A stretch of DNA of 59,667 bases from the NCBI GenBank assembly GCA_029940475.1, contig JAPYUT010000019.1:1-59667 (forward strand), given 5' to 3'. The DNA comes from Verrucomicrobiales bacterium (GTDB lineage: Bacteria > Verrucomicrobiota > Verrucomicrobiia > Verrucomicrobiales > DEV007). Positions 1 to 59,667 of this stretch are shown here, one piece after another; positions within the stretch are counted from its first letter, which is position 1, and the number at the start of each line of letters is the position of its first letter. A program made the position numbers and the translations under genes. Under the pieces are notes generated by a model. That model saw nothing but the letters and a program-made list of their open reading frames with translations. It made no database searches and was not told the origin of the DNA.

Positions 1-2
1 TG

Positions 3-2735
3 GTGCGTGAGGTGGCGGAGAAGGGGGACAACATCACGCAACCCGAGCCGTGGACCTGGGCGCGCACTCAAGGTAAGGGGCGGGTATTCTACACCGCGTC
101 CGGCCATGACGAGCGGGTATGGAAGCAGCCGGCCTTCCACCAGTTGCTCAAGGCGGGGATCCTGTGGTCGGTGGGTGATGTGAGGAAGCAGTCGTATGAA
201 AAGTTCATCGCCGGCCGCGCGCCGCTGAAATATGAGAAGCGCGGCGACATCGCCAACTACGAGAACCGCCCCGAGCCGCTGCCTTACCAGTTCCCGCTCA
301 AGGCGCAGGACAGCATGGATTACACCCAGGCGCCGGTCGGCTTCCGGCTGGAGCTCTTCGCCAGCGAGCCGGACATCATCAACCCCATCGGTCTCGCCTG
401 GGACGAGCGCGGGCGGCTTTGGGTCGCGGAGACGGTTGACTATCCCAACGAGATCACCGCTGACCGCAAGGGTAACGACACGATCAAGATTTTGGAGGAC
501 ACCGACGGCGACGGCAAGTGCGACAAGGTGACCGTGTTTGCCGACGGCCTGAACATCCCGACCTCGCTGACCTTCTCGCGCGGCGGGATCATCGTTGCGC
601 ATGCGCCGGATTTTCTGTTCCTCAAGGACACCGACGGCGATGACAAGGCGGATGTGCGCGAGGTGCTCATCAGCGGGTGGGGGATCGGCGATACCCACGC
701 CGGGCCGTCGAACCTGCGCTACGGATTCGATAACTGGATCTGGGGATCGGTGGGCTATTCGTCGTTCAACGGCACGGTCGGCGGCGAGCAAAAGCGCTTT
801 GGTTCCGGTGTGTTCCGTATGAAGCCGGACGGATCGGATTTGGAGTTTCTGCACCAGTTCAACAACAACACCTGGGGTCTCGGTTTCAACTCGGCGGGAG
901 ACGTGTTCGGCTCGACAGCCAACAACAACCCCAGCTTCTTCTGTGGCATCCGTACTACCGCCTATGGTGGCAAGAAGGGCATGAGCGCGAAGATGATCGC
1001 CACCGATCGCTCGTTCCACCCGATCACGCCAAACGTGCGCCAGGTGGACGCCTTCAATAACTACACCGCGGGTGCCGGCCAGAGCGTGGCGACCTCGGCG
1101 GGATTCCCGGAGACCTTCCGCGACAAGGTGGCGTTCATCGGCGGGCCAACCGGGCACCTGTTGGGCAAATACCATCTCTCCCGTGATGGCTCGGGCTACA
1201 AGGCCAAGAACGGCTATGCGTTCCTGGCCTCGGCCGACGAGTGGTTCTCGCCGGTGGCGGCGGAGGTGGGACCCGACGGCAACCTTTGGGTCGCGGATTG
1301 GTACAACTTCATCATCCAGCACAACCCGACACCGAGCAAAGGGCGCGCAGGTTATGATGCGAAGAACGGCAAGGGTAACGCGCATATCAACCCGAACCGC
1401 GACCGTGGCCACGGCCGGATCTACCGCGTGGTCTGGGACAAGGCGCCCGAGGCGAAGATCAAGTCGCTGGCCGGCGCGAGCGACGCACAGCTTGTGGCGG
1501 CGATGGACAGCGATAATTTGTTCTGGCGCCAGACCGCGCAACGGCTGTTGGTCGACGGCGGCAAGAAGGGAGCGACGGCTGGCTTGAAGGCGAAGGTCAA
1601 GGTTGGCGGTGCCGGGGCGATCCAGGCGCTGTGGAGTTTGCAGGGGCTAGGCGTGCTCGACACGGAGACCCACCAGCTGGCGCTGTTGGGCAAAGACCCC
1701 GCGCTACGGCGCAATGCGATCACCGCCTTGGGCAACGACGCTGCAGCGCTGCAGCTGTTCTTCGATACCGCTGTGGTGCAGGACGCGGATCTGATCGTGC
1801 GCCTCGCCGCCTTTAACAAGATGGTGGAGTTTGAGGATCAAGAGACGGTCACGGGCGCGGCAAAAAAGTTGATCACCGACCAGGCCAATGCCGCTGACAT
1901 GTGGCTGTCGCAGAGCCTGCGCAACGCCGGAGCAGGCCCGGTAAAGAAAGGGCCGTCGACCTTGGGCAAGGAGCTGATCGCCAACGCTTCGTTCGAGAAA
2001 TTGGCTGGCGATATACCTGCCGGATGGGCCGTGCGCACCTTTCGTGGAACGGCGCAACACCGGGTGGCGGACATGGCCCGGACGGGCAAGCACTCGATCG
2101 AGATCTCGGCCGACAAGGCCGCTGAATTTGGTGTCCATATCGATGTCCCGGTGGACCGGAACGCGGAGTACGAACTCAGCGCCTGGATCAAGACCGAAAA
2201 CGTGACAGGTGGGGGGCGCGGAGCACAGTTGTACATCAGCGGCCATCCCGACAGTCCGGGCAGCAAGGCTGTGAAGGGTACCAAAGATTGGACGCAGGTG
2301 AAAATGCGTGTCCAGACGGGCTCTGCAAAGTCACTCAAGATCCATTGCCTGCTCGGCGGCTGGGGCATCGTCGCCGGTAAAGCGTGGTGGGACGACGTCA
2401 GTGTGCGCAAGGTCGAGTATGAAATCATCGCGAGCGACGAGCCTGAGATCGCCAAGGGCGACGTGGAACGCGGCAGGAATATCTTCATGACGCACCCGAT
2501 TGCCGCGTGCACGCGCTGTCACGTCGTCAATGGCGTTGGCGGGCCGGTCGGGCCGGCTTTGGACACCATCGCGACGCGCAAGCAGGAGGATTATATCTTG
2601 CAGAGCCTCGTCGATCCGGGGGCGACGATCGCAGAGGGTTTCCAGGGCAAGGTATCGCCAATGCCACCGATGGGTGTGCTTTTGAAGCCGCAAGAGTTGG
2701 TCGACGTGATGGCCTACATCCTGACGTTCAAGTAA
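3..2735 (+). CDS. PVC-type heme-binding CxxCH protein, 5'-truncated by the window edge
   Basis: The first 60 or so residues match the C-terminal end of a ThuA-like domain (FYTASGHDERVW). A PVC-type membrane-bound dehydrogenase propeller with NPIGLAWDERGRLWVAET and DTDGDGKCD segments follows to about residue 480. Then come an alanine-rich HEAT-like stretch, a carbohydrate-binding-like beta domain (about 655-800) and a C-terminal cytochrome c domain with CTRCH near residue 837 and a distal PMPPMG methionine ligand. Families of this type are exported redox proteins of Planctomycetes and Verrucomicrobia, often next to sugar and sulfatase loci; the substrate is unknown. The reading frame is open to the left edge, so the true start lies outside. 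The gene is clearly GC-richer (three 60-base samples gave 63-67%) than sequence further right (samples of 40-57%). Confidence 0.85.
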   Translation: MREVAEKGDNITQPEPWTWARTQGKGRVFYTASGHDERVWKQPAFHQLLKAGILWSVGDVRKQSYEKFIAGRAPLKYEKRGDIANYENRPEPLPYQFPLKAQDSMDYTQAPVGFRLELFASEPDIINPIGLAWDERGRLWVAETVDYPNEITADRKGNDTIKILEDTDGDGKCDKVTVFADGLNIPTSLTFSRGGIIVAHAPDFLFLKDTDGDDKADVREVLISGWGIGDTHAGPSNLRYGFDNWIWGSVGYSSFNGTVGGEQKRFGSGVFRMKPDGSDLEFLHQFNNNTWGLGFNSAGDVFGSTANNNPSFFCGIRTTAYGGKKGMSAKMIATDRSFHPITPNVRQVDAFNNYTAGAGQSVATSAGFPETFRDKVAFIGGPTGHLLGKYHLSRDGSGYKAKNGYAFLASADEWFSPVAAEVGPDGNLWVADWYNFIIQHNPTPSKGRAGYDAKNGKGNAHINPNRDRGHGRIYRVVWDKAPEAKIKSLAGASDAQLVAAMDSDNLFWRQTAQRLLVDGGKKGATAGLKAKVKVGGAGAIQALWSLQGLGVLDTETHQLALLGKDPALRRNAITALGNDAAALQLFFDTAVVQDADLIVRLAAFNKMVEFEDQETVTGAAKKLITDQANAADMWLSQSLRNAGAGPVKKGPSTLGKELIANASFEKLAGDIPAGWAVRTFRGTAQHRVADMARTGKHSIEISADKAAEFGVHIDVPVDRNAEYELSAWIKTENVTGGGRGAQLYISGHPDSPGSKAVKGTKDWTQVKMRVQTGSAKSLKIHCLLGGWGIVAGKAWWDDVSVRKVEYEIIASDEPEIAKGDVERGRNIFMTHPIAACTRCHVVNGVGGPVGPALDTIATRKQEDYILQSLVDPGATIAEGFQGKVSPMPPMGVLLKPQELVDVMAYILTFK

Positions 2736-2950
2736 GGGACCGGGAGTGAATTGGGTTTAGGAATTCGGCTTTGATAGTTTGGTGTTTCGATCGATCTTCT
2801 AGCTTTGCTGCTCATTGGCTCCAGGCTTTGCCGGAGGCTTAGCCCCTTTCGCCGTCCGATGGTTTGCCAAGTATTTGCCCGAACTGGCTTGATTTGAGTG
2901 CATTTTGGTTCACGGCAGCGGCGCCATTGGAACCAGTAATTCTCTTCGTA

Positions 2951-2981
2951 TTTAAATCTAACTCGCTGGTTTTTAGCGAGT
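2951..2981 (-). terminator. hairpin directly after selC, possible terminator
   Basis: A 7-bp inverted repeat ACTCGCT / AGCGAGT (2961-2967 and 2975-2981) with a 7-nt loop begins at the last base of the encoded CCA. On the minus strand it is followed by TTAGATTTAAA, a poor T tract. It could terminate or help process the tRNA transcript; the weak T run keeps confidence low. Confidence 0.35.
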
Positions 2982-3075
2982 GGCGGAGAGGGAAGGAATC
3001 GAACCAACCAGGGCAGCAGAACTACCCTCAACGGTTTTGAAGACCGCGGAGGCCACCAGGCACCCATCACTCTCC
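2981..3075 (-). tRNA. selC: tRNA-Sec (UCA anticodon), selC
   Basis: The reverse strand folds as a 95-nt selenocysteine tRNA, the same length as E. coli selC with CCA included. The anticodon loop is CTTCAAA (anticodon TCA) on a five-pair stem. The long variable arm pairs GGGTAG with CTGCCC, the D arm is extended around TGGT, and the 3' end is G followed by an encoded CCA. The acceptor has six clean pairs (GGAGAG/CTCTCC), then a U-C mismatch and a G-C pair. The T stem GTTGG/CCTTC has two adjacent U-U mismatches. It therefore reads UGA with selenocysteine if it is functional, or it is a decaying copy. It sits in the 460-base gap between the GC-rich first gene and uxaC; I see nothing else convincing in 2736-2950. 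No selA, selB or selD is present here. Confidence 0.85.
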
Positions 3076-3094
3076 TTTTCTGAAAGGGATGTTT

Positions 3095-3122
3095 ATCTTA
3101 AGATGGGAAAGCAATTTATCAA
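3095..3122 (-). promoter_or_regulatory. sigma70-type promoter of selC
   Basis: On the minus strand TTGATA (3122-3117) and TAAGAT (3100-3095) are separated by 16 bases. The -10 box ends 19 bases upstream of the first tRNA base at 3075. The placement and hexamers fit a dedicated promoter, which argues that the tRNA gene is transcribed. Confidence 0.55.
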
Positions 3123-3195
3123 ACTCCCTGTTTGGGCGGGACAGTGACTTTACTGCCTGACAAAGTCCCGTGATCGTTCAAAATAACAGTAACTC

Positions 3196-4614
3196 ATGAC
3201 AGAATGTCCCTTCATACATGATGACTTCATCCTTGGCAGTGATACTGCCAGGCATCTGTATCATGGTTATGCGGCGGAGATGCCGATTATTGATTATCAT
3301 TGTCACCTGTCGCCCGTGGAGGTGGCCGAAGACCGGTGTTGGCCGACCATTACCGGTGCCTGGCTTGGAGGTGATCATTACAAGTGGCGTGCCATGCGCT
3401 CCAACGGGATTGATGAGCAACTGATAACCGGTGAGGCGGGGGATTGGGAGAAGTTTGAGGCCTGGGCGGCGACCATGCCCAAGTTGCTTGGCAATCCTCT
3501 TTACCACTGGAACCAGCTTGAGTTGGCGCGCTATTTTGAGGTATTCGAATTGTTGAACCCGGGTAGTGCGCGGGATATTTATGATCGTTGCAATGCAGCA
3601 CTGGCAGAACCGGGATTTTCCGCGCGCGGCCTGATTGAGAGATCGAAGGTGGTGGCAATTTGCACTACTGATGATCCCTGCGACTCCCTCGAGCATCATG
3701 CGGTAATTGCGGCTGATGCTTCAGTTTCCTGCAAGGTGTTGCCTGCATGGCGTCCGGACAGGGCAATGATGCCGGAGCTTGGAGGAGACTTTAACCACTG
3801 GGTCGATGCTCTCGGAGCTTCTGCAGATGTCGAGGTGAACAGTTTCAGCGCGTTCATGGACGCGCTTCACAGCCGGCATGCGTTTTTTCATGATCGGGGA
3901 TGCCGCTTGTCTGACCATGGTATTGAAACTTTCTATGCTGAAGCTTATACGGCTGCAGAAATCGAGGGGATCTTTGACAAGGTCCGGTCCGGTGGAGAAT
4001 TGAGTGCTGATGAGGTGGTGCAGTTCAAGTCACATATGTTGTATGAGTTCGGGGTTATGGATGCCGAACGGGGATGGGTTCAGCAATACCACTTCGGTGC
4101 CCTGCGCAACAACTCAGCGAGGATGTTCGGGGAACTTGGCAGTGACATCGGTTGTGACTCGATTGGTGACTGGCCGGTAGCGGTAGCGATGTCCCGTTTA
4201 TTTTCGCGCCTCGACCTTGAGGGTAAGCTGGCAAAGAGCATCCTCTACCCGATCAATCCACGCGATAATGAATTGACGGGTTCCATGATTGGTAATTTTC
4301 AGGACGGCAGCAGTGCCGGCAAGATGCAACTGGGCAGCGGTTGGTGGTTTAACGACCAGATGGATGGGATGCTTCGCCAGATGGAGGCACTTGGCCAGCT
4401 TGGCCTTCTGTCGCGCTTTGTGGGGATGTTGACTGACAGTCGCTCGTTCTTGAGTTTCACCCGGCATGAGTATTTTCGCAGAATCCTGTGCAACAAGCTG
4501 GGATCCGAGATGGAGTCCGGGATTCTGCCGGCGGATGAGCAACTGGTGGGATCAATGATCAGGGATATCAGCTATAATAACGCCGCAGGCTATTTTGATT
4601 TCGGCGTGGAGTAG
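3196..4614 (+). CDS. uxaC: glucuronate isomerase (uronate isomerase)
   Basis: The 472-residue protein is a full-length UxaC of the amidohydrolase-type TIM barrel, interconverting D-glucuronate/D-fructuronate and D-galacturonate/D-tagaturonate in cytoplasmic uronate degradation. The N-terminal metal motif DYHCHLSP is near residues 33-40. The family signatures WPTITGAWLGGDHYKWRAMR and, near the C-terminus, GMLTDSRSFLSFTRHEYFRR are both present. The start ATG at 3196 is preceded by no strong Shine-Dalgarno sequence, but the N-terminus aligns with the family. No other uronate catabolism gene (uxaB, uxuA, kdgK) is adjacent; the gene stands between selC and a secreted nuclease-like protein, so its operon context is unusual. 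Identification is firm. Confidence 0.95.
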   Translation: MTECPFIHDDFILGSDTARHLYHGYAAEMPIIDYHCHLSPVEVAEDRCWPTITGAWLGGDHYKWRAMRSNGIDEQLITGEAGDWEKFEAWAATMPKLLGNPLYHWNQLELARYFEVFELLNPGSARDIYDRCNAALAEPGFSARGLIERSKVVAICTTDDPCDSLEHHAVIAADASVSCKVLPAWRPDRAMMPELGGDFNHWVDALGASADVEVNSFSAFMDALHSRHAFFHDRGCRLSDHGIETFYAEAYTAAEIEGIFDKVRSGGELSADEVVQFKSHMLYEFGVMDAERGWVQQYHFGALRNNSARMFGELGSDIGCDSIGDWPVAVAMSRLFSRLDLEGKLAKSILYPINPRDNELTGSMIGNFQDGSSAGKMQLGSGWWFNDQMDGMLRQMEALGQLGLLSRFVGMLTDSRSFLSFTRHEYFRRILCNKLGSEMESGILPADEQLVGSMIRDISYNNAAGYFDFGVE

Positions 4615-4641
4615 ACCGGATAGCGGGTCTATACTTGGCAT

Positions 4642-7600
4642 ATGCCTCACTGCCCCATGAGGATCATCTCCGTCCTGATTTCAGTGTTCCTGATTGCCGA
4701 TCCTGGCTTTTCCCAGCAGGTCTTCATCAACGAGATCCACTATGACAATGCCGGTGCTGATACCGGTGAATTTGTCGAGATTGCAGGGCCTGCAAATACC
4801 AACCTTGGGCAATATGAGCTGGTTTTTTATAACGGGGCGAATACCCGTGCCTACAAGTCTTTAGCGCTCGGGGGGACAATTCCCAACGAGGAGGCAAGTG
4901 GCTTTGGAGTCCTGGCCTTTTCAATCAGCGGCATTCAAAATGGAGCACCTGACGGGATTGCCCTGCTCAGGGGGAGTGATGTCGTGCAGTTTCTCAGTTA
5001 TGAGGGGGGGTTTGTTGCAGGTGATGATATTGCCCGGGGAACCATGTCATCAGACATAGGGGTCTTGGAAAGATCGACTACTGCAATCGGCCAGTCATTG
5101 CAATTGGGAGGTAGCGGATCGGGTTATTCTGATTTTCTCTGGGAATCTCCACAGGGGGAGAGCATGGGGAGGATAAATGCAGGGCAGGTTTTCCTGGGTT
5201 CAGGGGATCCCATGATCAACATGGCTGTTGATCCCGATCGTTTTTTTGAGGACGACGGAGAGAACGCGGCAACCGTGACCCTGAGCCTGAGCCCTGCGCC
5301 TGCCGAAGCGGTGCAGATTACACTAGGCACTGACCAGGATGTTGCACAGCTTGCTTACCCGAGACAGTTGACTGTTACGCCTTCGGGAGTGGTTACATTT
5401 CCCGTAGGCGCACTTACAGACGGGGTGGCAGACGGCACCCGGACAGTTCGTTTAAGCGCCACTGATGCCACCGGGTTTTATCAGTCCGCCATCACCGGGA
5501 TCACGATTTTTGATGTCGATTCGCCTGCCGGGCGCGGTGTTGCGATCAGGATTGCATCCTACAACCTTAAATATGGGGCAGGACCCAGGGGCAGTGCCCA
5601 ATATCAGGCCGTGCTTGCTGTCTTGCGCAGGGTGGATGCTGATGTGATCGCCTTCAGTGAAGCTGATCCCGATGGTGACTTTGCCAATCTAAAGTTGTTG
5701 CTTGGCGACCTTGGGATGCCAGCCGCTCCGGGTTACTTCACCACCAGTGGTGATGCCTTTGCCGGCACTCCCTATGACAGTGGTGATTTTGGCAGTGGCC
5801 AGGCCTTGGCAGTGGCGAGTATTTGGCCGATCACCTCCACTGCCCAGATTGGCAGGGGTAATCCGGGAAGGAGGGAGATGACCCGATTTCCCCTGTTTAT
5901 TGAAATTGATGTGCCCGGCGTGGCAATGGATCCGGCTTTCGTTGCGCTGCACCTGAAGGCGGGGAATACCGATGCCGACAACTTCAGGCGTTCGATCGAG
6001 GCGTTGCGTATCCGTGAGTTTATCGAGGTGAACGGTTACTCCGGCACGAACGGGAATGTGTTCATACTTGGTGATTTCAACGAGGACTTTGAGGATTTTC
6101 TCCCCGTTTCCTATTTTACCGGGATTGACAGTGCAATCCATGTGTTCGGTGACGGTTCAACTTTACCTGCCTCATATCAACTCGGAGCTGACCTTGCCCT
6201 GCCGCACGGAATGGTGCTGGAATACCGTGATTTCCCAGCTCCCGCTTTTGCGCCGGTTGCGATCAGGATTGTGGATTCAAGGCAACTTGACGGTGTGCGT
6301 CGCACCTACAATGTCATGGGTGATGCGCGGCTTGACTATATTCTCGTCAGTGACTTTACCGCGGCAAATGCCGTGGTGCAGACTGAAGTCTATAACAGTT
6401 TGCTGGATTATTCATATGACGGGTTACCGAAAAGCGGCGGGCTTCCCGGGGCTGCCGACAGCTTCATTGGCAGTGATCACCACCTTGTGTTTGGTGACTT
6501 TGTTCTTGAGCCGGCTCCGCAGGTTGTTGTCGGGATTGCGCCTGCAGAAATGGATGAGATGGCTATTGAGCCACTGAGGGGATCCGTTGAGATACTGCCT
6601 GCGCCACTGCAGGCAACACAAGTTGCACTAATCGCTGATCGTTCCCGGTTTAATCTTCCCCGGCAAGTGAGTGTTCCGCCCGGGGGAGGGCCAGTGAATT
6701 TTATGATATCGCTCATGGAGCCGGATAAAATCAAGAGTGACCGCAAAGTCCGTATTACCGGCGAAGCTTCCGGGCATGCTTCCGGGCACGGGTTCGTTAG
6801 CCTCACCGGCCGGCAGGCCTCCGGGCAGGTGTTGATCAGTCAGTATGTTGAACCACCGAGCGGAGGTTCACCCAAAGCAATAGAACTGGTTAACAACAGC
6901 GATGGCATCATCAATTTTGCGCGCACGCCACTGCAGGTGGTCTGGTTATCCAATGGTGACAATGTCAGCCGGAATGTCCTGGTGATATTCACCGGGATGC
7001 TCGATCCGGGTGAGGTGCTCGTGATCGGGGGTGAACAAACCGGCAATTTTCTTGTGATGGAGGGTATCCTTGAAGACCCGGTTGAGCCTTTCGGTGATCT
7101 CGAGGAGGGTGCTGCCTTTTATGATTCCAACGGCAGGGTTCTGTTCATTAAAAAGACACTGTTTTTTAATGGTGATGATGCCCTTGTGGTTAAGCTTGGG
7201 TCGACCCTTGCGGATACATTCGGAGTGCCCGGCGAGGATCCCGGCTCGCAATGGAGTGGGGCAGGGGTCTCTTCGGCTAATCAGAACATTGCCTTGCGTG
7301 ATGACGTGGCGACCGGAAGTGCCGGGTTTAGCGATCCGAGCTGGCGGTTTTACAGGGTTGCGCCAGGCAATGATCTCTCAGGACTCGGCACAGCGCCGGT
7401 ATTGATGGATCCATACATTGCATGGGCGGCATCTTTTGGCCTTACCGGCATTGCGGCAGCTCCCAGTGAAGATCCCGATGATGATGGCCTTTCCAACCTG
7501 CATGAATATGCACTGGGAGGATCGCCACAGGATTTTGACCGGCGAATCAATCCGCGTCCGTTGGTAATTTCGCTGGCAGGGCGTGATTATCCTGCGTTTG

Positions 7601-7803
7601 AATTGCGCCGCCGACTGCAGACGGGTCGGTTGCAATACAGCGTAGAGCAATCGGCTGGGCTGATAAGGTGGACAAGCGCAGAGACGCTTCCCTACGGCAG
7701 TGCCGTTGACAATGAGGATGCCACACAGACAGTAATTCTCCGGCTCTTGGAACCTTTTGTTCAGGGGCGTGTGTTTATGCGCATGCGCGTGAGTTTGCCC
7801 TAG
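4642..7803 (+). CDS. secreted lamin-tail-domain / endonuclease-exonuclease-phosphatase protein
   Basis: The 1053-residue exported protein starts with a signal peptide (cleavage near FSQQ, residue 25); ATG 4657 would give a more typical signal start. A lamin tail domain follows (FINEIHYDNAGADTGEFVEI, about 27-185), then a Calx-beta-like segment (about 192-290). An endonuclease/exonuclease/phosphatase domain spans about 302-625 with ASYNLKYG, a GDFNED catalytic motif near 480 and a terminal SDHH. A second lamin tail domain ends in VSSANQNIALRDD, and the C-terminus carries a DPDDDGLSNLHEYALGG calcium-type tail common in Verrucomicrobia secreted proteins. The architecture resembles ExeM-type extracellular nucleases, so extracellular DNA degradation is the likely role. 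A phosphodiesterase acting on another substrate is possible. Confidence 0.85.
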   Translation: MPHCPMRIISVLISVFLIADPGFSQQVFINEIHYDNAGADTGEFVEIAGPANTNLGQYELVFYNGANTRAYKSLALGGTIPNEEASGFGVLAFSISGIQNGAPDGIALLRGSDVVQFLSYEGGFVAGDDIARGTMSSDIGVLERSTTAIGQSLQLGGSGSGYSDFLWESPQGESMGRINAGQVFLGSGDPMINMAVDPDRFFEDDGENAATVTLSLSPAPAEAVQITLGTDQDVAQLAYPRQLTVTPSGVVTFPVGALTDGVADGTRTVRLSATDATGFYQSAITGITIFDVDSPAGRGVAIRIASYNLKYGAGPRGSAQYQAVLAVLRRVDADVIAFSEADPDGDFANLKLLLGDLGMPAAPGYFTTSGDAFAGTPYDSGDFGSGQALAVASIWPITSTAQIGRGNPGRREMTRFPLFIEIDVPGVAMDPAFVALHLKAGNTDADNFRRSIEALRIREFIEVNGYSGTNGNVFILGDFNEDFEDFLPVSYFTGIDSAIHVFGDGSTLPASYQLGADLALPHGMVLEYRDFPAPAFAPVAIRIVDSRQLDGVRRTYNVMGDARLDYILVSDFTAANAVVQTEVYNSLLDYSYDGLPKSGGLPGAADSFIGSDHHLVFGDFVLEPAPQVVVGIAPAEMDEMAIEPLRGSVEILPAPLQATQVALIADRSRFNLPRQVSVPPGGGPVNFMISLMEPDKIKSDRKVRITGEASGHASGHGFVSLTGRQASGQVLISQYVEPPSGGSPKAIELVNNSDGIINFARTPLQVVWLSNGDNVSRNVLVIFTGMLDPGEVLVIGGEQTGNFLVMEGILEDPVEPFGDLEEGAAFYDSNGRVLFIKKTLFFNGDDALVVKLGSTLADTFGVPGEDPGSQWSGAGVSSANQNIALRDDVATGSAGFSDPSWRFYRVAPGNDLSGLGTAPVLMDPYIAWAASFGLTGIAAAPSEDPDDDGLSNLHEYALGGSPQDFDRRINPRPLVISLAGRDYPAFELRRRLQTGRLQYSVEQSAGLIRWTSAETLPYGSAVDNEDATQTVILRLLEPFVQGRVFMRMRVSLP

Positions 7804-7999
7804 TTGCAGGGATGTGTTCCTGAAAATGATTTCAAGCCGTAATCCTACGGGACATTCCCCTTCAGAATTTATCTGCCTTGGCGTGGTTCGATATTTACGC
7901 GATAGAGTTCTTTGGGAGTATTTGATGAATCCTCTGGAGGATTACTTTGGCCCGCAAAATTTTAAACAATAACCACCTTATTATAAAGGGGTTGAGAGC

Positions 8000-8018
8000 T
8001 TGTGAAAAGTTTCACAAA
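8000..8018 (+). promoter_or_regulatory. CRP-type palindrome upstream of nuoD
   Basis: The sequence TTGTGAAAAGTTTCACAAA contains a perfect TGTGA-N6-TCACA palindrome (8001-8016), the arrangement bound by CRP-family regulators. It lies about 95 bases before the nuoD start in the 307-base gap after the secreted nuclease gene. The same motif occurs upstream of nuoB at 51704-51719. I see no other organised element in this gap apart from the weak promoter at 8025-8054. Confidence 0.6.
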
Positions 8019-8024
8019 TAGCAC

Positions 8025-8054
8025 TTGCGGGATTATTTAAGCATTCAATACTAA
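8025..8054 (+). promoter_or_regulatory. candidate promoter of the nuoD-N operon
   Basis: TTGCGG (8025-8030) and TACTAA (8049-8054) are separated by 18 bases. The pair lies 8 bases downstream of the CRP-type palindrome, so an activator at 8001-8016 would abut the -35 region. The hexamers are weak, which fits an activator-dependent promoter, but this is inference. Confidence 0.35.
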
Positions 8055-8110
8055 CGATAGGCAATCGTAGCATACCTGGCCACCTGAGAGGCCCTGCTCC
8101 CGAGCTCCAA

Positions 8111-9370
8111 ATGGCAGATAAACTGCAGCAATTTGAGACCCCAGATACAGCTGGCAAGGCCGCGCAGGCTCTTGAAGCGTATCAGCAGACAACCGACGAT
8201 CTTGTTGGTGAGAAACTGACGCTAAACATGGGGCCTTCGCACCCGGCGACCCACGGTGTTTTGCGCCTTATCCTCGAACTTGACGGGGAGGTAATTACAA
8301 AAGCCGAACCGGATATTGGCTATCTGCATCGCGGTGATGAAAAGATTGCCGAGAACATGCACTATAATCAGTTTGTTCCTTACACAGACCGTTTGGATTA
8401 TCTGGCACCACTGGCCAATAACGTGGCGTATGCATGTGCGGTTGAAAAATTAATGGGCTGGGAATTGCCGCCCCGCGGCCAGGCGGTTCGTGTGCTTTGC
8501 TGTGAGTTGGCGCGCGTCTCAGCGCATCTTCTGGGTATCGGGTGTTATGCGATGGACGTCGGGGCAATGACAGTGTTCCTTTATACGTTTAACCAGCGTG
8601 AGAGCGTCTATGATCTTTGTGAGCAGATTTCCGGGGCGAGGTTTACCACCAGCTATACCAGGGTGGGCGGGCAAACGCGCGACATTACACCGGAAATTAT
8701 CAGTGGAGTGGAGAAGTTTTGCGATGAGGTGAGTGAGGTGATCGATGAAGTTGATGATCTCCTGTCACGCAATAAGATTTTCCTGGATAGGACAAGGGAG
8801 GTTGGTGTCATTTTGCGTGAGGATGCCATTGGTTACGGACTTACCGGCCCTAACCTGCGCGCAACGGGAGTTGATTTTGATATGCGCAAAAATCATCCTT
8901 ATCTCGGCTATGAGAAGTTGGATTTTGAGATTCCTATAGGCAAGGTGGGTGACAGCTACGATCGCTACTTGGTGCGCATGGAGGAAATGCGCCAGAGTGT
9001 TCATATATTACGCCAGGTGTGCAGAGAGATGCCTGATGGACCGATCAACGTTGTTGATCCCAAGGGTGCCTTGCCGGAGAAGGAGCGGGTGCTGATGAGC
9101 ATGGAGGAGTTGATCCATCATTTCATTGTAGCGACCCAGGGGATTGATGCGCCTGAGGGGGAAGTTTATTTTGGTGCTGAGAATCCGAAGGGGGAGCTCG
9201 GTTTTTATATCAACTCGAAGGGTGGTGGAGTACCTCATCGGCTGAAGATTCGCAGCCCTTCCTTTGCAAACCTGAGCATCCTGCCGAAGATGCTTCCCGG
9301 GCACATGGTGAGCGATGTTGTCGTTATCCTTGGCAGCCTCGATTTCGTCATGGGGGAGTGTGACCGCTAA
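8111..9370 (+). CDS. nuoD: NADH-quinone oxidoreductase subunit D (49 kDa)
   Basis: The 419-residue protein is the 49-kDa quinone-site subunit of the peripheral arm of complex I. NMGPSHPATHGVLRLILELDGE near residue 38 contains the conserved quinone-binding histidine region. PDIGYLHRGDEKIAE and GGVPHRLKIRSPSF are also diagnostic, and the C-terminus ends in the family's SLDFVMGECDR. It is a stand-alone NuoD, not a NuoCD fusion. It is the first gene of an eleven-gene operon, downstream of a CRP-type palindrome. NuoB and NuoC, its direct partners in the arm, are encoded about 41 kb away on the other strand. Confidence 0.98.
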   Translation: MADKLQQFETPDTAGKAAQALEAYQQTTDDLVGEKLTLNMGPSHPATHGVLRLILELDGEVITKAEPDIGYLHRGDEKIAENMHYNQFVPYTDRLDYLAPLANNVAYACAVEKLMGWELPPRGQAVRVLCCELARVSAHLLGIGCYAMDVGAMTVFLYTFNQRESVYDLCEQISGARFTTSYTRVGGQTRDITPEIISGVEKFCDEVSEVIDEVDDLLSRNKIFLDRTREVGVILREDAIGYGLTGPNLRATGVDFDMRKNHPYLGYEKLDFEIPIGKVGDSYDRYLVRMEEMRQSVHILRQVCREMPDGPINVVDPKGALPEKERVLMSMEELIHHFIVATQGIDAPEGEVYFGAENPKGELGFYINSKGGGVPHRLKIRSPSFANLSILPKMLPGHMVSDVVVILGSLDFVMGECDR

Positions 9371-9377
9371 AAATCTG

Positions 9378-9875
9378 ATGGAAGTCCCGAAGGAACTCGA
9401 AAAGGAGGCGGATGATTTCATCTGCCATTACCCGCAGGAGGAGAAAGGCAGCGCTTCATTGCCGCTGTTGCATCTTTTACAGCGGGAATTCGGGTATATT
9501 AGTGACGATGCGATTTCCTGGGTGGCGGAAAAACTTGGCACCGAGCCGATAAAGATACTGGAACTGGTGACTTTTTACCCGGGATTCCGGCAGAAGGCCC
9601 CGGGTAAATACCATATCAGGGTTTGCCGTACACTCTCCTGTGCCATGGCCGGCTGCCACCAGACAATGGAGAAAATCTGTGAACTGGCAGGGATAGACCG
9701 ATCAAATGTTTCTCATCATGACCCGATTGCGATTTCAACTGACGGGAAATTCAGCATTGAGTTTGCCGAGTGCCTGGCAAGTTGCGGGACAGGCCCGGTT
9801 TGCCTGGTTGGTGATGATTTTCATGAGGAGGTTAAACCCGAGAACACGGAGCAACTCCTGCAGCAATACAAGTGA
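9378..9875 (+). CDS. nuoE: NADH-quinone oxidoreductase subunit E (24 kDa)
   Basis: NuoE binds a [2Fe-2S] cluster (N1a) in the NADH dehydrogenase module. The four ligands are seen as CRTLSC in the middle of the protein and CLASC further on, the usual C-x4-C and C-x3-C pattern. The start is uncertain: ATG 9378 gives 165 residues, starting MEVPKELEKE, but has no Shine-Dalgarno sequence. GTG 9360 overlaps the end of nuoD and follows a GGGGGAG run only one base away. The stop overlaps the nuoF start (TGATG), indicating translational coupling. Confidence 0.95.
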   Translation: MEVPKELEKEADDFICHYPQEEKGSASLPLLHLLQREFGYISDDAISWVAEKLGTEPIKILELVTFYPGFRQKAPGKYHIRVCRTLSCAMAGCHQTMEKICELAGIDRSNVSHHDPIAISTDGKFSIEFAECLASCGTGPVCLVGDDFHEEVKPENTEQLLQQYK

Positions 9876-11275
9876 TGGCTGATCCGAGATATATCGCCGG
9901 GAAAAAGCCGCATCCACGTGAGAGGCGGATGATTTTCCGTAATGTTGATCGCTCCGGGTGGGATGCTTCGATTGCAACATACCGTAAGGACGGAGGTTAC
10001 AGGGAGCTTAAGAAAGCTCTGAAGATGAAGCCGGCGGCAGTGACTGATGAAGTGAAGGCGTCCGGTCTTCGTGGCCGGGGCGGGGCAGGTTTCCCGACCG
10101 GCGTGAAGTGGGGATTTATTCCGCCTGATAACAACAAACCGATCTACCTGATCTGCAATGCTGATGAGTCCGAGCCCGGTACGTTCAAGGATCGCTACAT
10201 TATTCATCAGGATCCGCACCAGCTTCTTGAAGGTATCCTGATCTCCAGCTATGCGGTTGGGGCCAAGGTCGCCTATATCTACATCAGGGAGGAATTCCCC
10301 GAAGGTGCGGTGATTCTTGAACGGGCAATTGAAGAGGCACGAACTGCTAAATTGCTGGGTAAAAAAATTCTTGGAACTGATTTCGAATGCGAGATTTACA
10401 TTCATCGCGGGGCTGGAGCCTACATATGCGGTGAGGAGACCGGCTTGATCGAGTCCCTTGAGGGCAAGCGACCCTATCCGCGTATCAAGCCTCCCTATTT
10501 TCCTGCGGTGCTCGGCCTGTATATGTGCCCGACGATCGTTAACAATGTGGAGTCACTTTGCCATGTGAAGCATGTCATGGCGATGGGTGGGAAGAAATAT
10601 GCCCAGTTGGGCACACCGCGAAATACAGGCACGCGTATTCTCTGTGTCAGCGGGGATGTGCAGAAGCCGGGTTACTTTGAGATTGAGGTTGGAAAGCTGA
10701 CAATGGGTGAACTCATAGAAGATCTTTGCGGGGGAATGAAGAAAGGCCGTAAACTCAAGGCGGTCATCCCCGGCGGTTCCTCGGCAAAGGTATTGCGTGC
10801 CGGTGAAACCTACACAATAAGGGATGGTGACAAGGAGAAGACCATCGGATTACCTGATATACCGATGGACTTTGATTCATTGGCTGCCTGTGGCTCAATG
10901 GCCGGTTCAGGGGGAGTGATCGTCATGGATGACAGCCGGGACATGACCTGGGTGCTCAACAATATCAACACGTTCTATGCGCATGAGTCCTGCGGGCAGT
11001 GCACCCCTTGTCGGGAAGGCTCACTGTGGATGAAGAAGATCACCGATCGCATGCTCTCCGGTGGTGGTGTTCCTTCAGATGTTGAGACGCTCGTATCAGT
11101 GGGTAACAATATCGCAGGCCGGACAATTTGTGCCTTTGGAGAGGCTTGTGCATGGCCAACGCAGAGCTTTGTAGCCAAGTTCCCGGAGGAATTCAAGAAA
11201 CACACGAGCCGCAGGAATATCGGCAAAGCCCTCAACCCCGAAACAAAGACTGCTTCAGCAGGTCTGGGTGATTAA
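9875..11275 (+). CDS. nuoF: NADH-quinone oxidoreductase subunit F (51 kDa)
   Basis: NuoF carries FMN, the NADH site and cluster N3. The glycine-rich nucleotide loop SGLRGRGGAGFPTGVKW is near residue 65. CNADESEPGTFKDR and ICGEETGLIESLEGKRP are also conserved, and the [4Fe-4S] motif ESCGQCTPCREG is near residue 367, with the fourth cysteine in TICAFGEACAWP. Length (466 residues) is typical. The ATG at 9875 overlaps the nuoE stop by one base; a GTG at 9872 is possible but less likely. Confidence 0.98.
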   Translation: MADPRYIAGKKPHPRERRMIFRNVDRSGWDASIATYRKDGGYRELKKALKMKPAAVTDEVKASGLRGRGGAGFPTGVKWGFIPPDNNKPIYLICNADESEPGTFKDRYIIHQDPHQLLEGILISSYAVGAKVAYIYIREEFPEGAVILERAIEEARTAKLLGKKILGTDFECEIYIHRGAGAYICGEETGLIESLEGKRPYPRIKPPYFPAVLGLYMCPTIVNNVESLCHVKHVMAMGGKKYAQLGTPRNTGTRILCVSGDVQKPGYFEIEVGKLTMGELIEDLCGGMKKGRKLKAVIPGGSSAKVLRAGETYTIRDGDKEKTIGLPDIPMDFDSLAACGSMAGSGGVIVMDDSRDMTWVLNNINTFYAHESCGQCTPCREGSLWMKKITDRMLSGGGVPSDVETLVSVGNNIAGRTICAFGEACAWPTQSFVAKFPEEFKKHTSRRNIGKALNPETKTASAGLGD

Positions 11276-11280
11276 CTGTA

Positions 11281-12996
11281 ATGGTGGCCTCGAAAGACAG
11301 TGGTGAGAACCTGGTGAGCGTTCAAGTCGACGACCACTGGATCAGTGTGCCCAGGGGAACGCGGATGATCGAAGCCTGCAAGCAGGCTGCCGCAGAGGTT
11401 CCGCATTATTGTTATCATCCCAAGCTGACCTCTCCGGGAAACTGTCGGATGTGCCTTGTGGAGATGGGGATGCCGCCGCGGCCTTCCCCGGGAGAGGAAC
11501 CTGAACTAGACGCCGACGGACATGCAAAAATCAACTGGATGCCGAGGCCGGTAATCGCCTGTGCCAACACAGTTGTCGACGGCATGGGGATTCGCACTCA
11601 GTCATTGCTGGCCAAGGAGTGCCGGCAGGGGGTGATGGAATTCCTCCTGATTAATCATCCGCTTGATTGCCCTATTTGCGACCAGGCAGGGGAATGCACC
11701 CTGCAGGAATACAGCGTCGAGCACGGCAATGGGCAATCACGCTTCCTTGAAAGCAAGGTGAAGAAGCCGAAAAACGTGGAAATAGGTCCGCGGATTCGTC
11801 TTGATGATGAGCGCTGTGTGCTCTGCTCACGCTGTGTGCGTTTTTCAAAGGAGGTGGTGGATGATGATGTTTTCGGTTTTGTTGACCGGGGCAGTCACAG
11901 TGTACTTACTGTCCATCCTGACCGCAAACTGGAGAATAACTACTCCCTGAATACGGTTGATATTTGCCCTGTTGGAGCGCTCACTTCCAATGATTTCCGT
12001 TTTAAGATGCGGGTTTGGTTCATGCGTGAGACCAAGTCACTGTGCACCGGGTGCGCGCGTGGATGCAACACGGTGGTAGGATCACGGGAGGGAAAGATTT
12101 ACCGCCAGTCTCCGCGGGAGAATAATGACGTTAACTCTGCGTGGATGTGTGACACCGGGCGCATGGAATATCATCAGCTTGAGAATCCGGCACGCTTGAC
12201 TGAGCCCATGATCAAGCGCGGGAAGAAGCACCGCACGGTTGATTGGCCGGAGGCAATTTGCCGTGCAGCCAGGGACTTGACGAAGTTCAAGGGTGAGCAA
12301 TTGGCTATCATCGCTTCAGGGCGCATGACCAACGAGGAACTTTATCTGACCAGGACACTGGCAGAAAGTTTGCAGCCCGGGGTAGTGGACATTGTGAAGA
12401 GGGAGGGGGAAGGGGATGATTACCTTTCCCATTGCGATAAGAACCCGAATGTGAACGGAGCGCGGAAAGTGCTCAAGATTCGTTCTCCTGGATCCAAGTT
12501 AAAATCAATCCGGAAAAGGATTGTTGAGGATAAAATCAAGGCTCTGCTGGTAATTGGAGAAGACCTCATTGATTGTGGATTTACTGAGGGGGAGCTTAGT
12601 AGCCTCCAGTGTCTTGTCTCCTCGCATATTATTGCCAATCCGACTGCAAAAATGTCCCATGTGGTTCTTCCCGGGGCAGGTTATGCGGAGAAACGGGGAT
12701 CAATGATTAATGCCACGGGGCGCTTGCAGCGCCTTAATAAAGCGATTGATCCCCCGGGGCAAAGCCGTGAGGACTGGGAAATCCTTCATGAACTCAACCG
12801 TGCAGTGGACGGGTGTGATGGTGTTACTGAGCTTGCTGATGTTTTTACTCAGATGGCGTCGACCCTTTCAATATTCAAGGGTTTGAGCCTTTCCCGAATC
12901 GGTGACCTCGGGGTGGATGTAATGGATACCGGGGAAACAGTGCCCCTGCTGGAACGGGAAGCACGACGTGTTAGCGAGGGATTGATCGTTGGTTAA
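11281..12996 (+). CDS. nuoG: NADH-quinone oxidoreductase subunit G (75 kDa), short form
   Basis: NuoG is the electron-wiring subunit. The N-terminal ferredoxin domain has CYHP ... CRMC for a [2Fe-2S] cluster. HPLDCPICDQAGEC serves the next [4Fe-4S] site, CVLCSRCVRF with CPVGALTS the following one, and CTGCARGC the fourth. The molybdopterin-oxidoreductase-like region is compressed: the protein is 571 residues against roughly 690-900 in better-known NuoG. The tail still shows VVLPGAGYAEKRGSMINATGR, typical of the end of that domain. It follows nuoF by five bases. The short form looks natural, since the frame is intact and the neighbours are in register. Confidence 0.96.
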   Translation: MVASKDSGENLVSVQVDDHWISVPRGTRMIEACKQAAAEVPHYCYHPKLTSPGNCRMCLVEMGMPPRPSPGEEPELDADGHAKINWMPRPVIACANTVVDGMGIRTQSLLAKECRQGVMEFLLINHPLDCPICDQAGECTLQEYSVEHGNGQSRFLESKVKKPKNVEIGPRIRLDDERCVLCSRCVRFSKEVVDDDVFGFVDRGSHSVLTVHPDRKLENNYSLNTVDICPVGALTSNDFRFKMRVWFMRETKSLCTGCARGCNTVVGSREGKIYRQSPRENNDVNSAWMCDTGRMEYHQLENPARLTEPMIKRGKKHRTVDWPEAICRAARDLTKFKGEQLAIIASGRMTNEELYLTRTLAESLQPGVVDIVKREGEGDDYLSHCDKNPNVNGARKVLKIRSPGSKLKSIRKRIVEDKIKALLVIGEDLIDCGFTEGELSSLQCLVSSHIIANPTAKMSHVVLPGAGYAEKRGSMINATGRLQRLNKAIDPPGQSREDWEILHELNRAVDGCDGVTELADVFTQMASTLSIFKGLSLSRIGDLGVDVMDTGETVPLLEREARRVSEGLIVG

Positions 12997-13003
12997 TGAT
13001 ATA

Positions 13004-14152
13004 ATGAACTGCTCACTGGCCAGTATTGAATTCTCCGCGGTGCTGATCCACGTGATCAAGATCGTGGTGCTGGTGTTTGTCGTGATTCTGCCGATGGTGG
13101 CTTATTCTGTCTGGGCCGAGAGGAAGGTGAGTGCAATTATACAGGATCGGGTTGGACCCAATCGCGTGGGCATTCCTTTTACCAAGATCAGCCTTGCCGG
13201 TCTTGGGCAACCGATCGCAGACGGAGTCAAGTTTTTGCTCAAAGAGGATCTTACCCCGGGGCATGTCAACAAGCTGTATTTCTGGCTGGCTCCAGCCTTG
13301 ACGATGGTCCCGGCTATACTGACATGCGCGGTGTTGCCTTTTGGAAGCGAGTTGTTCGGCGAGAAGATGGTGGTTGCGGATTTGAATGTCGGGCCGCTTT
13401 TCATTTTTGCCATTGCCTCGCTGAGTGTTTACGGCATCGTCCTGGCGGGCTGGTCATCGAATTCAAAATATCCCTTCCTGGGGGGCATTCGATCGAGCAG
13501 CCAGATGATATCCTATGAGATCTCGCTTGGCCTTTCACTGGTCCCGGTATTGCTTATTTTTGGTGAACTGAATCTCAGCACGATTGTTGAGGAACAGAGC
13601 AAAAATGGCTGGCTGCTGCTGCCGTTATGGGGCGAGGGAGCGGTATGGAATGGCGGATGGGACCGATTCTTCCTGTTCTTCCCGGCCTGCATCGCCTTTA
13701 TCGTTTTTACTACCTCAATTTTTGCCGAGACCAACCGGCTGCCATTTGATCTTCCCGAGTGCGAGACGGAACTCGTTGCCGGCTATCACACTGAGTATTC
13801 ATCGATGAAGTTTGCTTTGTTTTTCCTTGGAGAATACGCTGCGATGATTATTGGCTCCGGACTTATTGTAACCCTGTTTCTTGGCGGTTGGTCGTTGCCA
13901 TTCGGATGGGATGCCGGCTTGATGAAGATGGCCGGCAATCCTGAGCAGGTTCCGTGGTGGCTGGGGTTGATGCATATAGCAACTTTCCTTGGCAAGGTGA
14001 TTGCCTTCATTATTTTCTTTATATGGGTGCGCTGGACCCTGCCCCGTTTCCGCTATGACCAGTTAATGAAACTCGGTTGGATTGTTTTCTTTGAACTCGC
14101 CCTGCTGAATATATTCATCACCGCCGGAATCCTTATCCTGACACGTCCCTAG
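13004..14152 (+). CDS. nuoH: NADH-quinone oxidoreductase subunit H
   Basis: NuoH is the membrane subunit that forms much of the quinone tunnel. AYSVWAERKVSAIIQDRVGPNRVG in the first transmembrane loop and FAETNRLPFDLPECE further on are the family hallmarks. About eight hydrophobic helices are visible. ATG 13004 gives 382 residues. A TTG at 12989 overlaps the end of nuoG and has a GAGGG Shine-Dalgarno-like sequence eight bases upstream, so the start could be there and coupled to nuoG. Confidence 0.97.
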   Translation: MNCSLASIEFSAVLIHVIKIVVLVFVVILPMVAYSVWAERKVSAIIQDRVGPNRVGIPFTKISLAGLGQPIADGVKFLLKEDLTPGHVNKLYFWLAPALTMVPAILTCAVLPFGSELFGEKMVVADLNVGPLFIFAIASLSVYGIVLAGWSSNSKYPFLGGIRSSSQMISYEISLGLSLVPVLLIFGELNLSTIVEEQSKNGWLLLPLWGEGAVWNGGWDRFFLFFPACIAFIVFTTSIFAETNRLPFDLPECETELVAGYHTEYSSMKFALFFLGEYAAMIIGSGLIVTLFLGGWSLPFGWDAGLMKMAGNPEQVPWWLGLMHIATFLGKVIAFIIFFIWVRWTLPRFRYDQLMKLGWIVFFELALLNIFITAGILILTRP

Positions 14153-14159
14153 ATTGACC

Positions 14160-14690
14160 ATGCCTATTGTCGTTCAACGTCCCAGGCTAACGATTGCCGA
14201 GAAGTGTTACTTCCCGGCGATCATGAAGGGTTTGCGGATTACCCTGGGGCATGCAATCCGGATTCTGCTCCGCAAGAAAAAGGTAACAATGCAGTATCCC
14301 GAGGCGAAGTGGGATGACCACCTGCCGGAGCATTACCGCGGAGCCCCGGCACTTGTCACCGACGAACATGACCGTGAGCGTTGCGTGTCCTGTCAATTAT
14401 GTGAGTTCATCTGTCCGCCAAGGGCGATTACAATTATTCCGGAGGAGATCCCTGCCGGGGATGAGTGGCAGAAGGTCGAGAAACGCCCGAAGATCTTTGA
14501 TATTGATATGATCCGCTGCATTTACTGCGGCATGTGCGAGGAGGTTTGTCCGGAGCAGGCAATATTTCTTCGCAAGGATTATGCCATTACCGGGGTTTCC
14601 CGCGAAGAAATGGTTCATGACAAGAAGAAGCTCTACGAGATTGGAGGCAGGCGCGAGGGATTGGTCAACAAATGGAATGAGTTGAAGTGA
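14160..14690 (+). CDS. nuoI: NADH-quinone oxidoreductase subunit I (TYKY)
   Basis: The ferredoxin-like subunit with two [4Fe-4S] clusters (N6a and N6b) passes electrons towards NuoB. The motifs CVSCQLCEFICPPRA and CIYCGMCEEVCPEQA are both complete. The N-terminus contains an amphipathic membrane-contact stretch with LRITLGHAIRILLRKKK. Start ATG 14160 lies seven bases after the nuoH stop. Length (176 residues) is normal. Confidence 0.97.
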   Translation: MPIVVQRPRLTIAEKCYFPAIMKGLRITLGHAIRILLRKKKVTMQYPEAKWDDHLPEHYRGAPALVTDEHDRERCVSCQLCEFICPPRAITIIPEEIPAGDEWQKVEKRPKIFDIDMIRCIYCGMCEEVCPEQAIFLRKDYAITGVSREEMVHDKKKLYEIGGRREGLVNKWNELK

Positions 14691-14715
14691 TTTATAACGC
14701 TTGCTGCAAGTAACA

Positions 14716-15228
14716 ATGTCATTGCTTTTCTATATATTTTCCGGCGTGATGCTGGTGTTTGGGTTGCTGGTTGTCGTTAACCGCAATCCTGTTTCCAGTG
14801 CACTTTCCCTGGTGGTGTCATTTATGGGACTTGCGGCCCTGTTCATCACGCTCAACGCCTACTTCATAGGCGTGATCCAGATTCTCGTATACACCGGCGC
14901 GGTGATGGTGCTGTTCCTGTTCATCATAATGCTGTTGGACATCAAGTCTGAGCAATGCCGTAAACTTAACTATGTTGCCATGGGTGGCGGGGTCATGATT
15001 GTCCTCGCTTTTGTTGCCCAGCTGACAATGATCCTGGCAGGCTATGCTCCCGGAAAACAAAGGCTCGTGGAGTTGCCTGGGGATGCCGCGGTTCATCAGG
15101 ATGTGAAACGGGTTGGGGAAGCGCTCTTTACCCACTTTAATTTTCATCTGCAGTTGCTTGGAGTGCTTTTACTCATCGCAACGATCGGGGTGGTAGTGCT
15201 CAGCCGCCGCCAGGGCGAGGGTAACTAG
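14716..15228 (+). CDS. nuoJ: NADH-quinone oxidoreductase subunit J
   Basis: The 170-residue membrane subunit has five predicted helices. NRNPVSSALSLVVSFMGLAALF and VIQILVYTGAVMVLFLFIIMLLD (about residues 55-77) mark NuoJ, the latter being the flexible helix-3 region. The start is taken at ATG 14716; an in-frame TTG at 14701 is less likely. It sits between nuoI and nuoK in the standard order. Confidence 0.96.
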   Translation: MSLLFYIFSGVMLVFGLLVVVNRNPVSSALSLVVSFMGLAALFITLNAYFIGVIQILVYTGAVMVLFLFIIMLLDIKSEQCRKLNYVAMGGGVMIVLAFVAQLTMILAGYAPGKQRLVELPGDAAVHQDVKRVGEALFTHFNFHLQLLGVLLLIATIGVVVLSRRQGEGN

Positions 15229-15237
15229 AGAGCAACG

Positions 15238-15564
15238 ATGATGCCGAGTCTCAACGAATACCTGATGGTCAGCGGATTGCTTTTCGCAATCGGTTTTGCC
15301 GGAGTTCTGATGAGACGGAATATCATCATCATCTTTATGTGTCTTGAAATGATGCTTAGTGCCGCCAACCTGTCGCTGGTTGCTTTTTGGCGTTTCGGGA
15401 ACGGACAAGGAATGCCTGCGCAAGGTTATGACGCACAGGTGCTGGTATTTTTCGTCATTGCGGTGGCTGCCGCGGAGGTGGCCGTTGGACTTGCCATTAT
15501 TGTTGCCCTGTTCCGTGCCCGGTGCACGGTACATGTCGAAGACCTTAACAGCATGAAAGGCTAA
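15238..15564 (+). CDS. nuoK: NADH-quinone oxidoreductase subunit K
   Basis: The 108-residue, three-helix subunit corresponds to MrpC/ND4L. It shows [24 protein letters not shown], with the essential membrane glutamate in the second helix. [23 protein letters not shown] carries the second conserved glutamate. Two consecutive ATG codons (15238, 15241) are possible starts. Confidence 0.96.
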
Positions 15565-15574
15565 TAAGCGCGAG

Positions 15575-17401
15575 ATGAGCATTGCTTTCATTATCCTCCT
15601 GCTGCCACTCGTTGCTGCCGCATCGATTCTGCTGGGTATCAGGAAGAAGGCAAACCTGAGCGCCTATGTATCGGTAGCTTCTGCCGGCATCTGTTTTCTG
15701 CTCACGCTGGGACTGATTCGTGGCAGTGGTGGTGAGGCAGGAGCATTCACCTGGTTGAGTGTCGGGGGCCTGGAACTTAAGATCGCCCTGGAGATTACCG
15801 GGTTGACGCGGGGAATGATTCTGGTGGTAACTCTTGTGGGGTTGCTGGTGCATATATTTTCCCTGGGTTACATGAGGGATGATGCGGGCAAGGCGCGCTA
15901 TTTTGCGGGCTTGTCGTTGTTTATGTTCTCGATGAGCGGTATCGTCCTGGCGGACAACTTCGCGATGATGTTCATCTTCTGGGAACTGGTTGGAGTGAGT
16001 TCCTATCTGCTCATTGGGCACTGGTTCCAGAAAAATTCCGCGGCGGAGGCTTCAAAAAAGGCATTCCTTGTTAATCGCATTGGAGACTTTGGTTTTATGG
16101 CGGGAATTCTTTTACTTTGGGGTGCGACCGGAGAGATTGGTTTTTCCGCCCTGAGGGAGACCCTTGAGGTTCAAACATTTGACCCGTCATTGCTCAATTG
16201 GGCGATGATCTGTATTTTCTGCGGAGCGGTCGGCAAGTCCGCGCAGGTTCCGTTGCATGTCTGGTTGCCGGATGCGATGGAGGGACCGACCCCTGTCTCT
16301 GCCCTTATCCATGCGGCTACCATGGTTGCAGCCGGTGTATTTATGCTGACTAAGGTCACTTTCCTGATCATTGCAGCGCCGGTTGCAGCTTCCGTTATTC
16401 AACATGTCGGTGCGCTGACAGCATTGCTGGCAGCGCTGATGGCGACCCAGCAGAGCGACATTAAGAAGATTCTTGCATACTCAACATTGTCCCAACTTGG
16501 CTACATGGTGATGGCTGTCGGGTTTGCCGGCTTTCTTCACTCAGGGGAAGCTGTCGGTGCAGTAGCCTCAAATGCCGGCTTTTTTCACCTTTATACCCAT
16601 GCTTTTTTCAAGGCCCTGCTTTTCCTTGGAGCCGGTGCGGTTATTTATGCCTGTCATCATGAACAGGATATCTGGAAGATGGGCGGGCTGATTAGGCTGA
16701 TGCCGGTGACTGCCATTACTTTCCTGATAGGGACTGCGGCCCTTGCCGGGTTGCCGCCACTTAGCGGTTTCTGGAGCAAGGATGCAGTGATGGCGGTAAC
16801 ACAGAACAGCACGCCGCTTCTGATTGTCGGTGCAATTACCGCTTTTCTTACAGCTTTTTACATGAGCCGTTTATGCACCATCGTGTTTTTCGGGAAAGCG
16901 CGTTCGCAAGCAGCCCGTGAAGCCGGGGAAGTGCCTTTGATGATGCGTGCGCCGCTGGTCATTCTTGCGCTTGGTGCAGTGATTGCCGGCTTTGAGTTTG
17001 CCTATGGATGGTTCATTGCACCGGCAGATCTTCCGCATCCGCATGGCGCACTGCCACTAGTGCTGACGATTATTGGAGTTGCGGGAATTGTTACCGGATA
17101 CCTGCTTCATCGCGGACGGGAGAAGGATCCGATCCGGGTGGAGGTGCTTGTTCGCAAGTTCTACATCGACGAGTTCTACCTGTTCCTTGTCAGGGTATTC
17201 CAGGATGGAGTTGCGTATCTTGCCAAGGCTGTCGATCAATTGTTGATCGACGGGTTGATTGTGCGTGGCAGTGCGCGCCTGACGGTGGGGGTGGGTTTGT
17301 TGCTGCGCGGTTTACAGGGGGGCAACCTGCAGAGGCATGTGTTTCTGTTTGGGGTGGGAATTGTCATCGTTATTTACCTTATTACCATCGCCTTAGGATA
17401 G
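15575..17401 (+). CDS. nuoL: NADH-quinone oxidoreductase subunit L
   Basis: NuoL is the distal antiporter-like proton-pumping subunit (608 residues, many helices). Signatures include FIFWELVGVSSYLLIGHW, KSAQVPLHVWLPDAMEGPTP followed by VSALIHAATMV, and LAYSTLSQLGYMVMAVG. The C-terminus has the extension that provides the lateral helix, with KFYIDEFYLFLVR. ATG 15575 lies ten bases after nuoK. Confidence 0.97.
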   Translation: MSIAFIILLLPLVAAASILLGIRKKANLSAYVSVASAGICFLLTLGLIRGSGGEAGAFTWLSVGGLELKIALEITGLTRGMILVVTLVGLLVHIFSLGYMRDDAGKARYFAGLSLFMFSMSGIVLADNFAMMFIFWELVGVSSYLLIGHWFQKNSAAEASKKAFLVNRIGDFGFMAGILLLWGATGEIGFSALRETLEVQTFDPSLLNWAMICIFCGAVGKSAQVPLHVWLPDAMEGPTPVSALIHAATMVAAGVFMLTKVTFLIIAAPVAASVIQHVGALTALLAALMATQQSDIKKILAYSTLSQLGYMVMAVGFAGFLHSGEAVGAVASNAGFFHLYTHAFFKALLFLGAGAVIYACHHEQDIWKMGGLIRLMPVTAITFLIGTAALAGLPPLSGFWSKDAVMAVTQNSTPLLIVGAITAFLTAFYMSRLCTIVFFGKARSQAAREAGEVPLMMRAPLVILALGAVIAGFEFAYGWFIAPADLPHPHGALPLVLTIIGVAGIVTGYLLHRGREKDPIRVEVLVRKFYIDEFYLFLVRVFQDGVAYLAKAVDQLLIDGLIVRGSARLTVGVGLLLRGLQGGNLQRHVFLFGVGIVIVIYLITIALG

Positions 17402-17413
17402 GCATCACGCGAA

Positions 17414-18886
17414 GTGACTATCATTGACCTAATTATCATTATTCCAATTCTCGCTGCCGTGGCGATTGGTTGTGGCGGTTCCGCCAGAGTATTGGCACTC
17501 GCAGCGGCCTGGGCAAACCTGCTCCTCGGGCTTGTCGTGTTTGTGACACTGGTCGCCAAAGGTGGTGACGAGATGCATTTTAAGAGTTCCTGGGTATTGC
17601 TCCATTCCCCTGAACTAACCCTTGGGTTTGCTGTTGATGGCATGAGCGGGGTGCTTGTGTTGCTTACTGTCATCGTGACCTTCTGTGCGGTCAGGGTATC
17701 CTCAGGGGATCTCGGCAAAGGAAGCGGGAAACTGTACTATATATCATTGTTGCTTATTGCCGCAGGTGCGCTCGGTGCGTTTTGCGCCACTGATCTTTTC
17801 TTTTTCTACGCATTTCACGAGCTTGCATTAATTCCAACTTTCCTGATGATAGGAATCTATGGGAATGGACGGGAAAAGGTTGCAACGGCCTGGAAGATTA
17901 CCATTTACCTCGGGGTGGGAAGTCTTATCCTGCTTGGCGGGCTAATTGCACTTTACGTCAGCCTTTCGCCGCCAGGTGCGCCGACTTTTGATATTGCAAA
18001 ACTGGCACCTTCTCCGGGTGAACATCCACTGAGTGCTGAAGTGCAGAAATGGATCTTTCTGCCCCTGCTTGTTGGCTTCGGGATCCTGGTTTCCCTGTTT
18101 CCGTTCCACAGTTGGGCAGCCCCTGCTTACGCGGCCGCTCCCACGCCGGTGGCAATGTTGCATGCCGGGGTTCTGAAAAAATTTGGTCTTTACGGGATGC
18201 TGCGTGTGGCTATGCCGCTGTTGCCGGAGGGGTTCGAGGCCTGGAAGGGGCTGTTACTTGTGCTGCTACTGGGGAATATCCTCTATGTTGGATTGGTCAC
18301 AATTTCGCAGCGTTACCTTGACCGGATGATTGGCAATTCCAGCGTGATGCATATGGGATACATCTTCCTGGGAATTGCCTGCTGCAACAGTATAGGATGG
18401 GGCGGGGCGGTATTGATGATGTTTGCCCATGGCATCTCGATTGCCCTGTTATTTGCCCTGTGCGGATCATTGCGAGAGCGCCTCGACACTCTGGAAATTT
18501 CGCGTCTCGGAGGACTTGGTGGAAGTATGCCTTTCCTGGCGGTGACTTTCGGGTTTGCCGCTTTCGCCTCGATCGGGCTTCCGGGCTTCGCCAATTTTGC
18601 CTCAGAGATCACTATTTTCTTTGCTGCCTTCAAGGATGCCGGGGAGATGGGTATACTACAGGTTGCTACCATACTGGCATTGTGGGGGGTTGTAATATCC
18701 GCTGTATATATGTTGCGTGCCTACAGGAGTATCTTTCAGGGGGAACTCATTGGAGAGCGTTACCCTGCTGACTTAGCTCAGTCGATGAGATTGCCGGTTG
18801 TTCTAATGATCGTGATACTGCTACTCACGGGATTTTTTCCGAATATTATCCTTAAACTTCTGCCGAACCTGTTCGAAGTCCTCTGA
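17414..18886 (+). CDS. nuoM: NADH-quinone oxidoreductase subunit M
   Basis: NuoM is the middle antiporter-like proton-pumping subunit (490 residues). FFFYAFHELALIPTFLMIGI has the key glutamate of the proton channel. FPFHSWAAPAYAAAPTPVAM then LHAGVLKKFGLYGMLR is the conserved broken-helix region, and NSSVMHMGYIFLG occurs later. The likely start is GTG 17414, about ten bases after nuoL. It precedes nuoN by four bases. Confidence 0.97.
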   Translation: MTIIDLIIIIPILAAVAIGCGGSARVLALAAAWANLLLGLVVFVTLVAKGGDEMHFKSSWVLLHSPELTLGFAVDGMSGVLVLLTVIVTFCAVRVSSGDLGKGSGKLYYISLLLIAAGALGAFCATDLFFFYAFHELALIPTFLMIGIYGNGREKVATAWKITIYLGVGSLILLGGLIALYVSLSPPGAPTFDIAKLAPSPGEHPLSAEVQKWIFLPLLVGFGILVSLFPFHSWAAPAYAAAPTPVAMLHAGVLKKFGLYGMLRVAMPLLPEGFEAWKGLLLVLLLGNILYVGLVTISQRYLDRMIGNSSVMHMGYIFLGIACCNSIGWGGAVLMMFAHGISIALLFALCGSLRERLDTLEISRLGGLGGSMPFLAVTFGFAAFASIGLPGFANFASEITIFFAAFKDAGEMGILQVATILALWGVVISAVYMLRAYRSIFQGELIGERYPADLAQSMRLPVVLMIVILLLTGFFPNIILKLLPNLFEVL

Positions 18887-18890
18887 TCTG

Positions 18891-20369
18891 ATGCTGCCCT
18901 ATTATCTAGAGATATGCGTTGTGGTGCTTGGCTCGCTGATGCTTTGTATGGAGCTTTTCGCGGGTCGGCGATCACGGGCTAAAATCGCCATGGTAGGAGT
19001 GGCAGGGCTTGGCGTGATATTCGCGTTACTGATGTTTGCGGTATGTTCGCCAGGAGAAGACCTGCAATATTGGGGAATTTACCATTTTGATAAGTGGGCG
19101 GCCTTTTACAAGGGCTTGGCATTGATTTCCACGTTGTTGGTATTGGTGATGGCACGTGAGTTTGCTCCGGTTTTTAAGCATTACACTTCGCAGGATGAAG
19201 AGAAATCCGGCATCGGGGAGTTTTATTGCCTGCCGATTTTCGTGTGTTCAGGGCTAATGTGGATGGCCTCAGCCAAGGATCTGGTTACTATTTTTGTATC
19301 ACTTGAACTGGTTACCATGGGTTTCTATGTGCTGGTGGCTTTCATGCGCCGGAATGTGGGTTCGCTGGAGGCAGGGGTGAAATATCTTATCCTCGGTGCT
19401 CTTTCAACCGGGTTTCTGGTCTATGGCATTGCCTGGACTTTCGGGGTGTCGGGAACCTTCAATCTCGAGGAACTCAGTGTTGTGTTGGCTGGCGATGACA
19501 TTCCCAGTGCGCCTGTGATGTTTGCATTTGCCCTGCTGATAGCTGGGATTGGTTTCAAGATTGCCGTGGTGCCGTTTCAAATATGGGTGCCCGATGTTTA
19601 CCAGGGGGCTGCAATGCCGGTTACCGCCTACCTGTCGGTTGCTTCCAAGGCTGCCGGGTTCATCGTGTTCCTGCGTGTTGTTGACCCGTTTTTGGCGGCT
19701 CCGTCAATCAGGGAACCTGCCATTTACCTGATGGTTTTCGTGACCTGTGCCACCTTGATTTACGGTAATCTTGCGGCGATTGCCCAAAAGAATATTAAGC
19801 GCCTCCTTGCGTATTCAAGCATTGCGCATGCGGGCTTTCTGCTGATGGCCCTGCCGGCATTGGGAGCGGCAGGCACCATAGCCGGTCCTGGCCCGGAGTC
19901 TGCGATCTCGTTTTACCTGGCCGGTTATCTTCTGATGACATTGCTTTGTTTCCTTGTCCTTACTGTCGTGAGGGTTGCCACGAATGGCGAAGACCTCACG
20001 GCGCTGGAGGGCTTGGGAAAACGTTCGCCTTTCCTTGCCTTCGCCATGCTTGTTGGGGTTGCATCCCTGGCGGGAATTCCATTGACGGTGGGATTCTTCG
20101 GCAAATTCTTCCTGTTTAATATAGCCATCCAGAATGCCATGCAGAACGGCTTGTGGATTGTCGTATTTCTGGCGGTTCTGGGTGCCGCCACAGGATTTTA
20201 CTACTACTTCAAGATCATCCGGGCGATGTATTGGGAGGGCTCTGTGAGTGAAGGTGAAGTTACCGGATTGAAAGTCGGCAGGTTGGCGATGTTGGCCATT
20301 ATACTTTTGGTGGTTGCGGTATTTTTCTTTGGTATTTTTCCGGCGCCGCTTCTTGGGTTGACCCTCTAG
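18891..20369 (+). CDS. nuoN: NADH-quinone oxidoreductase subunit N
   Basis: NuoN is the third antiporter-like subunit (492 residues). Signatures are TIFVSLELVTMGFYVLVAF and FKIAVVPFQIWVPDVYQGAA, followed by PVTAYLSVASKAAGF and AYSSIAHAGFLLM. The last helix ends just before the stop. It closes the nuo operon; no clear terminator follows in the 92-base gap before the two-component genes, so read-through is possible. Confidence 0.97.
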   Translation: MLPYYLEICVVVLGSLMLCMELFAGRRSRAKIAMVGVAGLGVIFALLMFAVCSPGEDLQYWGIYHFDKWAAFYKGLALISTLLVLVMAREFAPVFKHYTSQDEEKSGIGEFYCLPIFVCSGLMWMASAKDLVTIFVSLELVTMGFYVLVAFMRRNVGSLEAGVKYLILGALSTGFLVYGIAWTFGVSGTFNLEELSVVLAGDDIPSAPVMFAFALLIAGIGFKIAVVPFQIWVPDVYQGAAMPVTAYLSVASKAAGFIVFLRVVDPFLAAPSIREPAIYLMVFVTCATLIYGNLAAIAQKNIKRLLAYSSIAHAGFLLMALPALGAAGTIAGPGPESAISFYLAGYLLMTLLCFLVLTVVRVATNGEDLTALEGLGKRSPFLAFAMLVGVASLAGIPLTVGFFGKFFLFNIAIQNAMQNGLWIVVFLAVLGAATGFYYYFKIIRAMYWEGSVSEGEVTGLKVGRLAMLAIILLVVAVFFFGIFPAPLLGLTL

Positions 20370-20461
20370 AAAGCTCATCCGGAATCGGGACGGAAAGGGT
20401 ATTTTACTATTCTTGTTTCCTCATCGTTGTAATTTACTGGAGTCAGGGTTAGATATTCAGA

Positions 20462-21160
20462 GTGAAGATCTTGCTGGTCGAGGATGAGACGGAAATTGGT
20501 TCACTGGTCAGCGATGGACTGACTGCTGAGGGTTTTTCCGTGGATTACTGTGAAGATGGTGATTCAGGGATGGAGCATGCGACAACGAAATCCTATGATG
20601 CGGTAGTTCTGGACATTATGCTGCCGGGTAAAAGCGGCCTGGAGATCCTGAAGAAGTTGCGCGAGGGGCACAATAATGTGCCGGTGATCATCATTACCGC
20701 CCGCGGCGAAAGTGATGACCGTATCGAAGGCTTAAACCTCGGAGCTGACGATTATTTACCAAAACCGTTCTTTGTCGAGGAACTCGTGGCACGATTGCGG
20801 GCAATCTGGCGGCGTTCATCAGACAACGGAATGAGTTTACTGAGCATTGGAACCCTGTCAGCCAACCTGATGAGCCGCGAAGTCATGCGCTCGGGCAAGA
20901 AAATTGACATGACTCCGAAGGAGTTTTCATTATTGGCGTTCCTTATGCGTTCTCCGGGTCGTGTACTCACTCGCAGCCAGATCCTTGAACAGGTATGGGG
21001 TTACCATTTTGACCCGGGCACCAACCTTGTGGATGTCTACATCAGGCGCTTGCGAACAAAGATCGATATTGATGGGGAGATTCCTCTTATTGGAACCCTT
21101 CGCGGCGTTGGTTACCGGATGATCGACCCGGATAACTTGGAATCGACCAGGAAGGGCTAG
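20462..21160 (+). CDS. OmpR/PhoB-family response regulator
   Basis: The 232-residue regulator has a receiver domain (about 1-120) with acidic residues VEDE, phospho-acceptor Asp51 in VVLDIMLPGKSG, a conserved threonine in IIITARG and a lysine in LPKPF. A winged-helix DNA-binding domain follows (about 130-225), ending in LIGTLRGVGYRM. The start is GTG 20462. It is three bases upstream of its histidine kinase, and the pair resembles CusR/CusS-like systems. The signal and targets are not visible. It lies directly after nuoN on the same strand. Confidence 0.93.
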   Translation: MKILLVEDETEIGSLVSDGLTAEGFSVDYCEDGDSGMEHATTKSYDAVVLDIMLPGKSGLEILKKLREGHNNVPVIIITARGESDDRIEGLNLGADDYLPKPFFVEELVARLRAIWRRSSDNGMSLLSIGTLSANLMSREVMRSGKKIDMTPKEFSLLAFLMRSPGRVLTRSQILEQVWGYHFDPGTNLVDVYIRRLRTKIDIDGEIPLIGTLRGVGYRMIDPDNLESTRKG

Positions 21161-21163
21161 TCC

Positions 21164-22537
21164 GTGGCGTTTTCATTCCGTCTCAGGATTGCGCTGTGGT
21201 CGGCTCTTTTGTCGGGCATTGTCTTGCTGATTTTTTTTGGGGTCACTGCGTTAATGGTGTTTGATAGCCTGCGCAAGGAAGTGGATGACAAGCTTCTGAT
21301 ATTTACTCAGCAATATGCCCTTAATGCGCGAGACATGGATGAGGCAAGGGTTCCGCAGTTGCAGCAGGTGGCGACATTAGGCGCGGAGCGCGACGAGGGA
21401 CGTCTGATAGAACTGGTGGACGCGGCGGGTAAGCGGAAATACAAGGAACCCGGATGGCCTGATCCTGGTGCCGAGATAAAATATCTGGAAGAGGGTATGG
21501 TGGAGACCATCAGATACAACGATGGATCATGGCGGGTGATGAGCAGGACCTTCGATCGTTATCGGGTGCGGATGGCGATTGATCTCGTCGAAATTCGCGA
21601 TGAAGTGTGGAAAATGGTCCAGAGTTTCCTGAAGGCATTGCCGTTTGCGCTGGTTTTTATCGGCGCCGGCTCCTGGTGGGTGGCAGGGAGGGCGGTGAAA
21701 CCAATTCAGAAAATCATTGCTACCGCGGAGCATATCACGCCGGAGGGGCTTTCTGAACGTATTGAGGGGGTGGAATCACATGACGAGCTTGGCAGGTTGG
21801 CGCGTGTATTGAACCGTATGATGGAGCGCATTGAAGTGGCCTTCCACCAGACCAGGAGGTTTAGTGCTGACGCATCGCATGAGCTTCGGACACCGCTGGC
21901 GGTAATGCAGGGCAAGATCGAGGCTGCTCTACAGGAAGATGGGCGCAGCAATCGCGATAAAGAGACACTTGCCGAGTTATTAGGCAGGGTCGGGCAATTG
22001 CGTTCAATTATTGACAGCCTGCTGATGCTGTCGCGTTCGGATGCGGGGAGTTTGACAATGGATCGTGGCAAGTTGGATTTGTATGAGGTTATGGCTGATG
22101 TCACAGAGGATGCCGAGATCATTGCCAGTGATGAGGGAATTTCATTGGCGACTGTTTCCTGTCCGGCAGGAACGCAGGTGAATGGTGACGGGCGTCTGTT
22201 GAGATTGGCGATATCAAACCTGCTGACTAATGCGGTTAAATATAATGTCACTGAACGAGGTGAGATCAGCAGTGAGGTTTGTATCAAGGAGGGTTTCTGC
22301 GAAATAGTGATAACAAATACCGGACCGCAGATCAGTGAGGAAAACAGGGAGCGTATTTTTGAACGTTTCTATAGAGGGGACCCGGCACGAGGTGCTGCGA
22401 AGCGGGGGTTTGGACTGGGGTTGAGCTTATCGCGGGTAATTGCAAGTGCGCATGGCGGAAAACTTGAATTATTGAGCTCAAGGGAAGGCCGGAATTCTTT
22501 TTTAATGACCCTCCCGATTGTTGAAGGATCTGGGTGA
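21164..22537 (+). CDS. sensor histidine kinase (partner of the preceding regulator)
   Basis: The 457-residue membrane kinase has an N-terminal helix (about 7-33), a periplasmic sensor of roughly 120 residues and a second helix (about 155-177). A HAMP linker follows, then a HisKA domain with phospho-acceptor His239 in FSADASHELRTPL. The ATPase domain has an N box (LLRLAISNLLTNAVKYN), a G1-like TNTGPQIS, a FERFYRGD F box and a GFGLGLSLSR G2 box. The start is GTG 21164. The architecture is that of the CusS/QseC group, but the ligand cannot be read from sequence. Confidence 0.92.
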   Translation: MAFSFRLRIALWSALLSGIVLLIFFGVTALMVFDSLRKEVDDKLLIFTQQYALNARDMDEARVPQLQQVATLGAERDEGRLIELVDAAGKRKYKEPGWPDPGAEIKYLEEGMVETIRYNDGSWRVMSRTFDRYRVRMAIDLVEIRDEVWKMVQSFLKALPFALVFIGAGSWWVAGRAVKPIQKIIATAEHITPEGLSERIEGVESHDELGRLARVLNRMMERIEVAFHQTRRFSADASHELRTPLAVMQGKIEAALQEDGRSNRDKETLAELLGRVGQLRSIIDSLLMLSRSDAGSLTMDRGKLDLYEVMADVTEDAEIIASDEGISLATVSCPAGTQVNGDGRLLRLAISNLLTNAVKYNVTERGEISSEVCIKEGFCEIVITNTGPQISEENRERIFERFYRGDPARGAAKRGFGLGLSLSRVIASAHGGKLELLSSREGRNSFLMTLPIVEGSG

Positions 22538-22567
22538 GAAGCGAAGAATCACACTGTTAACTAATAA

Positions 22568-22599
22568 GAACCTCATGGTTGCGGCTTGTGGTGAGGTTC
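22568..22599 (+). repeat. perfect 8-bp inverted repeat upstream of the uridylyltransferase gene
   Basis: GAACCTCA (22568-22575) and TGAGGTTC (22592-22599) can form a stem with a 16-nt loop in the 78-base gap between the kinase and the next gene. No T tract follows, so termination is unproven; it might be a leader structure, as it ends 17 bases before the next start codon. Confidence 0.35.
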
Positions 22600-22615
22600 C
22601 TGTGGATATCATAAG

Positions 22616-24019
22616 ATGAGCAAAGAAGATGTGACGCCTGTCGATAAGATGCGGAGAGCTGGGATTTCTGAGGCGTCAGTTGCAGCCTTTGAGCGGACTT
22701 ATCGTTTTTTGTGTTCGGGGGAACGAACGAACATCCCGGAAAATATGATTGAACCGATTAGTGACATAACCGGTTACGGCGCATTGGCGGCACCCGAGGA
22801 GAATCTCATGGGAGCACTCCTTGAAAAGACTGTTGTTATCAAGTTAAACGGAGGTCTTGGCACAAGCATGGGTCTGCAGCAGGCAAAATCCCTCCTTCAA
22901 GTTCGCGATGATCTTACCTTCCTGGACCTGATTGCCCGCCAGGTTCTTACAATGCGCAGGAGACACGGCAGAACCGTGAGGTTTCTCCTGATGAACAGTT
23001 TCTCGACGAGCAAGGATTCATTGTCATTGCTTTCGAGGTATCCCGGGCTGGGTGGTAGTGATGGCTTTGAAATTCTACAAGGCCGAGTACCAAAGATCGA
23101 TGCAGCTAACCTCAAAGCCGTCAGTTATCCTGACAATCCTCGACTTGAGTGGTGCCCCCCCGGGCACGGTGATCTTTTCCCTGCCCTGATAAGCAGCGAC
23201 TGGCTTGATCGATTGCTTGAACAGGGTGTGAGATATGCATTTATATCCAATTGCGACAACCTCGGCGCGACACTGGACTTTAGATTGCTTAATGTATTTG
23301 CGGGGAGTGATATGCCGGTAATGATGGAAGTAACTCCCCGCTGTGAAGCGGATAAGAAAGGCGGACATGTCGCCCGGTTAAAGGATGGAGGAGGATTGGT
23401 GTTGAGGGAGTCGAGCCAGTGTAGCGAGGCGGATATTGATCAATTCGAGGATATTAGCCGCCATCAGTTTTTTAACACCAATAATCTTTGGCTGCGGCTT
23501 GATTTATTAAAGAGCAGGATGGAGGCGTCAGGCGGGGTGTTACCTCTCCCTGTAATTGTAAACAGGAAAACCGTAGATCCCCGTGATGCAGATACATTTC
23601 CGGTGATCCAGCTGGAAACAGCAATGGGAGCTGCCATAGAATGTTTCGATAAGGCAGGATTGGTGGTGGTTTCACGTTCACGTTTTGCGCCGGTAAAAAC
23701 CTGCGATGATCTATTCGCGCTGCGTTCCGATGCGTATGTCATGAGTGAGGATTCGCAGCTCAAGTTGGCTCCTGAGCGCAATGGCAATCCTCCGATAGTG
23801 GATTTAGACAAGAAATATTATAAGCATGCAGAGTATGTCGGACTTGCGACTTCCAGGGGTGTGCCTTCCCTGGTTAAATGTGAACGGCTGGAGGTGAGCG
23901 GCCAGGTGCGCTTTGAAGTCGACACGACGTTTTCAGGTTGGGTAAAGCTCAGTAACTCCGGTTCTCAAGAGGCGGTGTTACCGTCAGGTTTTTATGCTAA
24001 TGAAACGGTGATTCTCTAG
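22616..24019 (+). CDS. UTP-glucose-1-phosphate uridylyltransferase, UGP2 (eukaryote-like) type
   Basis: The 467-residue enzyme would make UDP-glucose from UTP and glucose-1-phosphate in the cytosol. KTVVIKLNGGLGTSMG near residue 70 is the nucleotide-binding loop of the UDPGP family. MNSFSTSKDS, SNCDNLGATLD and a late FAPVKTCDDLFALRSD are equally characteristic. This is the long UGP2 type, unrelated in sequence to bacterial GalU. Occurrence in Verrucomicrobiota is known, so it need not indicate recent transfer. A closely related UDP-sugar pyrophosphorylase specificity cannot be excluded. Confidence 0.93.
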   Translation: MSKEDVTPVDKMRRAGISEASVAAFERTYRFLCSGERTNIPENMIEPISDITGYGALAAPEENLMGALLEKTVVIKLNGGLGTSMGLQQAKSLLQVRDDLTFLDLIARQVLTMRRRHGRTVRFLLMNSFSTSKDSLSLLSRYPGLGGSDGFEILQGRVPKIDAANLKAVSYPDNPRLEWCPPGHGDLFPALISSDWLDRLLEQGVRYAFISNCDNLGATLDFRLLNVFAGSDMPVMMEVTPRCEADKKGGHVARLKDGGGLVLRESSQCSEADIDQFEDISRHQFFNTNNLWLRLDLLKSRMEASGGVLPLPVIVNRKTVDPRDADTFPVIQLETAMGAAIECFDKAGLVVVSRSRFAPVKTCDDLFALRSDAYVMSEDSQLKLAPERNGNPPIVDLDKKYYKHAEYVGLATSRGVPSLVKCERLEVSGQVRFEVDTTFSGWVKLSNSGSQEAVLPSGFYANETVIL

Positions 24020-24142
24020 ATTTCTTTACCGTCATATCAAGCCATCCCTGAAGGAGTGATGGTCCAGCAGCAAGGAGCCTGTCATGAAAGAGCGGCGATA
24101 ATGATGATTTCCCGGAACATTTTGGTTGTAGCCAAGGGGGAA

Positions 24143-24171
24143 TTGATTCTTTGCAGAGGTGCTTATATAGT
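24143..24171 (+). promoter_or_regulatory. sigma70-type promoter before the SGNH-like gene
   Basis: TTGATT (24143-24148) and TATAGT (24166-24171) are spaced by 17 bases. Transcription would start near 24178, leaving a leader of only about 27 bases before ATG 24205. The promoter placement also excludes an upstream in-frame TTG at 24151 as the start of the gene. Confidence 0.5.
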
Positions 24172-24193
24172 CGCCGAGGAGGAAGGACAAGTA

Positions 24194-24208
24194 ATGACTA
24201 CCGGATGA
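24194..24208 (+). CDS. four-codon leader ORF coupled to the SGNH-like gene
   Basis: ATG ACT ACC GGA TGA encodes Met-Thr-Thr-Gly. A good Shine-Dalgarno sequence (GAGGAAGGA, ending seven bases before the ATG) precedes it. Its stop overlaps the start of the next gene as ATGA (24205-24208). The downstream gene has no Shine-Dalgarno sequence of its own, so it may be translated by reinitiation. The functional reading is inference. Confidence 0.4.
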   Translation: MTTG

Positions 24209-25323
24209 AAATCTTAAAGCTAATATTTGTCGGTGTGATTGCTCTGGCATTGATTGTGGAACTGGGTATCCGGCTGTTTTCCCCTGTTCCGATGGAGCCG
24301 GGAGCCACTATCCTGCTTACCAATGAGATTTCGGGTTTTAAACCCAGTGTCCGGTTCAGCTATGACGGTGATCAGTTGCGCAAGCTGGGCTGGAGTGACA
24401 GTCGTCAATCGGAGAACTTACGGGTGCTTTGTTTCGGTGGGAATGCCACAACTTCCATTCTTCAGAGAAGTGAGGACACTTGGTGGGGAGTGCTTGCCAG
24501 TGAACTCTCGACACAAATGGGGGAGAAGGTGGAGGTGGCGGCACTGGCACACAGTCCGCGCGGGCAAATTCTTCCTGCGCTGGTAAAAGCGGAGGCGCTG
24601 CTGGAAAAATATGAGGTGGATTTGATTATTTGTTGCTTTGGATTTGGCGATGCAATGGGCTTCTATGGTGACTATATATACGATCCCGGCAAGCTTGATG
24701 GACTGAGGATGAATAAGCCCTCAGGTTTCAAATACTCGCTGGCAAAGGCATCCCATATCCTGCGCATGATTCGTAACAGCAGAACCAGGAAATTTCTGAG
24801 GAATAGGCAGGAGCCGTTTACTGAACCAAATTATCTCAAGAAACAAATCCTCCTGCGCAAGAATTACTGTAACCAACTTCCGCTAAGGGAAGGTATAATA
24901 CGCGTGATGCGTACAGGGGATGATCCCATTAGGGAGTATGTCGACGGGATAAGAGGATTTATTTCTTTAGCCGAGAACAAGGGAGCTCAATTACTCGTGA
25001 TGGAAGAGTCAACGGTCTATGGCTCAGAGTTTTCCAATTTAAAAGATGATCTGGCAGCGCCAATGTTCTTTCCCCGTCTACCTAAGCAGGGGGAGGGGTA
25101 TCAGGTCAGCCTTCTTGCAGTGGCACAGGAATTGCGGCGATTTTTCGATGAAGGCAGACGTGAGTGCGGCCAGGCAGGTGTTCCATGGCTTAATGCCCAG
25201 GCTGGAGCCCCCCCCTTTGAAGATTATTTTGCCAGTGAGACTTACCTTACAGACAAGGGCTCGAGCGCGATGGCCTTGAGGATACTTGCCCCGGTGCTCC
25301 AGATATTGAAACCGACGAAATGA
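24205..25323 (+). CDS. membrane-anchored SGNH-hydrolase-like protein, catalytic residues apparently replaced
   Basis: The 372-residue protein has a single N-terminal signal anchor (about 3-25). A Rossmann-like SGNH fold is suggested by NLRVLCFGG at 71-79 and LIICCFGFGDAMGF. In active GDSL/SGNH enzymes the first block is GDS(x)T; here it is GGNATT, with no serine nucleophile. The last block, normally D-x-x-H, reads DKGS (Asp350, Ser353), so the catalytic histidine is missing as well. It could be a binding or scaffolding relative used in cell-envelope polysaccharide modification. Family assignment rests on pattern alone. Confidence 0.6.
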   Translation: MKILKLIFVGVIALALIVELGIRLFSPVPMEPGATILLTNEISGFKPSVRFSYDGDQLRKLGWSDSRQSENLRVLCFGGNATTSILQRSEDTWWGVLASELSTQMGEKVEVAALAHSPRGQILPALVKAEALLEKYEVDLIICCFGFGDAMGFYGDYIYDPGKLDGLRMNKPSGFKYSLAKASHILRMIRNSRTRKFLRNRQEPFTEPNYLKKQILLRKNYCNQLPLREGIIRVMRTGDDPIREYVDGIRGFISLAENKGAQLLVMEESTVYGSEFSNLKDDLAAPMFFPRLPKQGEGYQVSLLAVAQELRRFFDEGRRECGQAGVPWLNAQAGAPPFEDYFASETYLTDKGSSAMALRILAPVLQILKPTK

Positions 25324-25453
25324 GCACTCTCACAGGATGAAGCTCAAAATGGTTGTGTTTAGCCTAGGTACGTGCTAACACAAGGGTCCCCGGCGTGATG
25401 ATGTGCTGATTATGCAAGCTTTCATACAGGAGCTGTACAAGCTACCAGCAGGG

Positions 25454-25475
25454 TGATACGAACCTGATACGAACC
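25454..25475 (+). repeat. tandem 11-bp direct repeat upstream of exbB
   Basis: TGATACGAACC occurs twice head to tail (25454-25464 and 25465-25475), ending 27 bases before the exbB start codon. One repeat per helical turn is a geometry seen in operators for cooperative binding. A slipped duplication without function is the alternative. Confidence 0.5.
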
Positions 25476-25502
25476 GAATTTTTTCCAGAAATAGAAAATC
25501 CG

Positions 25503-26342
25503 ATGATTAAAACCTCCTCTTTCCAAGCTCAGGCCCAGTTTCGGCGGCATTTCTTCCTCTTTTCCTTGTTGTTAAGCGGTATTGGTTTTTTGTTTTATGG
25601 AGTTCCCGAGTTGCTCGCACAGGCTGCTCCTGATGTCCTTGCGGATGGAGATGACGATGGACCGGCGACCATGTTTGATAATGTCAAGCAGGCGGGATTA
25701 TGGATGGTGCCATTGGTCATTGCATCGATTGCCATGGTGGCGCTCATTGTCTATAACTTCATTCAGCTTACCACTGCAAAGTTTAAGCCGGAGGATTTGA
25801 AAATGGCGTTGCTCGATCACATGGCAAATTGCCGGGTTCGCAGCGCAATCGAAGTGTCCTCAACAAGCCCGACTTATCTGGGACGGATGATGGCCAGTGC
25901 CCTTCCGAACGTTGACGCGACGGATCCTGATACCCTGGGAAGAGAGGGTGTGGAAGATGCCGTGGCTGAATTCACAATTCGTGAGAACCGCATGCATATG
26001 ACCTGGATTGGCTATCTTGGTGTGATCGGTCAGATTGCACCCATGCTCGGGCTGCTGGGTACTGTTGTGGGTATGATGGGGGCATTCAACACCATTGGAA
26101 CCCAGGGGCAGGCTGATCCCTCAGCACTGGCAGAGGATATAGGGCTTGCCATGATAACCACGGCATCAGGACTGATCATTGCCATTCCGTCGGTGTTCTT
26201 CTTTTTCTTCCTGCGTAACCGCTTCAATGGGCTGGTGGCCGGCTGCCACCAGGACATGTCAGATATGCTGGATGCCAGCCATCAGGCAGTAAATGCGGAT
26301 CAGGCAATGGCCAAGATTCCGGAAGGGTTGCAGGCAGGCTAG
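25503..26342 (+). CDS. MotA/TolQ/ExbB proton-channel family protein
   Basis: The 279-residue inner-membrane protein would form the proton channel of a Tol/Exb-type motor. An N-terminal hydrophobic stretch (about 18-40) resembles a signal peptide, an extension seen in many PVC and Bacteroidetes ExbB proteins. A helix follows at about 66-88, then the conserved GVIGQIAPMLGLLGTVVGMMGAF and AEDIGLAMITTASGLIIAIPSVFFFFFLRNR helices (about 175-240). Two ExbD genes follow at once, 29 and 17 bases apart, so the three form a unit. No TonB or TolA homologue is adjacent. Confidence 0.92.
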   Translation: MIKTSSFQAQAQFRRHFFLFSLLLSGIGFLFYGVPELLAQAAPDVLADGDDDGPATMFDNVKQAGLWMVPLVIASIAMVALIVYNFIQLTTAKFKPEDLKMALLDHMANCRVRSAIEVSSTSPTYLGRMMASALPNVDATDPDTLGREGVEDAVAEFTIRENRMHMTWIGYLGVIGQIAPMLGLLGTVVGMMGAFNTIGTQGQADPSALAEDIGLAMITTASGLIIAIPSVFFFFFLRNRFNGLVAGCHQDMSDMLDASHQAVNADQAMAKIPEGLQAG

Positions 26343-26371
26343 CGTGTTCTGCACGTATAACTTGTTGAACA

Positions 26372-26836
26372 ATGGCTTCGAGGAAATATCAGGAAGTTCT
26401 AGAGCAGGCGGATGATGACGCCAAAATGGACATGTCGCCTATGATCGACATGGTGTTCCTGCTTTTGATTTTCTTTATGGTTGCCTCAAGAATGGTTACC
26501 GTAAGGGTTGATCCCAAGATCAAGCCGCCGGTGGCTGACCAGTCGGTTAAACCCAAGAGCGCTAAAGGCAGGATTATCTTTAATATCTATGCCAAGGGCG
26601 CAGGGGGAGAGAGCAAGTATACCACCGCTGATGGCAGTCAGACGGTTACCCTCGAGCAAATTACCAATAAGGTGCAGATGTTTGCCGAGAGCATGGAACA
26701 GAGGGGCACGGAGCCTTCATTGCTGTTGCGTGCACATAAGGATGCTCAGATAGGTGATATCAAGCAGGTCGCTAAAGCGGCGGCGGAAGGCGGAATTAAC
26801 AAGGTGATTTTTGGTGCCTTCAAGACTAGCAAATAA
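26372..26836 (+). CDS. ExbD/TolR-family biopolymer transport protein (first copy)
   Basis: The 154-residue protein has one transmembrane helix (about 28-45) preceded by the motif DMSPMIDMVFLLLIFFM, in which the membrane aspartate is the proton-coupling residue. The C-terminal periplasmic domain ends in LLRAHKDAQIGDIKQVAKAAAEGG followed by INKVIFGAF, typical of ExbD. It partners the preceding ExbB. The second copy downstream differs substantially in sequence, so the channel may use a heterologous ExbD pair. Confidence 0.92.
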   Translation: MASRKYQEVLEQADDDAKMDMSPMIDMVFLLLIFFMVASRMVTVRVDPKIKPPVADQSVKPKSAKGRIIFNIYAKGAGGESKYTTADGSQTVTLEQITNKVQMFAESMEQRGTEPSLLLRAHKDAQIGDIKQVAKAAAEGGINKVIFGAFKTSK

Positions 26837-26853
26837 TTTTTTTATTACATTCA

Positions 26854-27324
26854 ATGGGTCGCAAGAGAAAATATTCCCCGGAAGAAGGAAAGGATCCGGA
26901 ACTGGATATATCGTCGCTGGTTGACGTTGCTTTTCTTCTGCTTATTTACTTTCTGGTAACTTCCACACTGAAGAAGGACGAGACTGATCTTTCCATTGTC
27001 CTTCCGACATCAATCCCAACGGACAACCCGGATCCTGTGGATCCGCTTGCCATTCTGATAGAGGCTGACGGCAGGGTGATTATTGACAAGACCGTGGAAG
27101 TTGGCGCCGCCAGAGCGCCGAAATCCGGGCCGGATAAGCTTCCGCAACTCAGGGCAAAACTTAAGGAGTATAAAGAACTTGCTGACGGGATAGGAAGCAA
27201 GCCGGTGGTAATAGTCGCCGCGGCCGATGAGGGCAATACCCAGCGCTTTATCGATGTTATAAATGCCCTCGCTGCCGTGAAGATTAAAAACATCACGATG
27301 ACGGGGTTTAGTGGTCCGGAGTGA
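26854..27324 (+). CDS. ExbD/TolR-family biopolymer transport protein (second copy)
   Basis: The 156-residue protein begins with a charged N-terminus and the segment LDISSLVDVAFLLLIYFLVTS, which contains the functional aspartate. Its periplasmic part carries a family-typical DEGNTQRFIDVINALAAVKI stretch before the end. It starts 17 bases after the first ExbD. Divergence between the two copies points to specialised roles and not to recent duplication. Confidence 0.92.
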   Translation: MGRKRKYSPEEGKDPELDISSLVDVAFLLLIYFLVTSTLKKDETDLSIVLPTSIPTDNPDPVDPLAILIEADGRVIIDKTVEVGAARAPKSGPDKLPQLRAKLKEYKELADGIGSKPVVIVAAADEGNTQRFIDVINALAAVKIKNITMTGFSGPE

Positions 27325-27503
27325 TTGATGGGAAATGTCTCCCGTTGCATTTACAGGGGAAAAGACTGCTCGATCCCAGTAGAGTATTCTGAATACTTGC
27401 CTGATGTGTCATTTGCGGTATCAAAAATCGAGCTTTCAGGTTGTGGTGGGTTGTTGTAATGTGAGAGGTGATAAATCCTATTGTTTGACTATCCTGAAAT
27501 AAA

Positions 27504-30434
27504 ATGAATTTGATGAGGAATCAGACACTAAGTAATTTCCGGCGAGTATTGTTTGTTCTGCTTGTTTGTGTTGCTGTCGTGTGCATTGGCACTGCGGGAG
27601 CCCAGAATCCTGTTGAGGACAATTACCGTAAAGCCGTCCAGTTGATGGAGGAATCAAAGTGGGCGGATGCTGCAAGTGTGTTGCAGTCCGTGGTCGGGGA
27701 TTACAAGCAGAACGCCTTCAACATCTACGGCCCTGCTTTTGGACTTATCCACTACCACCTTGGCTTGTGTCAGATGCAGCTCAAGAAATACGGGGAAGCG
27801 GAGAAACAGTTTGAGACTACCTACAAGGGTTTCCCTAATCGTATTCCAAAGGAGAAAGCTGATCAGATACCAAATACCCGCAATCATTATCACCTTATGG
27901 CACTTTACCGCTGGGGAACCGCGGCCCAGGCCAAGAAGGAATACGAGGGAGCAATCAAGATTTACAAGAAGTTCGAGAGCGAGAAACCTGAGAAGGGCAC
28001 TTACTCGCCCTTTGAGCTGTACATTAATTACGGCGTTTGTTATGCCCGTCTTGCCAAGATTCCCGAGGCTACCGAGTATCTCCAGAAAGTCTACGGGGTG
28101 TATGACCGAATTAACCTGCGTGAACGGTGGATGCTTCAGAACGCTTTCTTTGACCTTGCTGAGAAATGGATTGAGAAGGAGAGAACAAGCGATGGAATGG
28201 CTTTCATGGCAACCAATGACATGTGGCTGCGGTTCCCTCCTTTTGAGAGCTACAAGTATGGCTTCAACCAGCGTTTGCTAAAGCTAGCCCAGGAGGCTTC
28301 AGGCGGCGAAAAAAACCTTGATGCGCTGGCTTTGCGTTTCTTCACCCTCACTCCACGTACTGAAGATGCGATCTCTGAACTGGAAGACAGGAAGGGCTTC
28401 TACAAGGCCGCGGCCGCCCAGAAGAAGGTTCAGCAAAAGATTGATGACCTTCAGAAAACAATCATCGATGGGACGGCGGTGGATATTCCCGGTCTGCGGC
28501 TGCTGGCCTCGATTTACGAGAAGAATTACAGCCTGCGCAGCGCATACGCCATTTATGATTACATGTCACGCCGTTTCCCGACGGCCAAGTCAACTAAGGA
28601 CAAGAAGACCGTACTTCTCCATCCCGAGATTGTCTATAACGCGACCCGGTGTGCTTTCTCAATTGGAGATTTGCTTTCCGCCCAGCATCACGGCATGAAT
28701 TTTCTTAAGCAATATCCCGGGCATGAACTTGAACCGGAGGTGCAGAGTATGCTGATGGAGCAACTTTTCCGACGGGGGGATTATTTGCGGTGCATCAAGA
28801 TAGCCTCCGACATTCTTCCAAAACTGCCCGAGGGTACTCCTCAGCACGATTTGTGTTTGTTTTGTCTTGGAGGATCCTACTATTATGACGGTCAATATGA
28901 GTCGGCGGACCCGCGGCTTGAGCAGCACGCCATGGAATATCCCGAGAGCGGGTTCCTAGAGGAGTCCAGTTATTATCGCGGGGCCAATAAAGTAAAGCTT
29001 CTCGAGTGGACGCAAGCGGCACCTCTGCTTGAGGCGTGGCTCACGAAATACCCGGAGTCTAGTCTTAGGCCTTTCGCGATCCTTGATCGAGCGACATGTC
29101 ATTTTGCGCAGGATGAATTTGATCCATGCCTTGCAAAGCTTGATGAGATTGAGCAGCGGTTTGAAACCAGTGACATCTATGATCGCAGCCTCAACCTTCG
29201 CGGAGATGTGCTGCAGGTGAAAAAGGACTGGTCACAGGCCGAGCAAACCTACCTTAAAGGCAAGGCGAGGGCAGAACAGGATGGGCATTACCAGGTCGCC
29301 GCTGAGGCGCTCAGCCAACTAGTCCCGGTTGCGACAGCACTCGAGAATTTCAAGGGAGCCGCCGACTACTACGATGAATTCGTGGAAAATTTTGCTGAGA
29401 ATTACCTTGAGCCGCAGGTTGTGTCCATTGCACTTGAGGCACTTTCCCACGAGAGTGTTAATCGTGGACAGGAGGGCCTCGATAAACTTGAGGACATGAT
29501 TGACCGTCTCGGGAGGCAGGAGAACGCTGATCTGGAGAAGGCTATTACAAAATATGGGGATGTTTCCGTGGACCTGAACGGAGCGGATCAAACCATTAAT
29601 AAGCTCAAGACGATGGCCACCAAGGGCGGTCAGCCCGATTCAGTCCAAGCCTGGTTGCTTGTCCTGCGCGTTGACATCATTGAGAAGGAAATGGAGAAGG
29701 GTGCAGCCGCCACGGCGCAAATCAGAACGGCCTTCAGCGAATTGAAGAGTTTCGACAAGAAGGTATTGGCTCCGTATGTGCTTGCGAAGATTGGTGATTT
29801 CCTGCGTAATGCCGACCAGTCCCCGCAGGCGGTACCCTGGTTTGAGGAGATACTCGGGCGGGGGGGGATCGATTCGGTGGATTATGCCAAGAATGCGCTT
29901 GCAAAGATTTATTTCAGGGGTGCTAATCAGGAGCTTCATAAGAAGGCCCTGGACAACGTGAAGTGGGTTCTTGCAAACTCGGGTAACAGCAAGTTGACTG
30001 AGGAATCCGCATACGAGCGGGCCTTGCACTACAGTCGGACAGCGGATTGGGAGGAGGCAGAGACATCATGGTTTGAGTATGTCTCTAATAAATCATGGAG
30101 GAGTCATAGCCCGGAAGCCTGGTATCGTCTTGGCCAGGCACGTGACCATAGGGGCAGGACCGACAAGGCATTAAGTGCCTACCTGCAGAATTATTTTAAG
30201 TATCCACAGTATGTTGATTATTCGATCCCGGCGATGACTCGCAGTGCCGAGATCCAGAAAGCTAACAATAAAGGTAAGGAGGCCTATACCCTGGCACGGA
30301 TGGGTGGCTTAAGATTTGAGAAAAAACTCCGGAGCGATTCACGCTTTAAGAGTGACTTTAATAAGCTCAGGAAGATTTACAATGAGCTTGCGCCGGTACA
30401 TGCAGAGGAAACCCATGAGGATCCGTTCCAGTAA
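27504..30434 (+). CDS. large exported tetratricopeptide-repeat protein
   Basis: The 976-residue protein has a signal peptide (basic start, hydrophobic 14-32, cleavage near AGAQN). It is then almost entirely helical TPR-like repeats, for example NYRKAVQLMEESKWADAASVLQ, KKYGEAEKQFETTYKGFP, GQYESADPRLEQHAMEYPES and GRTDKALSAYLQNYFKYPQY. It probably works in the periplasm. Its position directly downstream of the ExbB/ExbD/ExbD genes suggests that it is the effector or scaffold of that motor, in the place where TolA or TonB would be expected. That role is inference. An alternative start is ATG 27513. The 179-base gap before it shows no clear promoter. Confidence 0.85.
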   Translation: MNLMRNQTLSNFRRVLFVLLVCVAVVCIGTAGAQNPVEDNYRKAVQLMEESKWADAASVLQSVVGDYKQNAFNIYGPAFGLIHYHLGLCQMQLKKYGEAEKQFETTYKGFPNRIPKEKADQIPNTRNHYHLMALYRWGTAAQAKKEYEGAIKIYKKFESEKPEKGTYSPFELYINYGVCYARLAKIPEATEYLQKVYGVYDRINLRERWMLQNAFFDLAEKWIEKERTSDGMAFMATNDMWLRFPPFESYKYGFNQRLLKLAQEASGGEKNLDALALRFFTLTPRTEDAISELEDRKGFYKAAAAQKKVQQKIDDLQKTIIDGTAVDIPGLRLLASIYEKNYSLRSAYAIYDYMSRRFPTAKSTKDKKTVLLHPEIVYNATRCAFSIGDLLSAQHHGMNFLKQYPGHELEPEVQSMLMEQLFRRGDYLRCIKIASDILPKLPEGTPQHDLCLFCLGGSYYYDGQYESADPRLEQHAMEYPESGFLEESSYYRGANKVKLLEWTQAAPLLEAWLTKYPESSLRPFAILDRATCHFAQDEFDPCLAKLDEIEQRFETSDIYDRSLNLRGDVLQVKKDWSQAEQTYLKGKARAEQDGHYQVAAEALSQLVPVATALENFKGAADYYDEFVENFAENYLEPQVVSIALEALSHESVNRGQEGLDKLEDMIDRLGRQENADLEKAITKYGDVSVDLNGADQTINKLKTMATKGGQPDSVQAWLLVLRVDIIEKEMEKGAAATAQIRTAFSELKSFDKKVLAPYVLAKIGDFLRNADQSPQAVPWFEEILGRGGIDSVDYAKNALAKIYFRGANQELHKKALDNVKWVLANSGNSKLTEESAYERALHYSRTADWEEAETSWFEYVSNKSWRSHSPEAWYRLGQARDHRGRTDKALSAYLQNYFKYPQYVDYSIPAMTRSAEIQKANNKGKEAYTLARMGGLRFEKKLRSDSRFKSDFNKLRKIYNELAPVHAEETHEDPFQ

Positions 30435-30470
30435 ACGGGAGCTAAAGCAGAAAATCTTCCATTCCAAGTG

Positions 30471-31514
30471 ATGAAAATATTCAAGTTATTGCGTCCTCTT
30501 CCCGTGATCCTCATTATTCTGGCGGGGCAGGCCGGTGCTAAACCGATCTCAGTCACCATAACGCACAGCGATGGTAATGACTTTCCGGGATTTGCCACCA
30601 AGGCAGACGACAGGAATATTTACATAAGTCAATTTGAGGATGGTTCTGCAGCTAGAGGTTATGCGTTCAGTAGCATGAAGGGAATCTCGTGGGGTGAGCC
30701 GGAGGACTGGAAGAAAGCGAAGGAATACTGGGATCGGCGTGATTATGCCAATGCCACCAAGGCATTTCAGCAGGCGATGGAAGACTACAAGGGATTTGCC
30801 AGTTCACCACACCCGATGATGAAAGACGCGATAGGTGCGCAGGCGGTCTTCTACTACATGGAGTGCCTGCGTCGCACCGGGAAATTTGCGGCAATGATGG
30901 AACCCTATGTGAAGGTACAGAAAGTGAACCTCGGGGCGAAATGGCAGGACCAGATTAAATTGTTTCAGGGATGGGCACATCTTGCCAAAGGAAGATGGAG
31001 ACCCCTGAGTTTCATGATGGAGACCTATGAGGTAAAAAAGTCGCAAATCCCCGGGATCGATGATTATACAGTCGCCCCAAATGAGTTGCCTTTAGTTGAC
31101 AGTTTAAATTTCCAGCATATGGCGCAAGTCGCTTACCTAAGGGCGATTTCAACCGAGAAGCTTTCCGATGAGATGGCAGTGAGACTTGGGGAACTGGATC
31201 CGGATGCGGAAGCGACGCGGGAAGAGCGTATCGTGCTGAATCGAGACATCGGGTTAATGCGGGGTAAGGCACTCACTGATTATTCCCGCGCTTATACAAT
31301 TAATTATGGTGCAGAGCGTGGCCTTGCTCTTCGGTCAATGAAGGGTTCCCTGAGCCTTATTGAGAAGATGCCCGGATTTAAGGAAAACTACACGATGCAG
31401 AAAGAGGCATATGGAGTTGCGGTTCTTTTCAATGTTCTGAATCCCAGCGGTCTTCCCACGAACCTGAAGCATTTATTGTCCAAGCCGGTGGAACCGGAAC
31501 CAGAAGATAATTAG
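30471..31514 (+). CDS. exported protein of unknown function downstream of the TPR gene
   Basis: The 347-residue protein has a signal peptide ending near GQAGAKP. A beta-rich segment (about 25-70, DGNDFPGFATKADDRNIYI) follows, and then helical TPR-like motifs such as AKEYWDRRDYANATKAFQQAMEDY. It ends in an acidic tail (EPEPEDN). I do not recognise a named family. It follows the TPR gene by 36 bases, so it is likely cotranscribed with the ExbB/ExbD/TPR set. A GTG at 30468 is an alternative start. Confidence 0.75.
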   Translation: MKIFKLLRPLPVILIILAGQAGAKPISVTITHSDGNDFPGFATKADDRNIYISQFEDGSAARGYAFSSMKGISWGEPEDWKKAKEYWDRRDYANATKAFQQAMEDYKGFASSPHPMMKDAIGAQAVFYYMECLRRTGKFAAMMEPYVKVQKVNLGAKWQDQIKLFQGWAHLAKGRWRPLSFMMETYEVKKSQIPGIDDYTVAPNELPLVDSLNFQHMAQVAYLRAISTEKLSDEMAVRLGELDPDAEATREERIVLNRDIGLMRGKALTDYSRAYTINYGAERGLALRSMKGSLSLIEKMPGFKENYTMQKEAYGVAVLFNVLNPSGLPTNLKHLLSKPVEPEPEDN

Positions 31515-31710
31515 CGAGGTTGGACGTGCCGTTTGAATGCGGTTACTCAGGAGCGGGAGAACTAGGTGAGGAACACGTCTCCGTGATAAAGAGGCAGGGG
31601 AAATTGACTCATTTACTGATTAATGACGATGAGGTTTTCTGCAGTAAGTGGTGATGCCGGCAAAAGAATCTTTTATTAAAAATAGGGCAGCAAGGTAAGC
31701 TGAAGAAGTA

Positions 31711-31747
31711 AACAAAAACGCCTGCTCCCTAAAAGGTGGCAGGCGTT
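31711..31747 (-). terminator. rho-independent terminator of the small basic protein gene
   Basis: Perfect 9-bp arms AACGCCTGC and GCAGGCGTT (31717-31725 and 31739-31747) enclose a 13-nt loop. On the minus strand the stem is followed by TTTGTTT, a good terminator. It ends transcription about 38 bases past the stop at 31785. The 270-base stretch between 31515 and 31784 holds nothing else I can identify. Confidence 0.8.
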
Positions 31748-31784
31748 ACAGTTGAGTGTGTGGTTGAATTCAATACAGAGCAGG

Positions 31785-31985
31785 CTATTCGCTGTCCTTA
31801 GCAATCTTCAGAGGACGCTTTAGCATGGTAAGAACTTCCCGTGGATTCATTTTCCTTACCTTCGCCTCGTTAACTCCAAGCGTTACAAGGCGTTTTTTCT
31901 GGTCACTTTGACGTCGGCGTTTGGCGGCACCGCCCTTGCGCGGCCGGGTAAGATGCGTTTTCTGGTATTTTCTCTTTAATCGCAT
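31785..31985 (-). CDS. small, strongly basic protein of unknown function
   Basis: The 66-residue protein contains 23 lysine or arginine residues and only five acidic ones. The N-terminal half is arginine-rich (LTRPRKGGAAKRRR). The second half has KKRLVTLGV and a KMNPREVLTMLKRP helix-like segment. Composition suggests binding to RNA or the ribosome. I recall similar short proteins only from Verrucomicrobiota-like genomes, but cannot confirm that here. A Shine-Dalgarno-like AAAGGA lies about 13 bases before the ATG, and a strong terminator follows. Its own terminator and a 154-base gap after coaD suggest independent expression. Confidence 0.7.
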   Translation of the reverse strand: MRLKRKYQKTHLTRPRKGGAAKRRRQSDQKKRLVTLGVNEAKVRKMNPREVLTMLKRPLKIAKDSE

Positions 31986-32139
31986 GACAAATTGTTATCC
32001 TTTGATTGATGATGTCCTGTTGAGTAGTAGATGAACCGGGCGACTAATTTGCACACAATTGAGTTTTGCGAAAGTGATTTTGTCTAGATTGCCGCAACTT
32101 AAAGGGGCAATTATGACCAGGCGGGGGATATCAGAAAGA

Positions 32140-32637
32140 TTAATGAGTCTGGCGTAGAGCATCAAAAACCGGTTTTGGTACCATTTTAATCACATGTTCT
32201 TCCCATCCCTCGGGACCAACCAGTCCCTTGACCATGCTGCTGCTTAGCTCTGCGAGTTCTAGTGGGGGCATAAGGAATATGGTAGTGATAGCGCCGTTTA
32301 GTTGGGCATTGGTGTGGCGCATCCCGCGTTCAAATTCATAATCCTGTGCAGAGCGGATACCACGGAGGATATAGCTTGCGCCTACCTCGGTGGCGTAATC
32401 CACGAGGTATCGGTTGGCGAAGTGCGCAATGCGAAGATTATCGCTTTTGGGCAGCGAGTTACGAAGTATATCCATACGTGGCTCAAGGCCATAGGTGTAT
32501 TCCTTGTCGGGATTAATGCCAATTGCCACTGTAAGATGATCAAAGAGTGTCAGTCCCTGTTCGACCATCCAAAGATGACCGTTGGTAAGGGGATCGAAAC
32601 TGCCCGCGTAAACGGCTCTTTTCTTGGAACCTTCCAT
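32140..32637 (-). CDS. coaD: pantetheine-phosphate adenylyltransferase
   Basis: The 165-residue enzyme makes dephospho-CoA from 4'-phosphopantetheine and ATP, the penultimate step in CoA synthesis. AVYAGSFDPLTNGHLWMVEQ is the nucleotidyltransferase start with the T/HxGH motif as TNGH. YILRGIRSAQDYEFERGMRHTN and the late LAELSSSMVKGL (the ISSTxVR equivalent) are typical. It follows nadK by four bases, so the two cofactor genes are cotranscribed. Length is normal. Confidence 0.97.
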   Translation of the reverse strand: MEGSKKRAVYAGSFDPLTNGHLWMVEQGLTLFDHLTVAIGINPDKEYTYGLEPRMDILRNSLPKSDNLRIAHFANRYLVDYATEVGASYILRGIRSAQDYEFERGMRHTNAQLNGAITTIFLMPPLELAELSSSMVKGLVGPEGWEEHVIKMVPKPVFDALRQTH

Positions 32638-32641
32638 CGTA

Positions 32642-33505
32642 TTATGATAAGGCAGGGCCTTTGGTAAGTAATTTTTTGCGTTTTACTTTGAGGTTGCCGA
32701 TGACATTGAGTGACGGCCCCGTTTTCAACTCGAGCGTTTGACCGATCGAGAGTGGAAACGACAGATGTTCTCCATCGATATAAAGCCTGCCTTTACGCGT
32801 TAGGGATTTGAGTGTGATGGAATTTGAAACAGCAGGCAGGGAGCCGCGGTTGCCACGATGATAAGACTGGATCCTTTTGTCTTCGAGAGGTAATGGAGTG
32901 CCACCTTCCTGAAAGATCCAGGCGGTTGATCCTGCTGCGGTTGCGACCAGAAAGCCACTGTTGCGGAACAATTGCTCGCCAATCCGGTAGCGGGTTGTGG
33001 CGGCCGGATTAGGGTTTGCGAAGAGGATGTCATTGAGGATAGGAGGCCCGGTTTTGTTACCGTTGATGATTGCCTGGCTGCGCGAAATGTTTAGCTTTGG
33101 CAGGTTGCTCAACTGGGAGAAAAATTCAGGAAATTCTGAACCGTTGCAGGCAGACAGGAAACCGATACTTCGTGACGGGTCGGAATTAACGCCGAGTATC
33201 GGAGTTTTAGCATCGATGAAATGCGAAGTCTCGATAAACGTTCCATCGCCACCGACTGTCACGGCTAGGTCAATATCGTTTGTAACAGTTTCCGACAAGT
33301 CGGAACGGTAAAGCATCGTTAGTTCGGCTCCAGATGCAATGAGTGTCGATTTAACCGTCTCAATCGATGCTTTCTGGACCTGATGACTGTGCTCAAAAAA
33401 CTGAGCGTCACGTCCTGATTCTTGCATAAAAAGCATTACATGGGGATCCTTTGAACTATTAAACAGTTCCCATGCACTTTTTTTGTAAACGACTAGGATT
33501 TTCAT
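32642..33505 (-). CDS. nadK: NAD kinase
   Basis: The 287-residue protein phosphorylates NAD to NADP. The active-site motif TVGGDGTFIETSHF is near residue 83. LNDILFANPNPAATTRYRI is the NE/D-type substrate motif region, and GFLVATAAGSTAW is the second family motif. It starts with a typical MKILVVYKK. The 5' neighbour is a divergent M16 peptidase; coaD is directly downstream. Confidence 0.93.
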   Translation of the reverse strand: MKILVVYKKSAWELFNSSKDPHVMLFMQESGRDAQFFEHSHQVQKASIETVKSTLIASGAELTMLYRSDLSETVTNDIDLAVTVGGDGTFIETSHFIDAKTPILGVNSDPSRSIGFLSACNGSEFPEFFSQLSNLPKLNISRSQAIINGNKTGPPILNDILFANPNPAATTRYRIGEQLFRNSGFLVATAAGSTAWIFQEGGTPLPLEDKRIQSYHRGNRGSLPAVSNSITLKSLTRKGRLYIDGEHLSFPLSIGQTLELKTGPSLNVIGNLKVKRKKLLTKGPALS

Positions 33506-33882
33506 CGGGGAATCTCTGCAATTCTGCGAGAGATTAGATTGCTTAGCAACTTTCGCAATTGTGTATAATATGAGATCTTCCGGAATCTGATTTGCTTAGC
33601 AGTAGAGAGCCGAAATATCCCGAATTCTTACATTTTCGATAAATATTACAAGGTTGCTGTGAACGATTGATTTTCTGTGGAGCACGATCAGGTGCCTTGT
33701 GTCCAAATCAGCGATGAGAAGGTATGGGTCATTCCCTTAACATGATAGTGTTCCGGTAGTTTATTCAGATAAAATGAATGGAGCTGTTGGTTATTATGGC
33801 AGTACGAGGATTAGTGCGGGGTGTTTTTCATGCCGGGCTTTGACTTCCCGTCACCGAACTGTACGATCATGACCCAATTGTT
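33506..33882. other. 377-base divergent intergenic region between nadK and an M16 peptidase
   Basis: No gene is supported here. A minus-strand candidate promoter for nadK is TTGCGA and TAATCT with a 16-base spacer, ending near 33528. A consensus TATAAT at 33564-33569 lies on the plus strand without a good -35 box. The decamer TTGCTTAGCA occurs twice (33539-33548 and 33592-33601), 53 bases apart. The remainder up to 33882 shows nothing I can name. Confidence 0.4.
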
Positions 33883-36735
33883 ATGAAAAATCGCCAACTT
33901 TCCGGTTCCAAATCATTGATTGTTTTTGCCTACTTTTTGCTTGCTTCGTCTCTCCCTGCTCAACAGGTAGATGTCTGGGCGCACGATACTAGTGACCTGA
34001 AGCCGGACTCATCGGTTACCTTCGGGATCTTGGGAAATGGGTTGCGCTACGCAATAATGCCAAATGCCGAGCCCCCGAATCGTCTCAGTATGCGGCTCTA
34101 TGTTGATGCGGGTTCGCTAATGGAGACTGACGAGCAGCAGGGGCTTGCTCACTTTATAGAGCACATGGCCTTTAACGGGACAAATAATTTTCCGGCGGGG
34201 GAAATGGTAGAATATTTCCAGCGTCTGGGAATGTCATTTGGCGGGGACACCAACGCCCACACATCCTTTAAGGAGACTGTGTATAAGCTTGAATTACCGA
34301 AACCGGAAGAAGCATTGATCAAACGCTCTATGGTTTTGTTTCGTGATTATGCTGACGGCATGTTGATGAGCGAACCTGAGATCAAGAAAGAACGCGGGGT
34401 GATATTAAGTGAGTTGCTGACACGTGATTCGGCTGAATGGCGCACTCAGAAAATTGCCTATAAATTCGCATTACCTGATTGCCTGATTAGTAAGAGGTTT
34501 CCCATAGGGACAAAGAAAGTGATTAAGGGTGCCGGACGTGGCGCGTTTATGGATTTCTATAAAACCTGGTATACGCCCGATCGCATGGCTGTGGTAATCA
34601 CCGGTGCCGTGGAAGTTGACAAGATATTACCCTTGATCAAGGAACAGTTCGGTTCAATGAATCGACTGCCGGTTTCGAGAACCGATCCTGATCTGGGGAC
34701 GATCACAACAGGACGCGGGGTCATTGCCAAAACGCATTATGAGAAGGAGGCAACGGAGACGAATGTCAGTATTGAGGTAGTGCGTCCCTACAAATGGCAA
34801 CCGGATAACAGTGAGAAAAGAATTCGCGAAATGGCGCTCCGGATCGCCAGTGGCATTATTGACAACCGCCTATCCGAACGGGTTAAAAAGAAGGGTGCTG
34901 TTATTACCGGCGGCGGATGTTATGCCCAGGACTTCATGGATTTTGTCCAGTTTTCCAGTATCTACGTGACCTGTAAACCGGGGAACTGGGATGGCGCACT
35001 GGCAGTTGCCGAGCAGGAGATCCGCAGGGCACTCACCCACGGGTTTACGCGGGGGGAATTTAATGAAGTTGTTGCCAATATTCGCAACGGGTTCGAGCAG
35101 TCGGCACGTAGTGCAACTTCACGCAAGTCCCGCGGGCTTGCTGACGTAATCGTGAGTTCAATTTCCCGGGGAAAGGTTTTTTCAAGCCCACGGCAAACCC
35201 TTGCTTGGTTTAACGAGTATATTTCCTTAATGACGGCGGAAGTTTGTGTTGCTGAGCTGCGCGATGCATGGGATTCAGGTGATCGGCAACTGTTCATTGG
35301 TGGTAATGTTAATCTTCCTGACAGTGGTGCGGGCATTATCAGTAATTATGAAAAGGCGAGCCGTGTTCGAGTTGACCCACCAAGGCAGGAGGAACAGTCG
35401 AATTTTGCCTATACCCATTTTGGTAAGCCTGGCAAAATCGTTGATCGGGTAGAAATTGAGGATCTTGGCATTACCCAGTTGCGTTTTGCCAATAACGTTC
35501 GCCTCAACCTTAAGAGGACGGATTTCGAAAAGGATTCTATATCCATTGGGGTTCGCATCGGTGGCGGATTGCTTACTATTCCGGCGGACAAGCCCGGGCT
35601 GAGGCTGATTGCTTCGGCAGCAATCAATGCAGGGGGGTTGGAGAAGCACAGTGCCGATGAGTTACGCAGGCTTTTTGCCGGCAAGACGGCAGGTGTTTCA
35701 TTTTCAGTGGCAGAGGACACCTTCGCATTTACGGGATCCACTAATCGCAAGGATTTCACGGCTACCATTGAGTTACTGACAGCGTATATGGTTGCCCCTG
35801 GTTACCGTGAGGAGGCATTGCGACAGTTGCATAAGAGCCTTGATCCGATTTATACCCAACTGGCGCATACCCCAATGGGAGTCTTCAATGATCAGGTTGA
35901 TTTATTCTTAAAGAAGGGTGATTTCCGTGCAGGGTTTCCCAAACGCAGTGAGTTACTTGCCCGAACCCTTGATGAGGTGAAGCAGTGGCTGGGTGAGCCT
36001 TTGCGCTCGGCGGTCATGGAGGTTGCGATTGTTGGTGATTTTGAAGAAGAGGACATCCTGAGAGATGTTGCCAAGACTCTCGGAGCTCTTCCGGAGCGCA
36101 GCCTTGAGAAACCAAAGTATACCGAGCGGCGAGTGATGCATTTTGCCGATGGAGGACAATCAAAAACATTCGAATTCAATTCTGAGATTCCCAAGGGAAT
36201 GGTTGGAGTTTACTGGCCGACCGAAGACATATGGGATATCAGTAGAACTCGTCGTTTCAGTGTGTTGGGAACTATTTTTGCTGACCGCTTACGCAAGAAG
36301 GTGCGCGAGGAACTGGGTGAAGCGTATAGTCCGTATGCCCGCAATATCCCGAGTTCAAGTTACAGTGATTTTGGTTATATGATGTCGATAATTACCGTTG
36401 ATCCTTCCCAGGCGGAAAAAATAGCCAGCGTGGTACGTGGAATTGGAGAAGGACTGGCGACAGAGGGCACTAATGTGGATGAGCTTGAGCGTGCAATAAA
36501 ACCTTTACTCAATGGCATTGAACAACAACTACGACAAAATAATTACTGGTTGTCCACCGTGGCTCTGAGTTCTCAGGAGTTTCCCCAGAAGATACAATGG
36601 GCCCGCACGATGTTGGATGATTACAAGGCAATCAAGGTTGCTGAGATTAACGCCCTGGCAAAGAAATACCTCATGCCGGAGCGCGCAGTGGTCACAAAAA
36701 TCATACCGGTTGGAGCGAAACCGAGCAAAAATTGA
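33883..36735 (+). CDS. exported M16-family zinc metallopeptidase (PqqL-like)
   Basis: The 950-residue protein has a signal peptide (cleavage near LPAQQ, residue 27) and two tandem M16 modules. The inverted zinc motif HFIEH (His90, Glu93, His94) is intact, with the distal glutamate region in EIKKERGVILSELL. The second half contains the inactive module, with LRKKVREELGEAYSPY carrying the substrate-clamping arginine and tyrosine. M16 enzymes of this shape degrade peptides in the periplasm. A second M16 gene at 46117 has no signal peptide, so the two probably act in different compartments. Confidence 0.93.
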   Translation: MKNRQLSGSKSLIVFAYFLLASSLPAQQVDVWAHDTSDLKPDSSVTFGILGNGLRYAIMPNAEPPNRLSMRLYVDAGSLMETDEQQGLAHFIEHMAFNGTNNFPAGEMVEYFQRLGMSFGGDTNAHTSFKETVYKLELPKPEEALIKRSMVLFRDYADGMLMSEPEIKKERGVILSELLTRDSAEWRTQKIAYKFALPDCLISKRFPIGTKKVIKGAGRGAFMDFYKTWYTPDRMAVVITGAVEVDKILPLIKEQFGSMNRLPVSRTDPDLGTITTGRGVIAKTHYEKEATETNVSIEVVRPYKWQPDNSEKRIREMALRIASGIIDNRLSERVKKKGAVITGGGCYAQDFMDFVQFSSIYVTCKPGNWDGALAVAEQEIRRALTHGFTRGEFNEVVANIRNGFEQSARSATSRKSRGLADVIVSSISRGKVFSSPRQTLAWFNEYISLMTAEVCVAELRDAWDSGDRQLFIGGNVNLPDSGAGIISNYEKASRVRVDPPRQEEQSNFAYTHFGKPGKIVDRVEIEDLGITQLRFANNVRLNLKRTDFEKDSISIGVRIGGGLLTIPADKPGLRLIASAAINAGGLEKHSADELRRLFAGKTAGVSFSVAEDTFAFTGSTNRKDFTATIELLTAYMVAPGYREEALRQLHKSLDPIYTQLAHTPMGVFNDQVDLFLKKGDFRAGFPKRSELLARTLDEVKQWLGEPLRSAVMEVAIVGDFEEEDILRDVAKTLGALPERSLEKPKYTERRVMHFADGGQSKTFEFNSEIPKGMVGVYWPTEDIWDISRTRRFSVLGTIFADRLRKKVREELGEAYSPYARNIPSSSYSDFGYMMSIITVDPSQAEKIASVVRGIGEGLATEGTNVDELERAIKPLLNGIEQQLRQNNYWLSTVALSSQEFPQKIQWARTMLDDYKAIKVAEINALAKKYLMPERAVVTKIIPVGAKPSKN

Positions 36736-36894
36736 TGGAAAAATGGAGTGTGTCTGCTGAGGATTGGATGATGCTAGGCATGGTCATTATCATGGGGTGG
36801 AATTCTTTCGACATCTTTGAGCTAAATCCCAGTTAATGTAACCAAATGACGTTCAATGCATGGCACGGTAAAATTTTGAGATTTAGCAAGTAAG

Positions 36895-36923
36895 TTGACG
36901 CTGAGCATCCGCTTTGCTTTAGT
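36895..36923 (+). promoter_or_regulatory. candidate promoter of gapA
   Basis: TTGACG (36895-36900) and TTTAGT (36918-36923) are spaced by 17 bases, which puts a start site near 36930 and a leader of about 43 bases before gapA. The -35 box is close to consensus. Confidence 0.5.
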
Positions 36924-36972
36924 AAGCGCCCTTGATCTACGAACAACTGAGCTGGAGAGAGAATTAAAGAAT

Positions 36973-37974
36973 ATGCCCACTTTTGGAATTAATGGATTTG
37001 GCCGGATCGGTCGAAATGTTTTTCGTGCGATGACTGCTGAGCAGCGAAAATGCGTCGTAGCGGTTAATGATCTGACGGATAACAAAACCCTGGCTCATCT
37101 GCTAAAATGGGATTCCACCTCCGGAAAGCTCAATGCTGAAATCAGTTATGATGATACCAGTATTACTGTCGACGGGCATATAATTCGAGTATACGAAGAA
37201 CGTGATCCAGCCAAGCTTCCATGGTCTGATCACGGGGTGGATGTTGTTCTTGAGTCGACCGGGTTCTTCACTGATCGCGAGAAAGCCGAATTGCATTTAA
37301 CCAACGGCGGGGCAAGGAAGGTACTTATCTCCGCGCCAGGTAAAAATGTGGATCTTACTATGTGCATGGGAATCAATTCCGATCAGTATAATGGCGATGA
37401 GCATCACGTGGTTTCAAATGCCAGTTGCACCACCAACTGCCTGGCTCCGATGGTTAAGGTGCTCAATGATTCATTTGGTGTAGTGCGGGGAGTTATGAGC
37501 ACCATTCACAGCTATACCGGCGACCAGCGTCTGCTTGATACGCCACATAGCGATTTACGGCGAGCCCGTTCTGCAGCGGTTAACATTATACCCTCCAGCA
37601 CCGGTGCCGCCCGGGCAATCGGCGAAGTTATACCCGAACTTAAAGGTAAACTCAATGGCGGTGCATTCCGTGTGCCCACCCCAACCGGATCGGTCACTGA
37701 TTTGACCGTTCAGTTGCGGGAAAAGACCACCGTTGAGGAAATGAATGCCAAGTTTAAAGAGGCAGCCGAGGGTCCGCTTAAGGGAATCCTTGAGTATTCC
37801 GAGGAAGAGCCCGTGCTGATGGATATTGTGGGCAATCCCCATTCCTGCATCATTGATGCTGATGTGACGCTCGAGATGGGCGGCGATCTTGTAAAAGTGG
37901 TTGGGTGGTATGACAACGAATGGGGCTACAGCAACCGGGCACTTGAGGCCATGCACCTTCTTGCGGGTGACTGA
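36973..37974 (+). CDS. gapA: glyceraldehyde-3-phosphate dehydrogenase, type I
   Basis: The 333-residue glycolytic enzyme oxidises glyceraldehyde-3-phosphate with NAD. FGINGFGRIGRNVFRA is the dinucleotide-binding loop. The catalytic Cys152 sits in SNASCTTNCLAP, and the C-terminus ends in GWYDNEWGYSNRALE. ATG 36973 matches the family's N-terminus and has a GGAGAGAG stretch upstream. It heads a run gapA-pgk-tpiA, with a terminator-like hairpin after it. Confidence 0.97.
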   Translation: MPTFGINGFGRIGRNVFRAMTAEQRKCVVAVNDLTDNKTLAHLLKWDSTSGKLNAEISYDDTSITVDGHIIRVYEERDPAKLPWSDHGVDVVLESTGFFTDREKAELHLTNGGARKVLISAPGKNVDLTMCMGINSDQYNGDEHHVVSNASCTTNCLAPMVKVLNDSFGVVRGVMSTIHSYTGDQRLLDTPHSDLRRARSAAVNIIPSSTGAARAIGEVIPELKGKLNGGAFRVPTPTGSVTDLTVQLREKTTVEEMNAKFKEAAEGPLKGILEYSEEEPVLMDIVGNPHSCIIDADVTLEMGGDLVKVVGWYDNEWGYSNRALEAMHLLAGD

Positions 37975-38008
37975 TTGGCAAATTGTCTGTAATACAGCTT
38001 TCAAAAAG

Positions 38009-38035
38009 GCATCCCAGTGACGGGGTGCTTTTTTT
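38009..38035 (+). terminator. intergenic terminator between gapA and pgk
   Basis: GCATCCC and GGGGTGC form a 7-bp stem with one G-T pair and a 6-base loop, followed by seven T residues (38029-38035). It lies 35 bases after the gapA stop and 25 bases before the pgk start. Partial termination here would make gapA mRNA more abundant than pgk and tpiA mRNA. Confidence 0.75.
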
Positions 38036-38059
38036 CTCTAAGGGGAAAGTTTTCCAAAT

Positions 38060-39259
38060 ATGGCAAAGAAAACCATACGCGACATTGAACTTGCTGGCCG
38101 CAGGATACTTATGCGCTGTGATTTCAACGTGCCGCTTGATTCATGCGGTAAGATTGCCGATGACACCCGGATTTCAGGGGCGATCCCCTCAATTCGTTAT
38201 CTTGCTGACAATGCGGCCAGGGTGATTTTGTGCAGTCATTTAGGGCGTCCCGGGGGAGAGGAGAGGCCGGAGTTCTCGCTGAGGCCGGTTGCTGACCGGC
38301 TTGGAGAGTTGCTGGCAATGGAGGTTGGCTTTGTTGAGTCCTGTGTCGGGGAAGATGCAGTGAATAAAAGGCAAAACCTGAAGGATGGAGAGGTATTGCT
38401 GCTGGAGAACGTCAGGTATCATAAAGAGGAGACAGTCAATGATCCGCTCTTTGCGTCCAGATTGGCAAATGGGGCTGATGTCTTTGTTAATGATGCCTTC
38501 GGCAGTGCTCATCGTGCCCATGCATCAACAGCGGGTGTTGGCACCCATGTTGCAGAGAGCGTCATGGGGTTTCTCATGGAACGCGAACTTAAATATCTAA
38601 GGGAGGAACTGAAAGACCCAGAACGTCCTTTTGTTATTATACTGGGCGGCAAGAAAGTGAGTGACAAGATCGGTGTCATTAACGCCTTGTTTGACAAGGC
38701 GGACACCATTCTTATCGGTGGAGCCATGCAGTATGCCTTTCGCAAGGCACAGGGGCATGAGGTGGGCGATAGCCATGTTGTTGACGAGGACATTCTTATT
38801 GCAAGAGGGTTGCTTGAGAAAGCTGAGGGACAGGAAGTGGATCTTATATTACCGGCTGACAGCCTTGAAGCTGACAGTTTCTCCGGCGACGCTGCTACCA
38901 GTAATATAATGCCTTATGCTCAGGGTGGCGGAATTCGTGAGGGGTGGGAGGGTTTGGATATTGGCGAGAAGGCTATTGACGAGTTTTGTAATGTAATCAG
39001 CAGTGCCAAGAGCGTTGTCTGGAACGGACCCATGGGTGTATTTGAGATTGATGCTTTTTCACGGGGGACAAAGGCTGTGGCGCAAGCGGTAGCTGACAGC
39101 GATGCCCTTAGTATCATTGGAGGGGGAGACTCAGTCACTGCAATCAAGAAATTCGGACTTACGGACAGGGTTACTTTCATCTCCACCGGCGGTGGCGCTT
39201 CCCTGGAATTGCTTGAGGGTAAAGATCTCCCCGGCGTGTCTTGTCTTGATGAGATTTAA
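38060..39259 (+). CDS. pgk: phosphoglycerate kinase
   Basis: The 399-residue enzyme transfers phosphate from 1,3-bisphosphoglycerate to ADP. RILMRCDFNVPLD, LCSHLGRPGG and VFVNDAFGSAHRAHAST form the substrate side. ILGGKKVSDKIGVINAL and the C-terminal SIIGGGDSVTAIKKFG plus FISTGGGASLELLEGKDLPG form the nucleotide side. Length and motifs are standard. It lies between gapA and tpiA. Confidence 0.98.
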   Translation: MAKKTIRDIELAGRRILMRCDFNVPLDSCGKIADDTRISGAIPSIRYLADNAARVILCSHLGRPGGEERPEFSLRPVADRLGELLAMEVGFVESCVGEDAVNKRQNLKDGEVLLLENVRYHKEETVNDPLFASRLANGADVFVNDAFGSAHRAHASTAGVGTHVAESVMGFLMERELKYLREELKDPERPFVIILGGKKVSDKIGVINALFDKADTILIGGAMQYAFRKAQGHEVGDSHVVDEDILIARGLLEKAEGQEVDLILPADSLEADSFSGDAATSNIMPYAQGGGIREGWEGLDIGEKAIDEFCNVISSAKSVVWNGPMGVFEIDAFSRGTKAVAQAVADSDALSIIGGGDSVTAIKKFGLTDRVTFISTGGGASLELLEGKDLPGVSCLDEI

Positions 39260-39313
39260 GCATACTTTTCACCTACATCTGCATTCACGAGAATATTACA
39301 CCCACATATATAC

Positions 39314-40078
39314 ATGTCCCGAAAACCCATCATTGCTGCTAACTGGAAGATGCACAAAGGTCCTGCTGAGGCGGTTGAGTTCATTGAGGAATTCGACAAC
39401 CTGATTGGCGGTTCCAGTCTTGTTGATATTGTGCTGGCGCCTACGTTCGTTTCGCTGCCGGCTGTAAGGGATGCGCTGGTTAACAGTGAACTTATTCAGG
39501 TTGCCTCGCAGAATTGTCATTTTGAGGAGAAAGGTGCATTTACCGGCGAGATCAGTATTGGTATGCTGCAGGAGATCGGGGTTGATTATGTGATCATAGG
39601 GCACAGTGAACGGCGGGCTATCTTTGGTGAGGATGATCGTTTAATTAATGCAAAGGCGAAGTCCTTGCACGCTGCGGGAGTGAAGCCGATCATCTGCATT
39701 GGTGAGACTCTTGAGGAGCGGGATGCCAATCAGGTTGAGAATGTGCTGCGTCGGCAGCTCAAAGAAGGCCTGATGGAACTGGATGGCGAAAAAATGTTTG
39801 AGACGGTTATTGCTTACGAGCCAGTTTGGGCCATAGGAACAGGTCGGACAGCAACTCCCGGGCAGGCGCAGGAGGCTCACGCATTTACCCGTAAAGTGAT
39901 AGGGGAGATTTTCGGAGAGGATATTTCAGCCAAGATACGTATTCAGTATGGCGGCAGTGTAAAACCGGCAAATACGGCTGAGCTCATGAGTCAACCTGAC
40001 GTTGATGGTGCCCTTGTCGGCGGAGCGAGCCTTGATCCCGGCAGTTTCTCGGAGATCTGCAAGAACTCAACAGTGTAG
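39314..40078 (+). CDS. tpiA: triose-phosphate isomerase
   Basis: The 254-residue enzyme interconverts dihydroxyacetone phosphate and glyceraldehyde-3-phosphate. ANWKMHKG gives Asn and Lys of the active site, IGHSERR the catalytic histidine and AYEPVWAIGTG the catalytic glutamate with loop 6. IQYGGSVKPAN is the phosphate-binding loop. The start ATG has no visible Shine-Dalgarno sequence. It is the last gene of the glycolytic run. Confidence 0.98.
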   Translation: MSRKPIIAANWKMHKGPAEAVEFIEEFDNLIGGSSLVDIVLAPTFVSLPAVRDALVNSELIQVASQNCHFEEKGAFTGEISIGMLQEIGVDYVIIGHSERRAIFGEDDRLINAKAKSLHAAGVKPIICIGETLEERDANQVENVLRRQLKEGLMELDGEKMFETVIAYEPVWAIGTGRTATPGQAQEAHAFTRKVIGEIFGEDISAKIRIQYGGSVKPANTAELMSQPDVDGALVGGASLDPGSFSEICKNSTV

Positions 40079-40083
40079 TCCAG

Positions 40084-40108
40084 GCTCGCCGGGAATGTTC
40101 CGGTGAGC
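40084..40108. terminator. stem-loop between convergent tpiA and crcB
   Basis: An 11-bp stem with two G-T pairs (40084-40094 with 40098-40108) and a 3-base loop lies just after the tpiA stop. There is no T tract on either strand, so this is a possible terminator or mRNA-stabilising hairpin only. Confidence 0.4.
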
Positions 40109-40155
40109 AACGGTTCGGGAAATTCATCGGCTCCAGCTTGCCGCCAAGGCTGCGT

Positions 40156-40524
40156 CTAGCCTGCTAATTTGGATCCGATCCAAACCAATAAGACTCCCAG
40201 TATTGCGCTTAATCCTGCGTAAAGTGCGGCGAGAGCCACTGCTTGTCCCTTTACCAGGCTGAGAATTTCCCATCCAAAAGTTGAGAACGTGGTGAATCCT
40301 CCCAGGAAACCGACCACAATCAGGAGCTTTAATGTCTCATTATTCTCCAGGAGAGAGTAGGCGATGCCAATCGCCAGGCAGCCGAGAAGGTTTATAATGA
40401 AGGTAGGATAAGGGAAAGACGGGTCATCGAGAGTGGATTTTATGACCGAGCTGAGTCCCCAACGGGTTGTTGCTCCGGCGAACCCGCCCACACCGACGAG
40501 AATTGTTGCTGTTGTGACTTGCAT
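40156..40524 (-). CDS. crcB: CrcB/Fluc-family fluoride ion channel
   Basis: The 122-residue protein has four hydrophobic helices and the family signatures GGFAGATTRW, TFIINLLGCLAIG and GFLGGFTTFSTF, which line the fluoride pore and sodium site. Fluc channels are dual-topology dimers that export fluoride. It is transcribed divergently from argG, with 41 bases between the start codons, so there is no room for a fluoride riboswitch. Only a single crcB copy is seen, consistent with a homodimer. Confidence 0.95.
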   Translation of the reverse strand: MQVTTATILVGVGGFAGATTRWGLSSVIKSTLDDPSFPYPTFIINLLGCLAIGIAYSLLENNETLKLLIVVGFLGGFTTFSTFGWEILSLVKGQAVALAALYAGLSAILGVLLVWIGSKLAG

Positions 40525-40565
40525 GGATTGACAAGATTTAGCGGTGTTCTAGTGTCCCGTCCACC

Positions 40566-41858
40566 ATGAGCAAGAAGATTGTTGTCGCTTATTCCGGGGG
40601 GCTTGATACCTCCGTGTTGCTGTTTTGGTTGAAAAAACGCTTCAATGCCGAGGTCATTGCCTATTGTGCTGACGTTGGCCAGGGAGAGGAACTTGATGGC
40701 CTTGAAGAGAAAGCTCTTAATACAGGAGCCTCTAAATGCTTCATTGGCGATTTGCGGGAGGAGTTTGCGGATGACTTTATTTTCCCGATGTTTCAGGCAG
40801 GTGCAATTTACGAGGGACAGTATTGGCTGGGCACCAGCATTGCCCGTCCGTTAATAACCAAGGGCATGATTGAGGTGGCCAGGAATGAGGGTGCCAGCAT
40901 GCTTGCACATGGCGCTACGGGTAAAGGCAATGATCAAGTGCGTTTCGAGTTGTCAGCGGCATCGCTGGCTCCGGAAATGGAAATGATTGCGCCCTGGAGG
41001 ATGGCTGACTTCAGGGCTGAGTTTCCGGGGCGTGCGGAAATGATTGCCTATGCGGAGAGGGAGGGGATACCAGTGCAGGCGAGCGCGGCGAAACCTTATT
41101 CAATGGACCGCAATTTGTTGCATATCAGTTTTGAGAGCGGAATCCTCGAGGATCCGTGGTATGATGCAAGCTCCAAGGAGTGTGAGGACATGTATATTCT
41201 CTCAGAATCCCCGGAGGCAGCTCCAGACAACCCGGATTATTTAAAGATTCTTTTCAATAAGGGTGATGCGGTAGGGCTTCAGATTGATGGCCTCAAGGAG
41301 GTGATGGAAAAACTCGAGGTTTCCGGATTGGGAGAAGACAACGGCTACATCAGACTTTCTCCATACTCCGTCATGGTGATCCTCAATTACCTTGGCGGCA
41401 TGCACGGCATTGGCCGGGTGGACATGGTCGAGAATCGCTTTGTGGGGATGAAGAGTCGCGGAGTTTACGAAACACCCGGAGGGGCAATCTTATTTTATGC
41501 CCACCGCCAGATGGAGAGCCTTACGATGGATCGTGAAGTGATGCATATTCGGGATGGCTTGATTCCAAAGTATGCTGAGCTTGTGTATAACGGATTCTGG
41601 TTTGCTCCGGAACGCGAGGCGATCCAGGCACTGGTTACTGAAAGCCAGAAAGGCGTTAGTGGCGAGGTGCGGGTTAAGCTCTACAAGGGAAATGTAATAG
41701 CTGCGGGGGTAAAAAGCCCGAGGAGCCTTTATAGTGAGGATGTTGCGACTATGGAAGGAGGCTCGGAAGAGGCTTACAATCAGGATGATGCCAGTGGCTT
41801 TATTCGCTTGAACGGGTTGCGTTTACGGACGGCGGCCCGGGTTGAGGGATTGCAATAA
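40566..41858 (+). CDS. argG: argininosuccinate synthase
   Basis: The 430-residue enzyme joins citrulline and aspartate with ATP in arginine synthesis. [19 protein letters not shown] is the PP-loop. [15 protein letters not shown] and [20 protein letters not shown] are diagnostic, and the C-terminal multimerisation region is present. No other arginine gene is adjacent. The start ATG 40566 agrees with the family's N-terminus. Confidence 0.97.
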
Positions 41859-41945
41859 GCCTTCTTTAGTTGAATCGTCGAGACGACTATACAAGCTGTC
41901 TGTAGCTTGGATAAAGGGAGCAGCAAGATTCCCCTCTGTAGTGAT

Positions 41946-42284
41946 TCAGTAACGCGGGATTTTTGGATTAATCTGAACCGACCAGGCATCGATGCCACCT
42001 GTGAGACTGAAAGTATTTTCAAACCCTCTGTTTCTAAGGAATTTAGTTACCTGCAGGGAACGCATACCGTGGTGGCAGTAGATGATTTTTTTCCGCTTGT
42101 CCGAACAATCCCAAGCTGCCGTTTCTTGTGCGAATTGAGACAGTGGAATGAGTTGCGAACCCTCGATACGGCAATGTTGCCATTCTTCTTCCTCCCGACA
42201 GTCAATAATCTGCAGGGTTCCCTCATGTGCCTTGAGCAGGCGCATCAGGTCCGTGACGCTGATCTCCATTTCATTTTTGAGCAT
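41946..42284 (-). CDS. single-domain rhodanese-like protein
   Basis: The protein of about 112 residues is one rhodanese domain. IIDCREEEEWQHCRIEGSQLIPL is the entry motif, and the active-site loop IIYCHHGMRS carries a candidate persulfide-forming cysteine. It may move sulfane sulfur; the acceptor is unknown. ATG 42284 is chosen because it follows GGAG at a suitable distance. This start slightly follows the stop of the L,D-transpeptidase gene (42292), so the two are probably cotranscribed. It is convergent with argG. Confidence 0.9.
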   Translation of the reverse strand: MLKNEMEISVTDLMRLLKAHEGTLQIIDCREEEEWQHCRIEGSQLIPLSQFAQETAAWDCSDKRKKIIYCHHGMRSLQVTKFLRNRGFENTFSLTGGIDAWSVQINPKIPRY

Positions 42285-42291
42285 GGGCGCA

Positions 42292-42918
42292 TTAATGCTC
42301 CACAATGACTGGGGTTCCTACGGATACATTATTAAAGAAATGGCTGGCGATCCAGTAAGGCATGCGGATGCATCCGTGGGAGGCGGCAAAACCGGGAAGG
42401 TAACCTTGATGCATTCCAACTCCGCTGTTGGTGATGCGCATGAAATATGGCATTGGAGCCCCTTCAAAGTAAGTGCCCGGGGGCGGGGTCGGATATTTAC
42501 GGACATCGACATCGTCATTAATGACGGTGCCGTCGACAGTCTTCCACATCCCGTAGAGGTTTGAAGAGTGGTTCATTCTCTTTTGCAGGATCTTGTAGGA
42601 TCCTACCGGAGTATTGAAGCCTTCCCTGCCGCTGGAAATCTGTGAAACGCCAATCAGAGTGCCGCCCTTGTAGAACTTGGCTTTCTGTTTTTTCAAGGAG
42701 ATCCTTATTAGAGAAGTGCCAGATGTCGTTCCTTCATCCCAATAGGATACCGTATCAGAAGGCCCTGCTGATGCCCTGTTAATCACCCTAGAACCACCGA
42801 TGGACTCCAGATAAACGGCTTTGTTGCCCGGGTTATTTGGAGGATCGGTGGAATTACATGCAGACAGCAAACTTGCTAGCATTAAAAGAGGAGGCAGGAT
42901 GAGGCGGATTTCTGGCAC
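42292..42918 (-). CDS. L,D-transpeptidase (YkuD-domain) lipoprotein
   Basis: The 208-residue protein has a lipoprotein signal (LLSAC, cysteine near residue 21) and a YkuD domain ending in GMHQGYLPGFAASHGCIRMP, which gives the conserved histidine, SHGC catalytic cysteine and arginine. Such enzymes make 3-3 crosslinks in peptidoglycan or anchor proteins to it. The rhodanese gene follows directly. Confidence 0.92.
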   Translation of the reverse strand: MPEIRLILPPLLMLASLLSACNSTDPPNNPGNKAVYLESIGGSRVINRASAGPSDTVSYWDEGTTSGTSLIRISLKKQKAKFYKGGTLIGVSQISSGREGFNTPVGSYKILQKRMNHSSNLYGMWKTVDGTVINDDVDVRKYPTPPPGTYFEGAPMPYFMRITNSGVGMHQGYLPGFAASHGCIRMPYWIASHFFNNVSVGTPVIVEH

Positions 42919-43065
42919 GGCCTAGGAATTACATTTACGATGTTTAATTAATGATAGGGCTGCGACCCGGTCAAGGGTTCTGAACATTCGGGTTTAGCGT
43001 TGCGTGGAAGTGTTACAGGAGTTATCGATTGTAGAGCCAAAGATGTCCCTGATGGCATGACAATA

Positions 43066-43386
43066 ATGCCGAACTACGATTACCAATGCGAAAAGTGTGA
43101 AAATCTCTTTGAGGTTTTCCAGTCGATGAATGACAAAAAACTTACGAAATGTCCGGATAAATCATGCGGTGGCAAGGTGACCCGCCTGTTAGGGACGGGT
43201 GCGGGAATCATCTTTAAAGGATCTGGATTCTATGGCACTGATTACCGGAGCGAATCCTATAAGGCCGGAGAGAAGGCGGAACAAAAGTCCAGTAAGGATG
43301 AGAAGCAGAAGAAGGGGCAATCTTCCGATAAAAAGAAAGAGTCTAAAACATCATCCAATTCGTCAAATTCCAAGGCAGACCCATGA
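43066..43386 (+). CDS. FmdB-family zinc-ribbon protein
   Basis: The 106-residue protein starts MPNYDYQCEKCENLFEVFQSM, the typical FmdB start, with the second zinc pair as CPDKSC. A GSGFYGTDYRS segment follows at the end of the domain. The C-terminal third is a low-complexity tail of Lys, Ser and Glu. The role of FmdB-like proteins in most bacteria is unclear. ATG 43057 is a near alternative start; earlier codons would add an unrelated N-terminus. Confidence 0.88.
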   Translation: MPNYDYQCEKCENLFEVFQSMNDKKLTKCPDKSCGGKVTRLLGTGAGIIFKGSGFYGTDYRSESYKAGEKAEQKSSKDEKQKKGQSSDKKKESKTSSNSSNSKADP

Positions 43387-43440
43387 GTCGTCTGCTGTTT
43401 TAGGACAGGGCTGGGTGCTGGATTTGGATATTAGCTCAAT

Positions 43441-44025
43441 ATGAAGTCAAGACGGCTCCTCTTGTATTTTCTGAATCTTCTTTTCGTGATGGTATTGGCG
43501 GCTGGCACCGTGTTGATCTTCCTGCCGCAATCGCTTGCAGATATTGACAGGACCGGTGGCGGCCGAATCCTTGCCAGCGATCTCCTTGAGCAAACCAATA
43601 GGGCAATCCTCGGCGGCAGGTCGTTTAAATGCAGTGAAAAGGCTCTAAATGATCATCTTAGGCTGGTTGTTAATGCTCGTGAAGCGAGAGGCTTCGAGAT
43701 TTTCTCCGAGTTCAAGAGGTTGTTGGTTAGATTGAATGACGATAGCCTTGAGATTGTCTTTGAGCGTGATGTCCTTGGATTTACAACAACAGTGAGCGCT
43801 GAATTGACAATAAAGATGTTTACCGAAGGATCGGGAAAAATGACAGAGGTCAAGGTAATTGGGGGGAAATTCGGAAGTTTGCCGGTTTCAAAAAATTTCG
43901 TGGGACTTATCAGGAAAGAATTGGAAAATGTGGCTAAGGTTCTTGCTCCAGAAAAAGAGGTGCTTTCCTGCCTTGGAGGCATTATTGTCAGGGATGGCTG
44001 GCTGATTCTCAAACCTCATATTTGA
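43441..44025 (+). CDS. membrane-anchored protein of unknown function
   Basis: The 194-residue protein has an N-terminal membrane anchor (about 7-28) and an extracytoplasmic mixed alpha/beta domain with LLEQTNRAILGGRSFKCSEK at about 46-65. I do not recognise the family. It resembles the general layout of YpmS/DUF2140-like proteins, but this is weak. It starts a set of co-directional genes leading to Minf_1886 and the second M16 peptidase. Confidence 0.65.
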   Translation: MKSRRLLLYFLNLLFVMVLAAGTVLIFLPQSLADIDRTGGGRILASDLLEQTNRAILGGRSFKCSEKALNDHLRLVVNAREARGFEIFSEFKRLLVRLNDDSLEIVFERDVLGFTTTVSAELTIKMFTEGSGKMTEVKVIGGKFGSLPVSKNFVGLIRKELENVAKVLAPEKEVLSCLGGIIVRDGWLILKPHI

Positions 44026-44083
44026 ATTCGCCTCAAACAGGCCGGCGCAATTGGGCCTTCAATTTTTGTTATCCCACCTCATC

Positions 44084-45538
44084 ATGTCCAAACGTATGAT
44101 CGGAATCATTGCGGTTGCAATGCTGGTTGATTTGGCAGGATTCCAGAGTCTTTTGCATGCAGTTCCCGCTGCTGTTGTTTCTGAGGAGGGGGGAACTAGT
44201 CGCAGTCGTTCGAGGCAATTCATCATTCACGGTAAGGACGGGCACACTCGCGGAGCATTTTGTGTATTTTGTGAAGATGTTAAAGATGATTTACTCGGCT
44301 TGCTTAGGCGGCCTGATCGCTGGCGTTCGCCAATTGTTTTGCAGCTTAGCGGTCATACAACTGCTATTTCAGGGGATAATCTGATTCGGCCGAAGATATT
44401 CCAGTTGGCAGGGGGCGGGTTCAGGTTGCAGGCTGATATCGAGATTAGCGATGGTTTCACTGCGCAATTAATAAGGGAAGGAGTGATTCAAATGCTGCTT
44501 GCTGAGCTCATATTGCGTTCGCATACTACTGCGGATTTTAAAGGACATGGGAACCTTCTTCCTGAATGGTTGAGCATTGGTGTGACGGAGGCCATCGAGT
44601 ATCGTCGTCAGGGGCGCCCGACCGAGTTGTCCTCCTCGATTCTAAGGTCGGGCAAGATCATATCGGTGACGGATATAATATTTGCTGATCCACGGAAGAT
44701 AAATTCCATTTCACGGGAGATTTACAGGGCATCCTGTTGTTACTTGATTCTTGCGCTGGTTGGTCAGGATGAGGGGTCAATGAAGATGGGCAGGATGATT
44801 TCAGACCTTGCGGTGTTCCGGGGATCGCCTCAAGCCTTGCTTGAGAAGCATTTTCCGGGGATCGCCGGATCAAATGACAGTCTGGAAAAATGGTGGGCAC
44901 TTGAACTTGCCTCCATGGCTCAACCAACAGTGAAGGATGTACTTGATCCCCTGAAGTCCGAGCGGGCATTGGAAAATTCGCTCAAGGTTCGCTATGTTGA
45001 ACGGGAGCAGAAAACTCAAGCTGTCAGGGTTTTCAGGAATAGGCCTAAAATGATTTGGAGTGTCTTAAGATTGCGGAAGAAAGTCGATGAGGCAGGCGAA
45101 AAGTCCTTGCCTGCCAATTCGGATTTTATCGAAGTTGATATTGCAGATTATCGTCAGTTCATGGGCCATCCGGATCGGGTAAAGCTGCTCGCGGATATTG
45201 AGGTGAAACTTTTGCAACTCAGTTATCGTGCGTTTCCGTTGCATCGCCGGATGATCCAGGAGTATCAGGTGATCCTTACCCTGCTTGCGAAAGGCAAAAC
45301 CACGGGGATTGACGAGAAACTGGCCAAACTTGCGGCGGCACGTGCGGACCTTGCCAGTTTGACGGAGAAGGCGACAGATTACGTGAATTGGTATGAGGCA
45401 ACCCAGGTGAACAGGCGTAGTGGGGTATTTACAGCCTACAAAAAGGTGTTTAAGGACCTTAACCGTCCCCTGCCTCCCCGCGGAGACGGGTTGTCTGTAT
45501 ATTTGGATGATCTGGACAAGGAGTTCCGGCAGGATTAA
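44084..45538 (+). CDS. exported protein resembling a metallopeptidase that lacks its HExxH motif
   Basis: The 484-residue protein has a signal peptide (hydrophobic 5-27, cleavage near LHAVPAA). The middle has a gluzincin-like layout, with an EWLSIGVTEAIEYRRQGRP block (161-179) that matches the WLxEGxAxY region of DUF1570-type peptidases. The preceding helix, where HExxH should lie, reads REGVIQMLLAELILRS (131-146) and has no zinc ligands. The C-terminal third is helical and charged. It may be an inactive relative or a structural protein. The family assignment is inference. Confidence 0.6.
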   Translation: MSKRMIGIIAVAMLVDLAGFQSLLHAVPAAVVSEEGGTSRSRSRQFIIHGKDGHTRGAFCVFCEDVKDDLLGLLRRPDRWRSPIVLQLSGHTTAISGDNLIRPKIFQLAGGGFRLQADIEISDGFTAQLIREGVIQMLLAELILRSHTTADFKGHGNLLPEWLSIGVTEAIEYRRQGRPTELSSSILRSGKIISVTDIIFADPRKINSISREIYRASCCYLILALVGQDEGSMKMGRMISDLAVFRGSPQALLEKHFPGIAGSNDSLEKWWALELASMAQPTVKDVLDPLKSERALENSLKVRYVEREQKTQAVRVFRNRPKMIWSVLRLRKKVDEAGEKSLPANSDFIEVDIADYRQFMGHPDRVKLLADIEVKLLQLSYRAFPLHRRMIQEYQVILTLLAKGKTTGIDEKLAKLAAARADLASLTEKATDYVNWYEATQVNRRSGVFTAYKKVFKDLNRPLPPRGDGLSVYLDDLDKEFRQD

Positions 45539-45549
45539 AAAAGAATCAG

Positions 45550-45702
45550 ATGCAGAATTTCACTATCAGGGAGAGAGTAATTTTGGTGGCTGTGGTAATG
45601 TCCTTTTTAATCGGGGCAGGACATCGCTTATGGAAAGCCAACTCTGATGCTTCAGTGGTTATTGGCACGGAAACAGAGCAGATAAATCATGCAAAAGATT
45701 GA
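45550..45702 (+). CDS. 50-residue single-span membrane protein
   Basis: The ORF begins MQNFTIRERVILVAVVMSFL and has one hydrophobic span (about 10-23) with a short tail. It lies 11 bases after the preceding gene's stop and overlaps the start of the Minf_1886 gene by 14 bases, an arrangement consistent with a genuine small operon member. I do not recognise a family. The small size leaves uncertainty. Confidence 0.5.
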   Translation: MQNFTIRERVILVAVVMSFLIGAGHRLWKANSDASVVIGTETEQINHAKD

Positions 45703-46117
45703 TTTTAAGGATGCCGTTGAATCGGTGGCTTCCAACGATTCGCGTTACGCGGGGGATGCCTACTATTTCCTTCAGGAAGTATTGACCCAAGCTGTCAATA
45801 AACAGCGTAAAGATACTGGTGGTGAAGACCGGCATGTGAATGGAGAGGAATTGCTAAAGGTTTTCCGCGTGCGGGCAAAAAAAAAATTCGGGCCAATGGC
45901 TATATCGGTATTTGAAGAGTGGGGAATTAGATCTTGTGAGGATGTCGGGGAAATAGTCTTTAATTTGATTGATGTTGGAGCATTCGGGAAAAGTGATCAG
46001 GATCGCCGTGAAGATTTTTCCGGAGGTTATGACTTTAGGGAGGCTTTTGTAACACCGTTTCTTCCGGTGAGTAAACGCGGGACTGAAAGCCGTTCAGGTG
46101 CCCGTCGTCATCAGTGA
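45689..46117 (+). CDS. Minf_1886-family protein (Verrucomicrobia/Planctomycetes-restricted)
   Basis: The 142-residue soluble protein has the family's compact helical layout: FKDAVESVASNDSRYAGDAY near the start, EELLKVFRVRAKKKFGPMA in the middle and a SCEDVGEIVFNLIDVGAFGKS core near residue 80. This family is known only from the PVC group and has no assigned function. The protein ends with a basic tail. Its stop overlaps the M16 start as TGATG, so the two are translationally coupled. Confidence 0.85.
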   Translation: MQKIDFKDAVESVASNDSRYAGDAYYFLQEVLTQAVNKQRKDTGGEDRHVNGEELLKVFRVRAKKKFGPMAISVFEEWGIRSCEDVGEIVFNLIDVGAFGKSDQDRREDFSGGYDFREAFVTPFLPVSKRGTESRSGARRHQ

Positions 46118-48681
46118 TGGCAGTTGATCGGGATCCCATCTTATCAGGCAGTGGTGCATCGGCATTTGAAGTGCCCGAGCTGCCGGTAGAGCGAATGGTA
46201 TTTGATAACGGCCTTACGCTCATCGTAAGGAAAGATACTTCTGCGCCGATTACCAGCCTGCAGGCTTGGTGTCGTGCAGGCAGCGTGTATGAGGGGGAGT
46301 GGCTTGGGGCAGGGCTGTCGCATATTCTTGAGCATATGCTATTCAAGGGAACGGAATCGCGACGCTCCGAAGATGTGGCCCGGGAAGTGAGTGAATTGGG
46401 GGGGCAGATTAATGCCTACACATCATTTGACCGAACTGTCTATTACATTGATTGCCCTGGGGAGAGTTACAAGGGATGCCTTGATGTCCTGATGGATGTG
46501 GTTGGACGGGCCACGATCCCGGAAGAGGAATTCACCAGGGAACAGGAAGTGATTCGTCGTGAGTTTGCGATGGTTGGCGATGATCCTGATCGCCTTGCCA
46601 GTCAGGAAATGTTCGCGACTGCTTTTAAGGTTCATCCCTATGGGATCCCGGTCATTGGAAAGCTTGATATATTCAACCAGTTGTCCCGGGAGGATGTTGT
46701 TGATTACTATCGTTCCCGCTACGTCCCCGATAATCTGTTTTTTGTCATTGTCGGGGATATTGATCCACGGGAGGTTCGAGATCAGATAGCTTTATTTTTT
46801 CAGGATGTACCACAGAAACCCCTGCCCGCGGTTCATGTGCCGCAGGAACCCGCGCAGCTAGGGAGACGAGATTGTTTTAAGAAGTTCCCGACACCGGTGA
46901 CAAAATTCTGGATGGCGTGGCGTATACCCGGTGTGACTCATCCTGATATGCCGGCTCTTGATGTGCTGGCTGCGGTTTTTGGCTGTGGGCACAGTTCAAG
47001 GCTGCACCGGGAAGTGCGGGAAAAATCTGGATTGGTCCATCGAATTGATGCTTTTTCATATACTCCTGCCGATGGCGGGCTTTTTGCAGTTGGAGCTGAC
47101 CTGAATCCTGATAAGCGGGAGGATGCAGAGCGTGTTATTCTTGAGCAGGTAGTTGAACTTATTACTAAGGGGGTAAGCAGCGATGAGGTTTCGAAGGCCG
47201 GACGCATGGCTTTGGCATCGCAATTAGAGTCATTGGTAACCATGCATGGCCAAGCCTCAGATCTCGGTTCAAATTGGATCCTTGCACACAATCTCGGGTT
47301 TACTTCCGAATACATGCGGAGGATTTCCGAGGTTACACCTGATGATGTTGCGAGGGTTGCTGCCCGTTACCTTGTTGATGGAGGACTTAATGTTATTGAG
47401 ATCGGGGCGGAGCGTGAGGAATCGGCGCTTTACGTGAATACCTTGAGCGGGCAGAGAGAACTGGAATGCTTTGAACTTGATAATGGTCTGCGCTTTTCGG
47501 TCGAAGAGGATGACCGGTTGCCCCTGGTATCAGTTTGCGCCGCATTTCGCGCGGGATTACTTGCCGAGGATGCCGGGGATTCAGGTATTACATCACTGCT
47601 GGCCGCCAGTCTTTTTAAGGGTAGCTTGAATCGTAGTGCCAACGAATTGGCGGATGTGATGGAATCTCTCGGAGGCAGTGCCGGGGCGGGAGCGGGTAAT
47701 AACAGTTTCTATGTGAATGCCGGAGTAATGTCACCGGATGTTGAACGGGCGTTTGATGTGGCAGCCGACGTGATTTGTAGGCCGGGATTCCCTGACGATG
47801 CAGTATTTCGTGAGCAACAGACCCAGATTGCAGCGATTGATGAGGAATTAGAGCGCCCAATGGGAGCGGCTTTGATTGCGGCGCGAAAGGCGATGTTTGG
47901 CAATCACCCATATGCCAGGATGAGGCTCGGTGAACGTGATGCCGTGTCCAGCATGAGTGTGGATTTGCTAAGAGATTTTCACAAGCGTTATGCTGTTGCC
48001 AGAAATGGTGTGATTTCAATTTGCGGAAAAATAGGGATCAGTCATGCCAGAGATCTTGCCGAGAAGTATTTTGGAAGGTTACCTCCCGGTGAGGAGGCTT
48101 TTGAATCTGTTGAGGAGATTCAATGGCCGGACAACAGGAAATCTCTCACTGAACAGCGTGAGAAAGAACAGGCTGTTGTGGTTATTGCACTGCCGGGAAT
48201 TGATCTTTTCAGCCCAGACAGGGCGGCATTGAATATACTTGAAGAAGTTTTTGGCGGAATGGATGGCAGGTTATTCATGCGGATCCGGGAGGAACTTGGG
48301 CTGGCTTATTATACCGGCACCACGGAATTAACAGGGATAGCCGGGGGAATGTTGATTTTTTATGCTGGGACACGACCGGATGCCGCTGAAAGGGTGGAGG
48401 AGGAACTGCTTAATGAGCTGAGTAAACTTGTCGAGGAGGGGATTCCAGAGGAGGAACTGCAGCGGGCGAAGCGCGTATATGCCGGTAAGCACTGCATTGC
48501 CAAGCAATCGCATGGTGCTCGGGCCCAGGGGAGGGCATTGAACATGCTTTATGGTCTTGGAGTGGATTACGATGAGCGGTTGTTGGTTCAGGTTAATGAT
48601 TTGGACAGCCGGGAAGTTGCCGCAGTCGCCGAAAAATACCTCAGATCGACTTCGATGGTGCAGGTAAAGGTATTGCCCTGA
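46117..48681 (+). CDS. cytoplasmic-type M16 peptidase with two modules
   Basis: The 854-residue protein has the zinc motif HILEH near residue 69 and a distal glutamate in REQEVIRREFAMVGDDPDRLAS. The second module contains MRIREELGLAYYTG with the typical arginine and tyrosine pair and no HxxEH. There is no signal peptide, unlike the 33883 gene. It follows the Minf_1886 gene and shares a TGATG junction. Candidate substrates are peptides; the processing-peptidase subfamily is also possible. Confidence 0.92.
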   Translation: MAVDRDPILSGSGASAFEVPELPVERMVFDNGLTLIVRKDTSAPITSLQAWCRAGSVYEGEWLGAGLSHILEHMLFKGTESRRSEDVAREVSELGGQINAYTSFDRTVYYIDCPGESYKGCLDVLMDVVGRATIPEEEFTREQEVIRREFAMVGDDPDRLASQEMFATAFKVHPYGIPVIGKLDIFNQLSREDVVDYYRSRYVPDNLFFVIVGDIDPREVRDQIALFFQDVPQKPLPAVHVPQEPAQLGRRDCFKKFPTPVTKFWMAWRIPGVTHPDMPALDVLAAVFGCGHSSRLHREVREKSGLVHRIDAFSYTPADGGLFAVGADLNPDKREDAERVILEQVVELITKGVSSDEVSKAGRMALASQLESLVTMHGQASDLGSNWILAHNLGFTSEYMRRISEVTPDDVARVAARYLVDGGLNVIEIGAEREESALYVNTLSGQRELECFELDNGLRFSVEEDDRLPLVSVCAAFRAGLLAEDAGDSGITSLLAASLFKGSLNRSANELADVMESLGGSAGAGAGNNSFYVNAGVMSPDVERAFDVAADVICRPGFPDDAVFREQQTQIAAIDEELERPMGAALIAARKAMFGNHPYARMRLGERDAVSSMSVDLLRDFHKRYAVARNGVISICGKIGISHARDLAEKYFGRLPPGEEAFESVEEIQWPDNRKSLTEQREKEQAVVVIALPGIDLFSPDRAALNILEEVFGGMDGRLFMRIREELGLAYYTGTTELTGIAGGMLIFYAGTRPDAAERVEEELLNELSKLVEEGIPEEELQRAKRVYAGKHCIAKQSHGARAQGRALNMLYGLGVDYDERLLVQVNDLDSREVAAVAEKYLRSTSMVQVKVLP

Positions 48682-48719
48682 GATGTGGTCGAAACCATGT
48701 AGAGATTGTCGACTTAAGG

Positions 48720-49670
48720 ATGTCCGGGCAACTTACTGATCCACGTATTGCCATCGTTGGCAGCGGGGCTGTTGGGTGTTTTTACGGCAGTCGACTGCTG
48801 CATTCAGGAAGGGATGTTCATTTCCTGATGCGTAATGATCTCGAACACGTGACTCGTTACGGGTTGAGGATAGAGAGTGAGGAGGAGGGAGATTCGCATC
48901 TTTCGCCGATCAGTGCCCATGGCGACACTAAAGATATTGGTCCCTGTGACCTGGTAATGATTGCACTTAAATCGACTGATAATGAAGTTCTTGAGGAATT
49001 GATTCCACCGCTATTGAAAGATCATACCGCCTTGCTCACTTTACAGAATGGGTTGGGCAATGAGAGTTTTCTTGCTGAACGTTTCGGAACTGAGAGGGTA
49101 ATTGGCGGGCTCTGTTTTGTTTGCCTGAACCGGATCAGTCCGGGTGTCATCAAGCATGTCGCCGAAGGCAGGGTGTCTGTTGGCGAATTCTCAGGATTAC
49201 CATTGCCAAGAACGCACGATATTGGGCTGATGTTCAAACATGCAGGGATTCCCTGCAGAGTATCCCATTGCCTGATGTTCGAGCGGTGGCGTAAACTTGT
49301 ATGGAATATACCATTTAATGGCTTGGCTATTGTTTCAGGGAAAATGGATACCGCGGCTATTCTTGCAGACAGATCGCTGCGCGAGCGTGCGTGTTCGCTG
49401 ATGAGTGAGGTGATTGAAATAGCAGGATGTTGTGGGCATGAGCTGCCGTTGTCGATGGTGGATGAGCAGATCAGCGTGACCAAAGGCATGGGTGCATATA
49501 AGCCCTCCAGTTTGCTTGATTATACCACGGGGAAGCAGGTGGAAGTTGAATCCATCTGGGGAGAAGCTTTGAGGATCGGGATGGCTGCAGGTGCCGGGGT
49601 AAAGCTGTTGCAGGAGTTGTATGAGGAAATCTGTTCAGCTGTTTGCCGTAGGGATTGCAAATCGGGTTGA
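48720..49670 (+). CDS. panE: 2-dehydropantoate 2-reductase (ketopantoate reductase family)
   Basis: The 316-residue protein has the NADP-binding start IAIVGSGAVGCFYGSRL. It also has ALKSTDNEVL, LTLQNGLGNE, WRKLVWNIPFNGLA and a C-terminal KPSSLLDYTTGKQVEVESIWG with the catalytic lysine, as in PanE. It would make pantoate for CoA synthesis. Family paralogues with other substrates exist, so the exact substrate is slightly uncertain. The next gene encodes purine nucleoside phosphorylase. Confidence 0.85.
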   Translation: MSGQLTDPRIAIVGSGAVGCFYGSRLLHSGRDVHFLMRNDLEHVTRYGLRIESEEEGDSHLSPISAHGDTKDIGPCDLVMIALKSTDNEVLEELIPPLLKDHTALLTLQNGLGNESFLAERFGTERVIGGLCFVCLNRISPGVIKHVAEGRVSVGEFSGLPLPRTHDIGLMFKHAGIPCRVSHCLMFERWRKLVWNIPFNGLAIVSGKMDTAAILADRSLRERACSLMSEVIEIAGCCGHELPLSMVDEQISVTKGMGAYKPSSLLDYTTGKQVEVESIWGEALRIGMAAGAGVKLLQELYEEICSAVCRRDCKSG

Positions 49671-49704
49671 TTTCTGCTGAGAGGCAAGCAGCATACTGCG
49701 CAGC

Positions 49705-50499
49705 ATGATGGAACAGAGCAGGCCAGTGAATCCCCCGCATTCCATGAGCGACTGGCAGCCTAGGGTGGGCATCATTCTGGGTTCAGGGCTTGGTGGGTTT
49801 GTGGACGCGATGAATGTCTCTGCTGAGATGGAATATAATGCAGTTCCAGGCCTTCCCGCGTCGGTGGTTCCCGGGTATGCCGGTAGATTTGTTTACGGGA
49901 GGATTGGTGAGGTAAATGTTGTTGCAGCTCAGGGGCGTGTACACCTCTATGAAGGTTTCACAGCTTCTGAGGTAACTGCCGGGGTATGCCTACTGGCGGC
50001 TATGGGTGTTGAATTGCTGATTTTGACCAACGCGGCCGGGTTGGTGAATGAAGATTTCCAAGTGGGTGATTGGATGCAGATTAATGATCACCTGAACTTG
50101 ACGGGAACCTCACCACTGCTCGGCGGTTGTAATTTTCACGATATGAGTTTGGTATATTCTCCTGATTTTCGCGCCAAGTTCTCGGAGGCGGCAAAATCGG
50201 AAGGTATTTGTCTACATGAAGGGGTTTATGCCGGGATGCTTGGGCCTCAATATGAGACCCCTGCCGAAGTCAGGATGCTTAAAATCCTTGGTGCGGATGC
50301 TGTTGGGATGTCGACTGTCCTAGAGGCGATACAGGCAAGGGCGCTTGGGTTGGACGTTGCCGGGTTTTCATGCCTGACAAATCCTGCAGCGGGACTTGGT
50401 GAATGCCACCTGGATCACGGCGACGTTCTCAATGTTGGGCAGCAGGCTGCCGGTAAGATGGTGAAATTACTGCTTTCCGTTCTTAAGGATTGGAGTTGA
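49705..50499 (+). CDS. purine-nucleoside phosphorylase
   Basis: The 264-residue trimeric-type phosphorylase cleaves purine nucleosides with phosphate. GIILGSGLGGFVD is the phosphate loop. AAQGRVHLYEGF, LTNAAGLVNEDFQVGDWM and GMLGPQYETPAEVRML give the base and ribose sites, and SCLTNPAAGL is the late asparagine motif. Start candidates are ATG 49705, 49708 and 49744; the last would begin just before the conserved domain. It is convergent with nuoC, with 21 bases between the stop codons. Confidence 0.93.
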   Translation: MMEQSRPVNPPHSMSDWQPRVGIILGSGLGGFVDAMNVSAEMEYNAVPGLPASVVPGYAGRFVYGRIGEVNVVAAQGRVHLYEGFTASEVTAGVCLLAAMGVELLILTNAAGLVNEDFQVGDWMQINDHLNLTGTSPLLGGCNFHDMSLVYSPDFRAKFSEAAKSEGICLHEGVYAGMLGPQYETPAEVRMLKILGADAVGMSTVLEAIQARALGLDVAGFSCLTNPAAGLGECHLDHGDVLNVGQQAAGKMVKLLLSVLKDWS

Positions 50500-50520
50500 A
50501 TCGTGGCACCTCAATCTCAA

Positions 50521-51096
50521 TCAGGAATCTAATTCTCTTGAGCGAGGTTCGCGTTTGTCGGTTCCAGCCGATGTTGGGGAGGTGACAAAGGGGCCACCCT
50601 CAAGGGGGGCGGCTTCCGAGAACGCGACATCAGGCATTTCGCTTGGTTTTCCGGCGAGGGGGAAATCTTTACGCAGGGGAAAGAAAGGGTAGCCTTCCCA
50701 CATCAAAATCCGGCGCAGGTCAGGGTGTCCGGTAAATGTGAGGCCAAGCATATCGTAAGCTTCGCGTTCGTGCCAATTGGCCGTGGGCCAGAGATCAACG
50801 ACCGAAGGCAATTCACGGTCCGCTTCATCGACACCGGTTTTAATTCTCAGATGACAGCCGTGATTATATGAATACAACTCGTAGACAACTTCATAGCGTG
50901 GATCATCACCCATGTTATCGATACCTGCGAGGTCGACCAGGTAATTAAAATGAAGGACCTCTTTACAGAATGTCAGAGCATCCTTGATCCGGGATGGCGC
51001 GATTGTGACTGATACCTCGTCACGAAAGAGAGTTCTTCCATGGAATTCTTTGCCAAGCTCTTGTTCGATTTTTTCCGAAGCCTCAATGGAGTCCAT
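50521..51096 (-). CDS. nuoC: NADH-quinone oxidoreductase subunit C (30 kDa)
   Basis: The 191-residue subunit has YEVVYELYSYNHGCHLRIKTGV and the family signature WPTANWHEREAYDMLGLTF followed by GHPDLRRILMWEGYPFFPLRKDFPL. It belongs to the quinone module of complex I, between NuoB and NuoD. It is not fused to NuoD. It follows nuoB by 23 bases on the minus strand, and the two form a separate unit from nuoD-N. Confidence 0.97.
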   Translation of the reverse strand: MDSIEASEKIEQELGKEFHGRTLFRDEVSVTIAPSRIKDALTFCKEVLHFNYLVDLAGIDNMGDDPRYEVVYELYSYNHGCHLRIKTGVDEADRELPSVVDLWPTANWHEREAYDMLGLTFTGHPDLRRILMWEGYPFFPLRKDFPLAGKPSEMPDVAFSEAAPLEGGPFVTSPTSAGTDKREPRSRELDS

Positions 51097-51119
51097 AGTG
51101 GAATTTCAGTGTGGAGGGT

Positions 51120-51647
51120 TTAGCTGAATTCCTCAATGAGTTCGCGTTTCTGTGCCTGTAGGGAATTTTCACCCGCAATTTTTGTCTGCAGGCGCATGAG
51201 CCCCTCGAGCAGTGCTTCCGGGCGTGGAGGGCATCCGCTGACGTAGACATCAACTGGCAATAGGCGATCAATGCCCTGCAACACGGCGTAACTGCGATAC
51301 ATTCCTCCCGAAGAAGCGCAAGCACCCATTGCAATCACCCATTTTGGTTCTGGCATTTGGTCATAAATGCGTTTTACAGCCAGTGCCATTTTGTAGGTCA
51401 CAGTGCCCGCAACGATCATGACATCACTTTGTCGCGGAGAGAATCGCATGACCTCAGCTCCGAAACGAGAAATGTCGAAGCGAGATGCCCCGGTGGCCAT
51501 CAATTCAATCGCACAGCAGGCCAGCCCCATTGGCATGGGCCAGAGGGAATTACCCCGCATCCAGTTAATTGCGGCATCCAGGCGGGTGAAGATAATATTT
51601 CCCTCGATTTTAGAATCGTAAGCGGCGGGAGCGGTTTCGGTTGCCAT
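51120..51647 (-). CDS. nuoB: NADH-quinone oxidoreductase subunit B (PSST)
   Basis: The 175-residue subunit binds cluster N2, the last electron carrier before quinone. The ligands are the adjacent cysteines in [11 protein letters not shown], the cysteine in [12 protein letters not shown] and the one in [14 protein letters not shown]. Length is normal for a stand-alone NuoB. nuoA, its usual upstream partner, is not in the 281-base gap upstream. A CRP-type palindrome lies about 57 bases upstream. Confidence 0.98.
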
Positions 51648-51703
51648 GAGCGTATACCTTATTAATTCAACCCTAGGGCTACCGGTACCACGGGCAAGTT
51701 GTT

Positions 51704-51719
51704 TGTGATTTTTTTCACA
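51704..51719 (-). promoter_or_regulatory. CRP-type palindrome upstream of nuoB
   Basis: TGTGATTTTTTTCACA (plus-strand reading) is a perfect TGTGA-N6-TCACA site. On the minus strand it is followed after six bases by TTGCCC (51697-51692) and, after 16 more, by TAGGGT (51675-51670), a weak promoter pair upstream of nuoB. The arrangement mirrors the site before nuoD at 8001-8016, which also has CTTGC just downstream. Confidence 0.6.
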
Positions 51720-51928
51720 AAGTGACAGCTTTAAATCCGGGCGACATCCTGAAAAGGGCTCGAGACTTTTAACGCTAAAGTTGTTTTAATGCTCTATAAT
51801 GATCAGATTAAAAGTGAAATGGTGGTATTCCTTTTATCAACTGGTGAGACTTGTGGCAGCTTGGCAGGGAATTAATTAACCTGTTGCCACGGCATTGGTG
51901 ATTTTCTTATATTTTAATGTGAATATAT

Positions 51929-52912
51929 ATGAGTGAAGAAGACGCAAATTCTCCGCTGACTCCCGCGGTTAAACCCGGTGACACAAGGGAGGCGAATATT
52001 CTCTCGGAACCCGCTATTAGGCAGTCAGGGACTCCCGAAGCGAAAGATCCCGAGCTTGCGAAGCAGGCAAAGCTTGGCATGAGTAAATCATTGTGGTTGG
52101 GGATTGTTGCAACCATCCTCCTGATAGTTTCTGTGGGATCGGCTTTTTTTGGTTATTTTGTGATCACCCCCTTTGCCGCCGGGTTGACTCTTCTGGGCAC
52201 GTTGTGGTATGTCTCCATACGCCGTCGATCATCTTCTGATGGTGTTATTTTCTACAGTCACAGCCAGATCCTTTATTATTGGCCCATCTGGGTCGGGGCG
52301 TTGGTGATCAGTGACCTGACCGAGATTCCTGGAATTGCCACCAGGGTTGATATTGCCGATGCGGAAATCATGTTTGCTCCGGCACAGATGGCCCTGTTTC
52401 ATTTGATTGTGGTGGCGGTGGTAGTGTTCTTCACGAGTGTGAATATCCGCGGAGTGTGGGCGGTAGTATTTGCAGTTACCTTGTTGGCAATCGGATTGAC
52501 TTTCAGTGTCTTGAACTGGTGGGCTGAGGTTTTCCAGTATCTGGGAGGCTTGAGCCTGCACGCAGATCAGGGTTTTTACCGGGTGATGGGGGTGGTTCTC
52601 TTTGTTCCCTGGCTCTTAGTGGTGTTTGTTTTCGACATACGTCGTTTCTTTCACTTTTTGCCGACACAGGTCACCATGGTTAACGAGATAGGGGAGGGGG
52701 AAAAGAACTACGACTCGATTGGGGTCGTCACGGAGAAGAAACGTGACAATTTCATGCAGCATATGGCGCTTGGGTTTGGTTCGGGTGACCTTATTTTAAC
52801 TCCGAAGGTTGCCGACCGTGAGGTGATCATCTTTCCGAATGTGCTCCGAATTAACAGGGTTCTTGACCAGATACAGGAGATTCGTGAAAAGCGCGGTCGC
52901 AATCTTCTTTAA
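51929..52912 (+). CDS. polytopic membrane protein of unknown function
   Basis: The 327-residue protein starts with about 50 polar residues. Around six hydrophobic segments follow (for example SLWLGIVATILLIVSVGSAFFG at about 54-75, a pair near 78-95 and 115-130, then at about 155-240). The C-terminal domain is soluble, about 75 residues, with TMVNEIGEGEKNYDSIGVVTE and a late VIIFPNVLRINRVLDQIQEI, which looks like a PH-type beta domain with a helix. I do not recognise the family. TATAAT at 51795-51800 is a possible -10 box without a clear -35. Confidence 0.7.
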   Translation: MSEEDANSPLTPAVKPGDTREANILSEPAIRQSGTPEAKDPELAKQAKLGMSKSLWLGIVATILLIVSVGSAFFGYFVITPFAAGLTLLGTLWYVSIRRRSSSDGVIFYSHSQILYYWPIWVGALVISDLTEIPGIATRVDIADAEIMFAPAQMALFHLIVVAVVVFFTSVNIRGVWAVVFAVTLLAIGLTFSVLNWWAEVFQYLGGLSLHADQGFYRVMGVVLFVPWLLVVFVFDIRRFFHFLPTQVTMVNEIGEGEKNYDSIGVVTEKKRDNFMQHMALGFGSGDLILTPKVADREVIIFPNVLRINRVLDQIQEIREKRGRNLL

Positions 52913-54203
52913 TGTGCCTGTGACTTCTCTGCGCTTAGTCTTTTTTCTGTTCACGTTGTCCACCGGGTTCACCCGTGCGCAGTTCTTTAATGATTTCGAT
53001 CAAGCTCCGCATGATTACTGGACGGCGAAGATGAATGATCCCATGTCGCGGTTGTTGGTCGAGGTTGGGAGGGGGGAGAAGGTAGTCAATGAGCAACCCG
53101 GCTTGCCGCTGGTTAGGCGATTGCTCAGGGAACTTGAGATTCCTGTAGAGTCTCAAGTATTGGTGTTTTCGCGCACCAGTCTCCAGCGCGGTCTAGTTTC
53201 CCCGCAAAATCCGCGTGCTATATTTTTCAATGAAGAAACTTATCTGGGATGGATGCCTGAAGGACGGATTGAAATCGCCAGTTCGGATCCGGAGAGGGGA
53301 TCGGTGTTTTTCTTCCAGCGCAAGCTGGAAGACGGGCAGGGTAAGCTTTTTGTTCGAGACAGGTCCTGCATAGGATGCCATGCCGGGAGTGCTACCAATT
53401 TCCTTCCCGGATTACTGGCAAGGTCGGTGTTCCCCGATGACAAAGGCAGGAGTCTCAAGTCGGTTGATTCTTTTGAACGGGTTGGTCACCATGTCCCGTT
53501 GGGTGACCGCTGGGGTGGATGGTATGTGACTGGCGGGCATGAGAAATTACGACATATGGGTAATGCCATTGCTTCGCGAAGTGCCCGTGGTGTTGAGTTA
53601 AGCCGTGATGACGCGGTGGGAGAGGATGGCTTAAATCATTTTTTTGATACCTCGAAATATCCGATTGCTACCAGTGATGTGACAGCACTTCTTGTGCTCG
53701 ATCATCAGGTAAGCATGCATTTTAAGTTAATGGAGGCATCCTACATCATGAGGCAGGCAATTCACGATGCCGGCTGGATTGGCAAGGAAGTTCCTCTTGA
53801 ACAGCCGGAGCAGTTCGTGAGGGCGGTAAAGATTGCGACGGGGCAGGTGGTGAATCACCTGTTGTTTGCAGACGAGGTATCGATGAGAGGGGGGCGTGTT
53901 GCGGGGGATGGAGTTTTTGTGAAATCGTTCCTTGCAGGGCGGGTGAGCGACAGCAAGGGGCGCTCACTGAGAGATTTCAAACTGGAAGGGAGGATGTTTG
54001 CTTATCGCTGCAGCTACATGATTTACTCGAGGTCATTCACCGGTTTGCCAGAGGTTCTCAAGAAGTCAATTTACAGAAGTCTCCATGAAGTCCTTGCATC
54101 AAAACTTCCGGTGAAAGGGTATGACTATATGGTTCCCGGGGAACGTGCCGCGATTCTCGAGATTCTGAATGAAACCGTGCCCGGGTTTAAGGAGGCCGTT
54201 TAA
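52884..54203 (+). CDS. exported protein with a single c-type heme motif
   Basis: The protein of about 439 residues starts at GTG 52884, preceded by AGGAGA and overlapping the membrane-protein gene by 29 bases; GTG 52914 is an alternative. The signal peptide ends near FTRAQF. RSCIGCHAGS (about residue 165) gives one CxxCH heme site. GHHVPLGDRWGGWYVTGGHEKLRHMGN is a conserved histidine-rich segment after it. I recognise this as a PVC-type uncharacterised cytochrome-like protein, not as a named family. It is convergent with the DUF3500 gene; the two stop codons share bases. Confidence 0.75.
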   Translation: MKSAVAIFFNVPVTSLRLVFFLFTLSTGFTRAQFFNDFDQAPHDYWTAKMNDPMSRLLVEVGRGEKVVNEQPGLPLVRRLLRELEIPVESQVLVFSRTSLQRGLVSPQNPRAIFFNEETYLGWMPEGRIEIASSDPERGSVFFFQRKLEDGQGKLFVRDRSCIGCHAGSATNFLPGLLARSVFPDDKGRSLKSVDSFERVGHHVPLGDRWGGWYVTGGHEKLRHMGNAIASRSARGVELSRDDAVGEDGLNHFFDTSKYPIATSDVTALLVLDHQVSMHFKLMEASYIMRQAIHDAGWIGKEVPLEQPEQFVRAVKIATGQVVNHLLFADEVSMRGGRVAGDGVFVKSFLAGRVSDSKGRSLRDFKLEGRMFAYRCSYMIYSRSFTGLPEVLKKSIYRSLHEVLASKLPVKGYDYMVPGERAAILEILNETVPGFKEAV

Positions 54204-55249
54204 TGGTTCTCCTTGTGGTGTTCTTTTAAAAGGTCACGGCCAAAGTCACCGCTAAAGTCACGCCAGACGGCGTGCACATGATTGGCTCCGTTCTGGGTGT
54301 TGTCGTATTCGAAGAGGAAATCCTTGCTTTGGATGCGGTAATAATGTCCATCATTGCGCTCATGTCCCCCGGCCCATGCGAAGTGAAGTTGCTTGTCGCC
54401 GTCGATAGGTTTGCGACTGTTAATTTCATCAATAACCTCCGGGCGGTATTTTGCTGCATAGTTTGAGAGGAGGGTCAACAACATGGCTTGTTGAGCGGGG
54501 TTGAGTTTCTGGTAAGCGATGCCTTGAGCCGGAAGAAAGGTTTTTCGATCCGCACGAGGTTGCTGCTTGGTAATAATGTCAGAGGGAGCTTTTGCAGCGA
54601 TGGTGGCAAGCTTGAGTTGCTCTGCATTCAAGGATTTCACCAGGGTGAGCGCAAGATCTTGTTCAGCGCTAAGAACCTCGAGGCCTTGGAATGTGCCGTC
54701 TTTGACACGGGCTGGATTGGTCCCGAAAAATGAAGGCGTTACTGAAAACATTTTTCCTTTAGCCACGGCAACGTTAATGGAGAGGTGGTGGCCTTCAAAT
54801 CGCCATGCCCACGTATTTTTGGGCCCGGGCTTGCCGAAAATAGAGACGTAGTAAATCTCGGGATCCCTGATTGGGTTTTTGTTTTCAAGCTCATGGAGAA
54901 TTGCCTCCAGGGTCATTATGGTAGTTGCCTGTTTATATCCCTTGTTACTCATGACGGTGGACAGCAGGGCGTGGGCCAGCAGGCGTTGTTGCTGGGTCAT
55001 ATTCTTAATTTTCAGGCCTTTGCGTTTTCCTCCAGGTTTTATGAACTTGTCGGGTATAAAGAACCAACCCTCGCGGTGCTCGTCTGTAGGCATGAATGTT
55101 GCCTTGGAACGTTGTTCATCATTAAGAGAAACTAGAAATATTGTCGCGGCATCCGCCATTTCCTGCGCCGTATTGCCATGACTTGTATTGTGAGCAATGA
55201 CGGGGGAGGCGGTGAGCAATGCGATGCATGAAATATAGGTACGGATCAT
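54200..55249 (-). CDS. DUF3500-family exported protein
   Basis: The 349-residue protein has a signal peptide (about 1-19) and DUF3500 signatures: LNDEQRSKATF, KGLKIKNMTQQQRLLAHALL, DPEIYYVSIFGKPG, WAWRFEGHHLSINVAV and TPSFFGTNPARVKDG. The function of the family is unknown; it is common in Planctomycetes, Verrucomicrobia and Bacteroidetes. The C-terminus includes HFAWAGGHERNDGHYYRIQ and a histidine-rich tail (KEHHKENH). The reading-frame stop overlaps that of the convergent heme-motif gene. Confidence 0.85.
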   Translation of the reverse strand: MIRTYISCIALLTASPVIAHNTSHGNTAQEMADAATIFLVSLNDEQRSKATFMPTDEHREGWFFIPDKFIKPGGKRKGLKIKNMTQQQRLLAHALLSTVMSNKGYKQATTIMTLEAILHELENKNPIRDPEIYYVSIFGKPGPKNTWAWRFEGHHLSINVAVAKGKMFSVTPSFFGTNPARVKDGTFQGLEVLSAEQDLALTLVKSLNAEQLKLATIAAKAPSDIITKQQPRADRKTFLPAQGIAYQKLNPAQQAMLLTLLSNYAAKYRPEVIDEINSRKPIDGDKQLHFAWAGGHERNDGHYYRIQSKDFLFEYDNTQNGANHVHAVWRDFSGDFGRDLLKEHHKENH

Positions 55250-55280
55250 AGTGGTGTTCTAGGTGGTTATTGTGAAGAAG

Positions 55281-56534
55281 TTAAGGCTTAAGTTTGACGC
55301 ATACCAGTTTGCGTTTATCACGGGCAAACAGTCGTCCATTGCTGATTGCCGGCATTGCCCGCGTGTCTGCACCCAAGATCTGCCCGCGTGCGGCAGGTTC
55401 AAAAGACTTGTTGCTGGCTTTGGCGAGGATGAGTTCCCCGCGTTCAGTCAATATAACGAGGGTTTTCCCGGCGAGGGTGACACTACCTGCCGCCATTCGA
55501 CCGGATTGCCATTTAATTTTACCGTTGAGAGCATCGATACAACGCAATTCGGTGCCTGTTTCCTGACGACCGTGGAACCCGATCAAATGTCCTTCAAAAT
55601 TTACCGGCGTGGCATAGTGGCAATCAAGTTTCTGATTGGTTTCCCAGATCGGATTGAGTGATTTATCGACGGGAGAAAGCTGCCATACGGCTGCACCGAC
55701 GCCATAGCATGCTGAGAGGAAAACCCGATTTGGAGAGACCATTACCGGGCTCGCTGCGTTTACCGAGGCCTGCATCGTGGAGCGGTGAGCATTCTCAATG
55801 AGTACTTCCCCGCTCGTGGGGTTGAGGCACACAAGTCCGTGACGAGTAAAGCAAATCGCAATTTCCTGCCCTCCGATAGTTGCTGTGATAGGAGATGCGT
55901 ACCCGGCTTCATGGTCAGTTGCTTTCCACTTGAGGGTTCCGGTTGTCGTGTTTAACCCGACGATTCCAGCCTGCTTGCCGCCGACTTGTAGAATAAGGTT
56001 ATCTCTAACAATCAGTGGTGAACACGCGCGTCCGAAGAACCCCTTCGTGGACTCCAATTGCTTGTGCAAATTAACCGACCAGATGCATTTTCCTGTCAAT
56101 GAGTCGATACAATGGGCGAATCCTTCAGCACCCATCAGATATATTTTCTTGTCGTGGACCAAAGGCACTGCGCGCGGTCCGTTGTCGAATCCGAAGTCAT
56201 CTTTATAGTCGGTGACATATTTAAAAGTCCATTTAACCTTGCCATTTTGTGTAGAGAGAGATTCAAGGACTGCTTGGTTGGCTTTCCGGTGAAATATGAA
56301 TACCTGGTCGCCGCTAACGACAGGCCCGGCAAATCCGCTGCCGAGTTCGTGGCTCCAGATGATCTCCGGTTCACTTCCGGGAAATGCCGGGACAAGGCTT
56401 TCTCCGCTGGTGCTGCCGTTACGATTCACACCCAGGAACTGTGGCCAATCTGCTGCAGTTGCGGGGATAAGCCACAACAGGAGTCCCAGGATGATCAGGG
56501 TGAATCGGTAGTGTATGACTAGCCTGGATACCAT
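55281..56534 (-). CDS. exported PQQ-like beta-propeller protein
   Basis: The 417-residue protein has a signal peptide (hydrophobic about 10-26, cleavage near ATAADWPQF). Repeated propeller blades follow with WDN/W-type signatures: ADWPQFLGVNRNG, LSTQNGKVKWTFKY, IDSLTGKCIWSVNL, NTTTGTLKWKATDHEAGYAS and IDALNGKIKWQSGRM. This is the PQQ-like propeller family of PVC bacteria, usually without an enzyme activity assigned. ATG 56534 is chosen because it gives a clear signal peptide; it overlaps the end of the upstream SDR gene by 16 bases. Confidence 0.88.
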   Translation of the reverse strand: MVSRLVIHYRFTLIILGLLLWLIPATAADWPQFLGVNRNGSTSGESLVPAFPGSEPEIIWSHELGSGFAGPVVSGDQVFIFHRKANQAVLESLSTQNGKVKWTFKYVTDYKDDFGFDNGPRAVPLVHDKKIYLMGAEGFAHCIDSLTGKCIWSVNLHKQLESTKGFFGRACSPLIVRDNLILQVGGKQAGIVGLNTTTGTLKWKATDHEAGYASPITATIGGQEIAICFTRHGLVCLNPTSGEVLIENAHRSTMQASVNAASPVMVSPNRVFLSACYGVGAAVWQLSPVDKSLNPIWETNQKLDCHYATPVNFEGHLIGFHGRQETGTELRCIDALNGKIKWQSGRMAAGSVTLAGKTLVILTERGELILAKASNKSFEPAARGQILGADTRAMPAISNGRLFARDKRKLVCVKLKP

Positions 56535-57502
56535 ATTTTCCGGGGTTGATTGACGGGCCTGTTGTAATCCCATGCGCGGTCAATCAGTAATTGGAGATCA
56601 ATCTCGGGTCGCCAGTTGAGCAGGAATTTGGCCTTGGAATTATCCAGCCAGGTGGAGCGGTATGGGGTTTCAACGGCAACACTGGGGATTCCCCGGGATG
56701 TTTTCAGGTAATTGGCTACCTCCCCGTAATCCACCGGTTCGTCCATGCAGATGTTGAAAGTGTGACCGATTGACTGCCTAGGCAGGGCAATAGCCGCAAT
56801 GATTGAGCTTATCAGGTCATCGACGTGGACAAAGTTTCGTTTAATGGCTTGGCCATCGGGATCAAGCATCAATGGTATTGTACCGCTTTGCAGGTAAGTA
56901 TCGGCTTTTTCAGTGCCGACCAAATCGCGCCAGCAAGGACCGCCGAAAACATCCTTGCCGAAGGACAGGCTAAACTTGAAATCATCCTTCTCCATAATCC
57001 ATGGTGCACGCAGGCAACATCCCGGAAAGTCATATTGGATGCGGTATTGCTCGAGCATCACCTCTTCCATTACCTTGGAAAGAGCATAACAACCGGGATA
57101 GGCACTGTGCGGTTGAGTCTCGGTGACCGGAATAGGGTGAGGGTAGAAGAAGTGGCCCATTGAGGCATCGCCACCAACCAGGATAAACTGGCTGAATGCA
57201 GGGTTTATCCGGCATTCCTCCAGAAGCCAGAATAGTCCTTTGACGGTAACATCCATTACATCATCGGGAGTTTCCTTGCAGGTGGCCAAGTGCACTGCGT
57301 GGGTGATGTTTTGGGTTGCCTTTGCAACTGTATCGCGCTCTGCAATCGACCCATGAACCACTTCGATGCGATCGTGGTGGGAAACGCTGCGATTATGGCA
57401 CAATGCTACGATGGAGGCGTCTGCAAGCGTTGGGTCGCTGAGTATTTTTTTTAAAAAAACTTTTCCGACTTTTCCGGTAGCTCCGGTGATAAGAATTCGC
57501 AT
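56519..57502 (-). CDS. NAD(P)-dependent extended SDR / epimerase-like protein
   Basis: The 327-residue protein has the Rossmann start MRILITGATGKVGKVFLKKI. HAVHLATC follows, and the YALSKVMEEVMLEQY segment has the SDR tyrosine and lysine as YxxxK. NICMDEPVDYGEVANYL and the late LLNWRPEIDL match the C-terminal end of NAD-dependent epimerases. The substrate is unknown. The start at 57502 is set by the glycine loop. The PQQ-like gene overlaps its 3' end, so the pair is cotranscribed. Confidence 0.88.
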   Translation of the reverse strand: MRILITGATGKVGKVFLKKILSDPTLADASIVALCHNRSVSHHDRIEVVHGSIAERDTVAKATQNITHAVHLATCKETPDDVMDVTVKGLFWLLEECRINPAFSQFILVGGDASMGHFFYPHPIPVTETQPHSAYPGCYALSKVMEEVMLEQYRIQYDFPGCCLRAPWIMEKDDFKFSLSFGKDVFGGPCWRDLVGTEKADTYLQSGTIPLMLDPDGQAIKRNFVHVDDLISSIIAAIALPRQSIGHTFNICMDEPVDYGEVANYLKTSRGIPSVAVETPYRSTWLDNSKAKFLLNWRPEIDLQLLIDRAWDYNRPVNQPRKIWYPG

Positions 57503-57647
57503 TGATGTAAGCAAACACTGCGACACGATCCCGGGCAACTCTTGGTTACTTAAGGAATGATATTATTTCGGATATTCAGTTAATTAGGATTTGCGAAGTA
57601 AATAAAGGCGAATTAGAGATTATAATCAGGATTTACATCCGTCACCC

Positions 57648-58034
57648 ATGCCGCTACAAGCTTCAGCTCGCTATTTTCCTAAGTCATCGTCAATATGGAT
57701 TGGGATGATATTGTGGGTGCTGCAAGGGGGAGTGGTGCTGGTCGGGATTACTGCCCTTGTTCTTACTTTTCTGATCGGCAAGTCCTATGGCATACTGTTT
57801 CTTGGAATGACTTTCGTTTTTGTGGGGGTACAGATGTTGCGCTGGGGACATTCACGTTTGGTGTCCTGTCCCCTCTGTCACGGTAAGTTGATGCATGGGA
57901 GTCAGTGCCACAAACATCGCGAGGCCAGTCGTCGCCGTCCTTTTGGCTACATAAGCAGTTTGTTTGTGGATGTAGCCCTTTTTGGGAGATTTAATTGCAT
58001 GTATTGCGGCACGCCGTTTCGTCTAAAGCGTTAG
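57648..58034 (+). CDS. small membrane protein with a zinc-ribbon tail
   Basis: The 128-residue protein has two hydrophobic segments (about 16-40 and 45-65) and then a cytoplasmic-type domain with two cysteine pairs, CPLC and CMYC, separated by a basic stretch (HKHREASRRRPFGY). The cysteines could bind one zinc. I do not recognise a family. It lies upstream of the glycosyltransferase. Confidence 0.7.
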   Translation: MPLQASARYFPKSSSIWIGMILWVLQGGVVLVGITALVLTFLIGKSYGILFLGMTFVFVGVQMLRWGHSRLVSCPLCHGKLMHGSQCHKHREASRRRPFGYISSLFVDVALFGRFNCMYCGTPFRLKR

Positions 58035-58088
58035 TTCATGCTGCGGCGGACAGTTGACTGAAGGGCAATTGTAGCCTACTCCCCGTTG

Positions 58089-59459
58089 ATGCTGGGTTTA
58101 CCGAGCTACCATTTTGCTTACGTTTTTGAACGCTTTCCAACGTTTACACAAACTTTTTGTGTTCGTGAGGTCAATGAGTTGAGGCGCATGGGGCTTAGGC
58201 CTCTGGTATTTTCAATCAGGAATACAAATGATGAGACTTTAAAGGATCATTTTCCCCCTGAACTTGAGGAGTCGGTAAATTTCTTGCCACCACGCGATGA
58301 ATTGATCGTGCTTGTTGATGAATGGAAAAAACAGGGAAGCTTGCCAAAGGAGGCAGTGTTAACACTACGACATTGGGGGCAATCGGGGGACAAGAACCGG
58401 GTTTACGAGGCAATTTATATTGGCATGAAGATGCGTGAAACGGGAGTTCGCCACGCACATTCTCATTTTGCCGGCATGGGGGCACGTTGTTGTTATTGGC
58501 TGAAGAATTTGTTTCGGTTCAGTTTTTCGTTCACGGGTCATGCGAATGACATTTTTGAACCAACAGATTTTCCAGTGCGACTAGAGAACCTGATGCGGAA
58601 TGCGGCGTTGGTAGTGACAGTGAGTGACTACACTGCTGCCTGGCTGGGTGAGAGATTTCCACAGCAAAGCAATAAAGTCAGGCGTATTTACAATGGGATT
58701 GATATGGTGTCGTTCTCCCACGACAGGAACGGTGAAAGGAGTGCTGATGAGTCATTAATTGTGAGCGTTGGGCGATTGATAGAGAAAAAGGGTTTCGATG
58801 ACTTGGTGCGAGCTTCTGCGCGTCTTAAGGGAATTCACAGGCAACCTTTCCAGGTTTTAATTATCGGTGATGGGCCGATGAAAGGGGATCTACAGGAACT
58901 CATTGAGCAACTTGGGTGCAAGGACACGGTCAAATTGGCGGGATCGCTCAACCAGTCTGAAATTGTAGGAATACTGGCAAGCTCTACGGTTTTCGCATTG
59001 CCCTGCGTAACGGAAAAGGGGGGAGGGAAGGATAACCTGCCGACAGTTATCATGGAGGCAATGGCGAGCGGTGTGCCTTGTGTCTCAACCCGCCTGGCAG
59101 GGGTTCCCGAGATGGTGGTTGATGGTTGCACGGGCTTGCTCACCGAAGAGCGAGATCCTGATGCGTTTGCGGATGCTCTGGCAACTTTATTAGGAGATAG
59201 GGATTTGTGCCGACAAATGGGAGAAGCGGGACACCGGCGCGCGGCAAAACTTTTTGCTAAAGAGTCCACGGCGAGGCAGTTGTGTAATTGCCTCGTCGCT
59301 TTTGGAAATTTGCGCTTTGATCTTGGGTTGGTTGTGAAATTCCCTGGGATTGGACCCCGGTATATCGGGCAGTGGTGCAGACGTTTGTTGCGAGGATTAC
59401 GGATTGCCCGCAAGAGCAAGTTTGCCCGTGCTGATCAGGTGTCCAAGATTGCTCGCTAG
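58089..59459 (+). CDS. GT4-family glycosyltransferase
   Basis: The 456-residue protein has a GT-B fold. SFTGHANDIFE near residue 155 and VTVSDYTAAWL close the N-terminal acceptor half. VSVGRLIEKKGFDDLVRA, VLIIGDGPMKGDL and ALPCVTEKGGGKDNLPTVI followed by MEAMASGVPCVSTRLAGVPEM are the GT4 signatures (the EX7E equivalent). It probably builds exopolysaccharide. A preceding TTG at 58086 is an unlikely start. Its 3' end overlaps the convergent bioF/kbl-type gene by 63 bases. Confidence 0.9.
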   Translation: MLGLPSYHFAYVFERFPTFTQTFCVREVNELRRMGLRPLVFSIRNTNDETLKDHFPPELEESVNFLPPRDELIVLVDEWKKQGSLPKEAVLTLRHWGQSGDKNRVYEAIYIGMKMRETGVRHAHSHFAGMGARCCYWLKNLFRFSFSFTGHANDIFEPTDFPVRLENLMRNAALVVTVSDYTAAWLGERFPQQSNKVRRIYNGIDMVSFSHDRNGERSADESLIVSVGRLIEKKGFDDLVRASARLKGIHRQPFQVLIIGDGPMKGDLQELIEQLGCKDTVKLAGSLNQSEIVGILASSTVFALPCVTEKGGGKDNLPTVIMEAMASGVPCVSTRLAGVPEMVVDGCTGLLTEERDPDAFADALATLLGDRDLCRQMGEAGHRRAAKLFAKESTARQLCNCLVAFGNLRFDLGLVVKFPGIGPRYIGQWCRRLLRGLRIARKSKFARADQVSKIAR

Positions 59460-59667
59460 CATGTGGATGTCTTTTTCACTGTGTGCAGCAGACAGGCTGA
59501 TCCTTAACCGTGCCGATCCCCTTGCCACGGTGGGGTAACGAATTGCCGGAACTGTAATTCCGGCATCCTGGAGAGCAGCAGAAGCCTCGAGTGCGCTTGT
59601 CTCTTCACCCAGTATGAGGGGAACGATGGCTGCAACCGGCATTTGGATTTCTAGTTGATTGCATAGC
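59397..59667 (-). CDS. C-terminal part of 8-amino-7-oxononanoate synthase-type aminotransferase, cut by the window edge
   Basis: The visible 89 codons are open to the right edge. They show LEIQMPVAAIVPLILG, AGITVPAIRYPTVARGSARL and RISLSAAHSEKDI, the C-terminal domain of alpha-oxoamine synthases (BioF or Kbl). These PLP enzymes condense an acyl-CoA with alanine or glycine. BioF is the likelier match because of AIRYPTVARGSARLR, but the edge prevents a firm choice. Confidence 0.8.
   Translation of the reverse strand, partial: LCNQLEIQMPVAAIVPLILGEETSALEASAALQDAGITVPAIRYPTVARGSARLRISLSAAHSEKDIHMLASNLGHLISTGKLALAGNP

Follow-up and report, generated by a model that had tools for sequence, protein, structure and literature searches.

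Two palindromes that precede separated complex I gene units in a 59,667-nucleotide stretch of Verrucomicrobiota DNA (the window, meaning the whole stretch analysed) are predicted, with high confidence, to be operators of Rex, a transcriptional repressor that senses NADH/NAD+, and to belong to a set of such operators located upstream of genes for complex I, for ATP synthase and for a putative complex III in the Rex-bearing Verrucomicrobiota genomes examined.

Palindromes upstream of nuoD and nuoB

An earlier note on this DNA had reported two perfect TGTGA-N6-TCACA palindromes, one before nuoD and one before nuoB, and a motif scan of the whole window recovered exactly these two, at 8001-8016 and 51704-51719. 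In shuffled windows the perfect 16-mer averaged 0.07 copies and two or more copies arose in 0 of 100 shuffles, which bears out the note's view that a shared palindrome was unlikely to be chance. Both sites also match when the motif is extended by one base on each side to TTGTGA-N6-TCACAA (8000-8017 and 51703-51720), a form seen in 0 of 100 shuffles, and chance was ruled out on these counts as the origin of the perfect and extended sites. With up to two mismatches the motif occurs at chance level (24 in the window, 23.25 expected), so that only the perfect copies stand out. The palindromes had been called identical and the two units placed 41 kb apart: the fixed letters are indeed the same but the six inner letters differ, and 41 kb fits the gap from nuoD to the end of nuoC, whereas the sites themselves are 43.7 kb apart. 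The nuoD site ends at 8016, 94 bases before the nuoD ATG at 8111; the nuoB site leaves 56 bases on the minus strand between 51704 and the nuoB ATG at 51647. The published form TTGTGAA-N4-TTCACAA is fitted fully by the nuoD site and with one departure by the nuoB site, which differs from TTGTGAAANNTTTCACAA at two inner positions. The features of the two units are as follows.

8000..8017, no strand: predicted Rex operator of the nuoD-N unit, TTGTGAAAAGTTTCACAA, a perfect 8+8 inverted repeat with a 2-bp centre
8025..8030, plus strand: predicted -35 box TTGCGG, 7 bases past the operator, from the sequence and the alignment of nuoD loci
8047..8052, plus strand: predicted -10 box AATACT, spacer 16, a weak match
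8111..9370, plus strand: nuoD, first gene of the nuoD-N unit (Pfam Complex1_49kDa, E 2.7e-113)
9315..20369, plus strand: nuoE, F, G, H, I, J, K, L, M and N, in that order (Pfam)
50521..51096, minus strand: nuoC (Pfam Complex1_30kDa, E 9.8e-43)
51120..51647, minus strand: nuoB (Pfam Oxidored_q6, E 1.1e-29)
51692..51697, minus strand: predicted -35 box TTGCCC, 5 bases past the operator on the minus strand
51703..51720, no strand: predicted Rex operator of the nuoBC unit, TTGTGAAAAAAATCACAA on the minus strand, from the sequence

The genes nuoE to nuoN are predicted to be co-transcribed with nuoD. The TTGC block that had been noticed beyond each palindrome was confirmed: its start is 7 bases past the 18-bp operator at nuoD and 5 bases past it at nuoB, and in related loci it resembles a -35 element.

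Sites across the source genome

The source genome (3.97 Mb, 92% complete) contains eight perfect 16-mers, against two for the reversed-motif control. Five of the eight carry the outer T and A of TTGTGA-N6-TCACAA, and all five precede energy or quinone-tail genes. Two of them are the nuoD-N and nuoBC sites; the others stand before the ATP synthase operon (atpB), before a putative operon for alternative complex III and oxidase, and before the gene of a polyprenyl diphosphate synthase. The other three of the eight were put down to chance; the ORFs that contain them encode a CotH-type protein, an asparaginase and a protein whose N-methylation motif is sub-threshold. The polyprenyl synthase site overlaps the ORF start as called, so the true start of that gene is unsure. 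The sole one-mismatch copy of TTGTGAAANNTTTCACAA in the genome is 29 bases upstream of a PSCyt1 cytochrome c gene.

The putative alternative complex III operon encodes, in order, Cytochrome_C7, MoCo_extend_TAT plus Fe-S, NrfD, cytochrome c and CtaD-like proteins. A profile search of this operon matched no ActA-F model, and the related Qrc models scored below cut-off; we take this multihaem-cytochrome/NrfD arrangement to resemble alternative complex III (hence the Act names) followed by cytochrome oxidase. The nuoA gene stands apart from nuoBC and nuoD-N on another contig (L230:1441-1818, G000:C65), where no good Rex site was found; a copy with 3 mismatches, about 0.4 kb upstream, falls within another ORF.

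The regulator

The E. coli CRP consensus has the same TGTGA-N6-TCACA core, and the earlier note had proposed one CRP-family regulator for both nuo units. The shared palindrome does point to a single regulator of the two units; that it is of the CRP family is very probably wrong. The outer T/A and inner A/T of the sites are the Rex form and go beyond the core common to CRP. A search of the source genome with HTH_Crp_2, one of two Crp models (the other being PF00325), gave no match in the 92% of the genome represented, while 14 of 14 control genomes were positive, so the CRP/FNR gene that the note had suggested looking for did not appear among HTH_Crp_2 matches. Four cyclic-nucleotide-domain (cNMP) proteins, which might speak for CRP-type control, are encoded in the source genome, but a Pfam search of these four found no DNA-binding domain.

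The genome does contain a single Rex gene (G000:C117, L009:1483-2106; PF06971, E 2.6e-17, over cut-off). Its product scores 243 bits against NCBIfam NF003995, for which the cut-off is 126, and matches eight PDB Rex sequences at E 4.5e-41 to 3.9e-38. The DNA-recognition residues of T. maritima Rex, given as Arg48, Lys49, Arg60 and Gly61 (PMC8836258), are kept here as R50, K51, R62 and G63. Altogether 10 of the 12 DNA contacts listed in that source are kept, including all nine that it calls highly conserved, and the two that have changed (Glu34 to Ser and Ser52 to Ala) are among the three that it calls variable. For NAD(H) binding, the GMGNLG loop, N94 and Y102 are kept, and similar substitutions occur at three further positions (Ile93 to L95, Asp115 to E117 and Lys120 to R122). 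The operator of S. aureus Rex has the consensus TTGTGAAW4TTCACAA and was first noted there as TGTGAn6TCACA (PMC2883068); the general Rex consensus is TTGTGAANNNNTTCACAA (PMC5317091, quoting Ravcheev 2012; PMC5355995). From sequence evidence, the regulator of both nuo sites is very probably Rex and not CRP.

Co-occurrence of the site with Rex

The extended site is found largely where Rex is found. Among the 50 genomes searched from 80 nuoD loci, 31 of 32 with Rex carried the site, versus 2 of 18 in which Rex was not detected. In a class sample of 189 genomes, for which at least 90% completeness was requested, the corresponding counts were 56/61 and 16/128 (Fisher p 2.7e-27), and two or more sites occurred in 45/61 versus 2/128. 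Site totals against the reversed control were 206 versus 8 in Rex-positive genomes and 18 versus 6 in Rex-negative ones. The exceptions were thus Rex-negative genomes with a site (2/18 and 16/128) and Rex-positive genomes without a perfect one (1/32 and 5/61). Rex was scored as absent in four cases in which the match was weak and fell below the family cut-off, and none of these four has a site.

No such association was seen for CRP-type proteins. HTH_Crp_2 does occur in 82 of the 189 class genomes (E 1e-5, among the candidates scored, at most 29 per genome), but the site was present in 29 of these 82 and in 43 of the 107 others (p 0.55). On the same candidates (at most 29 per genome), it was present in 34 of 37 genomes with Rex and no HTH_Crp_2, versus 7 of 58 with HTH_Crp_2 and no Rex. 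Among the 34 site-bearing genomes, the source genome included, 20 have an HTH_Crp_2 match at E 1e-3 and eight have one over cut-off, but 14 have none. On gene content, as judged by HTH_Crp_2 in a 92% complete genome, and on co-occurrence, CRP/FNR control is largely refuted, and we regard binding of these sites by a CRP/FNR-family regulator as highly improbable.

Within the order, 14 Rex-positive genomes have 5-12 sites and 22 Rex-negative genomes have 0-1; within one family (f2) the ranges are 5-7 and 0-1, and within one genus (g6) two Rex-positive genomes have five and six sites and a Rex-negative genome has none. Three of the eight families that mix both kinds of genome do not separate cleanly: f8 has a Rex-negative genome with two sites, f16 has no sites in either kind, and f26 has one Rex-negative genome with two. 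The NuoD tree yields seven pairs without shared branches, in which the site follows Rex in 4-5 and runs against it in none (p 0.06-0.125); this is the right direction, is not significant alone and is too small to be decisive. For the most part, then, genomes with Rex have such sites and genomes without it do not.

Many of the genomes are related, and co-occurrence by itself does not identify the protein. The palindromes might in principle be kept for another reason, as an mRNA leader element or as the target of some other transcription factor co-inherited with Rex. Against this stand the identity of the 18-bp sequence with the experimentally defined Rex consensus (PMC2883068), the fact that site number follows Rex within f2 and g6, and the position of the sites upstream of the predicted promoter and outside the transcript; we attach next to no weight to such an explanation.

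Conservation and targets in related genomes

A lack of conservation before orthologous nuo genes had been named in the earlier note as a refuting result; the site was found there with at most one mismatch in 46 of 80 nuoD loci, and the proposal of a shared site withstood this test. A perfect 18-bp site lies upstream of nuoD in 44 of these related loci and a one-mismatch site in two; the sites start 65-165 bases before the NuoD match. The remaining 34 of 80 lack a site at up to two mismatches, a number that includes six loci from outside Verrucomicrobiota and one with no upstream sequence.

Several Rex-positive genomes without a nuoD site were considered as exceptions. Three (G012, G015 and G050) were ruled out as such by a site before nuoF, between nuoE and nuoF, and a fourth (G049) by a site that precedes nuoA. 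Genome G026 has Rex and five sites, none of them before nuoD. Genome G047 (L075) has two PF06971 matches and no perfect TTGTGA-N6-TCACAA site, and perhaps has a Rex with another operator.

The regions around the sites were surveyed in 16 of 33 site-bearing genomes, giving 60 regions and 62 sites, with one listed site (G017:C258) left out. Each site was assigned to the nearest gene whose estimated start fell between 100 bases inside and 450 bases beyond it. By this rule 58 of the 62 sites precede respiratory or quinone-tail genes, as follows.

actA-like: 13
atpB: 12
nuoG: 9
nuoD: 8
nuoB: 7
nuoF: 3
NDH-2-like: 3
polyprenyl synthase: 2
nuoA: 1
none matched: 4

The reference for NDH-2 is itself one of the three NDH-2-like cases (L180, named by Pfam), and in a second, L208, nuoD has the site in common with it. 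The sites of L170 and L202 were assigned to nuoG by tblastn. Those without an assigned respiratory gene are in L189, L210, L217 and L229. The reference set contained no cytochrome bd or haem genes, and none of the surveyed sites, of which 58 of 62 went elsewhere, was assigned to such genes. In genomes in which complex I is split further, the nuoG block bears its own site.

Some arrangements are unusual. In G018, G020 and G032, a pair of perfect Rex sites is separated by only 5-7 bases, and the G018 pair precedes actA (L197). Another region of G018 (L196) has one site before nuoD and a second one between nuoF and nuoG. In G049 (L216 and L217), one site precedes nuoA, and another has a HEAT-repeat gene about 0.5 kb downstream and a Rieske gene after that; this Rieske neighbourhood is possibly a bc-type complex in place of alternative complex III.

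Position of the predicted operator relative to the predicted promoter

The spacing between operator and TTG was counted for sites upstream of nuoD in 73 of the 80 loci plus the source-genome locus (L007), leaving out L076, which has no upstream sequence, and the six loci of other phyla. In 43 of 45 distinct nuoD sites a TTG starts at exactly 5 bases (20 sites) or exactly 7 bases (23 sites) past the operator. Among other offsets the commonest downstream was +22 (10/45), and none upstream exceeded two. At nuoB sites the TTG is at +5 in 7/8 and at +7 in 1/8; it is at +7 in 7/8 nuoG sites and in 8/13 atpB sites. A TATAAT-like hexamer was best at a spacer of 17 in 19 of 43 nuoD sites, where about a fifth would be expected. 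Across loci the -35 boxes are imperfect (TTGCGA, TTGCCG; the earlier nuoD row set used for these boxes took the last site per locus and may include a few nuoF or nuoG sites), and the -10 boxes match weakly. The proposed promoters were missed by a generic sigma-70 scan, which gave none on the plus strand at the predicted nuoD -35 and -10 boxes, so that these promoters rest on the alignment of many loci. The operator likely adjoins a -35 box, lying just upstream of it.

At actA, where the 5/7 rule does not apply, the operator is nearer to the gene: from its end to the estimated start there are 7-35 bases in 10 of 12 loci and 96 bases in the other two. In S. avermitilis, Rex footprints at nuoA1 and atpI cover the -35 region and extend towards -10, and a footprint covers 27-29 bases on an 18-base site (PMC5355995). 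A footprint of that length would reach the -35 box here, and occlusion is therefore plausible. The operator lies upstream of -35, unlike in S. avermitilis, so occlusion would be less direct, which leaves room for a Rex that binds but activates, or acts as a dual regulator, from this position. An activator could exploit the fixed spacing of 5 or 7 bases to TTG seen in 43/45 nuoD, 8/8 nuoB and 7/8 nuoG sites, and the imperfect -35 and -10 boxes would suit it. The actA operator, by contrast, is in a repressing position in 10 of 12 loci, and in Streptomyces Rex represses nuo and atp (PMC5355995).

Relatives without detected Rex also bear on activation. Three loci (L041, L058 and L061) come from genomes without detected Rex or perfect sites, two of them labelled Akkermansiaceae, and form one clade beside four Rex-positive relatives in the NuoD tree. 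The CCCCTTGC -35 block before nuoD is kept in all three and the following GGTGCTTATT block in two, beside a ruined operator: 3 of 12 fixed letters are lost in L041, and decay is plainer still in L058. The promoter therefore seems to work without the operator, which argues against activation, and we consider an activating or dual Rex unlikely. The decay pattern fits an operator whose retention depends on the presence of Rex, and a promoter that can do without the operator.

Discussion

Under the favoured interpretation, Rex as a repressor, a Rex dimer would likely sit on the operator beside the -35 box when NAD+ is dominant and hinder RNA polymerase. As NADH builds up, Rex would release the DNA, allowing a joint rise of complex I, the later parts of the chain, quinone synthesis and ATP synthase. 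The likely action of Rex is to repress the respiratory chain as a whole, with relief by NADH. Complex I is broken into separate blocks, so an operator copy before several of these would keep their output matched.

It is probable, in our judgement, that Rex acts as a single NADH gauge of the oxidative phosphorylation chain across Rex-bearing Verrucomicrobiota, with the same operator on all parts holding the split complex together. Taken as a whole, this probable reading covers complex I starts at nuoA, nuoB, nuoD, nuoF and nuoG, NDH-2, alternative complex III and oxidase, quinone-tail synthesis and ATP synthase. It also includes an operator often locked 5 or 7 bases from -35, and the state of Akkermansia glycaniphila and others, which are without the regulator and the sites.

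Rex control of nuo, atp and ndh2 is already known in Streptomyces: S. avermitilis Rex binds a TTGTGAA-N4-TTCACAA operator, targets nuo, atp and ndh2, and is released by NADH (PMC5355995). The Verrucomicrobiota system resembles it in the regulator, the operator form and the nuo/atp/ndh2-type targets, as predicted here from sequence. As described for S. avermitilis, nuoA1-N1 is one operon and its operator encompasses the -35 region (PMC5355995), whereas here complex I lies in blocks, of which several have a predicted operator to themselves, in most cases immediately upstream of -35, and sites are also found at the putative alternative complex III/oxidase operon and at polyprenyl synthase. S. aureus Rex has the same operator (TTGTGAAW4TTCACAA), but the targets given for it (such as adhE, ldh1, pflB and nir genes) belong mostly to fermentation or anaerobic metabolism and not to oxidative phosphorylation (PMC2883068). 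Desulfovibrio is likewise a non-Gram-positive group with Rex, which is said to co-regulate Rnf and sulfate-reduction genes; it differs in its anaerobic sulfate respiration (PMC4215793, PMC7608387). In Caldithrix abyssi, of another phylum, Rex was likewise predicted by sequence and alternative complex III is also present, but the candidate site precedes rex and a hydrogenase cluster, with no complex III link in the part of that report consulted (PMC5317091).

A literature search, to which the general survey of Ravcheev 2012 was external, found no Rex regulon in Verrucomicrobiota and no Rex control of alternative complex III, and found nothing related for Planctomycetes. As far as the searched literature shows, the phylum, the complex III target and the operators before several scattered complex I blocks are new. 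If true, our interpretation would give a concrete, testable switch for respiration in Verrucomicrobiota. It suggests how the genes of one multi-subunit complex, when split between operons, may stay coordinated, namely as fragments with copies of the same operator, and natural losses of the regulator and its sites serve as experiments.

Other features of the window

A selenocysteine tRNA with anticodon TCA was predicted by ARAGORN at 2981-3073 on the minus strand, and the organism may use selenocysteine.
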